From an uncultured Thiotrichaceae bacterium (GTDB lineage Bacteria; Pseudomonadota; Gammaproteobacteria; Thiotrichales; Thiotrichaceae): a stretch of 41,533 nucleotides of DNA. This document shows, in pieces, positions 1 through 41,533 of this stretch. Where the stretch lies: positions 1 to 41,533 of the forward strand of contig CALAMO010000003.1 of NCBI GenBank assembly GCA_937925855.1, given 5' to 3'. Numbering within the stretch: the first letter of the stretch is position 1; each line of letters begins with the position of its first letter. The notes under the pieces are model-generated. The model worked only from the letters and a program-made list of their open reading frames with translations, was not told the DNA's origin and did not search any database. The position numbers and the translations under genes are program-made.

Positions 1-242
1 AACAGCTACGCCAAACGTATGCAACGCTGCCAGCGGGTAGTGCTCGTAAATTTTCATAGCTAAAATTGTGACTGCATCCTGCGTAATGTCAAATACTGAA
101 TCCCCCGCCAACAGGATATTCTGCGCAGAAGAATGAACCGCTTAACTCATAATCGATACATTCAGCAGCAGATCAGCTACAATCAGCTCGCAAATAAAGC
201 ACCGGGCAGGCTTAATCACTATGTGCATGCAAAGCTTTACCC
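1..242. other. Gene-free stretch before the hairpin array
   Basis: No convincing gene is visible here. Two forward frames stay open from the left edge to stops near bases 57-63, so the last 18-20 codons of an upstream gene could be present, but neither peptide is recognisable. A perfect 12-bp palindrome (TTCTGCGCAGAA) lies at 119-130. I see no tRNA, no clear sigma70 promoter and no terminator with a T tract. Bases 28-45 loosely resemble an RfaH ops element but do not match it. Confidence 0.4.
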
Positions 243-432
243 CAAGCACGCAAGTCTATGACTTGCTTATCAACACCCATAAGAGACTGCGACCCCAAGC
301 ATAGAAATCTACGATTTCTACAGTAATGAGCATGAGAGAAATTTCATCGCAAGCATAGAAATCTACGATTTCTACAGTAACGAGCATGAGAGAAATTTCA
401 TCGCAAGCATAGAAATCTACGATTTCTACAGT
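243..432. repeat. Tandem hairpin array, 54-bp period
   Basis: Three copies of a 54-bp unit begin at 296, 350 and 404; the third is cut short after its hairpin. Each has a perfect 8-bp inverted repeat (TAGAAATC / GATTTCTA) around a 3-base TAC loop, at 302-320, 356-374 and 410-428. The first two complete units differ at one base. A diverged fourth copy at 243-266 keeps the CAAGCA lead and a hairpin (GCAAGTC-TAT-GACTTGC) whose arms differ by paired, complementary changes. The segments between hairpins are nearly identical, so this is not a CRISPR array. The array ends 23 bases before rmlA, so the hairpins would lie in the leader of any transcript that starts upstream of them. A role in transcription or stability of the polysaccharide mRNA is inference. 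Confidence 0.85.
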
Positions 433-455
433 TTTAAACAATTACCAGATCAGTT

Positions 456-1337
456 ATGACTTCTAAACGAAAAGGCATCATTCTGGCTGGAGGCAGCGGC
501 ACCCGCCTCTATCCACTGACACAGGCCGTCAGCAAACAACTCATGCCAGTATACGACAAGCCGATGATTTATTATCCGCTTACGGTACTCATGCTTTCAG
601 GTATTCGCGACATTCTGCTGATCACCACGCCGCATGATTCTGCTCAATTTATTCACCTGCTGGGCGACGGCTCACAGTGGGGGATCAATATTGAATACGC
701 GATCCAGCCACAGCCCGAAGGATTAGCTCAGGCTTTCCTGATTGGCGAAGCATTTCTAGGCAACTCAGCCTGCACCCTGATCTTGGGCGATAATATCTAT
801 TATGGTGAGGGCCTGTCTGCCCGCCTGCAAACAGCAGCGCTGCAGAACACAGGTGCGACGGTTTTCGCCTATTATGTGCGCGACCCAGAACGCTATGGCG
901 TGGTAGATTTTGATCACAGTGGTAAAGCGCTGAGCATTGTGGAGAAGCCAACGGCACCACGTTCAAACTATGCGGTCACCGGCCTGTATTTCTACGACAA
1001 TCAGGTCGTTGACATCGCCAAACAGGTTAAGCCCTCCGAGCGGGGCGAGCTGGAAATCACCACCGTTAACCAAATGTACCTTGATACCGGCCAACTGCAG
1101 GTCGAGATATTAAAACGCGGTACCGCTTGGCTCGATACGGGCACGCATACTTCCTTACTGGATGCCTCAAATTATATCCGCGTCATTGAAGAGCGCCAGG
1201 GTTTAAAAATTGCTGCCCCCGAAGAAGTGGCCTGGCGTATGAACTATATCGACACTGAACAGCTACTAAAGCTAGCCCAGCCACTTAAAAAAAGCGGCTA
1301 CGGTCTCTATTTAGCAGCCCTGACCACCGTGCTGTAA
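456..1337 (+). CDS. rmlA: Glucose-1-phosphate thymidylyltransferase
   Basis: Makes dTDP-glucose from dTTP and glucose-1-phosphate, the first step of dTDP-L-rhamnose synthesis, in the cytoplasm. The 293-residue protein has the usual family length. It shows the nucleotidyltransferase signature GGSGTRL at residues 12-18, followed by the sugar-nucleotide loop with [12 protein letters not shown], and later LGDN and VEKP motifs. The ATG is the first in the frame and sits just after the hairpin array, with only a weak ribosome site in front. It opens the polysaccharide locus, with rmlC 67 bases downstream. Identification is firm. Confidence 0.96.
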
Positions 1338-1404
1338 CCGGCATGAAAATTTTCAACTCACCAGCCAATAGGTCTGCTGACGCCACCCATTTTGCTAGTT
1401 ATTT

Positions 1405-1953
1405 ATGAACATTATCCCCACTAACATCCCTGACGTATTGATCATTGAACCGCAGGTCTTCGGCGATGAACGCGGTTTCTTTATGGAAACCTACAATCAG
1501 CAGACCTTCGCCGCTAACGACCTGCACATGAATTTTGTGCAGGACAATCACAGCCGTTCCCGCCACGGCATTTTGCGCGGTCTGCACTATCAGATTGAAA
1601 ATCCACAGGGCAAGCTGGTCAGAGTGACCCGCGGCAAAGTGTTTGATGTGGCGGTCGATATTCGGCGCGCCTCTCCCAGCTTCGGTCAGTGGGTCGGCAT
1701 AGAGCTCTCTGCTGAAAATCAGCGTCAGTTCTGGGTACCAGCAGGCTTTGCCCACGGATTTTATGTCATGAGTGAGTCCGCTGATTTTCAGTATAAATGC
1801 ACCGCCCTGTACGCCCCAGAACATGAGCGCTGTATCCGCTGGGATGCGCCGGAACTTGGCATTGAATGGCCGCTGGTTAACGGTGTCAGCCCACAGGTGT
1901 CAGCCAAAGATGCTGCGGGCAGCACGCTGGACCAGGCTGAGGTGTTTGCATGA
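1405..1953 (+). CDS. rmlC: dTDP-4-dehydrorhamnose 3,5-epimerase
   Basis: Epimerises carbons 3 and 5 of dTDP-4-keto-6-deoxyglucose, the third step of dTDP-L-rhamnose synthesis. The 182-residue length is normal. A cupin core is recognisable: DERGFFMETY near residues 21-30, then LRGLHYQ with the likely catalytic histidine at 61, then QGKLVRV. The stop overlaps the start of rmlD by four bases, indicating translational coupling. The ribosome site is weak, as at rmlA. A perfect 12-bp palindrome (TGAAAATTTTCA, 1344-1355) lies in the gap before it. Confidence 0.96.
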   Translation: MNIIPTNIPDVLIIEPQVFGDERGFFMETYNQQTFAANDLHMNFVQDNHSRSRHGILRGLHYQIENPQGKLVRVTRGKVFDVAVDIRRASPSFGQWVGIELSAENQRQFWVPAGFAHGFYVMSESADFQYKCTALYAPEHERCIRWDAPELGIEWPLVNGVSPQVSAKDAAGSTLDQAEVFA

Positions 1954-2882
1954 TGCCGCCACAAACCGCCACGGCCCCACAAACCTTAGAAAAAATCCCA
2001 ACCGTGCTGGTCACTGGTGCAGGCGGACAGCTCGGCTACGAGCTACAGCAATCGGTACCCAGCACCCTGAAACTGGTAGCACTGGATTCTGCAGCGCTGG
2101 ATATTACCCGTCGACATTCCATTCAGCAGGCCATTGACCAACACCAACCGGACTGCATTATTAATGCTGCAGCTTATACTGCGGTTGATCAAGCAGAAGA
2201 AGAGGATGAACAGGCTTGGCTGGTAAATAATACAGCACCCGCTCTCATCGCCCAGGCGATTGCGGCGCGGGCCGAACGCGGCCAGCATATTAAAATGATA
2301 CAAATCTCGACGGATTTTGTGTTTGATGGACAGCAGGCTACACCGTATATGCCAGATGCAGCCACCGACAGCCCTCTCGGGGTCTACGGTGCCAGCAAAT
2401 TAGCAGGCGAACAAACCGTGGCGCGCTACCTGCCTGACGCACTGATTATTCGTACTTCTTGGCTCTACTCGGCCCACGGTAATAACTTCGTCAAAAGCAT
2501 GCTGCGCCTAATGAGCACTAAAGATCAGCTCGGCATTGTTTATGACCAGGTCGGTTCACCCACCTGGGCCAAGACGCTGGCGCAGACGATTTGGGGCTTG
2601 ATTGAGCATAATTCAAGCGGAATTTATCATTGCTCTGACAATGGCATAGCGAGCTGGTATGATTTCGCCGCCGCGATTCAGGAAGAAGCGTATGCACTCG
2701 GCTTACTGGCTACTAAAATTCCACTGCGCCCCATTCGCAGCATAGAATACCCAACTCCGGCGCAGCGCCCGGCCTATAGTGTTATGGATAAAACATCTAC
2801 CGAGGCGACTTTGGGCAGCACACTGCCGCACTGGCGGCACAGCCTGCGTCAAATGTTAAACCAGTTACCGCCAACAAACTGA
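1950..2882 (+). CDS. rmlD: dTDP-4-dehydrorhamnose reductase
   Basis: NAD(P)H-dependent reductase that completes dTDP-L-rhamnose. The Rossmann signature TGAGGQLG follows an unusual N-terminal extension of about 18 residues. The short-chain dehydrogenase YxxxK motif appears as YGASK, and a serine-rich STDFVFDG strand lies before it. At 310 residues it is slightly longer than typical RmlD, which the extension explains; a later start is possible, but this ATG gives the ATGA-type overlap with rmlC. Identification is firm. Confidence 0.95.
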   Translation: MMPPQTATAPQTLEKIPTVLVTGAGGQLGYELQQSVPSTLKLVALDSAALDITRRHSIQQAIDQHQPDCIINAAAYTAVDQAEEEDEQAWLVNNTAPALIAQAIAARAERGQHIKMIQISTDFVFDGQQATPYMPDAATDSPLGVYGASKLAGEQTVARYLPDALIIRTSWLYSAHGNNFVKSMLRLMSTKDQLGIVYDQVGSPTWAKTLAQTIWGLIEHNSSGIYHCSDNGIASWYDFAAAIQEEAYALGLLATKIPLRPIRSIEYPTPAQRPAYSVMDKTSTEATLGSTLPHWRHSLRQMLNQLPPTN

Positions 2883-2921
2883 TCGATTAGAGACCGAGCC
2901 ATTTAAGAGCAAGCAATCAAT

Positions 2922-3998
2922 ATGAACACATACACCCCACAAAACCTGCTGATCACTGGCGGTGCCGGCTTCATTGGCACTAACTTCGTCCACTACTGGC
3001 TAGAGACCTATCCGCAGAACCGGCTGATTGTACTGGATGCACTGACCTATGCCGGACGCTATGAGAACCTCGCGCCCCTTATAGACCAACCCAATTTTCG
3101 CTTTGTGGAGGGTGATATTCTCGATCAACCACTGGTGGAACAACTGTTGCGAACAGAAAACATTGAAACCATCGTGCATTTCGCCGCCGAGTCACACGTC
3201 GACCGCTCGATTTACGGCCCGGATGCCTTTTTGAAGACCAATATTGAGGGTACTCACAGCTTATTAAAAGCGGCCAAAAGCGTTTGGCTGGATGAAAAGT
3301 CGACTGATGCCCAGCCCTATGAGCACCGCTTCCATCATGTTTCTACCGACGAGGTCTACGGCACACTATTAGCGGAAGACCCGGCTTTTTCTGAAACCAC
3401 CCCCTATGCCCCCAACTCGCCCTATGCGGCGAGCAAAGCAGCGTCGGATCACATCGTACGCGCCTATCAACACACTTATGGCCTCAACACCACCACCAGC
3501 AACTGCTCCAATAACTACGGCCCCTATCAATACCCAGAAAAACTTATCCCGCTAGCGCTGTCCAATCTACTCCAGGGCAAGGCGGTACCAATTTATGGCG
3601 ATGGCCAACAAATCCGCGACTGGCTCTATGTCGACGATCATAACCGTGGTATTAACCGTATTATCCGTCAGGGCCGCCTTGGCGAAACTTACAATATCGG
3701 CGGCAATAATGAACTGACCAATCTGGAGCTGATTCATACGCTGTGCGCGCTGCTGGACGAACGCTTCCCACATTCCGCGCATGTCCCGCATCGAGAGTTG
3801 ATCACCTACGTGACCGACCGCCCCGGCCACGACCGCCGCTATGCGATTGATAATCGTAAAATTTGTGCTGAACTCGGTTATGATCCCGCCGAAACGTTCA
3901 GCAGCGGACTGAGCAAGACCCTGGACTGGTACCTCACACATACCGATTTTTGGGCGGAAGGTACGGAGCTGTTTGGCTCACATGAGGGGAACGCCTAA
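2922..3998 (+). CDS. rmlB: dTDP-glucose 4,6-dehydratase
   Basis: Converts dTDP-glucose to dTDP-4-keto-6-deoxyglucose, the second step of rhamnose synthesis. The 358-residue extended short-chain dehydrogenase has the NAD-binding motif GGAGFIGTNF near residues 13-22, the active-site STDEVYG segment, and catalytic YAASK. It comes last of the four rml genes, so the order is A-C-D-B rather than the common B-D-A-C. Its stop overlaps the next ATG by one base, tying it to the downstream glycan genes. Confidence 0.96.
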   Translation: MNTYTPQNLLITGGAGFIGTNFVHYWLETYPQNRLIVLDALTYAGRYENLAPLIDQPNFRFVEGDILDQPLVEQLLRTENIETIVHFAAESHVDRSIYGPDAFLKTNIEGTHSLLKAAKSVWLDEKSTDAQPYEHRFHHVSTDEVYGTLLAEDPAFSETTPYAPNSPYAASKAASDHIVRAYQHTYGLNTTTSNCSNNYGPYQYPEKLIPLALSNLLQGKAVPIYGDGQQIRDWLYVDDHNRGINRIIRQGRLGETYNIGGNNELTNLELIHTLCALLDERFPHSAHVPHRELITYVTDRPGHDRRYAIDNRKICAELGYDPAETFSSGLSKTLDWYLTHTDFWAEGTELFGSHEGNA

Positions 3999-4963
3999 TG
4001 CAGTGCCGGATCTGTGGTAGTAACGGTGAACACGCGACCTATCAAGTGCAAGAACTAATGCTGGGTCTGCGCGATGAACATGCCTATTTTCAATGCAGGG
4101 CTTGCCAATGCCTGCAAATCGCTGAGGTACCGGATAATCTGCCGGACTATTACCCCTCAGCAGACTACTACTCCTACGATGCGCCACGCCGTTACTCCTG
4201 GCTCAAGCGGCAGTTCGTTAAACGCCGGGATCGCTACGCAGTAACCGGCCAATCCTTAGCAGGACGCCTACTGCATCTAATCATGCCCAGCGCCAAACTA
4301 TCCACGCTGCGCCCACTGGCCCTAACGACTGAATCCAGGGTGCTGGACGTTGGCTGCGGAGCGGGTGTGTTATTGCATTCACTGCGTGAAATTGGTTTTA
4401 CTCACACACTCGGTATTGACCCGTTCAACCCAAAAGACATGCACTACCCCAACGGTCTGAAAATCGAACAGCGCGATATTTTCAGCGAACAGAGCAGCTG
4501 GGATGTGATTATGTTCCATCATTCTTTCGAGCACCTACCACAGCAGCAAGCCACATTGGAAAAAGCCTACCAGCAGCTGAAGCCAGGCGGCACAGTTTTA
4601 CTGCGGGTGCCGACGGTCTCTTCCTACGCATGGCAGCACTACGGCATTAAATGGTCGCAGCTAGACGCGCCGCGCCACCTGTTTTTGCATTCTGTCGACA
4701 GCATCCAACAGCTAGCTAGCCAGACCGGCTTTAGCGTCACTAATATTGTGTATGATTCAAATGCCTTTCAGTTCTGGGGTAGTAAACAGTATGAACAAGA
4801 TATTCCGCTACATTCAGCCACATCCTGGGCACAATCGCCAGAAAACTCTCCGTTCAGCAAGAAGGACATCAAAGCCTTCGAAAAACGCGCCCATGAGCTG
4901 AACGCACTCAACCAGGGCGATCAGGCGGCGTTTTATCTGCTTAAGCCGTTGGATGCCGCATGA
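3998..4963 (+). CDS. Class I SAM-dependent methyltransferase with N-terminal Cys4 domain
   Basis: Probably methylates a sugar nucleotide or a glycan residue; the substrate is unknown. The 321-residue protein starts with two CxxC pairs (CRIC near residues 3-6 and CRAC near 33-36), like the zinc-binding domain of NDP-hexose C-methyltransferases. A Rossmann methyltransferase follows, with the SAM motif LDVGCGAGVLL and then MFHHSFEHL. It overlaps rmlB by one base and the PssD-like gene by four, so it belongs to the same translational chain. It could act on C, O or N. Confidence 0.85.
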   Translation: MQCRICGSNGEHATYQVQELMLGLRDEHAYFQCRACQCLQIAEVPDNLPDYYPSADYYSYDAPRRYSWLKRQFVKRRDRYAVTGQSLAGRLLHLIMPSAKLSTLRPLALTTESRVLDVGCGAGVLLHSLREIGFTHTLGIDPFNPKDMHYPNGLKIEQRDIFSEQSSWDVIMFHHSFEHLPQQQATLEKAYQQLKPGGTVLLRVPTVSSYAWQHYGIKWSQLDAPRHLFLHSVDSIQQLASQTGFSVTNIVYDSNAFQFWGSKQYEQDIPLHSATSWAQSPENSPFSKKDIKAFEKRAHELNALNQGDQAAFYLLKPLDAA

Positions 4964-5421
4964 GTACGAGTACACCGCGTAAAATCTTTGCCATTTCCTC
5001 ACCAGGCGGCCACTGGATTCAGCTCACCCGCCTGTGTAAGGAGCTGGAAACGCAGCATCAAATGATTTATGCCATGCCAGACAAACGCTTTAAACCTAAA
5101 CAAGGTCAAAAAGTCTATTCGGTGATTGATGTCAGCGCCGATGATAAATGGAAGTTGATCCCATGCGCGCTTCAGGTGTGCTGGATTCTGCTAAAAGAGC
5201 GCCCAGATGCCATTATGTCCACTGGTGCCGCCCCCGGTGCAGTTGCTGTTATGCTAGGCAAGCTGTTTCGTATTCGCACCATCTGGGTCGATAGCATTGC
5301 TAACGTCCAACAAATCTCCCGCGCCGGGCGCTTGGTTAAAGCGCACGCCGATGTCTTTCTCACTCAGTGGCCCCACCTCAGCGAGGATGAACGTATCCTA
5401 CATAAAGGCTCGGTCTTATGA
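4960..5421 (+). CDS. PssD/Alg14-like glycosyltransferase subunit
   Basis: Resembles the membrane-recruiting half of split GT-B glycosyltransferases (PssD in rhizobia and streptococci, Alg14 in eukaryotes). The glycine-rich start FAISSPGGHWIQL is typical, and a middle segment with STGAAPGAVAV matches the family. At 153 residues it is the usual size. Its partner, the PssE-like subunit, is encoded next with a four-base overlap, so the two are probably made in equal amounts and act as one enzyme at the cytoplasmic face. The donor sugar cannot be read from the sequence. Confidence 0.85.
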   Translation: MSTSTPRKIFAISSPGGHWIQLTRLCKELETQHQMIYAMPDKRFKPKQGQKVYSVIDVSADDKWKLIPCALQVCWILLKERPDAIMSTGAAPGAVAVMLGKLFRIRTIWVDSIANVQQISRAGRLVKAHADVFLTQWPHLSEDERILHKGSVL

Positions 5422-5891
5422 TTTTTGTCGCCGTCGGTACCCAGTTTCCATTTGACCGTTTAATCCGCTGCGTGGATGAATGGGCACAGGAACACGGGGC
5501 GGCAGTACATGCGCAAATAGCGGGCGGTGAATATGTGCCACAGCATGCCAACTGGGATCGTTTTATGACCACTGATGCGTTTAATGATCAACTCAACGCC
5601 GCAGAGCTGATCATATCGCACGCGGGCATGGGTAATATTATTACCGCACTGGAACAGAATAAGCCCATTATCGTGATGAATCGCCAGCACAAGCTGGGCG
5701 AACACCGCAATGACCATCAGGCCGATGGTTTAGCTTGGATGAGTAAACTGCCCGGCGTCTATACCGCAACGCAATGCAGCGAGATGCAGGCATTATTGAG
5801 CCGCAAACATGAGCTGGTCGCCAGCGGGCAGCATGATCTCAGCCGCCGTAGCCAGCTGGTTGATTTCATCGACCAGGCCATCCGGGCATGA
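5418..5891 (+). CDS. PssE/Alg13-like glycosyltransferase subunit
   Basis: Donor-binding, catalytic half of the split GT-B enzyme, corresponding to Alg13. The 157-residue protein begins IFVAVGTQFPFDRL and carries the family hallmark SHAGMGNIITAL near the middle, followed by a segment with QHKLGEHRNDHQ. Together with the preceding gene it reconstitutes a full family-28-like transferase. It overlaps its neighbours by four bases on both sides. The sugar transferred is unknown. Confidence 0.87.
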   Translation: MIFVAVGTQFPFDRLIRCVDEWAQEHGAAVHAQIAGGEYVPQHANWDRFMTTDAFNDQLNAAELIISHAGMGNIITALEQNKPIIVMNRQHKLGEHRNDHQADGLAWMSKLPGVYTATQCSEMQALLSRKHELVASGQHDLSRRSQLVDFIDQAIRA

Positions 5892-7168
5892 AACTCAATA
5901 ATCCATCACTCATCCTTCAGGCACTGATCTCCATCATTGCGCGCGGGGCAGGCGTATTACTGAATTTTATCGTCACCGTGATTCTGACCCGCAACCTGCC
6001 CCCCAACGAAGCAGGCATGATCCAGACGCTGATTATCCTTCTAACTGGCATTGCGCTGTTTAGCCGCCTTGGCGTCGAACACTGGCTGGTGCGCGATGTT
6101 GCTAAACTGCCAGATAATGCGCAGCTGCATCAGGAACAGGGTAAATTTTTACACAGCGCCTACCGCATGCTGCTGCTGAGTACGCTGCTATTTATGCTGG
6201 GCTGGGTCTTACTCAGTCCGCTCATCAAAGACTGGCTGTTTGATAATGAAATCAAACTGCTGCCGCTCGCGTTGGGCGCAGTCGGCATCTTGTGTTGGAA
6301 TATGATTTCCACGCATGCCATTTTTATGAAAGCGACACACCGCATCACCGAGTCGCTGCTGACGCAGAATGCCCTGCCTGCCTGTACCTTCCTGGTACTG
6401 CTGCTGGCGTTCTGGCTGTATTTCCCCCAAAACCAGAACTATCTCTGGCTTTATCTGCTGTCTCTACTGCTGGCAGGTGGCCTGTCCTTGCTGTTAGTCA
6501 AATCCTGGTGGCGTGAACTGTTCCAGCGCCAGCCCGCACGCTTTTCGGTTAAACAGGTATTGCATGAATCCTTGCCGCTCGCGCCTATTGTCATAGTATC
6601 CTTCCTGATGCTGTGGATTGATGCCATTTTAGTCGCACTTTTCCTGCCCAATGAAGCGGTCGCCCTGTACAGCAGCGCCGTGCGGGTCGCTTTTGTCTGC
6701 GGCATTTTTCTAACCGCATTGGAAGCCACCATTTACCCACGCCTGATTAAAATTCGCGACCACAACCCAGCGCAGCTGCGCAAATTTTTCTGGCAGGGCA
6801 CGCTACTAGTCGCCAGCGTACTGGGCAGCTTTGTACTGTGCGTTGGCTTCCTCGGTAAGTTTATTCTGGCAATCTTTGGCCCACAGTACGTGGCCGCCTA
6901 CTATGCTCTGCTCATTTTGCTGGCGGCGCAGTTTATTCGTGCGCTCAGTTTGCCGTTTTCACTGATGTTTATCGCCGAGCAGCAGGCCACCACATTAAAT
7001 CGAGTGCTGTACGCCGCGTTAATCATTAATATCCTAGCTAATATTCTCTTAATACCTCGTTTTGGCATTGAAGGTTCTGCGGCAGCGTCACTGATCGCTA
7101 ATCTGAGTCTGACTGGCGGCGTGGTATTATTTTTTATAAAAAAACGTCTGCTGAAAGACTATGCTTAA
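5888..7168 (+). CDS. wzx: Wzx-type polysaccharide flippase
   Basis: Predicted inner-membrane flippase that moves the undecaprenyl-pyrophosphate-linked repeat unit to the periplasmic side. The 426-residue protein is dominated by hydrophobic segments, about 12, beginning with a basic amphipathic N-terminus and ending KKRLLKDYA. The GNLPPNEAG-like loop after the first helix (here TRNLPPNEAGMIQTL) is typical of the MOP/Wzx superfamily. Its position between transferase genes and a polymerase-like gene supports the role. The substrate is presumably the rhamnose-containing unit built by this locus. Confidence 0.88.
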   Translation: MKLNNPSLILQALISIIARGAGVLLNFIVTVILTRNLPPNEAGMIQTLIILLTGIALFSRLGVEHWLVRDVAKLPDNAQLHQEQGKFLHSAYRMLLLSTLLFMLGWVLLSPLIKDWLFDNEIKLLPLALGAVGILCWNMISTHAIFMKATHRITESLLTQNALPACTFLVLLLAFWLYFPQNQNYLWLYLLSLLLAGGLSLLLVKSWWRELFQRQPARFSVKQVLHESLPLAPIVIVSFLMLWIDAILVALFLPNEAVALYSSAVRVAFVCGIFLTALEATIYPRLIKIRDHNPAQLRKFFWQGTLLVASVLGSFVLCVGFLGKFILAIFGPQYVAAYYALLILLAAQFIRALSLPFSLMFIAEQQATTLNRVLYAALIINILANILLIPRFGIEGSAAASLIANLSLTGGVVLFFIKKRLLKDYA

Positions 7169-7174
7169 ACCGAT

Positions 7175-8476
7175 ATGTTAAGACTAATTGCACTGCTATT
7201 CGTTATCTCTATCTTCATTCCGGTTGAGTTTTACACCATGGCAGGGAGTGTGCGAATTGAAGCTTATCGCATCGTGCTTGGGCTAGCGCTGATCTATGCC
7301 TTCTTCAACCTAAACACGCTGCTCAAGCAGATGGATATCACCGATATTCTGCTGTTTGGCCTGCTTGCGCTTGCCTTTGCTAGCTTCTGGCATAACCACA
7401 GCCTGCAAAAAGCCATTGAATCTAGCGGGCTGTATGCCCTGGAAACCTTAGGCGCTTTTTATCTGGCTCGGTTATACATTAACTCCCCAGAGCGTTTTTA
7501 TCATTTTAACAAAGCCTTCATTATTATTCTCACGCTGCTACTTGGCGTCACCGTCTATGAAGCGCTAGCCCAGCACCGCATTTTGCATGAAATTGCCGAA
7601 CAGGCCACCGGCAACAAGTCACTGGATTATCGTTTATATACCCATCACTATATTCGCGGCGGCATTATGCGCGCTACCAGCGTCTTTGCACATCCGATTC
7701 TGTTTGGCACTCTGGCGGCTATTTTTTTCCCCTTTGCCATCATGGCGTTCCTACGCTGGCGTTCATTCGGTAATGGGCTTGGCTTATTGAGCCTCTTACT
7801 GTCGATGATTATGACACTGTCATCCGCCCCCCTGTTATCCGTAATTTTCCAGGGCTTTAGTGTGCTACTCGTTAAATTCTGGGACAGTGCGCGCCGCCTG
7901 TGGATCGGCCTATTTTTTAGTGGCATTGCGGGTGCGATGTTGCTGAACGCGGCCTCTAACCGAGGCTTTTTCGGTATTCTGATTTCCTATCTAACTTTTA
8001 ACCCCAATACCGGCTACTTCCGCATGTTGCAGTGGGAATACAGCATGGATGATATTCTGAATAATCCGCTGCTAGGGATCGCACACAATGATTGGACGCG
8101 ACCCTATTGGAAGCAGTGGATGGGCGACAGTATTGACAGTTTTTGGTTGCTACTCACGCTACAACACGGTATCTTCGCCGCCTTGCTGTTGCTCATTGCT
8201 TGTTTATACGTTGTATTTAGTACATTGAACCGGATTAATCAACAAAACGACACATTGAAATGGATGGTAACCGCCTGGATACTGTCTTTCATGTCATTGA
8301 TATTGATCGGCTTTACCGTCGACTATTTCGGCAAATTACAACCGTTGTTCTTCTTTATGTTAGGCGCCATTGGTTGGGCAAGATACACGCTGCCGCACCC
8401 CGACTCCGATGGTGTCAACGGCAATCCGGCAACCTCACCTCAAGTAACAACACGACAAGTTGAGGTAAAACGATGA
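7175..8476 (+). CDS. wzy: O-antigen polymerase/ligase-type membrane protein
   Basis: A 433-residue membrane protein with roughly 10-12 hydrophobic segments and a large periplasmic-type loop around residues 270-310, containing NTGYFRMLQWEYSMDDILNN and then PLLGIAHNDW. This matches the Wzy/WaaL superfamily layout. Wzy polymerises repeat units; WaaL-type members ligate chains. Being beside wzx and without other LPS-core genes, a polymerase is the better guess. The gene starts six bases after wzx and overlaps the acetyltransferase gene by four. The symbol is by context; sequence identity within this family is low. Confidence 0.78.
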   Translation: MLRLIALLFVISIFIPVEFYTMAGSVRIEAYRIVLGLALIYAFFNLNTLLKQMDITDILLFGLLALAFASFWHNHSLQKAIESSGLYALETLGAFYLARLYINSPERFYHFNKAFIIILTLLLGVTVYEALAQHRILHEIAEQATGNKSLDYRLYTHHYIRGGIMRATSVFAHPILFGTLAAIFFPFAIMAFLRWRSFGNGLGLLSLLLSMIMTLSSAPLLSVIFQGFSVLLVKFWDSARRLWIGLFFSGIAGAMLLNAASNRGFFGILISYLTFNPNTGYFRMLQWEYSMDDILNNPLLGIAHNDWTRPYWKQWMGDSIDSFWLLLTLQHGIFAALLLLIACLYVVFSTLNRINQQNDTLKWMVTAWILSFMSLILIGFTVDYFGKLQPLFFFMLGAIGWARYTLPHPDSDGVNGNPATSPQVTTRQVEVKR

Positions 8477-9027
8477 GGCCAAAGTTTGTCAGCCCTAAGG
8501 GCTTTTTGTGGATAATACACCTCAGGCACAGCCTGCTCTGGGTTTACAACTGGTACTTGCGCAACTTTTATGGCATGAAACTCGCGCCTGATGTGCGTAT
8601 CTCGCTCAAGGCTAGAATCGACAAGACCAATCCGCAGGCACTTAGCATTGCCGCACAAACGCTGGTCGCGTTCGACGCTATTATATTGTCACATGATTAC
8701 TCCACCGAACGTCACTCCGGTGGCACCGAGTATGGTACGCATATCGGCCAGAAATGCTTTATCGGCTGCGCCGCTATTATTATGCCCGGCGTTAATATTG
8801 GTGATGAGTGTATTGTGGCCTCGGGTAGTGTGGTTACTAAAGATGTGCCCGCCCACAGCATTGTTGCCGGTAATCCCGCTAAAATTATCCGCTCAGATAT
8901 ACGCACCCGCCCCTTTGGACGCCTGATTCAAGATCATGAGACGAGCTTGGATACCGCCTCACAAACCAGCGCTCGCCCCCTCCATGCAACGAATATATCT
9001 GCGACCCCAGATGAGGCCAGATCATGA
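8473..9027 (+). CDS. Hexapeptide-repeat O-acetyltransferase
   Basis: Left-handed beta-helix acyltransferase of the CatB/WcaF/NodL type, 184 residues. The repeats are visible in GTHIGQKCFIGCAAIIMPGV and the following IGDECIVASGSVVTKDV, ending with the family signature AGNPAKIIR. Such enzymes transfer acetyl from acetyl-CoA to a sugar hydroxyl in the cytoplasm. Four-base overlaps on both sides place it in the glycan operon. The C-terminal 35 residues after the signature look disordered. Confidence 0.88.
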   Translation: MRPKFVSPKGFLWIIHLRHSLLWVYNWYLRNFYGMKLAPDVRISLKARIDKTNPQALSIAAQTLVAFDAIILSHDYSTERHSGGTEYGTHIGQKCFIGCAAIIMPGVNIGDECIVASGSVVTKDVPAHSIVAGNPAKIIRSDIRTRPFGRLIQDHETSLDTASQTSARPLHATNISATPDEARS

Positions 9028-9950
9028 ACTCACCAGCGCTCAGCATTATTCTCGTCTCGTATAACACGGCGGAACACACCCGCTATGCGTTGGACGCCGT
9101 TTACCGAGAGACTCAGCAGACCGCTTTCGAGGTCATTGTGGTCGATAATGCTTCCACCGATGCATCGGTGAAGGTCTTACGTGAACACTTCCCTGATATT
9201 CAGTTGATTGAATCCGAACAAAATCTGGGCTTCGCTGGCGGAGTTTGCCTCGGTGTTGAACAGGCCAAGGGGGAATATATTTTGCTGCTTAACCCCGATA
9301 CTGAAGTGCTGGATGGCGCGATTGACAAGCTTATGTTGTTTGCACAGCAAAACCGCCACAATGGCATTTGGGGTGGCATTACACTAAATGAAGATCATTC
9401 ACTAAACACGCAGCACGCCTGGTCTAGACCCACATTTGGTACGCTGCTATTCAGCGCACTTGGCCTGAGCAAAGCATTCAGTAGCAGTTGCTTCTTCAAC
9501 CACGCCAACTATGGCTGTTGGCAGCGTGATACCGTCAAAGAGGTTGATATTTTGTCAGGCTGTTTTTTCCTAACCCACCGCCACGTCTGGGATCAGCTGG
9601 GTGGGCTGGATCCGCAATTCTTCATGTATGCAGAAGAAGCCGACTATTGTCTGCGGGCGGCAGAGCAGGGCTATCAGCCGATTGTTAGTCCCACAGCCAA
9701 ACTGATTCACTACGGCGGCCTCAGCCACACACAATTTTCTGGCAAGTTAGTCAAATTGCTCAAGGGCAAAGTTGAACTGATTAACCGCCATGTGAGTCGC
9801 CACAAACGTCCGACCTACAAATTTCTACTGTATCTCTATGTGCTAAATAAACACCTCATACACACCCTGTTTCGCCCCGGAACAGCCCAAGGCCAGGAGT
9901 GGCGTATGGTCTTTGAACAACGCACCGATTGGTTAAAGGGGTATCAGTAA
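9024..9950 (+). CDS. Family 2 glycosyltransferase, rhamnosyltransferase-like
   Basis: GT-A fold transferase of the WbbL type, 308 residues. It shows ILVSYNTAEHT at the start, the nucleotide-binding VVDNASTD, NLGFAGG, the metal-binding LLNPDTE near residues 90-96 and an EEADYCLRA acidic motif near residue 204. WbbL-type enzymes commonly transfer rhamnose from dTDP-rhamnose, which fits the rml genes upstream, but the donor is inference. It overlaps the previous gene by four bases and the next by one. Confidence 0.88.
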   Translation: MNSPALSIILVSYNTAEHTRYALDAVYRETQQTAFEVIVVDNASTDASVKVLREHFPDIQLIESEQNLGFAGGVCLGVEQAKGEYILLLNPDTEVLDGAIDKLMLFAQQNRHNGIWGGITLNEDHSLNTQHAWSRPTFGTLLFSALGLSKAFSSSCFFNHANYGCWQRDTVKEVDILSGCFFLTHRHVWDQLGGLDPQFFMYAEEADYCLRAAEQGYQPIVSPTAKLIHYGGLSHTQFSGKLVKLLKGKVELINRHVSRHKRPTYKFLLYLYVLNKHLIHTLFRPGTAQGQEWRMVFEQRTDWLKGYQ

Positions 9951-10789
9951 TGGCTTGTGTCATTGTCCCCGCTCATAATGAAGCGAATGTCATTGCCAAC
10001 TGCCTGGATAGTCTGCGCGCGCAGGAAGGCTCAGACATTGATAAAATCATTGTGGCCTGTAACGGCTGCACCGATAACACCGCTGACATAGTGCGCCAAC
10101 ACTACCCGGAAACGGTATGTCTTGAAATTGCAACGCCCTCTAAAGTTAATGCACTGAACGAGGCCGAAAAACAGGTCACGAGCTGGCCGGTTTTTTATAT
10201 TGATGCCGATACTCGCCTATCCAGTAATGCCACCCGCCTTATTACTGCCGCCCTAGAGCACGACGACCTGTTGTTAGCGGCACCTGAACCAGAAATTGAT
10301 ACCACACACTCGTCCTGGCTGGTCAAACAATATTATCGGGTCTGGCTTTCACTACCGTATATCCGAGATGGCGTAGTTGCCACCTGTAGTTTTGTTATTT
10401 CAGAGCAAGGACGACAGCGCTTTTCCCATTTTCCTTCTATTATTAATGATGATGGTTTTGTACGTTGCCAGTTTAGTTCTGCTGAACGCGGCAATGTCAG
10501 CGGAACCAAAGTATTTATTAAGGCACCCCGCGATCTGCGCTCATTAATAAAAATTAAAACACGAGCCAGATTGGGCAATATGCAACTGGCACATGAAAAT
10601 CTATGCACACAAAAAGAAAACAAGCCTTATTCCAGCATTCTGCGCCACAGATTGCTTAGTGCTGCCGGTGTCTCAGTGGTGATATATATCCTGATAACGC
10701 TGGTAATTAGGCTGCGTGCCCGCCAGCAATTTAAAAACTTAGCCAACTATCGCTGGGAGACCGATCAATCTTCCCGCCAAAGAGTATGA
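9950..10789 (+). CDS. Family 2 glycosyltransferase with C-terminal membrane segment
   Basis: A 279-residue GT-A transferase: VIVPAHNEANVI at the N-terminus, VACNGCTDNT, and DADT as the metal-binding motif near residue 82. A hydrophobic stretch near the C-terminus (VSVVIYILITLVI) probably anchors it to the inner membrane. I chose the ATG that overlaps the previous stop by one base because AAGGGG lies eight bases before it; an in-frame ATG 21 bases earlier has no such site. It is the last gene of the tightly overlapped block. Confidence 0.85.
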   Translation: MACVIVPAHNEANVIANCLDSLRAQEGSDIDKIIVACNGCTDNTADIVRQHYPETVCLEIATPSKVNALNEAEKQVTSWPVFYIDADTRLSSNATRLITAALEHDDLLLAAPEPEIDTTHSSWLVKQYYRVWLSLPYIRDGVVATCSFVISEQGRQRFSHFPSIINDDGFVRCQFSSAERGNVSGTKVFIKAPRDLRSLIKIKTRARLGNMQLAHENLCTQKENKPYSSILRHRLLSAAGVSVVIYILITLVIRLRARQQFKNLANYRWETDQSSRQRV

Positions 10790-11094
10790 AATGAAACGCT
10801 ATAAACTGACTTTAAAATGAACCACCTTGTGCTATTTTTGCGACAAAAGCAACGGAAATAAGCTATAGTTATGAACACTAAACTAGCGAATTGAGTGTTT
10901 TTTAATCGTTAGTAACTTAGTAATGTCTGTGCAGTAACGTGTGCTACCCGGCAGGACTCCGGCAACCCCATAAAGCGATCTTCCAAGGTTATCGTTTTTG
11001 CCAGAATCACTTCCAAACAGGCATTTTGACAATAAAATTCACGGTGCAGTTTGCTGGCACTGCGAATAATGATTTTGTGGACGGACGACTTGAC
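10790..11094 (+). other. 305-bp leader between the two halves of the glycan locus
   Basis: No gene is supported. A weak intrinsic terminator lies at 10874-10903. The last 156 bases before the next ATG have no stop in frame with the downstream gene, but the 52 codons read as non-coding and are not expected at the N-terminus of that family. A perfect TTGACA occurs at 11026-11031, with no credible -10 box 16-18 bases later. The CCGGCAGGACTCCGG segment near 10949 can form a short stem. Confidence 0.5.
10874..10903 (+). terminator. Weak intrinsic terminator after the glycosyltransferase block
   Basis: AACACT at 10874-10879 can pair with AGTGTT at 10894-10899 around a 14-base loop, and the 3' arm runs into six T residues. 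The stem is short and A/T-rich, so at best this would end transcription partially. Confidence 0.4.
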
Positions 11095-12480
11095 ATGGTA
11101 GACAAAAAAATTAGCTCTGAACTGATCTACCGCACGACTGACACTTTAGCCATACTCAGTATCGTGCTGTTAGCCTCAATTTATTCAGAGCGCTACAATT
11201 TTGAGGGTTATCTTGCAGCAGGGCTAGGTGCTTCGCTTATCTTTGGCCTTGTGGGACGTTTTACCGACATTTATACCTCATGGAGTGGACGCCCCTTCTT
11301 CCGCGACGAGGTCATGCGCCTCATTGTGACTTGGCTCACCACATTCTTTGTTTTAGTGTTTATTATTTTTGCGTCTAAAACCTCGGAGCAATTTTCACGG
11401 TTAATCCTAATCAGCTGGCTGATGTTGGCCCCAGCTCTGCTGATTCTGAATCGTTATGTGCTACGCGCCCTGCTATCACACCTGAAAAAACTGGGCATCC
11501 GTAACCACAGCATTGCCATCGTCGGCATGACCGAGGCCGGATTAAAGTTCGCCCAGGCGATTCAACAACAGCCTGAGTCTGGTCTACAAGTAGCAGGATT
11601 CTACGCGCACGATGAGCAGGACAATCAGGCTATCAGTGAACAATATGCCCAGATTGGTGATTTGGAAAAGATGGTGCAAGACGCGAAAATGGGCACATGG
11701 GATCAGATTTACCTGGCACTGCCCTCTAACCAGAAGACCTTAACGACCCGCATTATCACTCAGTTAGCCGATACCATTACCCCAATTCGTCTCATTCCCG
11801 ATAGCTTTACTAACTCACTGATGCATAGCAAATACCTTGAAATTGCCGATACGCCGGTACTGTCTATTTATGACGCCCCACTCTCGGTGCAAAGCGCCGT
11901 TGTTAAGCGAATCGAAGACCTAATGATTGGCTCAATACTTCTGATCCTGCTGCTACCGATTATGGCGGTGATTGCGGCGGCAGTAAAACTCACCTCGCCT
12001 GGCCCCGTATTGTTTAAACAGGTGCGTCATGGCCTGAAAGGCGAACCGTTCAAGGTATGGAAATTCCGCACGATGACGGTGTGTGAAGACGGTAACACCG
12101 TAAAACAGGCCACACGCAACGACCTCAGAGTCACCCGCGTTGGAGCGATTCTGCGTAAAACCTCCATGGATGAGCTGCCGCAGTTTTTCAATGTGTTACA
12201 GGGCCATATGTCGATTGTTGGGCCGCGCCCGCATGCCATATCGCACAATGAAGCCTATAAGACTTTGATACCCGGCTATATGATGCGTCATCTGATGAAA
12301 CCCGGCATTACCGGCTGGGCACAGGTTAATGGCTGGCGCGGTGAAACCGACACCCTGTACAAAATGCAGAAGCGGGTTGAATGCGACATGGAGTATATTC
12401 GCTCCTGGAGTTTATGGCTGGATTTGCGCATTATTTTTGTCACAGCATTTAAAACACTGTTTGACAAAAACGCTTATTAG
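11095..12480 (+). CDS. Undecaprenyl-phosphate hexose-1-phosphate transferase (WcaJ/GumD type)
   Basis: Initiating transferase that loads the first sugar phosphate, probably glucose-1-phosphate, onto undecaprenyl phosphate. The 461-residue protein has an N-terminal membrane region, a Rossmann-like middle (IAIVGMTEAGLKFA) and the C-terminal catalytic domain from about residue 270. That domain carries KFRTM, DELPQFFNVL, GPRP and GWAQVNGWRGETDT, and ends DKNAY. The last motifs are those of glucose-specific WcaJ/GumD members. I chose the ATG giving MVDKKISSELIY, typical of the family start, and not an upstream in-frame ATG. Confidence 0.92.
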   Translation: MVDKKISSELIYRTTDTLAILSIVLLASIYSERYNFEGYLAAGLGASLIFGLVGRFTDIYTSWSGRPFFRDEVMRLIVTWLTTFFVLVFIIFASKTSEQFSRLILISWLMLAPALLILNRYVLRALLSHLKKLGIRNHSIAIVGMTEAGLKFAQAIQQQPESGLQVAGFYAHDEQDNQAISEQYAQIGDLEKMVQDAKMGTWDQIYLALPSNQKTLTTRIITQLADTITPIRLIPDSFTNSLMHSKYLEIADTPVLSIYDAPLSVQSAVVKRIEDLMIGSILLILLLPIMAVIAAAVKLTSPGPVLFKQVRHGLKGEPFKVWKFRTMTVCEDGNTVKQATRNDLRVTRVGAILRKTSMDELPQFFNVLQGHMSIVGPRPHAISHNEAYKTLIPGYMMRHLMKPGITGWAQVNGWRGETDTLYKMQKRVECDMEYIRSWSLWLDLRIIFVTAFKTLFDKNAY

Positions 12481-12533
12481 TCCTCGTAAATACGTCCCTC
12501 ACACAACCCCAAAAAAATTAACAGGCCGCACTT

Positions 12534-13634
12534 TTGAAACTGCATCAACTCACGTTCACGCGCTATCTAGCCGCCATGACCGTGGTATTTTTTCACTTCG
12601 GTCAGGACGCCTTTCCAGCGGATAATCTCTGGTTAAAGCCGATCATCACCGCTGGCCCGATTGCCGTTAGCTATTTTTTTGTACTGTCCGGTTTTATTAT
12701 GGCCGTGGCCTACTACGCGCCCTTCCAGGCCAGCACCGCTACCCGCTTCGATCGCTGGCGCTACTGGCTGGCCCGACTGGCACGTATTTACCCGGTTTAT
12801 TTGCTAGCACTCCTTCTGATGATTGCTGCCAGTTTAGGCGGTGATGGCAGTGACCCATTGACCGTCACGCTGAACCTCAGCATGCTACAAGCTTGGCTAC
12901 CCGGCTACGCAATGACGCTCAACTCACCGGGCTGGTCACTTTCAGTCGAGCTATTCTTCTATCTCTGCTTCCCGCTGTTACTCCTGTGGCTACAACGTTT
13001 TAACCTGAAATCATTACTGCTGTTTAGTCTACTGCTGTGGCTCCTTTCCCAAGGGTTACAAATCTGGCTGCACAATCTCGCAAGCTATACCCCTAAAAAC
13101 CTACTGCATGAATTTATCTATTACCATCCGCTCATGCATATCAATACCTTTGTTATGGGTTTTGTGGTCGGCGTTTATTTCTGTGATGGTCAACTGAATG
13201 CATTAAACAATCGCTGGAATGGATTCTGGCTGCTAGCCTGCACGCTGTTGATTTGCGGCTTACTGCTGGCGGAGCACAGTCTGGAAGCAGCTTTTGGCCT
13301 GCTAATCGACTATAATAACGGACTGATTGCCCCACTGTTTCTTGCTGTGATTGTTTTATTAGCACTCAACAGGGGCTTAACTCAGCGTCTGCTGTCTTTT
13401 CCAATCCTGATACTCCTAGGAGAAGCCAGCTACTCGCTTTATATCTTGCAGCGCCCGGTCTATGGTATTTATGATCGCACGCTGGGAAACTGGCTATCCA
13501 TGGATACAAATCTGCATTTTTACCTGTTTGCGCTGTTACTGACAGTCCTATCAATACTCTCATTCAGGTACTTTGAAACTCCGCTACGCCGTGTTATCAA
13601 CGCATTCTACGGCTCATCTGGGAAAAGTGGCTAG
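12534..13634 (+). CDS. Acyltransferase family 3 membrane protein
   Basis: Integral membrane acyltransferase of the OafA/ExoZ type, 366 residues with about ten hydrophobic segments. The N-terminal motif around RYLAAMTVVFFHFG carries the conserved histidine of the family, and SYFFVLSGFIM and SLSVELFFYLCFPLLL follow. Such proteins O-acetylate, or otherwise acylate, polysaccharide. The start is a TTG with AGG about nine bases upstream; the next ATG would remove half of the histidine helix, so TTG is preferred. A second acetylation function beside the hexapeptide enzyme suggests a doubly decorated polymer. Confidence 0.86.
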   Translation: MKLHQLTFTRYLAAMTVVFFHFGQDAFPADNLWLKPIITAGPIAVSYFFVLSGFIMAVAYYAPFQASTATRFDRWRYWLARLARIYPVYLLALLLMIAASLGGDGSDPLTVTLNLSMLQAWLPGYAMTLNSPGWSLSVELFFYLCFPLLLLWLQRFNLKSLLLFSLLLWLLSQGLQIWLHNLASYTPKNLLHEFIYYHPLMHINTFVMGFVVGVYFCDGQLNALNNRWNGFWLLACTLLICGLLLAEHSLEAAFGLLIDYNNGLIAPLFLAVIVLLALNRGLTQRLLSFPILILLGEASYSLYILQRPVYGIYDRTLGNWLSMDTNLHFYLFALLLTVLSILSFRYFETPLRRVINAFYGSSGKSG

Positions 13635-13745
13635 ACGTTTAGCTTAAATGACAAGCTTGTATCTGAGTAAGACGCCGCTCGCCTGATGGAAAAAACCCCA
13701 TCCTTCAGCAACCTAAGGACAAACCCTCCTTTAAGAAGTAGACTT

Positions 13746-15671
13746 ATGCAAAATCTGAATCAAACCGCACAGGATAATGCGCCAATGCCCGAATTTGCCA
13801 AAACCCAGGAAAGCCTTGATCTGCGTGGATTCTGGAAAACACTGGTCAGACAAAGAAAAACTATCTTCGCCATCATTGCGGTGGTGCTGGTATTGACCTT
13901 AATTTTCACCCTACTGAGCAGCCCACTGTACCGCGCCAGCGCCACCTTACAGGTTGAACGTGAAGCCTCAAAAATCGTGGACGATGATTTTTTATCTTCC
14001 GGCGACATTCGCGATACCCGCGACTTTTACCAGACGCAGTTTGAGTTATTACGCAGCTATGGTCTGATTGATCGGGTGATCGACAAGTTACAGCTTAATA
14101 GCACTGTTATTCGCCAATCCTTAACTGGAAAAATCAAAACAGCGTTGTTTCCATCGGAAAATACCAATGAGAAGTCGGCGCTCAATGTGGCCATCTCTGA
14201 AAACTTGTACATTGAACCCATTAAAAACTCCCGCTTAGTAAGCATCCACTTCGAAGGTGCCGCCCCAGAACAATCGGCCGCCGTCGCCAATGCCATTGCC
14301 GAGACCTTTGTCGTCATGAATCTAGAACGTCGCCGCCAAGATACGATCGACGCGGAGAAATTTCTTAATGAGCGTATTGGCGAAGCGAAAGCCAAGCTCC
14401 AGGAGTCCGAGAGCAAGTTGGGTGCCTATGCCCAAGAGCACACCATCCTGCAGCTGGATAACAAAGAATCCACCACCAGTACGCTCGCGTTGATGCAGCT
14501 CTCAGAGGAACTGGTTAAAGCAGAGCGGGAAGTCATCACTGTTAAAAATGACAGCACACGCAGCGCTGAACTGAAAGACGCGCAAAACCGAGCTGAGCAG
14601 ATTCGCGACTTACTCATGACGGAAGAGCGCAAAGCTGTGCAATTGCAGGGTAAAACCACAGCCTACAAAACACTGCAGCGTGAAGTCGAGACCAATCAGG
14701 CGTCCTATCAGGGCCTGCTACAGCGCCTAAAAGAAATTAACGTTGCCGGTACTTCTGGTTCCAGCAACTTAATGATCATCGATAAGGCGCAGGTGCCGCT
14801 ACAAAAGCATAAGCCGAAGCTCTCCACCAATCTTGCCTTCGCCAGCCTGCTCGGCTTATTGCTTGGGCTGACCGTTGCTTTTCTGCGTGAATTTATGGAT
14901 GACAGCGTCAAAGACATTAACGACCTGGAACGCCAGACACAGCTCCCGGTACTGGGCATTGTCCCAACCGCTCGCGAGAAGAACCCACGCAAGATGGCGC
15001 AAATGGCGCTGACAGAGCCGCGCTCCATGCTGGCTGAATCGTTTCGTACCTTACGCACCACTTTGCGCTTTAAACTGCGTGAAATGAACGCTAAAAACAC
15101 TCTGTTTATTACTAGCACCCGCGCTAACGAGGGCAAAACCACCATCTCCATTAATTTAGCCAGCACCTATGCGCATGCCGGTAACCGCGTGCTGCTGATT
15201 GATGCCGATCTACGGAATCCATCGCTGCACAAAATTATGGGCGGCCAAGATCAGCACGGTCTGAGTGGCTATCTGGCAGGGGAAGTTTCCTTGAACCAGC
15301 TGGCACAGGCTTCTAATGTGCAGAATTTGGATATTATTCCGGCGGGCAAAGTGGCGCACGACCCTGCTGAAATGCTATCCAGTCGGCGGATGGAAGATTT
15401 GATTCAGGCCGCGACTGAAAATTATGATATGGTCATTATTGACGGCCCGCCGATTCTGGGCCTAGCAGACGCTATGATTTTGGCCTCTCTGGCGACGCTT
15501 ACCGTGATCGCAGTGGATGCTAAAAACACCCGCACGACTACGATTAATAATGCGTTGAAACGCCTGCGTCAGTCCGGCCTGTCCGTTGCTGGCCTACTGC
15601 TAAATAAGGTGTCTGACTCAGCTGACCTCGGGTATGAAGATGATTATTACAACTATCCGGTCAGGGCTTAG
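13746..15671 (+). CDS. wzc: Wzc-like polysaccharide co-polymerase and tyrosine autokinase
   Basis: Inner-membrane chain-length regulator fused to a bacterial tyrosine kinase. With this start it has 641 residues. It has a first membrane helix near residues 39-57, a coiled-coil periplasmic domain, a GNVR-type segment before a second helix near 362-382, then Walker A (STRANEGKTT, about 457), Walker A' (LLIDADLRNP) and Walker B (MVIIDGPP). The C-terminus DLGYEDDYYNYPVRA has four tyrosines, the expected phosphorylation cluster. The chosen ATG has AGAAG seven bases ahead; an in-frame ATG at 13686 without a ribosome site would add 20 residues. Confidence 0.92.
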   Translation: MQNLNQTAQDNAPMPEFAKTQESLDLRGFWKTLVRQRKTIFAIIAVVLVLTLIFTLLSSPLYRASATLQVEREASKIVDDDFLSSGDIRDTRDFYQTQFELLRSYGLIDRVIDKLQLNSTVIRQSLTGKIKTALFPSENTNEKSALNVAISENLYIEPIKNSRLVSIHFEGAAPEQSAAVANAIAETFVVMNLERRRQDTIDAEKFLNERIGEAKAKLQESESKLGAYAQEHTILQLDNKESTTSTLALMQLSEELVKAEREVITVKNDSTRSAELKDAQNRAEQIRDLLMTEERKAVQLQGKTTAYKTLQREVETNQASYQGLLQRLKEINVAGTSGSSNLMIIDKAQVPLQKHKPKLSTNLAFASLLGLLLGLTVAFLREFMDDSVKDINDLERQTQLPVLGIVPTAREKNPRKMAQMALTEPRSMLAESFRTLRTTLRFKLREMNAKNTLFITSTRANEGKTTISINLASTYAHAGNRVLLIDADLRNPSLHKIMGGQDQHGLSGYLAGEVSLNQLAQASNVQNLDIIPAGKVAHDPAEMLSSRRMEDLIQAATENYDMVIIDGPPILGLADAMILASLATLTVIAVDAKNTRTTTINNALKRLRQSGLSVAGLLLNKVSDSADLGYEDDYYNYPVRA

Positions 15672-15706
15672 GTACAGGCCACAGCGCTCAAGAGGAGCAC
15701 ATTGAT

Positions 15707-16168
15707 ATGGCGATTGCATTAAGCCTGCACGTACTGGCGGCAGTGATTTGGGTAGGTGGCATGTTCTTCGCCTATATGGCCCTGCGCCCTGCTGCGGCAT
15801 CCATCCTGGAGCCACCACAAAGACTTAGCCTGTGGCAATCGACCTTGCGCCGCTTTTTCTTCTGGGTAGGGTTGGCGATTATTATTATCCTAGCCTCCGG
15901 TTATTGGATGATCTCCCAGCAGTATGGCGGCATGCAAGCGGCTCCGCTGTTTGTCCACCTCATGCATGGCCTTGGCCTGCTGATGATGCTGATTTTTCTG
16001 CACGTCTTCTTTGCCCCTTACCGGCGGCTGACAAAAGCGATTAATGAGACCCGCTGGCCAGAGGGGGCCAAAGCGCTGAATCAGATGCGAATCCTGATTG
16101 CGCTGAACCTGTTGCTGGGCCTGATTATCGTGGTGATCGCCAGCGGTGGTAAATACTGGCTGCAATAA
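15707..16168 (+). CDS. CopD-family membrane protein
   Basis: A 153-residue protein with four hydrophobic segments. The first reads LHVLAAVIWVGGMFFAYM, the H-x6-WVGG pattern of the CopD/YcnJ membrane domain. A second histidine pair (FVHLMHGLGLL) lies in the third helix. Family members are linked to copper handling or haem, but a small stand-alone member cannot be assigned a substrate. A good GAGGAG ribosome site lies in the 35-base gap after wzc, so it may be co-transcribed without sharing a function. Confidence 0.78.
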   Translation: MAIALSLHVLAAVIWVGGMFFAYMALRPAAASILEPPQRLSLWQSTLRRFFFWVGLAIIIILASGYWMISQQYGGMQAAPLFVHLMHGLGLLMMLIFLHVFFAPYRRLTKAINETRWPEGAKALNQMRILIALNLLLGLIIVVIASGGKYWLQ

Positions 16169-16197
16169 AAACACGGTCTGCGCCCCAAGGCATGTTC

Positions 16198-16719
16198 ATG
16201 CATAGCGATAGCCCATCTGATGAGCATAAAGTGATGCGCTGCGCACAGTGCCAGCCCGCTGAATTACAGCAGCTGCTTAGCCGCTATCAGCTCAGCCTGC
16301 ATTGGCTGGAACGCGAACAGGACATTCCTGGCAGCTTTTGGGGCGCGCCGGAAGCAGGGCTGATTAAACACCATGTCTATATCCGCCCCGATACCCCGGT
16401 ACACTCGCTCCTGCATGAGTGTGGCCATGTTATCTGCATGGATGCCCAACGCCGCCAGCGGCTGCACACCGATGCCAACGGCAGAACAGCCGCAGAAGAA
16501 AATGCGGTCTGTTATCTACAGATTATTTTGGCCGATCAAATCAACGGTTTTGGACGCCAGCGCGCACTGCTGGATATGGATCGCTGGGGCTATAGTTTCC
16601 GGCTAGGTTCTGCCCACCGCTGGTTTGAGGAAGATGCCGCCGATGCGCAACAGTGGCTGCTTGCCCATGATCTCATTGCACCCAATAATCAGCCGACCTA
16701 CCGCTTACGCAGGGAATGA
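16198..16719 (+). CDS. Small HExxH protein, putative zinc metallopeptidase-like
   Basis: I do not recognise a named family. The 173-residue protein carries HECGH at residues 73-77 in a helix-like context (VHSLLHECGHVICMD). It also has AAEENAVCYLQIILAD at 98-113, whose glutamates lie 23-24 residues beyond the second histidine. That is the HExxH...E layout of gluzincins and ImmA/IrrE-type (M78) proteins. There is no signal peptide, so it should be cytoplasmic. The ATG chosen has AAGG seven bases upstream; an ATG six bases earlier is too close to it. It ends one base before the asparaginase start. Confidence 0.65.
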   Translation: MHSDSPSDEHKVMRCAQCQPAELQQLLSRYQLSLHWLEREQDIPGSFWGAPEAGLIKHHVYIRPDTPVHSLLHECGHVICMDAQRRQRLHTDANGRTAAEENAVCYLQIILADQINGFGRQRALLDMDRWGYSFRLGSAHRWFEEDAADAQQWLLAHDLIAPNNQPTYRLRRE

Positions 16720-16720
16720 T

Positions 16721-17713
16721 ATGAATCCGGTTCTAACGCAAGTCTGGCGCGGCCAGCACATCGAATCTCAGCACCGTGGCAGTGCCATCGCACTCGATGC
16801 CAGCGGCAATACCCTGTTCGCTGTGGGCGACACAGAAGCGCTGGTTTTTCCGCGTTCCGCAATTAAGCCGATACAGGCACTGCCCCTGGTAGAATCCGGC
16901 GCAGCAGATGCTTATGGCTTTGATGACAGACACCTCGCACTAGCCTGTAGTTCTCATAACGGGGAAACGCGCCATACCGAGCTAGTGGCCGACGTGCTAC
17001 AACGCATCGAGCTAAGTCCACATGATTTGGTGTGTGGTGCAGAATTTCCTATGCTACAGGCCGCCGCCCATGCACTAGTACGGCAGCAAAAAACACCGGG
17101 CCGCGAACATCATAACTGTTCCGGCAAGCACAGCGCCATGCTCACGCTGTGCCAGCATCAGGGCTGGCCGATAACGGATTACCATGCGTTTGACCATCCG
17201 GCCCAGCGCGCTTGGCGCACGGTATTATCAGAACTGTGTGCAGTTGACGCAGAAACACTGCCATGGGATGCCGATGGCTGTGGTATTCCAGCGCTGGCCT
17301 TGCCGCTGCGTCAAATTGCGCGGGGCTTTAGTCAATTTGCCAATCCCGCTGCACAGCCACCCCAGCGGGCACGCGCTATGCAGCGTATCACCCAGGCCAT
17401 AGCCGCTCACCCGATGAATATTGCCGGTACTGAGCGCGCCTGCACCGCAGTGATTGATGCCTCAAACGGTGAGGTCATTGTTAAAACCGGGGCTGAAGGT
17501 GTGTTTGCCGGTTTTATTCCGGCGCGTGGCATTGGGTTTGCACTTAAAATTGACGACGGGGCCAGCCGAGCAGCTGAAACAGCGCTAGGTGGGGTACTGG
17601 CAAAATTAGCTGAACCAGTGGCACAGGTCGCCGCCACGCAAGCCTTCTTTCAGCGCGAACTCACTAATTCACGCGGCAAAGTGGTTGGCAGAGTCGTCGC
17701 CACTGATTTTTAA
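16721..17713 (+). CDS. L-asparaginase II family protein
   Basis: A 330-residue protein of the L-asparaginase II (Rhizobium AnsA-like) family, distinct from the E. coli type. Characteristic segments are RSAIKPIQALPL, ACSSHNGETRHTE, HHNCSGKHSAML and DGCGIPALALPL. The family hydrolyses asparagine to aspartate and ammonia. The start follows the previous stop by one base with AGGG as ribosome site, so the two are coupled. There is no signal peptide, so a cytoplasmic enzyme is expected. Confidence 0.87.
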   Translation: MNPVLTQVWRGQHIESQHRGSAIALDASGNTLFAVGDTEALVFPRSAIKPIQALPLVESGAADAYGFDDRHLALACSSHNGETRHTELVADVLQRIELSPHDLVCGAEFPMLQAAAHALVRQQKTPGREHHNCSGKHSAMLTLCQHQGWPITDYHAFDHPAQRAWRTVLSELCAVDAETLPWDADGCGIPALALPLRQIARGFSQFANPAAQPPQRARAMQRITQAIAAHPMNIAGTERACTAVIDASNGEVIVKTGAEGVFAGFIPARGIGFALKIDDGASRAAETALGGVLAKLAEPVAQVAATQAFFQRELTNSRGKVVGRVVATDF

Positions 17714-17755
17714 ACGTCTGCCTCAAGCATAAGCAGGCCGTAACAGCACGGTGAT

Positions 17756-18385
17756 TTAACCGGCTAAGTGATGCGGACAAAAACGCGCCAGCACATCCTG
17801 ACCGGCCTTGACCTGTGTACCCACTTCAGTGTTTAACGGCGCATTGTCCGCGATGTAGACATCGACCAAGACGCCGATACCAATCAGACCGCAACGCTGG
17901 CCCTGGCGAGTGCGGTAACCGGAAGGCACAAAATGAGTTTTAAAGCGCGGGCGGGCCGCATTCACAATATTTACGACACAACGGTCGCCTTCGTCGGCCT
18001 GCACAACAAAGCCAAAGTTTTGCGCGGCACTCCCCGCCTTATGCGGCCACCAGCGTTCCAGCACTTTACCCTCAATCGGACTGTGTAATACAAACTCACC
18101 CCAGACAGACTGGCGGATACGAATCCGCTGCGCCACCACGGCGTCCATCCAGGGATGTTCTACCTGGGAATCCACGCCAATGACTACGCCATCGACCGGC
18201 GCACGCACGCTGAGCGGTGCGGCCTCCAACAAGCGCGGATACTGCCGTGCAATAAAGCCTAGCAGGCATAAAGCGGCGTACAGCGGCAAGGCCCAGAGCA
18301 GGCCCAGCAAGGTATGCACAACCAGCGCCAACGCTAACAGCAGTGCTACCCACAAGCGTAGCTCTTTAATCAGCGGGAGGTGCAT
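17756..18385 (-). CDS. Phosphatidylserine decarboxylase-like protein lacking catalytic residues
   Basis: A 209-residue protein aligning with short (type II) phosphatidylserine decarboxylases. It has a hydrophobic N-terminus with WALPLY, APVDGVV in place of CPADG, SPIEGKV in place of SPVDGKV, and GQRCGLIGIGVLVDVYI in place of GQRYGFIRFGSRVDVYL. The serine that cleaves to form the pyruvoyl cofactor is valine, and the histidine of the NVFNVH motif is also gone (SVWGEF). It is therefore unlikely to self-process or decarboxylate. It follows ilvH by two bases, a position seen for psd in other proteobacteria. Its role is unknown, possibly phospholipid binding or regulation. Confidence 0.8.
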   Translation of the reverse strand: MHLPLIKELRLWVALLLALALVVHTLLGLLWALPLYAALCLLGFIARQYPRLLEAAPLSVRAPVDGVVIGVDSQVEHPWMDAVVAQRIRIRQSVWGEFVLHSPIEGKVLERWWPHKAGSAAQNFGFVVQADEGDRCVVNIVNAARPRFKTHFVPSGYRTRQGQRCGLIGIGVLVDVYIADNAPLNTEVGTQVKAGQDVLARFCPHHLAG

Positions 18386-18387
18386 GG

Positions 18388-18924
18388 CTACAGACGCAGT
18401 GATGACGAACCGCGCGCGATACCCATACTGCCGGAGCGTACGACCTCAATAACGGGCAGCTCGCTCAGCGCATTCAGTAAGGCACTCACCTTTTCCCTGT
18501 GTCCAGTAGCTTCTAGCGTATAAGTCTTATCGCTGACATCAATAATGCGCGCCCGGAAGATGTCCGCTAAGCGCTTCACGCTCTCACAGGCCCCTTTCTT
18601 CTGCACGTCAACTTTCACTAGCATCATCTCGCGCTCGATGTGCGCGTATTCCGCGAGATCCATCAGCTTGACCACTTCGATCAGCTTATGCAGCTGTTTA
18701 ATAATTTGTTCGATAATCTCATCGTTGCCCCGCGTCACCAGCGTCAGGCGGGATAGGCTGCCGTCTTCTGTCGGTGCCACAGTAAGCGATTCGATGTTAT
18801 AACCCCGTGCTGAAAACAGGCCCGACACCCGCGATAAGGCGCCGGACTCATTTTCAATCAAAATGGAAATCACATGGCGCTTTGCAGTCTCTGAACTTAA
18901 ATTACCCATAGCTTTATCCATCAC
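18388..18924 (-). CDS. ilvH: Acetolactate synthase small (regulatory) subunit
   Basis: Regulatory subunit that confers valine feedback on acetolactate synthase. At 178 residues it is slightly longer than usual because of an N-terminal MMDKAMGNLSSETAK. The ACT domain is clear (HVISILIENESGALSRVSGLF and RGYNIESLTV), followed by the second conserved domain. It overlaps the ilvI stop by four bases. Starts a few codons later are equally possible. Confidence 0.95.
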   Translation of the reverse strand: MMDKAMGNLSSETAKRHVISILIENESGALSRVSGLFSARGYNIESLTVAPTEDGSLSRLTLVTRGNDEIIEQIIKQLHKLIEVVKLMDLAEYAHIEREMMLVKVDVQKKGACESVKRLADIFRARIIDVSDKTYTLEATGHREKVSALLNALSELPVIEVVRSGSMGIARGSSSLRL

Positions 18925-20627
18925 ACCAATATCATTTCATTTTGACCCGCACCCGCTGGAATCATAGGATAGACATTACCCTCTTGTTTAGTAATGAAGT
19001 CCATAAACACCAAGCGGTTTTGCAGCGCCATCGCCTCTTTTAACGCGCCTTCAACGTCACCCGGCTTTTCAATGCGCATACCAATATGCCCATAGGATTC
19101 AGCCAGCTTAACAAAATCAGGCAGGGCATCCATATAGGACATGGCGTAGCGCTTCTGATAAAAGAACTCCTGCCACTGCCGCACCATACCGAGGTAACCA
19201 TTATTCAGGTTAATGACCTTAATCGGCAGCTGATACTGGGTACAGGTCGCCAATTCTTGAATACACATTTGGATACTGCCGTCGCCGGTAATGCAGCCCA
19301 CCGTCGCCTCAGGATGCGCAATTTGCACCCCCATTGCCGCCGGCAAACCAAAACCCATGGTGCCTAAGCCGCCAGAATTAATCCAACGCAGCGGCTTATC
19401 AAATTTATAATACTGCGCCGCCCACATCTGATGCTGGCCGACATCAGAACAAACATAAGCATCACCGCCGGTTATTTCCCAGAATTTATCGACCACGTAC
19501 TGTGCCCGAATTGTGTCATCATCCTGGTCATACTTCAGGCAGTCCATCTTGCGCCACTCATTGATTTGCTGCCACCAGGGCGCAATTTGGGCGCGGGTCG
19601 TAGCACCGGTCACACCGTCTCGGCTGCGTAATTCCTCAAGCAGCGCTTTCAGCACCCACTTCACATCGCCAACAATCGGCACATCTACATGCACGTTCTT
19701 TGAGATCGACGACGGATCAATATCAACATGAATAAATTTAGCATGCGGGCAGAATTTATCGATATTACCGGTCACACGATCATCGAAGCGTGCGCCAATC
19801 GCAATCACTAAATCAGACTCATGCATCGCAGTATTGGCTTCATACGTGCCGTGCATGCCGAGCATACCTACGAACTGCTCATCAGTGGCGGGGTAGCCAC
19901 CCAAGCCCATTAGCGTATTGGTAATCGGGAAGCCTAAATCGCGGGTCAGCTGCGTGAGTTCCTCAGCCGCATCGCCCAGCACCACCCCACCACCGGTATA
20001 CAGCATCGGTTTTTCTGCTGCCAGGATCAGGTCAATCGCACGCCGAATCTGCCGCTTATTGCCTTTAACCGTTGGGTTATAAGAGCGAATCGATACGGTT
20101 TCTGGATAAGAAAATTCGGTGCGAATCTGCGTAATATCTTTTGGAATATCAACCAGCACCGGCCCTGGACGCCCAGAACGAGCCAGATAGAACGCTTTCT
20201 TGATAGTCACCGCCAAATCATCGATGTCTGTGACCAAAAAGTTATGCTTCACGCAGGGACGGGTAATACCGACGATGTCCACTTCCTGAAACGCATCATT
20301 ACCGATCATGGCGCGTGGCACCTGCCCAGTAAAGACCACCAGCGGAACGGAGTCCATATAGGCATCAGCGATGCCGGTCACCGCATTGGTTGCGCCTGGC
20401 CCTGAAGTCACCAGCACCACACCCGGCTTATTCGTTGCTTTCGCGTAACCCTCGGCTGCGTGCACAGCCCCCTGTTCATGTCTTACCAGAATGTGATTGA
20501 TACGGTCGGTCGCTTGATAAAGCGCATCGTATAAGAACAATACGGCTCCACCGGGATAACCAAATAAGGTATCAACCCCTTCTGCCTCCAGACACTCAAC
20601 GAATATCTCGGCACCTGTCAGTTCCAC
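18921..20627 (-). CDS. ilvI: Acetolactate synthase large (catalytic) subunit
   Basis: ThDP-dependent enzyme making 2-acetolactate or 2-aceto-2-hydroxybutyrate, the first common step of branched-chain amino acid synthesis. The 568 residues include FGYPGGAVL, the catalytic glutamate at 51 (RHEQGAVHAAEGYA) and the ThDP/Mg motif beginning GDGSIQMCIQEL and ending NLNNGYLGM. The start is GTG with AGGAG six bases upstream. It leads ilvI-ilvH-psd-like; ilvC does not follow within the window. Confidence 0.96.
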   Translation of the reverse strand: MELTGAEIFVECLEAEGVDTLFGYPGGAVLFLYDALYQATDRINHILVRHEQGAVHAAEGYAKATNKPGVVLVTSGPGATNAVTGIADAYMDSVPLVVFTGQVPRAMIGNDAFQEVDIVGITRPCVKHNFLVTDIDDLAVTIKKAFYLARSGRPGPVLVDIPKDITQIRTEFSYPETVSIRSYNPTVKGNKRQIRRAIDLILAAEKPMLYTGGGVVLGDAAEELTQLTRDLGFPITNTLMGLGGYPATDEQFVGMLGMHGTYEANTAMHESDLVIAIGARFDDRVTGNIDKFCPHAKFIHVDIDPSSISKNVHVDVPIVGDVKWVLKALLEELRSRDGVTGATTRAQIAPWWQQINEWRKMDCLKYDQDDDTIRAQYVVDKFWEITGGDAYVCSDVGQHQMWAAQYYKFDKPLRWINSGGLGTMGFGLPAAMGVQIAHPEATVGCITGDGSIQMCIQELATCTQYQLPIKVINLNNGYLGMVRQWQEFFYQKRYAMSYMDALPDFVKLAESYGHIGMRIEKPGDVEGALKEAMALQNRLVFMDFITKQEGNVYPMIPAGAGQNEMILV

Positions 20628-20729
20628 TATAAACTCCTGATCTCAGGTTTTAATTAAGGTGAGCATGATAGTACGAATTGGGGGGGAATTCATCTGTTTG
20701 TAGCCTGTCCTGACCGTCCGTCCAAAAAG

Positions 20730-20770
20730 AACGATAACGAAAATTTAATTGTCCAAACGAAAATTAACGA
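20730..20770 (+). promoter_or_regulatory. AACGA repeats, candidate GlpR-type operator
   Basis: Four AACGA elements start at 20730, 20736, 20756 and 20766. Two are extended to AACGAAAATT, and the last three lie 20 and 10 bases apart, that is, on the same face of the helix. The last two lie between the -35 and -10 boxes of the proposed glpD promoter, where a bound repressor would block transcription. DeoR-family GlpR is the obvious candidate from family knowledge, but no glpR gene is in the window. Confidence 0.5.
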
Positions 20771-20777
20771 ATATTAT
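20749..20777 (+). promoter_or_regulatory. Sigma70-type promoter for glpD-nei-glpK
   Basis: TTGTCC at 20749-20754 and TATTAT at 20772-20777 are separated by 17 bases. Transcription would begin near 20784. This places the open frame's upstream TTG (20777) before the start point and so favours the GTG at 20813 as the glpD start. Confidence 0.55.
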
Positions 20778-20812
20778 TGGACGCACCATTAGATAAGCAA
20801 CGAAATAAAACT

Positions 20813-22363
20813 GTGGATATTACTGCCCAGCAGCATACAAAAACCTACGACATCGCCATTATCGGCGGCGGTATTAACGGCTGTGGTATCGCCCGTGACG
20901 CCGCAGGACGTGGCCTCAGCGTCTTTCTCGCCGAACAGGATGACCTCGCCCAGGGCACGTCTTCCGCCAGTACCAAACTCATTCACGGCGGCCTGCGCTA
21001 CCTCGAACATTATGAATTTATGCTGGTGCGCAAGGCACTGAACGAACGTGAGGTGCTATGGAAAAATGCCCCACATATCATCTGGCCAATGCGCTTTATC
21101 CTGCCGCATCATAAAGCACTGCGGCCAGCATGGCTGTTACGCTTGGGCTTACTGCTCTATGATTATATCGGCGGGCGTAAATTATTACCGCCAACCAAAA
21201 CGCTAGACTTAAGCAGGCATGCCACCGGCGAGCCATTGACTGCTGCCTTTAAAAAGGGCTTCGAGTATTCCGATTGCTGGGTCGATGATGCGCGTCTAGT
21301 CGTGCTTAATGCGCTGGATGCACGCGCCCACGGTGCTGATATTCATACCCGCACCCGTTGTATCGGTGCCAAGCGCCAGGACGGTCTATGGCAGGTCACT
21401 GTGCAGGATACGCACCGCCAACAAACGCACACCATCACCGCCAAAACACTCATTAATGCCGCAGGCCCATGGGTCGATAAACTGCTCGATCAGGCAGCAC
21501 TTAAACAATCTGATCAGCCCAACGTAAGGCTGGTACGCGGCAGTCATATCATCGTACCCAAGCTATACGCACATGACCGCGCCTATATCTTTCAAAATGG
21601 TGATGGCCGCATTATTTTTGCCATTCCCTACGAGCAAGATTTCACCCTAGTCGGCACCACTGATGCTGACCACACTGCGCCCCTCAATCAGGTTGCCATC
21701 AGCGCGGATGAAGTCGACTACATCTGTGCTGCCGCTGGAACCTATTTCAAGCGCTCTATTAGCCGCGATGATGTTGTCTGGACTTATGCCGGCGTGCGAC
21801 CCCTTTATAATGACGGTGCCAGTGCAGCCCAAGAAGCGACCCGTGATTACGTACTCCGCGTCGATGAGGCCAGTACGGGAAAACTGCCTCTCCTTAATAT
21901 TTTTGGCGGTAAGATTACCACCTACCGCTGTCTGGCCGAGGATGCACTGCATAAACTAGCGCCCTACCTGCCACCACAGCGTGCGGCTTGGACCGCAACA
22001 GCCGCCCTGCCCGGCGGTGATTTCGCACATGATGGTGTCGCCACAAAGGTGCAGCGCCTCCAGGCCGACTATGCCTTTATCGATGCTGACTGGGCGCTGA
22101 GCCTGATCCGTCGCTACGGTACGCGGGCTTGGGATATGCTGGGCGATGCTACTCATCTGACTGATCTTGGGCAAGCGTTTGGCGCTACCCTGACAGCACG
22201 AGAAGTCGAATTTCTCATAGCACACGAATGGGCTCGCAGCGCAGAAGATATACTCTGGCGGCGCAGTAAAATCGGCCTGCATATGACGCCACCACAGCGC
22301 GAATCCTTAGCCGACTGGTTTACCCAGCAGCACAGCGCATCTGCGCCAGAACAACACGCCTAA
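20813..22363 (+). CDS. glpD: Aerobic glycerol-3-phosphate dehydrogenase
   Basis: FAD-dependent membrane-associated enzyme that oxidises glycerol-3-phosphate to dihydroxyacetone phosphate and passes electrons to quinone. From this GTG it has 516 residues. The FAD motif IIGGGINGCGIARDAAGRG comes first, then the family signature LIHGGLRYLEHYEF and the substrate-region GVRPLYNDG. No ATG start exists near the expected N-terminus. A TTG at 20777 would add 12 residues but lies upstream of the predicted transcription start. Neither start has a strong ribosome site. The stop overlaps the nei start by one base. Confidence 0.93.
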   Translation: MDITAQQHTKTYDIAIIGGGINGCGIARDAAGRGLSVFLAEQDDLAQGTSSASTKLIHGGLRYLEHYEFMLVRKALNEREVLWKNAPHIIWPMRFILPHHKALRPAWLLRLGLLLYDYIGGRKLLPPTKTLDLSRHATGEPLTAAFKKGFEYSDCWVDDARLVVLNALDARAHGADIHTRTRCIGAKRQDGLWQVTVQDTHRQQTHTITAKTLINAAGPWVDKLLDQAALKQSDQPNVRLVRGSHIIVPKLYAHDRAYIFQNGDGRIIFAIPYEQDFTLVGTTDADHTAPLNQVAISADEVDYICAAAGTYFKRSISRDDVVWTYAGVRPLYNDGASAAQEATRDYVLRVDEASTGKLPLLNIFGGKITTYRCLAEDALHKLAPYLPPQRAAWTATAALPGGDFAHDGVATKVQRLQADYAFIDADWALSLIRRYGTRAWDMLGDATHLTDLGQAFGATLTAREVEFLIAHEWARSAEDILWRRSKIGLHMTPPQRESLADWFTQQHSASAPEQHA

Positions 22364-23190
22364 TGCCAGAGGGGCCAGAAATCCGCCGCGCCGCAGATAA
22401 GGTTGCCAAAGTGGTGGCAGGACAATTCATCGAGGTGGTTGGCTTCGGCCAGCCCGCACTCCAGCAGCATGAAGAAAGCCTAACCGGCCAAACGGTGACC
22501 CGCATAGAAACACGCGGCAAAGCCATGCTGACACATTTTGATCATGGCTACACCATTTATTCACACAATCAGCTGTACGGCGTCTGGCGCACCCGCAAAC
22601 GCGGCCAGTTACCCAACACCAAACGCTCATTGCGCCTAGCCCTGCATACGGCAACACATAGCGCCCTGCTCTACAGCGCCTCAGACATTAGCGTCTGGGA
22701 AACCGCCGCGCTGGGACAACATCCATTTTTAAGCAGGCTGGGGCCAGATATTTTAGCCGACGATTTGCACTGGGGAACCCTGGCAGAACGGCTACAATCT
22801 AAAACCTTCGCCCGCCGTGGTTTGAGCACGGTTTATCTGGATCAGAGCTTTGTCGCAGGCATTGGAAACTATTTACGCAGTGAAATTTTATTTGCCGCAG
22901 GCATCCACCCCGACCATAAAGCCAACATGCTCAGCGCCGCAGCCTGCGAGCGGCTGGCACGCAGCACCTTATTAATCGGGCAGCGCAGCTATCAAACCGG
23001 TGGCTATACGGTGGCACCGGAGCTGTTAACAGCCCTAGAGCACGCGCGCCAGCCTTATGAAAGCGTGCGCTTCATGGTTTTTAACCGCGCTGACCTGCCC
23101 TGTCGGCTGTGCGGGGACACGATTATTCGGCAGGCACGCAGCAGTCGGCGTATTTATTGGTGCCCCAGCTGTCAGCCGCAGAAAAAATAA
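22363..23190 (+). CDS. nei: Endonuclease VIII, DNA glycosylase/AP lyase
   Basis: Removes oxidised pyrimidines from DNA and cleaves the abasic site. The 275-residue protein starts MPEGPEIRRAADKV, giving the catalytic N-terminal proline and glutamate after methionine removal. It keeps lysine 53 (RGKAML), LYSHNQLYGVW as in E. coli Nei, a GIGNYLR helix-two-turn-helix region and a C-terminal zinc finger with cysteines at 247, 250, 267 and 270. All key residues are present. Its place inside a glycerol operon, overlapping glpD by one base, is unusual. Confidence 0.95.
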   Translation: MPEGPEIRRAADKVAKVVAGQFIEVVGFGQPALQQHEESLTGQTVTRIETRGKAMLTHFDHGYTIYSHNQLYGVWRTRKRGQLPNTKRSLRLALHTATHSALLYSASDISVWETAALGQHPFLSRLGPDILADDLHWGTLAERLQSKTFARRGLSTVYLDQSFVAGIGNYLRSEILFAAGIHPDHKANMLSAAACERLARSTLLIGQRSYQTGGYTVAPELLTALEHARQPYESVRFMVFNRADLPCRLCGDTIIRQARSSRRIYWCPSCQPQKK

Positions 23191-23265
23191 ACTGCGGTAT
23201 TTGAGGCCCCCGCTGAATCCGGTAGTATTAAACACAAAATTATCAAGCACACGCGGAGCAGCGCT

Positions 23266-24762
23266 ATGTCTAGCTACATCATCGCCATTGACCAGGGAAC
23301 CACATCGACGCGCAGCATCGTTTTCAACGACAAGCTAGAACCCGTCGCCAGCGCACAGCAGGAGTTCACGCAGCACTATCCACAGTCTGGCTGGGTCGAG
23401 CATGACCCACAAGATCTACTGGATACGGTGCTTGCCACCTGCCGCATTGCCTTAGCACAGGCAGACATCAGCGCCAAAGAGGTCGCAGGTATCGGTATCA
23501 CCAATCAGCGCGAAACCGTGGTGTTGTGGGACAAAGCCACCGGCAAACCCATCTACAATGCCATTGTCTGGCAGGATCGGCGCACCGCTGATTACTGTCA
23601 GCAGCTACGGACTGAAGGCTGGCATGAACGCATTCAAGAGAAAACTGGCCTGCTGGCGGATCCCTATTTCAGCGGTACGAAGGTGCGCTGGCTGCTAGAG
23701 AATGTAGCAGGCGCACGCGCCCAGGCGGAAGCAGGCAAACTGTTAATGGGTACCATTGATACCTGGCTAATTTGGCATTTAACCGGGGGCAAGGTACACG
23801 CCACCGATGCGACTAACGCCTGTCGTACCCTACTGTATGACATCCATGAAGGACAGTGGAGCCGCCCGTTACTGGCAAAATTCAATATTCCAGATGCGCT
23901 GCTGCCACAGGTGAAGGATTGTGCGGCTGATTTTGGCAGCACCACGCCGGAACTGTTTGGGGCCGCGATTCCTATTTGTGGCGTGGCTGGTGATCAGCAT
24001 GCCGCGATGATTGGACAGGCCTGTTTTCAGCCGGGGATGATGAAATCCACCTATGGCACGGGTTGTTTTGCTATTTTAAACACGGGTGAACAAGCGGTCG
24101 CCTCACACAACAACTTATTGACAACCCTCGCCTATCAGCTCAATGGCAAAACCACTTATGCGCTGGAAGGCTCAATTTTTGTCGCAGGTGCGGCGGTCCA
24201 GTGGCTGCGCGATGGCATTGGCCTCATCAAAACAGCGGCAGAAACGCAGACGTTAGCGCAAGGTGCGGATGACACGCAAGCGGTTTATCTGGTACCCGCA
24301 TTTGTTGGACTCGGTGCGCCCTATTGGGATCCTGATGCGCGCGGTGCACTGTTTGGCATGACGCGCAATACTGGCCCAGCCGAATTTGCGCGCGCCACGC
24401 TGGAAAGCGTCGGCTATCAGACCCGGGACCTGCTAAGCGCCATGCAGGCCGATAGTCCAGCGCTGAGTGACGCACAGACCGTATTACGGGTGGATGGCGG
24501 GATGACAGCTTCGGAATGGAGCATGCAATTTTTGGCCGATATTCTAAATAGCCCGGTCGATCGGCCTAAGGTGCTAGAGACGACTGCGGTCGGGGCAGCT
24601 TATCTAGCGGGGCTAAAGCAGGGTGTGCTACCAGAACCCGAAGTTTTTGCGCAGCAATGGGCGCTAGACCGTACCTTTAGCCCCAATATGGCTGAGGAGA
24701 CACGCACCCGCAAATACCAAGGCTGGCTCGATGCGGTTAGACGCACCCGCACTAATTTATAA
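23266..24762 (+). CDS. glpK: Glycerol kinase
   Basis: Phosphorylates glycerol to glycerol-3-phosphate, the substrate of GlpD. The 498-residue FGGY kinase shows [14 protein letters not shown] at the N-terminus, [25 protein letters not shown] and the C-terminal ATPase motif [14 protein letters not shown]. The GGKGGTR loop that binds fructose-1,6-bisphosphate in the E. coli enzyme is missing (FGAAIPICG here), so that allosteric control is probably absent. GGAG lies seven bases before the ATG. A 75-base gap separates it from nei. Confidence 0.96.
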
Positions 24763-24788
24763 GCGGCATACGGCGCACGACGCTTGCA

Positions 24789-25355
24789 CTACCAGAATTT
24801 TGCCGGGCGCACTTGTATAACATTCGCGGCGCTGCCCTGCTGATTCGCAGTTTTTGGCCGCGCATTAAACACCAAGATACGGCCAGCACCCAAGACAGCG
24901 AGCTGATCCTGGTCAAGCCGGTAATTAGTGGCCCCTACTAGCGTACGGCTGAGTTCAATATCGGCCTGCATCAGCCGAGTATTGCAGCCTCGGTTTGTCA
25001 TCACCATCGGCCCAATCTGTATTTTCCCCGGTGCGGGTATTTTCACCGCACCATTCACTGCGTTACAGCCACCGCGCAGCCGCAGATGATTATCGATAAA
25101 ATCCAGCTGATAGCGTTTGGCTGGGATACCAGAAACCAACGTCTCAGAAGGACGCTCCCGCTGACGCTTAATGCTGTGCAGCCGCCAATTCAGCGCTGCC
25201 AGATGCTTAAGCGACGAATGCGCTGGTTCACGGTCTGTACTGAGCATGGCACTATGCTGACCACTACACGCACCCAACAGCAACAAACTGAGGAGAACGG
25301 GACACATTGATATAAAAATTGGCAACTTCAGAGGTGTATTCTTTATTTTAAGCAT
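24789..25355 (-). CDS. META/HslJ-domain lipoprotein
   Basis: A 188-residue secreted protein with a lipoprotein signal (hydrophobic stretch ending LLLLGAC, cysteine as the lipidation site). A META domain follows: LNWRLHSIK, LRGGCNAVNG, and MTNRGCNTRLMQADIELSRTL, the pattern of heat-inducible HslJ and related proteins. Two conserved cysteines could form a disulphide in the periplasm. The exact function is not established for the family. It is convergent with glpK and divergent from the EamA gene. Confidence 0.82.
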   Translation of the reverse strand: MLKIKNTPLKLPIFISMCPVLLSLLLLGACSGQHSAMLSTDREPAHSSLKHLAALNWRLHSIKRQRERPSETLVSGIPAKRYQLDFIDNHLRLRGGCNAVNGAVKIPAPGKIQIGPMVMTNRGCNTRLMQADIELSRTLVGATNYRLDQDQLAVLGAGRILVFNARPKTANQQGSAANVIQVRPAKFW

Positions 25356-25443
25356 TTTTATATCCTTCTGCTTTCATCCGTCCTTAGGAGTATAGGCAAT
25401 CTCTATCGTGCAAGTCGGATAACTTTGTCCAAATGAGGCAACT

Positions 25444-25461
25444 ATGAAACGACTATTTCAT
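25444..25461. repeat. Inverted repeat in the META/EamA divergent region
   Basis: ATGAAA and TTTCAT flank a six-base spacer, forming a possible operator-like dyad about midway between the two divergent genes. There is no match to a known regulator site that I can defend. Confidence 0.3.
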
Positions 25462-25517
25462 GGGTAACGGCTTATTTTCCGCTATTATGCCCATTCTCAT
25501 TCAAACAGACCTGCATC

Positions 25518-26411
25518 ATGCGCTTAAACCACTTATTGCTTGCCCTACTAGTGACGTTTATCTGGGGGACAAATTTCGTCTTCATTGAGATTGGTCTGCG
25601 CGAATTGCCACCGTTTCTATTTGCTGCGCTACGCTTTCTGCTGGTCGCCTTGCCACTAGTATTTATCCTAGCCCGGCCAGCAGTCAAATACACACAGTTA
25701 GCCAGCTACGGTGTACTGATTGGCTTCGGTCAATTTGGCCTGATGTATTGGGCCATGCAGGACGATATTACCCCCGGCTTAGCCTCATTGGTAATTCAAA
25801 TCCAGGTATTTTTTACCATTTTATTGGCTGCGGCTTTTTTGCGCGAGGCTATTCACCCCGGCCAATGGTTTGCCCTGGGTATTTGCGCGCTGGGCTTAGC
25901 GCTGATCATGCTTTATACCGATGGGCAAACCACCCTCACCGGCCTCGCCGTCATTTTGGTGGCCGCACTAAGCTGGGCGGGTGCTAATCTCATCGTTAAA
26001 CAGTGCGGCGCCGTAGATATTATTGCCTTTATTGCGTGGTCATCACTGTTTGCGGCACCCCCACTATTGGGCATGAGCCTTTATCTCGAAGGCTGGGAAA
26101 CCCTACGCGACAGCCTCAGCAATGCCGGAATAAACAGCTGGGCCGTACTAATCTGGCAAAGCATCGGCAATACGCTCTTGGGTTATGGGCTGTGGAACAT
26201 GCTGTTAAACCGCTATAAGGCTGCAGTAGTGACCCCCTGGGCTTTACTGGTGCCAATCTTTGGCCTAGCAGCCTCTGCACTCAGCCTCGGTGAAACCATG
26301 CCCTGGTGGAAGTGGGCCGCAGCACTACTCATTATCAGCGGCCTGCTGCTCAATCTGCGCGCCATCCACCCAAGAGCAGCGACACGCAAGAGCAGCTCAA
26401 CGCCGCCTTAG
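25518..26411 (+). CDS. EamA/DMT-family transporter
   Basis: A 297-residue inner-membrane protein with about ten hydrophobic helices in two EamA repeats. The N-terminus LLLALLVTFIWGTNFVFIEIGL and the second-repeat start VILVAALSWAGANLIVK are typical of YedA/RhaT-like drug/metabolite transporters. Some members export amino acids, but no substrate can be assigned here. The ribosome site is poor. It converges on bioB with about 50 bases between. Confidence 0.88.
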   Translation: MRLNHLLLALLVTFIWGTNFVFIEIGLRELPPFLFAALRFLLVALPLVFILARPAVKYTQLASYGVLIGFGQFGLMYWAMQDDITPGLASLVIQIQVFFTILLAAAFLREAIHPGQWFALGICALGLALIMLYTDGQTTLTGLAVILVAALSWAGANLIVKQCGAVDIIAFIAWSSLFAAPPLLGMSLYLEGWETLRDSLSNAGINSWAVLIWQSIGNTLLGYGLWNMLLNRYKAAVVTPWALLVPIFGLAASALSLGETMPWWKWAAALLIISGLLLNLRAIHPRAATRKSSSTPP

Positions 26412-26465
26412 CTGCTTTAATTAGACGAGATGGGAACAGCAATGCGAATAGCGGCAGCGAGCGGC

Positions 26466-27458
26466 CTATAGCATGCATCCAGACGTTTGCTCTGGCATAG
26501 ACTCCTCGGCTAAGCGTTCCGGCTGAATGCCCAACCGCTTAAACAACGTCATATCATGATCTTCTTCTGGATTATCCGTCGTCAACAGACGGTCACCATA
26601 AAAAATCGAGTTTGCCCCCGCAAAGAAACACCAGGCTTGCGTTTCATCACTCATCTCAGTGCGACCTGCTGAGAGCCTAACGTAAGACTTAGGCATTAAA
26701 ATCCGTGCCACCGCAATGGTGCGCACAAAATCCAGCGGATCTAACTTATCAATCCCAGCAAGCGGCGTGCCTTTGATTTGCACCAGATCATTAATTGGTA
26801 CCGATTCGGGGTGCACACTCAAATTGGCTAATTGTTGCAACAGACGTGCCCGATCTGTCTCGCTTTCGCCCATGCCCAAAATACCGCCGGAGCAAACATT
26901 AATACCGGCAGCGCGCACATGTTCCAGCGTGTCCAGCCGATCTTGGTAGGTGCGAGTCGTAATCACATTGCCGTAAAATTCAGGCGACGTATCCAGATTG
27001 TGATTGTAGTAGTCCAGTCCAGCCTGTTTTAACCGCCCGGCCTGTGGTTTCGTCAACATGCCGAGCGTCACGCAGGTTTCCATCCCTAAATTACGCACTG
27101 CGCCCACCATTTCAACTACGCGCTCCAAATTTTTATCGGTCGGATTACGCCAAGCAGCACCCATACAAAAACGAGTAGCGCCGCTATCGCGTGCCGCTTG
27201 GGCGCTGCTAATCACTTCATCTAGCGGCAGCAGGCGTTCACGCTCCAGTCCGGTATCATTACGGGCACTTTGTGAACAGTAACTACAATCCTCTGGGCAG
27301 GCTCCCGTTTTAATGCTGAGCAAGGTACTGATTTGCACCTGATTAACCGTGAAGTTTGCACGATGAATTTGGTGAGCCTTAAACATTAAGTCATTGAAGG
27401 GCAACGCAAATAAATCCTTGATCTCGGCCAGTGGCCAATCGTGACGTAATTCATTCAT
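26466..27458 (-). CDS. bioB: Biotin synthase
   Basis: Radical-SAM enzyme inserting sulphur into dethiobiotin, the last step of biotin synthesis. The 330 residues include the CxxxCxxC cluster motif at cysteines 54, 58 and 61 ([13 protein letters not shown]), [14 protein letters not shown] and [10 protein letters not shown]. The length is normal. AAGG lies about ten bases before the ATG. It follows the rplQ terminator, so it should have its own promoter; I could not identify one. No other bio genes are in the window. Confidence 0.96.
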
Positions 27459-27525
27459 ATCTAATCAACCTTAACTTTGTGAGTCCGCTCCGCAGATTTC
27501 ACCTGAAACCCGCTCCACTCAACGC

Positions 27526-27560
27526 AAAAAGCCGGTATGCAATCAAGCAAACCGGCTTTT
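27526..27560 (-). terminator. Intrinsic terminator at the end of the ribosomal operon
   Basis: The two arms, about 14 bases each with one mismatch, centre on AGCCGGT and ACCGGCT around a six-base loop. On the minus strand the stem is followed by five T residues. It lies about 30 bases after the rplQ stop and separates the ribosomal genes from bioB. Confidence 0.88.
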
Positions 27561-27589
27561 ACTTTTTGTCGCCAGCCAGAAAGTAGACG

Positions 27590-27970
27590 CTACGCCTCTT
27601 CTTGCACCTCGCCAGCACCACCTACCAATGAAACATAGGCCATAGGCGCATTATCACCCGCACGGTTACCGCACTTGATGATACGCAAATAACCACCGGG
27701 GCGGCCTTCATAGCGCGGGCCTAAGTCTGTGAACAGCTTCGCCACTACTTCGTTATCACGCAGCCGTGCAAAGGCAATCCGGCGGTTATGCACGGAGTCA
27801 TTCTTAGCACGAGTGATTAATGGCTCAGCCACACGACGCAGCTCTTTAGCCTTGGGCAGTGTGGTTTTAATAGCTTCGTAACGCAACAATGAGTTGGTCA
27901 GACTCTGGAGCAGTGCTTTACGATGACTGCTGTTGCGGCTTAATTGACGACCAATTCTACGATGACGCAT
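27590..27970 (-). CDS. rplQ: 50S ribosomal protein L17
   Basis: Last gene of the alpha operon. The 126-residue protein starts [20 protein letters not shown], the family signature, and contains [22 protein letters not shown]. It lies near the exit tunnel of the large subunit. It follows rpoA directly and precedes a strong terminator. Confidence 0.97.
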
Positions 27971-28022
27971 GATAATTATCCTTCAGAGTAGCTGCTGATA
28001 AAAGCAGGTATAAATAACGCTA

Positions 28023-29027
28023 TCAGGCTACTTTACTGTCTTTGTGATCCAGCCCCGCAGGTGGCCAGTTGTCAAGTTTGGTTCCCAGCGTCAAACCGTG
28101 GGAGGCCAGCACATCTTTAATTTCTGTCAGTGACTTCTTGCCTAGGTTAGGCGTCTTCAACAATTCGGTCTCGGTACGCTGTACCAAGTCACCGATATAA
28201 TAAAGATTTTCTGCCTTCAGACAGTTGGCGGAACGAACCGTCAGCTCAAGATCGTCTACCGGGCGCAATAGCACCGGCTCAATCTCGGGCTGCTCTTCTT
28301 CCTGCTTAACAGGCTCCTCAATCTTAAGATCAAAGAATACCGTCAACTGCTGTTGCAGAATTTGTGCGGCCATACTCAGTGCGTTTTCAGCATCCACCGA
28401 ACCATCTGTCTCAATTTCAACGATAAGCTTATCCATATCGGTGCGCTGTTCAACCCGCGCACTGTCGACATTATAAGCCACCCGCAGAATCGGACTGTAG
28501 CTAGCATCCAATACCAGCGTGCCGAGTGGCAACTCAGGTGAATCAGGACCACGTCGTACCGAAGCAGGCTGATAACCACGCCCACCGGTAATGGTTAAAT
28601 TCATTTCCAGCTCGACGTCGTCCTTGGTGATGTGGGCAATGACGTGATCGGGATCGACGATTTCGACATCATGATCCAGTTCAATATCTGCCGCAGTCAC
28701 TGGACCAACGCCTTTTTTCTTCAGAGTTAGCGTTGCTTCTTCACGCGCATTAAGCCGAATCGCCAAGGTTTTTAGGTTTAGCAGGATTTCGACAACATCC
28801 TCCTGCACACCTTCCATCGAGGTGTATTCGTGTACCACGCCTGCGATTTGAACTTCAGTGATTGCACTGCCTGGAATAGAAGACAGTAAAATCCGGCGCA
28901 GCGCATTACCTAGGGTATGCCCAAAACCACGCTCTAGCGGCTCAAGTGTGATCCTGGATGTATTTAATCCAAGCTCCTGAACCTGTACATTGCGTGGCTT
29001 TAGTAAATCTATCGTTTTAGAGGTCAT
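28023..29027 (-). CDS. rpoA: RNA polymerase alpha subunit
   Basis: Scaffold for RNA polymerase assembly; its C-terminal domain contacts UP elements and activators. I chose the ATG giving [15 protein letters not shown] (334 residues), which matches the family start and has AGG seven bases ahead. An in-frame ATG 54 bases earlier lies inside a hairpin loop. The N-terminal domain shows [19 protein letters not shown]; the C-terminal domain has [17 protein letters not shown] and ends with the DNWPP segment. An acidic EEEQPEIEP linker separates the domains. Confidence 0.96.
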
Positions 29028-29069
29028 GCTAGTACCTGTAACCGTATTATGAATCGAAGTGACTGATGC

Positions 29070-29097
29070 GGCTGTTTCCATCTCATTGGAAACAGCC
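29070..29097 (-). promoter_or_regulatory. Perfect 10-bp hairpin between rpsD and rpoA
   Basis: GGCTGTTTCC and GGAAACAGCC flank an eight-base loop. There is no T tract on the minus strand, so it is not a standard terminator. It sits 42 bases before the chosen rpoA start, with an unused in-frame ATG in the loop. It may be an mRNA processing or stability element, or a site for autogenous control by S4; both are inference. Confidence 0.6.
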
Positions 29098-29108
29098 TAA
29101 ACAAATTG

Positions 29109-29729
29109 TTACTTAGAGTACAATTCCACAATCAGTGATTCATTAATTTCAGCCGGCAAATCAGAACGATCAGGTACAGACTTAAATGTACCTTCCAGTT
29201 TCTTGGCGTCGACTTCTACCCAACCGGGAAAACCTAACTGCTCCGCAACGTTCATCGAATCCTGAATACGCGCTTGCTTTTTAGCACGCTCACGAACCGA
29301 TACTACGTCGCCGGGCTGAACCTGATAAGAAGCAATATTAACGATTTTATCGTTAACCATGATTGCTTTGTGGCTTACCAGCTGGCGTGACTCGGCGCGT
29401 GTAGAACCGTATCCCATGCGATAAACTACGTTATCAAGACGGCCTTCCAGCAGTTTCAGCAGATTTTCACCTGTTGCACCTTTGGTTTTCGCAGCCTTCT
29501 TATAATAATTACGGAACTGCTTTTCCAGCACACCATAAATGCGGCGTACCTTCTGCTTTTCACGCAGCTGAATGCCATAATCAGACAGGCGGGTACGGCG
29601 CTCACCGTGTACACCCGGCACCTTATCCAGCTTACATTTTTTCTCAAGAGAGACACCGCGACTCTTGAGATACAAATCTGTACCTTCGCGTCTGCTCAGT
29701 TTACAGGTTGGTCCAGTATATCTTGCCAT
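29109..29729 (-). CDS. rpsD: 30S ribosomal protein S4
   Basis: Primary 16S rRNA binder and, in E. coli, translational repressor of the alpha operon. It has 206 residues; the N-terminus [16 protein letters not shown] lacks the four-cysteine zinc site, so this is the zinc-free form. The S4 RNA-binding domain includes [20 protein letters not shown]. It sits between rpsK and rpoA. Confidence 0.97.
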
Positions 29730-29744
29730 TGTCAGATCCTCCCG

Positions 29745-30143
29745 TTACACACGACGCTTTTTAGGTGGGCGACAACCGTTATGTGGAATCGGTGTCACAT
29801 CGGTAATGTTAGTGATTTTATAGCCTGCATTATTTAATGCACGGATCGCGGACTCACGTCCCGGCCCTGGGCCTTTAACTTCAACATCGAGATTTTTCAG
29901 ACCGTAATCCTTGGCAGCGTTTCCAGCACGTTCCGCTGCAACCTGTGCGGCAAACGGCGTGCTCTTTCGTGAACCACGAAACCCAGAACCACCAGAGGTC
30001 GCCCAAGCGAGTGCGTTTCCTTGGCGGTCGGTAATCGTGACAATGGTATTGTTAAACGACGCATTGATATGCGCCACACCGTCAGTCACGACCTTTTTAA
30101 TCTTTTTTCGGGTGTTTGCACCCTTTCTTGGCTGTTTTGCCAT
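29745..30143 (-). CDS. rpsK: 30S ribosomal protein S11
   Basis: Platform protein of the small subunit. The 132 residues include [35 protein letters not shown] and the basic C-terminus [12 protein letters not shown]. It has standard length and place between S13 and S4. Confidence 0.97.
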
Positions 30144-30165
30144 AACGTTTACTTCCTGCTAAGCC

Positions 30166-30522
30166 TTATTTCCGAATCGGACGACGCGGACCTTTACGGG
30201 TACGTGCATTAGTCTTACTGCGCTGACCACGCAATGGCAGACCACGACGATGACGAATACCGCGATAACATCCCATGTCCATCAAACGCTTGATATTCAT
30301 GGAAACTTCACGGCGCAGATCGCCTTCAATCAGGTATTTGCTGACTTCAGCACGTACTTTTTCAAGATCTTCTTCGCTCAGGTCACGGATTTTTGTTGCA
30401 GGCGTAATGCCTGATGCAGCACAAATATCCTTTGAGCGTGACAGTCCAATCCCATAAATTGAGGTTAAACCAATAACCGCATGCTTATTTACAGGAAGAT
30501 TAATACCCGCAATACGAGCCAT
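30166..30522 (-). CDS. rpsM: 30S ribosomal protein S13
   Basis: Head protein that contacts P-site tRNA and the large subunit. I chose the ATG giving [19 protein letters not shown] (118 residues, the usual length), with GGAG about ten bases upstream. A longer open frame would add 15 unrelated residues and would begin upstream of the predicted transcript start. [11 protein letters not shown] and the C-terminal [17 protein letters not shown] are typical. First gene of the alpha operon. Confidence 0.97.
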
Positions 30523-30555
30523 TAATGATATCTCCAGATTCTCGGGAAGCGCGCG

Positions 30556-30584
30556 ATTATGCCGCAAACCCGCTTATTTATCAA
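30556..30584 (-). promoter_or_regulatory. Sigma70-type promoter of the alpha operon
   Basis: On the minus strand TTGATA (30579-30584) and CATAAT (30556-30561) are 17 bases apart. The next seven bases are all G/C, the discriminator type found at stringently controlled ribosomal promoters. Transcription would start near 30549 and leave a leader of only about 27 bases before rpsM. Confidence 0.7.
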
Positions 30585-30593
30585 CAAATAACC

Positions 30594-30674
30594 CCTGTTT
30601 AAAAAAACTGTCGTCTCAAACATCCAACAAACAGTTTAAACAGAGGCTATTCAAGGTCTTACCCCCGTGGGGGG
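30594..30674 (-). other. Inverted repeats in the rpmJ-rpsM gap
   Basis: Three dyads lie between the spc and alpha gene sets. CCCCC-GT-GGGGG is at 30662-30673. AAACTGT/ACAGTTT pair at 30605-30611 and 30631-30637, with T residues after the stem on the minus strand. CTGTTTAAA/TTTAAACAG also pair, at 30595-30603 and 30635-30643. None has the strong GC stem plus T tract of a clear terminator, so the spc transcript may partly read through. Confidence 0.4.
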
Positions 30675-30687
30675 AAAACAATCTGTT

Positions 30688-30801
30688 TTAACCCTGACGC
30701 TGCTTATGGCGCGGATCAGAGCAGATCACTCTTACAACGCCGTTCCTGCGGATAACCCGGCAGTTACGGCACATCTTTTTAACCGAAGCTCTTACCTTCA
30801 T
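30688..30801 (-). CDS. rpmJ: 50S ribosomal protein L36
   Basis: The smallest ribosomal protein, at the end of the spc operon. It has 37 residues: [19 protein letters not shown], then [18 protein letters not shown]. Cysteines 11, 14 and 27 with histidine 32 make the zinc-ribbon form. The gene lies 30 bases after secY. Confidence 0.97.
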
Positions 30802-30831
30802 AACAAAACCTCTTAGACTCTCTACGCCAGA

Positions 30832-32175
30832 TTACTTCCGCACCACCGAACCGGGGCGGGTATGTGACTTAAAATTTGCTTTCTTCATAAGACCTTCATA
30901 CTGATGCGACATCATGTGTGATTGCATCTGTGCCAGAAAGTCCATCACTACAACAACAATGATCAACAGTGAAGTGCCGCCAAAGTAGAAAGGTACGTTC
31001 CAACCCAAAATCAAGAACTCGGGCAATAAACAAACCAAAGTAATATAAATAGCACCAACCGCTGTCAGGCGAGTCATCACACCATCAATGTACTGCGTTG
31101 TTTTCTCACCGGGGCGAATACCAGGAATAAATGCACCCGCCTTCTTTAAATTGTCCGCCATCTCGCGGGAGTTATGTACTAACGCCGTGTAAAAAAAGCA
31201 GAAGAAGACAATTGCCAGTGCATAAAAAATCACATACAGCGGCTGGCCGGGTTGCAACAGATTGAAAAACTGCGCCACGATGCCATCGCTATTACCACCC
31301 GTCATCCACTGCCCAGCCGTTGCTGGAAACAAAATAATACTGGAAGCAAAAATGGGCGGAATAACCCCAGCCATATTTAGCTTGAGCGGCAGGTGACTAG
31401 ACTGTCCCTGATACATTTTACGGCCTTGCTGTCGATTCGCATAATTGACAGTGATTCTACGTTGACCTTTCTCAATGAAGATAACAAAAGCCGTTACTAG
31501 CAGAACCAGTGCAATCAACAGAATAACAAAAGCGGGCGACAGCTCGCCAGTGTTTGCCAGTTCCAGCGTACCACCAATCGCAGCCGGCAATCCCGCTACG
31601 ATGCCCGCAAAGATAATTAGCGATATACCGTTACCAATACCACGCTCGGTGATCTGCTCACCCAACCACATCAAGAACAAAGTGCCAGTCACCAAGGTGA
31701 CTACCGTAGTAATGATAAAGCCGATACCAGGGTTAATCGCAATGCCTTGACCACCGAGAGCAATCGATACACCAATACTTTGGAACAATGCCAATACCAC
31801 GGTACCGTAGCGAGTGTACTGGGTGATTTTACGCCGCCCAGCCTCACCCTCTTTCTTGAGCTGCTCAAGATAAGGGACGACCGTAGCCATTAATTGCATA
31901 ATGATCGACGCAGAAATGTAAGGCATGATGCCAAGCGCAAATACACTAAGCCGTTCTAGTGCACCGCCGGAAAACATATTGAATACGCCCAGAATCGTGC
32001 CGCTGTTCTGGTTAAAAAATTGAGCCATAGCGGCAGGATTTACACCAGGAACCGGTATAAAAGTACCAATACGATAAACGACCAAAGCCATCAGTACGAA
32101 TAAAAGACGCTGACGAACTTCAACCATGTTTCCAAAACCTCCGAGGGAGGCTGCTGATGCAGGTGCTTTGGCCAT
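30832..32175 (-). CDS. secY: Preprotein translocase subunit SecY
   Basis: Channel-forming subunit of the Sec translocon in the inner membrane. The 447 residues contain about ten membrane helices. Family landmarks are [14 protein letters not shown] at the first helix, the [16 protein letters not shown] plug/helix region, [11 protein letters not shown] (here [12 protein letters not shown]) and the cytoplasmic loop with [17 protein letters not shown]. It lies eight bases after rplO. Confidence 0.97.
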
Positions 32176-32183
32176 GAGTATTA

Positions 32184-32618
32184 TTATTCTCCGATTGTAC
32201 CGCCTGCTGCCTCGATTGCTTCTTTCGCGCCTTTAGTGACACCAACGCCTTGGACAGTCACCGCTTTCTCAACTGTACCCGAAAGAATAATCTTAGCCTG
32301 CAGCGTGCGCGCATCTATGACATTAGCCGCTTTCAATGTTTCCAGTGAGACAATATCACCGTCTACCTTGGCTAGCTCGCTTAAACGTACTTCCGCAGTA
32401 CGCCGTCCGATGCGCGAAGTGAAACCCACTTTTGGCAGACGCTGCTTCAAAGGCATCTGACCGCCTTCAAAACCAATTCTAATCTTACCACCAGTGCGAG
32501 ATTTTTGGCCTTTGTGGCCGCGTCCAGCTGTTTTGCCTAAGCCTGAACCGATACCACGCCCCACACGGGTGCGTAGTTTACGACTGCCTTTGGCTGGCTG
32601 TAATGTGTTCAGTTTCAT
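32184..32618 (-). CDS. rplO: 50S ribosomal protein L15
   Basis: Late-assembling large-subunit protein of 144 residues. The N-terminus [20 protein letters not shown] and the glycine-rich [22 protein letters not shown] are diagnostic. Essentially adjacent to rpmD. Confidence 0.97.
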
Positions 32619-32619
32619 C

Positions 32620-32808
32620 TCAGGCTTCCTCTACTTTCAGCATGTAGGAAATTTTTTTGATCATGCCACGATTCTCTGGCGTATCAATTACTGTAACCGA
32701 ATTGTGCATCTTTCGAATACCCAAACCCGCAGCACACTGCTTATGGCTTTTGAGTCGTCCGTTTAGACTACGCACTAAGGTCAGTTTAACCTGTTTAGCC
32801 TCAGCCAT
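32620..32808 (-). CDS. rpmD: 50S ribosomal protein L30
   Basis: Short 62-residue protein: [20 protein letters not shown], then [21 protein letters not shown]. Normal for bacterial L30. It sits one base from rplO and three from rpsE. Confidence 0.96.
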
Positions 32809-32811
32809 GAC

Positions 32812-33330
32812 TTACCCCTTAATCTCTTCAACAGTTTTACCGCGCTTAGCTGCGATGTTTTCAGGGTCTTGCATCGAAGCGAGTCCGGCGATAGTCGCAC
32901 GCACTACATTACCCGGATTACGGGTGCCGACACATTTAGACAGCACGTTACGTACACCCATCACTTCCAATACTGCACGCATCGCACCTCCGGCGATTAC
33001 GCCAGTACCTTCTGATGCAGGCTTCATAAATACACTAGCAGCACCGACTGAATGGTTGATTGGGTACTGCAGTGTTCCATCAACCAATGGCACGGTGATC
33101 ATAGTCTTACGTGCTTGCTCCATCGCTTTTTGAATCGCAGCGGGAACTTCACGCGCTTTACCGTAACCGAAACCAACGCGACCATTACCGTCACCCACAA
33201 CGGTTAGCGCGGTGAAGCTGAAAATACGCCCACCTTTAACCACTTTTGATACACGGTTAACGTGAACTAGTTTTTCTTGCAGGCCGTCAGCAGCGGCTGT
33301 TGAATTATCTGGCTTTGCCATCAGACTCAA
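32812..33330 (-). CDS. rpsE: 30S ribosomal protein S5
   Basis: Decoding-fidelity protein of 172 residues. It shows [39 protein letters not shown] and the C-terminal-domain segment [20 protein letters not shown]. Length and neighbours are standard. Confidence 0.97.
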
Positions 33331-33333
33331 TCC

Positions 33334-33687
33334 TTAAAATTGCAGGCCAGCTTCACGCGCAGCATCCGCTAACGCTTTGATACGACCATGATACTTAAAA
33401 CCGGAGCGATCAAAGGCAACAGACTCCACCCCTTTCTCACGCGCACGTTCAGCGATCAGCTTACCCACCGTAGCGGCTGAATCCATATTACCTGTGTAAC
33501 TCTCACCTTCACGCAGTGCTTTCTCAACCGTTGAGGCAGACGCCAATACGGTATCGCCCTGTGGCGCAATGATTTGAGCATAAATATGTTGTGGCGTACG
33601 GTGCACACACAGACGTGTAACCTGTAACTCACGCATCTTGCCACGCGCACGCTTACTGCGACGAATACGACTAATTTTCTTATCCAT
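33334..33687 (-). CDS. rplR: 50S ribosomal protein L18
   Basis: 5S rRNA-binding protein of 117 residues: [20 protein letters not shown], then [20 protein letters not shown] near the end. Basic N-terminus [15 protein letters not shown]. Standard. Confidence 0.97.
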
Positions 33688-33698
33688 CTTATGCCACC

Positions 33699-34232
33699 TT
33701 ACTTCTTCTTGGCTTCTTTGCGCACGATGTGCTCACCTGCATATTTCACACCTTTGCCTTTATAAGGCTCTGGCGGACGGTATGCGCGAATTTCCGCAGC
33801 GACCTGGCCGACTTTCTGCTTGTCGATGCCGCGGATAACAATTTCAGTCTGACTTGGCGTTTCAGCCGTCACACCATCAGGCATCTCATGCACTACTGGA
33901 TGCGAAAAGCCCAGCGTCAGATTAACCTGATTACCTTGTGCCTGTGCACGGTAACCAACACCAACTAACTGCAATTTCTTTTCAAAACCAGCGCTAACGC
34001 CCGTCATCATATTATTGGTAACCGCACAGGTTGTCCCTGCCTGCGCCCATGCACCGGGCACGTCGTGACGCGGTTGAAAACGCAACAGATTATCATCCAG
34101 GGCAACTTCAACATCTTTGTGCACGACATAGTCGAATACACCTTTGCTGCCCTTGATATTCAGATTCTGCCCATCAATTTTGACTTCTACACCGCTAGGC
34201 AGCGTAAGTCCTCGTTTTGCAATTCGTGACAT
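33699..34232 (-). CDS. rplF: 50S ribosomal protein L6
   Basis: Stalk-base protein of 177 residues starting [20 protein letters not shown]. The C-terminal signature [18 protein letters not shown] is intact. Standard length and position between S8 and L18. Confidence 0.97.
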
Positions 34233-34247
34233 GACAATCTGCCTACC

Positions 34248-34643
34248 TTACTCAACCGTACAGATTATTTCGCCACCTTGCCCTGCTGCACGCGCAGCAC
34301 GACCACTCATCACACCCGAAGATGTTGAGACGATAGCGACACCATAACCACCCATCACTGTGGGCAGCTCATTTTTACCTTTAAACAGGCGCAAACCAGG
34401 ACGGCTAGCACGCGCTAGACGACTGATAACCGGTTTACCCTGAAAATACTTTAGCTCAACTGTAGTGACTGGCTTACCACCATTCTCATCAGTGCTATAA
34501 CTGGTTACATAGCCTTCATCGACCAAAACATCAAGAATGGCTTTTTTCTGGCGCGACGCCGGAAATGACACATTGGCTTTACTGGCTTGCTGGCCGTTAC
34601 GAATACGGGTCAGCATATCAGCGATTGGATCACTCATACTCAT
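34248..34643 (-). CDS. rpsH: 30S ribosomal protein S8
   Basis: 16S rRNA binder and, in E. coli, repressor of the spc operon. The 131 residues begin [20 protein letters not shown]. The C-terminal signature is [20 protein letters not shown]. Standard. Confidence 0.97.
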
Positions 34644-34656
34644 GACATATTTCTCC

Positions 34657-34962
34657 TTACCAGCTTGCCTTAGTTAAACCGGGCACATCACCGCGCATTG
34701 CAGCTTCACGTAGTTTATTACGGCACAGACCAAACTTACGGTAAACCGCATGTGGCCGGCCCGTCACACTACAACGACGCTGCTGCCTTACTGCGCTACC
34801 GTTACGTGGCAGCTTTTGCAGTTTTTCACTCGCAGCCATAACGTCCTCATAAGCACTTTCTGGACTGCTGATAATGGCTTTCAGTGCGGCACGCTTTGCA
34901 GCATCTTTAGCCACCGCTTTTGCACGTTTTGCTTCACGCGCAATCATGGATTTTTTCGCCAT
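34657..34962 (-). CDS. rpsN: 30S ribosomal protein S14 (zinc-free form)
   Basis: A 101-residue long-form S14: [40 protein letters not shown], and [11 protein letters not shown] at the end. The zinc cysteines of the short form are absent, as in most gammaproteobacteria. The gene is preceded by a 67-base gap with a hairpin. Confidence 0.97.
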
Positions 34963-34981
34963 GAGTTTCTATCCTCTTCTG

Positions 34982-35025
34982 TGTAAGTCAATGACTTACA
35001 GGCTTGCAGGGGTATACCTTACAGG
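34982..35025 (-). promoter_or_regulatory. Hairpin with competing direct repeat before rpsN
   Basis: TGTAAGTC / GACTTACA form a perfect 8-bp stem with a three-base loop at 34982-35000. On the minus strand the CCTGTAAG half occurs twice, 23 bases apart, so the CTTACA arm could pair with either copy. There is no T tract. It lies about 20 bases before the S14 start; a regulatory role is inference. Confidence 0.5.
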
Positions 35026-35029
35026 CGCG

Positions 35030-35569
35030 TTACTGTTTAAAAGGGAACTTGAACGCTGCCAGCAGCGCACGCCCTTCTTCGTCAGTTTTAGCAGTGGTGG
35101 TAATCGTAATATTCATACCGCGCAGTGCATCGATTTTATCGTAATCAATTTCTGGGAAAATGATCTGCTCTTTGATACCCATGTTGTAATTACCACGGCC
35201 ATCAAAAGCTTTAGCATTCAAACCACGGAAATCACGAATACGAGGAATAGAAACGTTAATTAAACGATCCAAAAACTCGTACATACGTTCTTTACGCAAG
35301 GTCACTTTACAGCCAATCGGCCAACCATCACGAATCTTAAATCCTGCGATAGACTTGCGGCTCATGGTGACTACAGTCTTTTGACCTGCAATTTTTTCCA
35401 TATCGCCGACAGCGTGTTCGATAACCTTTTTGTCACCGACTGCCTCACCCAAACCCATATTAAGGGTGATTTTCGTGATTTTGGGGACTTCCATCACGTT
35501 TTTAAAACCGAGCTGTTCCGTCAGTTCTGCGATGACGGTATCACGGTAATATTGCTGTAACCTTGCCAT
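35030..35569 (-). CDS. rplE: 50S ribosomal protein L5
   Basis: 5S rRNA-binding protein of 179 residues. [40 protein letters not shown] and [20 protein letters not shown] identify it. It starts 13 bases after rplX, the region where S8 binds in E. coli; here the rplX end can form only a 5-bp stem (AGCCT/AGGCT). Confidence 0.97.
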
Positions 35570-35582
35570 GAATGTATATACC

Positions 35583-35900
35583 TCAAGCCTCTACAGGCTC
35601 GCCATTGGATTTGAAGACACGGATTTTATCGCCGTTTTCCAGGAGCTTGAACCCAACACGGTCACCCTTGCCAGTGGCAGGATTGACCAGCATGACATTA
35701 GATACTTCCAGCGGCATTGTTTTATCAACAATTCCACCGGCAACACCCAATGTCGGATTTGGCTTCTGGTGCTTCTTAACTACATTCACACCATTAACCA
35801 GAATTTTTCCATTCGCAAACACTTGTGAAATAGTGCCGCGACGACCTTTGTCTTTGCCCGTGATAACAACAACTTCATCACTTTTACGGAGCTTACGCAT
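35583..35900 (-). CDS. rplX: 50S ribosomal protein L24
   Basis: Assembly-initiating protein of 105 residues with the KOW motif [15 protein letters not shown]. It continues [16 protein letters not shown]. Standard. Confidence 0.97.
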
Positions 35901-35925
35901 TACGTCACCTACTTATCTGTTACTT

Positions 35926-36294
35926 CTAAAGCACTTCAGGTGCTAGAGAAATAATCTTCATGAAGCGATCACCACGCAATTCACGTGTAACCGGACCAAA
36001 GATACGAGTACCAATCGGCTCAAGCTTGGCGTTTAGCAGTACTGCTGCATTGCCATCAAAGCGAATGGTCGAACCATCACTGCGACGCACACCTTTAGCC
36101 GTACGCACAACGACTGCGTTGTAAACATCGCCTTTTTTTACCTTACCGCGTGGAATGGCATCTTTAATACTGACTTTAATCACATCCCCAATACCCGCGT
36201 ACCGACGATGAGAACCACCCAAAACTTTGATACACATCACACGGCGTGCACCACTATTGTCTGCAATTTGCAGCTCAGACTGCATTTGGATCAT
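35926..36294 (-). CDS. rplN: 50S ribosomal protein L14
   Basis: A 122-residue protein: [20 protein letters not shown], the family signature, then [20 protein letters not shown], ending SLAPEVL. First gene of the classical spc set. Standard length. Confidence 0.97.
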
Positions 36295-36315
36295 GTCTAT
36301 TCTCCCGCCTTAGGA

Positions 36316-36579
36316 TTAGCTAACAGCGCGCTCAACAACTTTCAGAAGCGTCCAGTGCTTACTCTTCGACAGAGGGCGACACTCTTTAAAAGTTACGGTA
36401 TCACCCATATTGCACTCGTTGTTCTCATCGTGCACATGGTACTTCTTAGAACGCTTAATAAACTTACCGTACAAAGGATGCTTGATCTGACGTTCCATCA
36501 TAACAACAATGGTTTTATCCATTTTGTTACTAACGACACGACCCGTTAAACTACGTTCAACAACTGCTTCTTCACTCAT
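36316..36579 (-). CDS. rpsQ: 30S ribosomal protein S17
   Basis: An 87-residue OB-fold protein: [37 protein letters not shown], and [17 protein letters not shown]. Overlaps rpmC by four bases. Confidence 0.97.
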
Positions 36580-36779
36580 CCTGTTTCACCTGCACGTTGC
36601 TTTTCAGACAGGACCGTTTTGATCCGTGCGATTTCACGCCGGACACGCTTTACTTCAGAGGAGCGTGTCATTTGTCCGGCTGACTGTTGCATACGCAACT
36701 TGAATTGCTCTTTGTAATTCTCAGTCAGTTCTGCACTCAGCTCGACCGCTGATTTTTCACGGAGTTCAGCTGCTTTCAT
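36576..36779 (-). CDS. rpmC: 50S ribosomal protein L29
   Basis: A 67-residue two-helix protein at the tunnel exit: [20 protein letters not shown], then [11 protein letters not shown], then [15 protein letters not shown]. It overlaps rplP by one base and rpsQ by four. Confidence 0.96.
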
Positions 36780-37192
36780 TACATCACCTGCCGCTTAACA
36801 AAAGTCGTTTTGAAAGGAAACTTAGCCGCAGCCAGCTTGAAGGCTTCACGCGCCATCTCTTCTGAAACACCCTGCATTTCAAACAAAACGCGACCTGGTT
36901 GAATCTGCGCTACCCAGTATTCAACATTACCTTTACCTTTACCCATCCGCACTTCTAAGGGCTTCTTGGTAATTGGCTTATCTGGAAAAACGCGAATCCA
37001 AATTTTCCCACCACGACGGATATGACGATTAATCGCACGACGACCAGCTTCAATCTGGCGAGCAGTCATCCGACCACGCTCAACCGCTTTAAGGCCGTAT
37101 TCGCCGAAACTTACTTTATTCCCGCTTTGCGCCAGACCGCGATTACGGCCTTTATGCTGTTTGCGAAATTTGGTTCTCTTGGGTTGTAACAT
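36779..37192 (-). CDS. rplP: 50S ribosomal protein L16
   Basis: A 137-residue protein beginning [40 protein letters not shown] and [20 protein letters not shown] are family signatures. Standard. Confidence 0.97.
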
Positions 37193-37204
37193 CTTGAACC
37201 TCTA

Positions 37205-37894
37205 TCACTTCTTCTTTCTACCCTGACCTGCGCCAGAGTTAGATTGTTTCTGCTCAAGGTCAAAGACCTCACCCTTAAATACCCAAACCTTGATACCGAT
37301 AATACCGTAGGTAGTCAGTGCTTCAGCAGTCGCATAGTCGATATCCGCACGCAGCGTATGCAACGGCACACGACCTTCTCGATACCACTCTGTACGTGCG
37401 ATTTCCGCACCATTCAGACGACCAGCAACACTCACCTTAATACCCAAAGCACCGAGACGCATGGCATTGCCTACCGCACGCTTCATCGCACGACGAAACA
37501 TTATGCGACGTTCTAATTGGCTAGCAATGCTTTCAGCAACCAGCAAGGCATCAAGCTCAGGCTTACGAATTTCTTCAATATTCAACTTCACGTTATTGAT
37601 ATGAATGTCCATGATTCTGGCCACTTCATTGCGCAAACGCTCAATATCTTCACCTTTCTTACCAATCACCATACCCGGACGTGCAGTATGGATTGTAATA
37701 TAGGCAGACTTCGCCGGACGCTCAATTTGAATCCGGCTCACAGAAGCATCTTTAAGGCGCTTTTTTAAATAAGCGCGCACTTCCAAATCTTTATGCAGGA
37801 ACTCAGCGTAATCCTTGCCTTCCGCATACCACTTTGCACGCCAGTCGGCTGCAATGCCGAGACGTATACCAGTTGGATGTACTTTTTGACCCAT
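37205..37894 (-). CDS. rpsC: 30S ribosomal protein S3
   Basis: mRNA-entry protein of 229 residues. [14 protein letters not shown] starts it; the KH domain shows [16 protein letters not shown]; the C-terminal domain has [20 protein letters not shown]. The basic tail ends GRKKK. Standard. Confidence 0.97.
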
Positions 37895-37908
37895 GATTGA
37901 CCTCAGAC

Positions 37909-38241
37909 TTACTTATCACCAACCGCAACAGTGATATGACTGGTACGCTTTAAAATACGATTTGCACGACCCTTAGCCCGTGGACGAATACGCTTCATCG
38001 TTGGCCCCTGATCTACAAATACACTCGTGACTGAAAGCTCATCCACATCAGCACCTTCATTGTGCTCTGCGTTGGCAATCGCCGACTCTAAGACTTTCTT
38101 CATCATCGCCGCCCCTTTTTTGGGGCTAAACGCCAAAATATCTAGCGCTTTGTCAACCGGCAGGCCACGAATCTGATCTGCTACTAACCGACCTTTCTGA
38201 GGCGAGAGACGCGCAAAGCGTAACTTAGCTGCAACTTCCAT
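37909..38241 (-). CDS. rplV: 50S ribosomal protein L22
   Basis: Tunnel-lining protein. I chose the ATG giving [20 protein letters not shown] (110 residues, the usual length) with GAGG six bases upstream. An earlier in-frame start would overlap rpsS and add 15 atypical residues. [14 protein letters not shown] and the C-terminal [20 protein letters not shown] are typical. Confidence 0.97.
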
Positions 38242-38251
38242 AGCGAACCTC

Positions 38252-38527
38252 TTACTTCTTCGACTTTTTATCGGCAGCATGACCACGATAAGAACGGGTT
38301 AATGCAAACTCGCCTAATTTGTGACCTACCATATTTTCATTGATCAAAACGGGAACATGTTGCCTACCGTTATGAACTGCAATGGTCAAACCCACCATAC
38401 TGGGCGAGATCATTGAGCGACGTGACCAAGTTTTAATCGGCTTACGATCATTGTTCGCAACTGCCGTGTCAACTTTCTTAACCAAATGATGGTCAATAAA
38501 GGGACCTTTCTTAAGTGAACGTGGCAC
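38252..38527 (-). CDS. rpsS: 30S ribosomal protein S19
   Basis: A 91-residue head protein: [19 protein letters not shown], then [40 protein letters not shown] and [18 protein letters not shown]. Standard. Confidence 0.97.
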
Positions 38528-38540
38528 TGTCTAATTCCTC

Positions 38541-39368
38541 TTACTTCTTATTACGGCGGCGAACAATCATCTTGTCCGTACGTTTGTTACTACGCGTCTT
38601 GTGTCCCTTCGTCGGCACACCCCAAGGTGAAACAGGATGACGCCCACCTGAAGTACGGCCTTCACCGCCTCCATGTGGATGATCCACTGGATTCATCGCA
38701 ACGCCGCGAACCGTTGGACGCACACCACGCCAGCGCTTCGCACCTGCCTTACCCAGTTTAGTCAAACCATGTTCAGAATTACTCACTTCGCCAATGGTAG
38801 CGCGACATTCTGCCAAAACTTTACGCATTTCACCGGAGCGCAAGCGCAAGGTAGCATGTGCACCTTCCTTAGCTACCAACTGAGCCGATGTACCGGCGCT
38901 ACGTGCCATCTGTGCACCTTTACCTGGCTTCATTTCAATACAGTGGATAACCGTACCCACCGGGATATTACGCATAGGCAGCGCATTACCAACAGAAATA
39001 GAAGCGTGCTGACCGGACTGCACAGTGTCGCCTGCAGCCAGTTTGCGTGGCGCAATAATGTAGCGACGCTCGCCATCGGCATACAGTAGCAATGCAATGT
39101 TCGCACTACGATTAGGGTCGTATTCCAGATGCTCAACTTTTGCAGGAATATCATCCTTACGCCGCTTGAAATCAATCATGCGGTAATGTTGACGATGGCC
39201 ACCACCAATGTGGCGCACAGTGATACGACCATTATTATTCCGGCCGCCACTCTTGGTTTTACGGTCTAACAGAGCTTTACAAGGTTCGCCCTTGTGCAGA
39301 TCTTTATTAACAACGCGAACCTGAAAGCGACGCCCCGGAGAGGTTGGTTTTGCCTTAACGACTGCCAT
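38541..39368 (-). CDS. rplB: 50S ribosomal protein L2
   Basis: Peptidyl-transferase-region protein of 275 residues. [20 protein letters not shown] starts it, and the active-site segment [20 protein letters not shown] carries the conserved histidine. The basic C-terminus reads [11 protein letters not shown]. Standard. Confidence 0.97.
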
Positions 39369-39382
39369 AACTTAGCTCTTCC

Positions 39383-39685
39383 TTATTCCGCTGAAGCATC
39401 AAGTGAATGACCTTCAGCCAGGCGTACATACGCCTTTTTCCAGTCGCTGCGTTTACCGGCGCGACGGCTAAAGTTCTTTTGCTTACCCTTAACATTTACA
39501 GTCTGCACACCATCAACTTCAACTTCAAATAATGTTTGCACTGCCTGTTTAATGTCAGATTTAGACGCTGACTTAGCGACTTTAAAGACATACTGATTAG
39601 ATGACTCAGACGCTAAAACCGTCTTTTCAGTCATACGAGGTGCCAGTAACACCTGATATAAATGATCCTGATTCATGCCAGCCAC
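39383..39685 (-). CDS. rplW: 50S ribosomal protein L23
   Basis: Tunnel-exit protein, the docking site of trigger factor and SRP. It has 100 residues: [20 protein letters not shown], then [20 protein letters not shown]. It overlaps rplD by 13 bases, so it is translationally coupled. Confidence 0.97.
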
Positions 39686-40272
39686 TCCTGCACTTTTTCA
39701 ACAGCGCTTTTACTCATCACGACTTTTTCGTGACCAACCAGATTAACCGGATTCAAGCCTGCGGCAGTCGCATATTCGCAGTGAGGAATATTACGCGAAG
39801 CCAGCAGCACATTAACATCATCAACATCTGAGACCAACAACACATCATTAGTGCCATAATCGTGCAGCTTAGCTGACAGGCTTTTGGTTTTACCGTCCGA
39901 CTCAATCGCATCAACCACCACTAGGCGCTCTTGACGCACCAGCTCAGAAAGAATTGAACGCATCGCCACACGATACATTTTCTTATTTAGTTTCTGACTA
40001 AAGTCACGCGGCTTGGCAGCAAAAGTAACACCACCCGAACGCCAGATCGGACTACGGATAGTACCCGCACGCGCACGCCCCGTTCCTTTTTGGCGAAATG
40101 GCTTAGCGCCACCGCCGCTGACCGCAGAGCGATTTTTTTGCGCCTTAGTACCAGAACGGCCCGCAGCCATATAAGCTACTATCGCCTGATGCACCAACCC
40201 CTCGTTGAAATCGCGACCGAATACTTCGTCATTCACAGCAACGGATCCGCCATTAGCTACTTGCAATTCCAT
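39673..40272 (-). CDS. rplD: 50S ribosomal protein L4
   Basis: A 199-residue protein; in E. coli it also represses the S10 operon by attenuation. The tunnel loop is clear: [40 protein letters not shown]. Relevant here because a terminator-like hairpin lies in the rplC leader. Confidence 0.97.
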
Positions 40273-40281
40273 AATTAATCC

Positions 40282-40914
40282 TTACGCCTTCTCAGATGGC
40301 TTGATCGAGATATTGCCACCCGTTGCACCCGGAACAGCACCCTTAACCAATACCAGATTACGCTCAGCGTCGACACGCACCACTTCAAGGCATTGCGTCG
40401 TAGTATTCACATTACCCATCTGACCGGACATCTTCTTACCAGGAAATACACGACCCGGCGTTTGGTTCTGACCAATAGAGCCAGGAGTACGATGGGAAAT
40501 CGAGTTGCCGTGCGTTGCGTCTTTACCTTTAAAGTTATGCCGCTTAATCGTTCCGGCAAAACCTTTACCTTTACTGACACCAGACACATCTACTTTTTGA
40601 CCGGCTTCAAACAAAGACACCGTCAACTCAGCACCCAACTCATATTCGGAGGCAGCATCGATCCGCGACTCGCGCACAAACGTACCTGCTGGCACACCCG
40701 CCTTGGCAAAGTGGCCCGCAACAGGCTTACTGACACGCGATGCTTTGCGCTCACCCACAGACAACTGAATCGCTTCGTAGCCATCAGTCTCAACAGTTTT
40801 CACCTGAGACACACGATTGGGCGCAATCTCCAAAACGGTGACCGGCACAGAATCGCCTGAATCACCGAAAATACGGGTCATCCCAACTTTGCGACCCAAC
40901 AGACTGATAGCCAT
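40282..40914 (-). CDS. rplC: 50S ribosomal protein L3
   Basis: Assembly-initiating protein. I chose the ATG giving [20 protein letters not shown] (210 residues) with AGAGG eight bases upstream; a longer frame would start nine codons earlier without family support. The loop near [20 protein letters not shown] holds the conserved glutamine. Likely the first gene of its own transcription unit, given the promoter in front. Confidence 0.97.
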
Positions 40915-40973
40915 TTGCTTAACCTCTTTAAAATCACCCAAAAGCAGGTGAATTCACTGAATTTTGTCTTTAG

Positions 40974-41004
40974 AAAAACTCGGCCCGACGAGATGTCGAG
41001 CCGA
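40974..41004 (-). terminator. Terminator-like hairpin (putative attenuator) in the rplC leader
   Basis: On the minus strand TCGGCTCGAC and GTCGGGCCGA form a 10-bp stem (one G-U pair) with a five-base loop, followed by G and five T residues. It would end tuf-rpsJ transcripts. Because it lies only a few bases after the predicted start of the rplC transcript, it could also attenuate that transcript. Confidence 0.8.
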
Positions 41005-41016
41005 AGAAAGCCGCGC

Positions 41017-41045
41017 ATTATACATAGAAAGTTAATGCACGTTAA
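41017..41045 (-). promoter_or_regulatory. Sigma70-type promoter upstream of rplC
   Basis: On the minus strand TTAACG (41040-41045) and a perfect TATAAT (41017-41022) are 17 bases apart, followed by the GC-rich discriminator GCGCGGC. The predicted start near 41010 gives a leader of about 96 bases before rplC. Confidence 0.7.
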
Positions 41046-41060
41046 GCATTAATTTCCATA

Positions 41061-41372
41061 TCAGTTCAACTTAATTTGAACGTCCACACCTGCAGCCAAG
41101 TCAAGCTTCATCAACGCATCAACTGTCTTATCCGTAGGATTCACAATGTCCATCAAACGCTTGTGTGTACGGATCTCATACTGATCACGCGCATCCTTAT
41201 TGACGTGCGGTGAAATCAGAATGGTGTGGCGCTCGATCCGCGTTGGCAACGGGATAGGCCCCTTGACGCGCGCACCTGTGCGTTTGGCTGTTTCAACGAT
41301 TTCCAGCGCAGAACGATCAATCAAGCGATGATCGAATGCTTTCAGGCGAATTCTAATTCTCTGGTCAGACAT
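41061..41372 (-). CDS. rpsJ: 30S ribosomal protein S10
   Basis: A 103-residue protein, also known as NusE in antitermination: [19 protein letters not shown], then [20 protein letters not shown]. It begins five bases after the tuf stop and its ribosome site would fall within the end of tuf, so it is coupled to tuf. The 146-base gap to rplC separates it from the rest of the S10 gene set. Confidence 0.97.
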
Positions 41373-41377
41373 AATAG

Positions 41378-41533
41378 TTACTCAATAATCTTAGAAACAA
41401 CGCCCGCACCCACGGTACGGCCACCTTCACGAATCGCAAATCGCAGACCGTCTTCCATCGCGATCGGTGCGATTAGGGTAACCGTCATTTTCACGTTATC
41501 ACCTGGCATCACCATCTCAATGCCTTCTGGCAG
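41378..41533 (-). CDS. tuf: Elongation factor Tu, C-terminal 51 residues (cut by window edge)
   Basis: Delivers aminoacyl-tRNA to the ribosome. Only the end of domain 3 is in the window: [18 protein letters not shown] at the edge, then [20 protein letters not shown] and the terminal SKIIE. The reading frame is open to the window end. It lies directly upstream of rpsJ, the usual str-S10 junction, but with an unusually short gap. Confidence 0.97.

Follow-up and report, generated by a model that had tools for sequence, protein, structure and literature searches.

A conserved promoter-linked hairpin between rpsJ and rplC in an uncultured Thiotrichaceae bacterium and its counterparts across the class

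The window studied here (the whole stretch of DNA that was analysed, 41,533 nucleotides from an uncultured Thiotrichaceae bacterium) carries, between the genes for ribosomal proteins S10 (rpsJ) and L3 (rplC), a promoter followed at once by a GC-rich hairpin and a T tract. This promoter-hairpin arrangement is genuine and conserved, and it belongs to a broader pattern of which we found no description in the literature searched (titles and abstract openings); nor did that literature yield any account of an rpsJ-rplC leader. By sequence comparison, the hairpin is a start-anchored element present in many families of the class. We propose, with a probability of about 0.5, that the rplC promoter, the hairpin and the U tract form a shared gate, which would end the transcripts of the str cluster and meter transcription of the S10 operon. 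The finding bears on which genes belong to the controlled unit in different lineages, and an examination confined to the region upstream of rpsJ would miss both this hairpin and the E. coli-type attenuator loop described below.

The rpsJ-rplC gap in the window and its family

The features of the region are:

41061..41372, minus strand: rpsJ (S10; NCBIfam PRK00596/TIGR01049)
41045-41040, minus strand: -35-like hexamer TTAACG, kept in 9 of 9 gaps of genus g1 (L001-L009)
41022-41017, minus strand: -10 hexamer TATAAT, with a 17-nt spacer from TTAACG
41006..41016, minus strand: GC-rich discriminator and start region GCGCGGCTTTC, strongly conserved in alignment A4 (25 selected family sequences)
41005-40979, minus strand: start-anchored hairpin with a GGCTCGAC/GTCGGGCC core, 11 pairs (7 G-C), loop of 5
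40978-40974, minus strand: U tract TTTTT, directly after the hairpin
40934..40951, minus strand: small stem TCACC (40951-40947)/GGTGA (40938-40934), before the rplC ribosome site
40923..40927, minus strand: Shine-Dalgarno-like AGAGG of rplC, invariant in alignment A3
40282..40914, minus strand: rplC (L3; TIGR03625), first gene 3' of the leader, start set by homology

On the minus strand, tuf (running off the contig end) is followed by rpsJ, the gap (40915-41060, 146 nt) and rplC; the next gene, rplD, encodes L4. A start of rplC at TTG 40941 was rejected, as relatives align from about the Met of ATG 40914 and have an ATG there. With the start at ATG 40914, the second, small stem that had been noted near the L3 ribosome site falls within the gap thus corrected, and is indeed present. 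The rpsJ ATG lies just 5 nt beyond the stop codon of tuf. In a relative with a four-contig assembly (L185), rpsL-rpsG-fusA-tuf-rpsJ follow one another at intergenic distances of 2-22 nt, and a 142-nt gap then precedes rplC. No promoter-like site was seen on the coding strand between tuf and rpsJ of this relative, and the hairpin is the sole terminator-like site on the coding strand of its rpsJ-rplC gap, the other three lying inside rplC. Because rpsJ abuts tuf, the S10 operon effectively starts at rplC; the proposal of the sequence-only reading that S10 stands outside this unit is borne out by the spacing in the window and by the tight packing of the relative's cluster up to rpsJ.

The promoter of the form TTAACG-17-TATAAT, the GC-rich discriminator, the stem and the T tract that this reading had described are all there on the minus strand, the stem amounting to 11 pairs. 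The discriminator reads GCGCGG and is followed by CTTTC and then by the stem-loop. We predict a transcription start at about 41010-41011 from the sequence, and on this assumption the hairpin begins at about +6 and the U tract ends at about +37. A promoter scan by itself is weak (4 found versus 3.6 expected), and the promoter is credible because it is conserved: a -10 hexamer of the form TATAAT, CATAAT, TATAGT or TATATT stands before a GC-rich start in 57 of 57 complete family gaps, the hexamer being chosen by script as that with the highest G+C after it, save in L024, where it was assigned by hand. The hairpin has the makings of an intrinsic terminator, namely a GC-rich stem with the U tract immediately after it. 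The stretch 40935-41010 folds with a z-score of -3.5, and the start hairpin folds in read-through RNA too. We scanned for a -10 hexamer (at most one mismatch) with a perfect stem of at least 7 pairs, 5 or more of them G-C, starting 9-16 nt on and at least 5 T in the next 6 positions. With both strands of the 41.5-kb window searched, this gap is the only place that has the combination. None of 2000 first-order Markov sequences generated with the composition of the gap contains it, and a one-strand search of 20 Markov versions of the window gave no occurrence. No Rfam family matched the gap at E<=5.

Two other readings of the start region were set aside. As a general start signature of r-protein genes in this genome it fails, with TATAATGCGCGNC having a single exact occurrence there and the two further exact sites of TATAATGCGCG both lacking a start hairpin after them on inspection. 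Two sequences of genus g3 have CGCTCTTTA at the start, which could be read as boxA-like, but it is not kept in other genera.

Our family sample comprises 63 genomes, 58 of them with rplC and 57 with a complete rpsJ-rplC gap; the 58th gap (L179) is cut by a contig end and enters the 58 gap sequences as a 55-nt fragment. By a fixed criterion (7 or more stem pairs, 4 of them G-C, and a T run of at least 4), a terminator-like hairpin is present in 50 of the 57 complete gaps, across 8 genera. Three of the 50, from genus g6 (L028, L029 and L031), form another stem, beginning 3 nt downstream of the -10. Good stems with T runs of only 3 occur in L033, L019 and L022, and the hairpin is degraded in L177, L178, L181 and L184. 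In alignment A4, which holds 25 of the 57 sequences selected by hand with the g6 and degraded hairpins excluded, 94.1% of cells are paired and 19 are double changes, values matched by 0 of 500 shuffles. Conservation of the stem in close relatives, the check that had been proposed beforehand, is thus seen in the 50 of 57 gaps and in the covariation of these selected sequences. As a further feature of genus g2 (L011-L015, L162-L172), 9 of 16 folds pair the first transcribed CUUUC with a GAAAG located 3' of the U tract, enclosing the hairpin.

The small stem, with 5-6 pairs, is kept in 13 selected sequences of 3 genera with 7 double-change cells; three of five covariation measures lie above all shuffles and two do not. 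Its loop is not conserved.

A start-anchored element in other families of the class

Outside the family, rplC was found in 133 genomes of the class, mostly one per family, and the gaps of 94 of these were examined. In some, a -10 is likewise followed by a short start region and then by a GGCCCG...CGGGCC hairpin. Hand-picked class examples make up alignments A1 and A2, and a covariance model (R2) was built from 17 sequences, none from the window's family. When searched against 39 of the 57 family loci, R2 finds 35 at E<=0.014 and two more weakly, missing two; since the model includes the -10, part of these matches reflects the promoter. The window site scores 43.2 bits (E 1.1e-7), lies 61 nt before rplC with a -10 distance of 14 nt, and is the only strong match in its genome among the 150 of 747 candidates scored. 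The second match there (22.7 bits, E 0.026) was read as falling within a gcvT-like coding region, and the fourth, a non-significant 17.1 bits, is one of the extra TATAATGCGCG sites.

Across 370 genomes of the class, R2 gave at least 44 matches in 43 genomes, and 40 of the 44 precede rplC by 35 to 208 nt (36 placed directly, four from coordinates). Of the 43 genomes, 16 were sources of training sequences and four belong to the window's family; among the other 23, the match lies upstream of rplC in 20. These scans scored only 15 candidates per genome for R2 and 20 for the model R1 introduced below, under stricter filters, and the genome counts for both are hence lower bounds. The four matches elsewhere comprise one inside an amino-acid-kinase ORF (L337), one after a response-regulator ORF (L338), a weak one in the 5' portion of an ORF resembling yajC (L334) and another weak one that precedes an infA-like gene by about 380 nt (L336).

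The distance from the -10 to GGCYCG, taken from 34 of the 36 on-target elements listed (L289 and L291 omitted), is 14 nt in 22, 13 nt in 7, 15 nt in 3 and 12 nt in 2, and loop length varies among the same 34. A near-fixed distance combined with a varying loop indicates that the element is anchored on the transcription start. Its stem base GGCYCG/CGGGCC is conserved beyond what pairing asks for. A T run of at least 5 follows the hairpin in only 4 of 19 families, which suggests that the ancestral role of the start hairpin was probably not intrinsic termination; termination is probably a property added in the window's family.

The element bears a likeness to the rimP leader: both are short terminator-like hairpins with a sequence-conserved stem. 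According to PMC2965389, some gammaproteobacterial rimP leaders have an upstream terminator of the form CCCg...cGGG, the main rimP motif being GGGc...gCCC. The former resembles GGCCCG...CGGGCC, the common form of the start hairpin, and the window's own stem is CUCG...CGGG. The rimP leader lies upstream of rimP-nusA-infB, whereas the window element lies upstream of rplC. The Rfam rimP model is not among the three matches in window positions 26000-41533 at E<=5, and RimP_N is not found in the window's own genome at E<=0.001, so the comparison remains a lead.

Further structures were seen around such promoters. In the window, the -35/-10 region itself (41012-41041, minus strand) forms a hairpin CGUGCAUUA/UAAUGCGCG in read-through RNA, and so does that of a relative in the same genus (L008). 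In Thiobacillus-type gaps (L062, L079, L105, L127), a perfect or near-perfect inverted repeat, e.g., GGGCGGCAT/ATGCCGCCC, spans a -10-like TATAAT, so that read-through RNA would fold the promoter region. In L214 (family f143), a second near-perfect hairpin with a four-T run was seen by eye immediately before the promoter, which in this family is flanked by terminator-like hairpins on both sides.

The E. coli-type attenuator loop and L4 control

The E. coli locus (L130) has CCC-AUCAAUCGUAAU-GGG before rpsJ, which is presumably stem E, judging from its position and from its AGG, AGU and AAC sequences. The three short sequences are those given in PMC10578931; according to this paper and PMC10931766, the attenuator hairpin (stem E) precedes rpsJ in E. 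coli, and L4 acts in that leader with NusA. The E. coli and window leaders share several features: each has a promoter with a TATAATGCGCGG start and leader hairpins, one of them terminator-like, and each precedes the first gene of an S10-type r-protein operon. They differ in that the E. coli leader lies directly before rpsJ and the window leader between rpsJ and rplC, and in that the terminator-like hairpin sits at about +6 in the window versus late in the approximately 170-nt leader of E. coli.

A third difference concerns the attenuator loop, which we sought as 12 nt of the type RUCAAUCGNAAU closed by at least 3 pairs. Upstream of rpsJ it occurs in 24 of 173 rpsJ loci, these being all 24 Enterobacterales examined (the order taken narrowly and assigned by genus name). 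No loop of this type closed in this manner was found before rpsJ in the loci examined from Vibrionaceae, Aeromonas, Shewanella, Pseudoalteromonas and Pasteurellaceae. Upstream of rplC it occurs in 26 other loci of the 173. We did not find this E. coli-type loop before rplC in other families described in the literature searched, and report it as a side result. Loops of this type just before rplC are seen in gamma- and betaproteobacterial loci such as L062, L131, L190, L195, L214, L236 and L246. Twelve loci beyond the window were without any Rfam match at E<=0.5, and L062, L063, L125 and L131, which have the loop before rplC, are among them.

A second model (R1), built from 20 rplC-type sites with 28 double-change cells (0 of 500 shuffles), finds this attenuator-type hairpin at E<=0.001 in at least 33 of 370 class genomes, in 33 of 33 upstream of rplC (32 placed directly, one from coordinates); 15 of the 33 genomes gave training sequences and 18 gave none. 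Between E 0.001 and 0.05, a search of 149 genomes added 11 matches, two before rplC (G113 and G154), seven elsewhere and two in genomes in which no rplC was found, and these off-site matches mean that R1 is specific only at the stricter cut-offs. Applied to the pre-rpsJ hairpin of Enterobacterales, on which it was not trained, R1 matches 12 of 12 loci with E from 8.7e-4 to 0.7, an unrelated locus (L112) scoring 0.031.

In the window's family, the loop is found in none of the 58 gap sequences, which include the 55-nt fragment, and R1 gives 0 matches in 39 loci at E<=10. Hence, the suggestion of an arrangement analogous to that of E. coli one gene later stands for other families, in which an E. 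coli-type attenuator—a distinct hairpin close to the ribosome site in the same gap and operon—precedes rplC, and is not supported for the window's own family, in which the loop was not found. The more specific idea that the window hairpin is itself the analogue of the L4 attenuator is likewise unsupported, given these counts and the fact that the hairpin's relatives are mostly without a U tract. As judged from sequence, L4 control of the window leader is not supported, and direct L4 binding as in E. coli would lack its known target here.

A more far-reaching scheme, which we regard as possible but doubtful, is that in much of the class the control region lies between rpsJ and rplC and consists of two distinct RNA parts: the CCCG/CGGG hairpin anchored on the start, which NusA may read, and a loop of the L4 type by the rplC ribosome site; the window's lineage would have lost the L4 part, leaving the start hairpin, now an intrinsic terminator, to gate the operon alone. 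If this were true, L4 control would be ancient in the class and would have moved along with the operon boundary, instead of having arisen late on the E. coli branch. With the attenuator loop and the start hairpin located before rplC, the age of S10-operon feedback can be tested directly.

Other r-protein leaders have been proposed for genes of the S10 region. According to PMC7247131, the candidates include an L4 leader of Archaeoglobi and an L2 leader of Alphaproteobacteria, which belong to other lineages and are likened here by description, not by structure. Separately, the rpsJ-rplC gap of TMED92-like genomes (L053, L057, L061) is 239-251 nt long and contains sequences like GGCUCCGAUAGGGAGCC, which are similar to hairpins found upstream of rpsJ in Photobacterium (L069) and Parashewanella (L098). 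These may correspond to hairpin D, which in E. coli lies ahead of stem E in the leader.

A shared gate and its alternatives

Under the preferred reading, the str cluster would end with rpsJ, and the S10 operon proper would begin at rplC, transcribed from a sigma-70-type promoter of its own that has a GC-rich discriminator, the GC-rich hairpin opening the S10 transcript about 6 nt after +1. As a U tract follows the hairpin in the family, the hairpin should act as an intrinsic terminator, and on part of the transcripts it would release an RNA of about 37 nt. Being 3' of both the promoter and rpsJ, it would have to be passed by polymerases from the str cluster and by those from the rplC promoter alike. 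A candidate regulator of the gate is NusA, since the conserved-stem terminators of rimP-nusA leaders have been tentatively ascribed to it in PMC2965389 and it has a published part in S10 attenuation in E. coli; the CCCG/CGGG likeness of the stems is a resemblance only. A point against the gate is that a terminator placed directly behind a promoter squanders transcripts if it is neither regulated nor leaky, and no antiterminator for the rplC leader was found.

The main rival, because most families are without a U tract, is that the hairpin serves the S10 mRNA as a stem-loop at its 5' terminus or as a protein-binding leader, with a role in stability or translation control, the U tract being incidental. 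The near-fixed -10 distance of the 34 elements with their variable loops, the lack of a T run of 5 or more in 15 of 19 families and the preservation of the stem base beyond pairing all fit such a role. Within the family, however, a T run of at least 4 is kept in 50 of 57 gaps from 8 genera while other gap sequence diverges, and we hold this explanation to be rather unlikely for the window. It is improbable, too, that the hairpin merely terminates the str-rpsJ transcript with rplC transcribed from elsewhere or by read-through: rpsJ does abut tuf, and no terminator-like site was found between rpsJ and the hairpin in L185, but a -10 stands ahead of the hairpin in 57 of 57 gaps at a constrained distance, and L214 has its separate hairpin and four-T run upstream of the promoter.

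A role as L4-responsive attenuator, on a par with the E. coli S10 leader, would suit the position relative to the unit's first gene, the presence of rplD next in line, the E. coli-type loop before rplC in other families and the small stem located where that hairpin would be. With neither the loop nor an R1 match in the family and with a small stem that has no conserved loop, we consider it quite improbable. The near-expectation result of the promoter scan taken by itself might point to a chance hairpin beside a chance promoter; against the 0 of 2000 random gaps, the conservation across 8 genera with covariation and the sole strong R2 match in the genome, the likelihood of such a coincidence is negligible. 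The shared gate is the reading that we prefer to these.

Elsewhere in the window, Rfam RF00140 (alpha operon ribosome binding site) matches positions 30490-30579 (minus strand) below its gathering threshold, at 29.5 bits versus 38.
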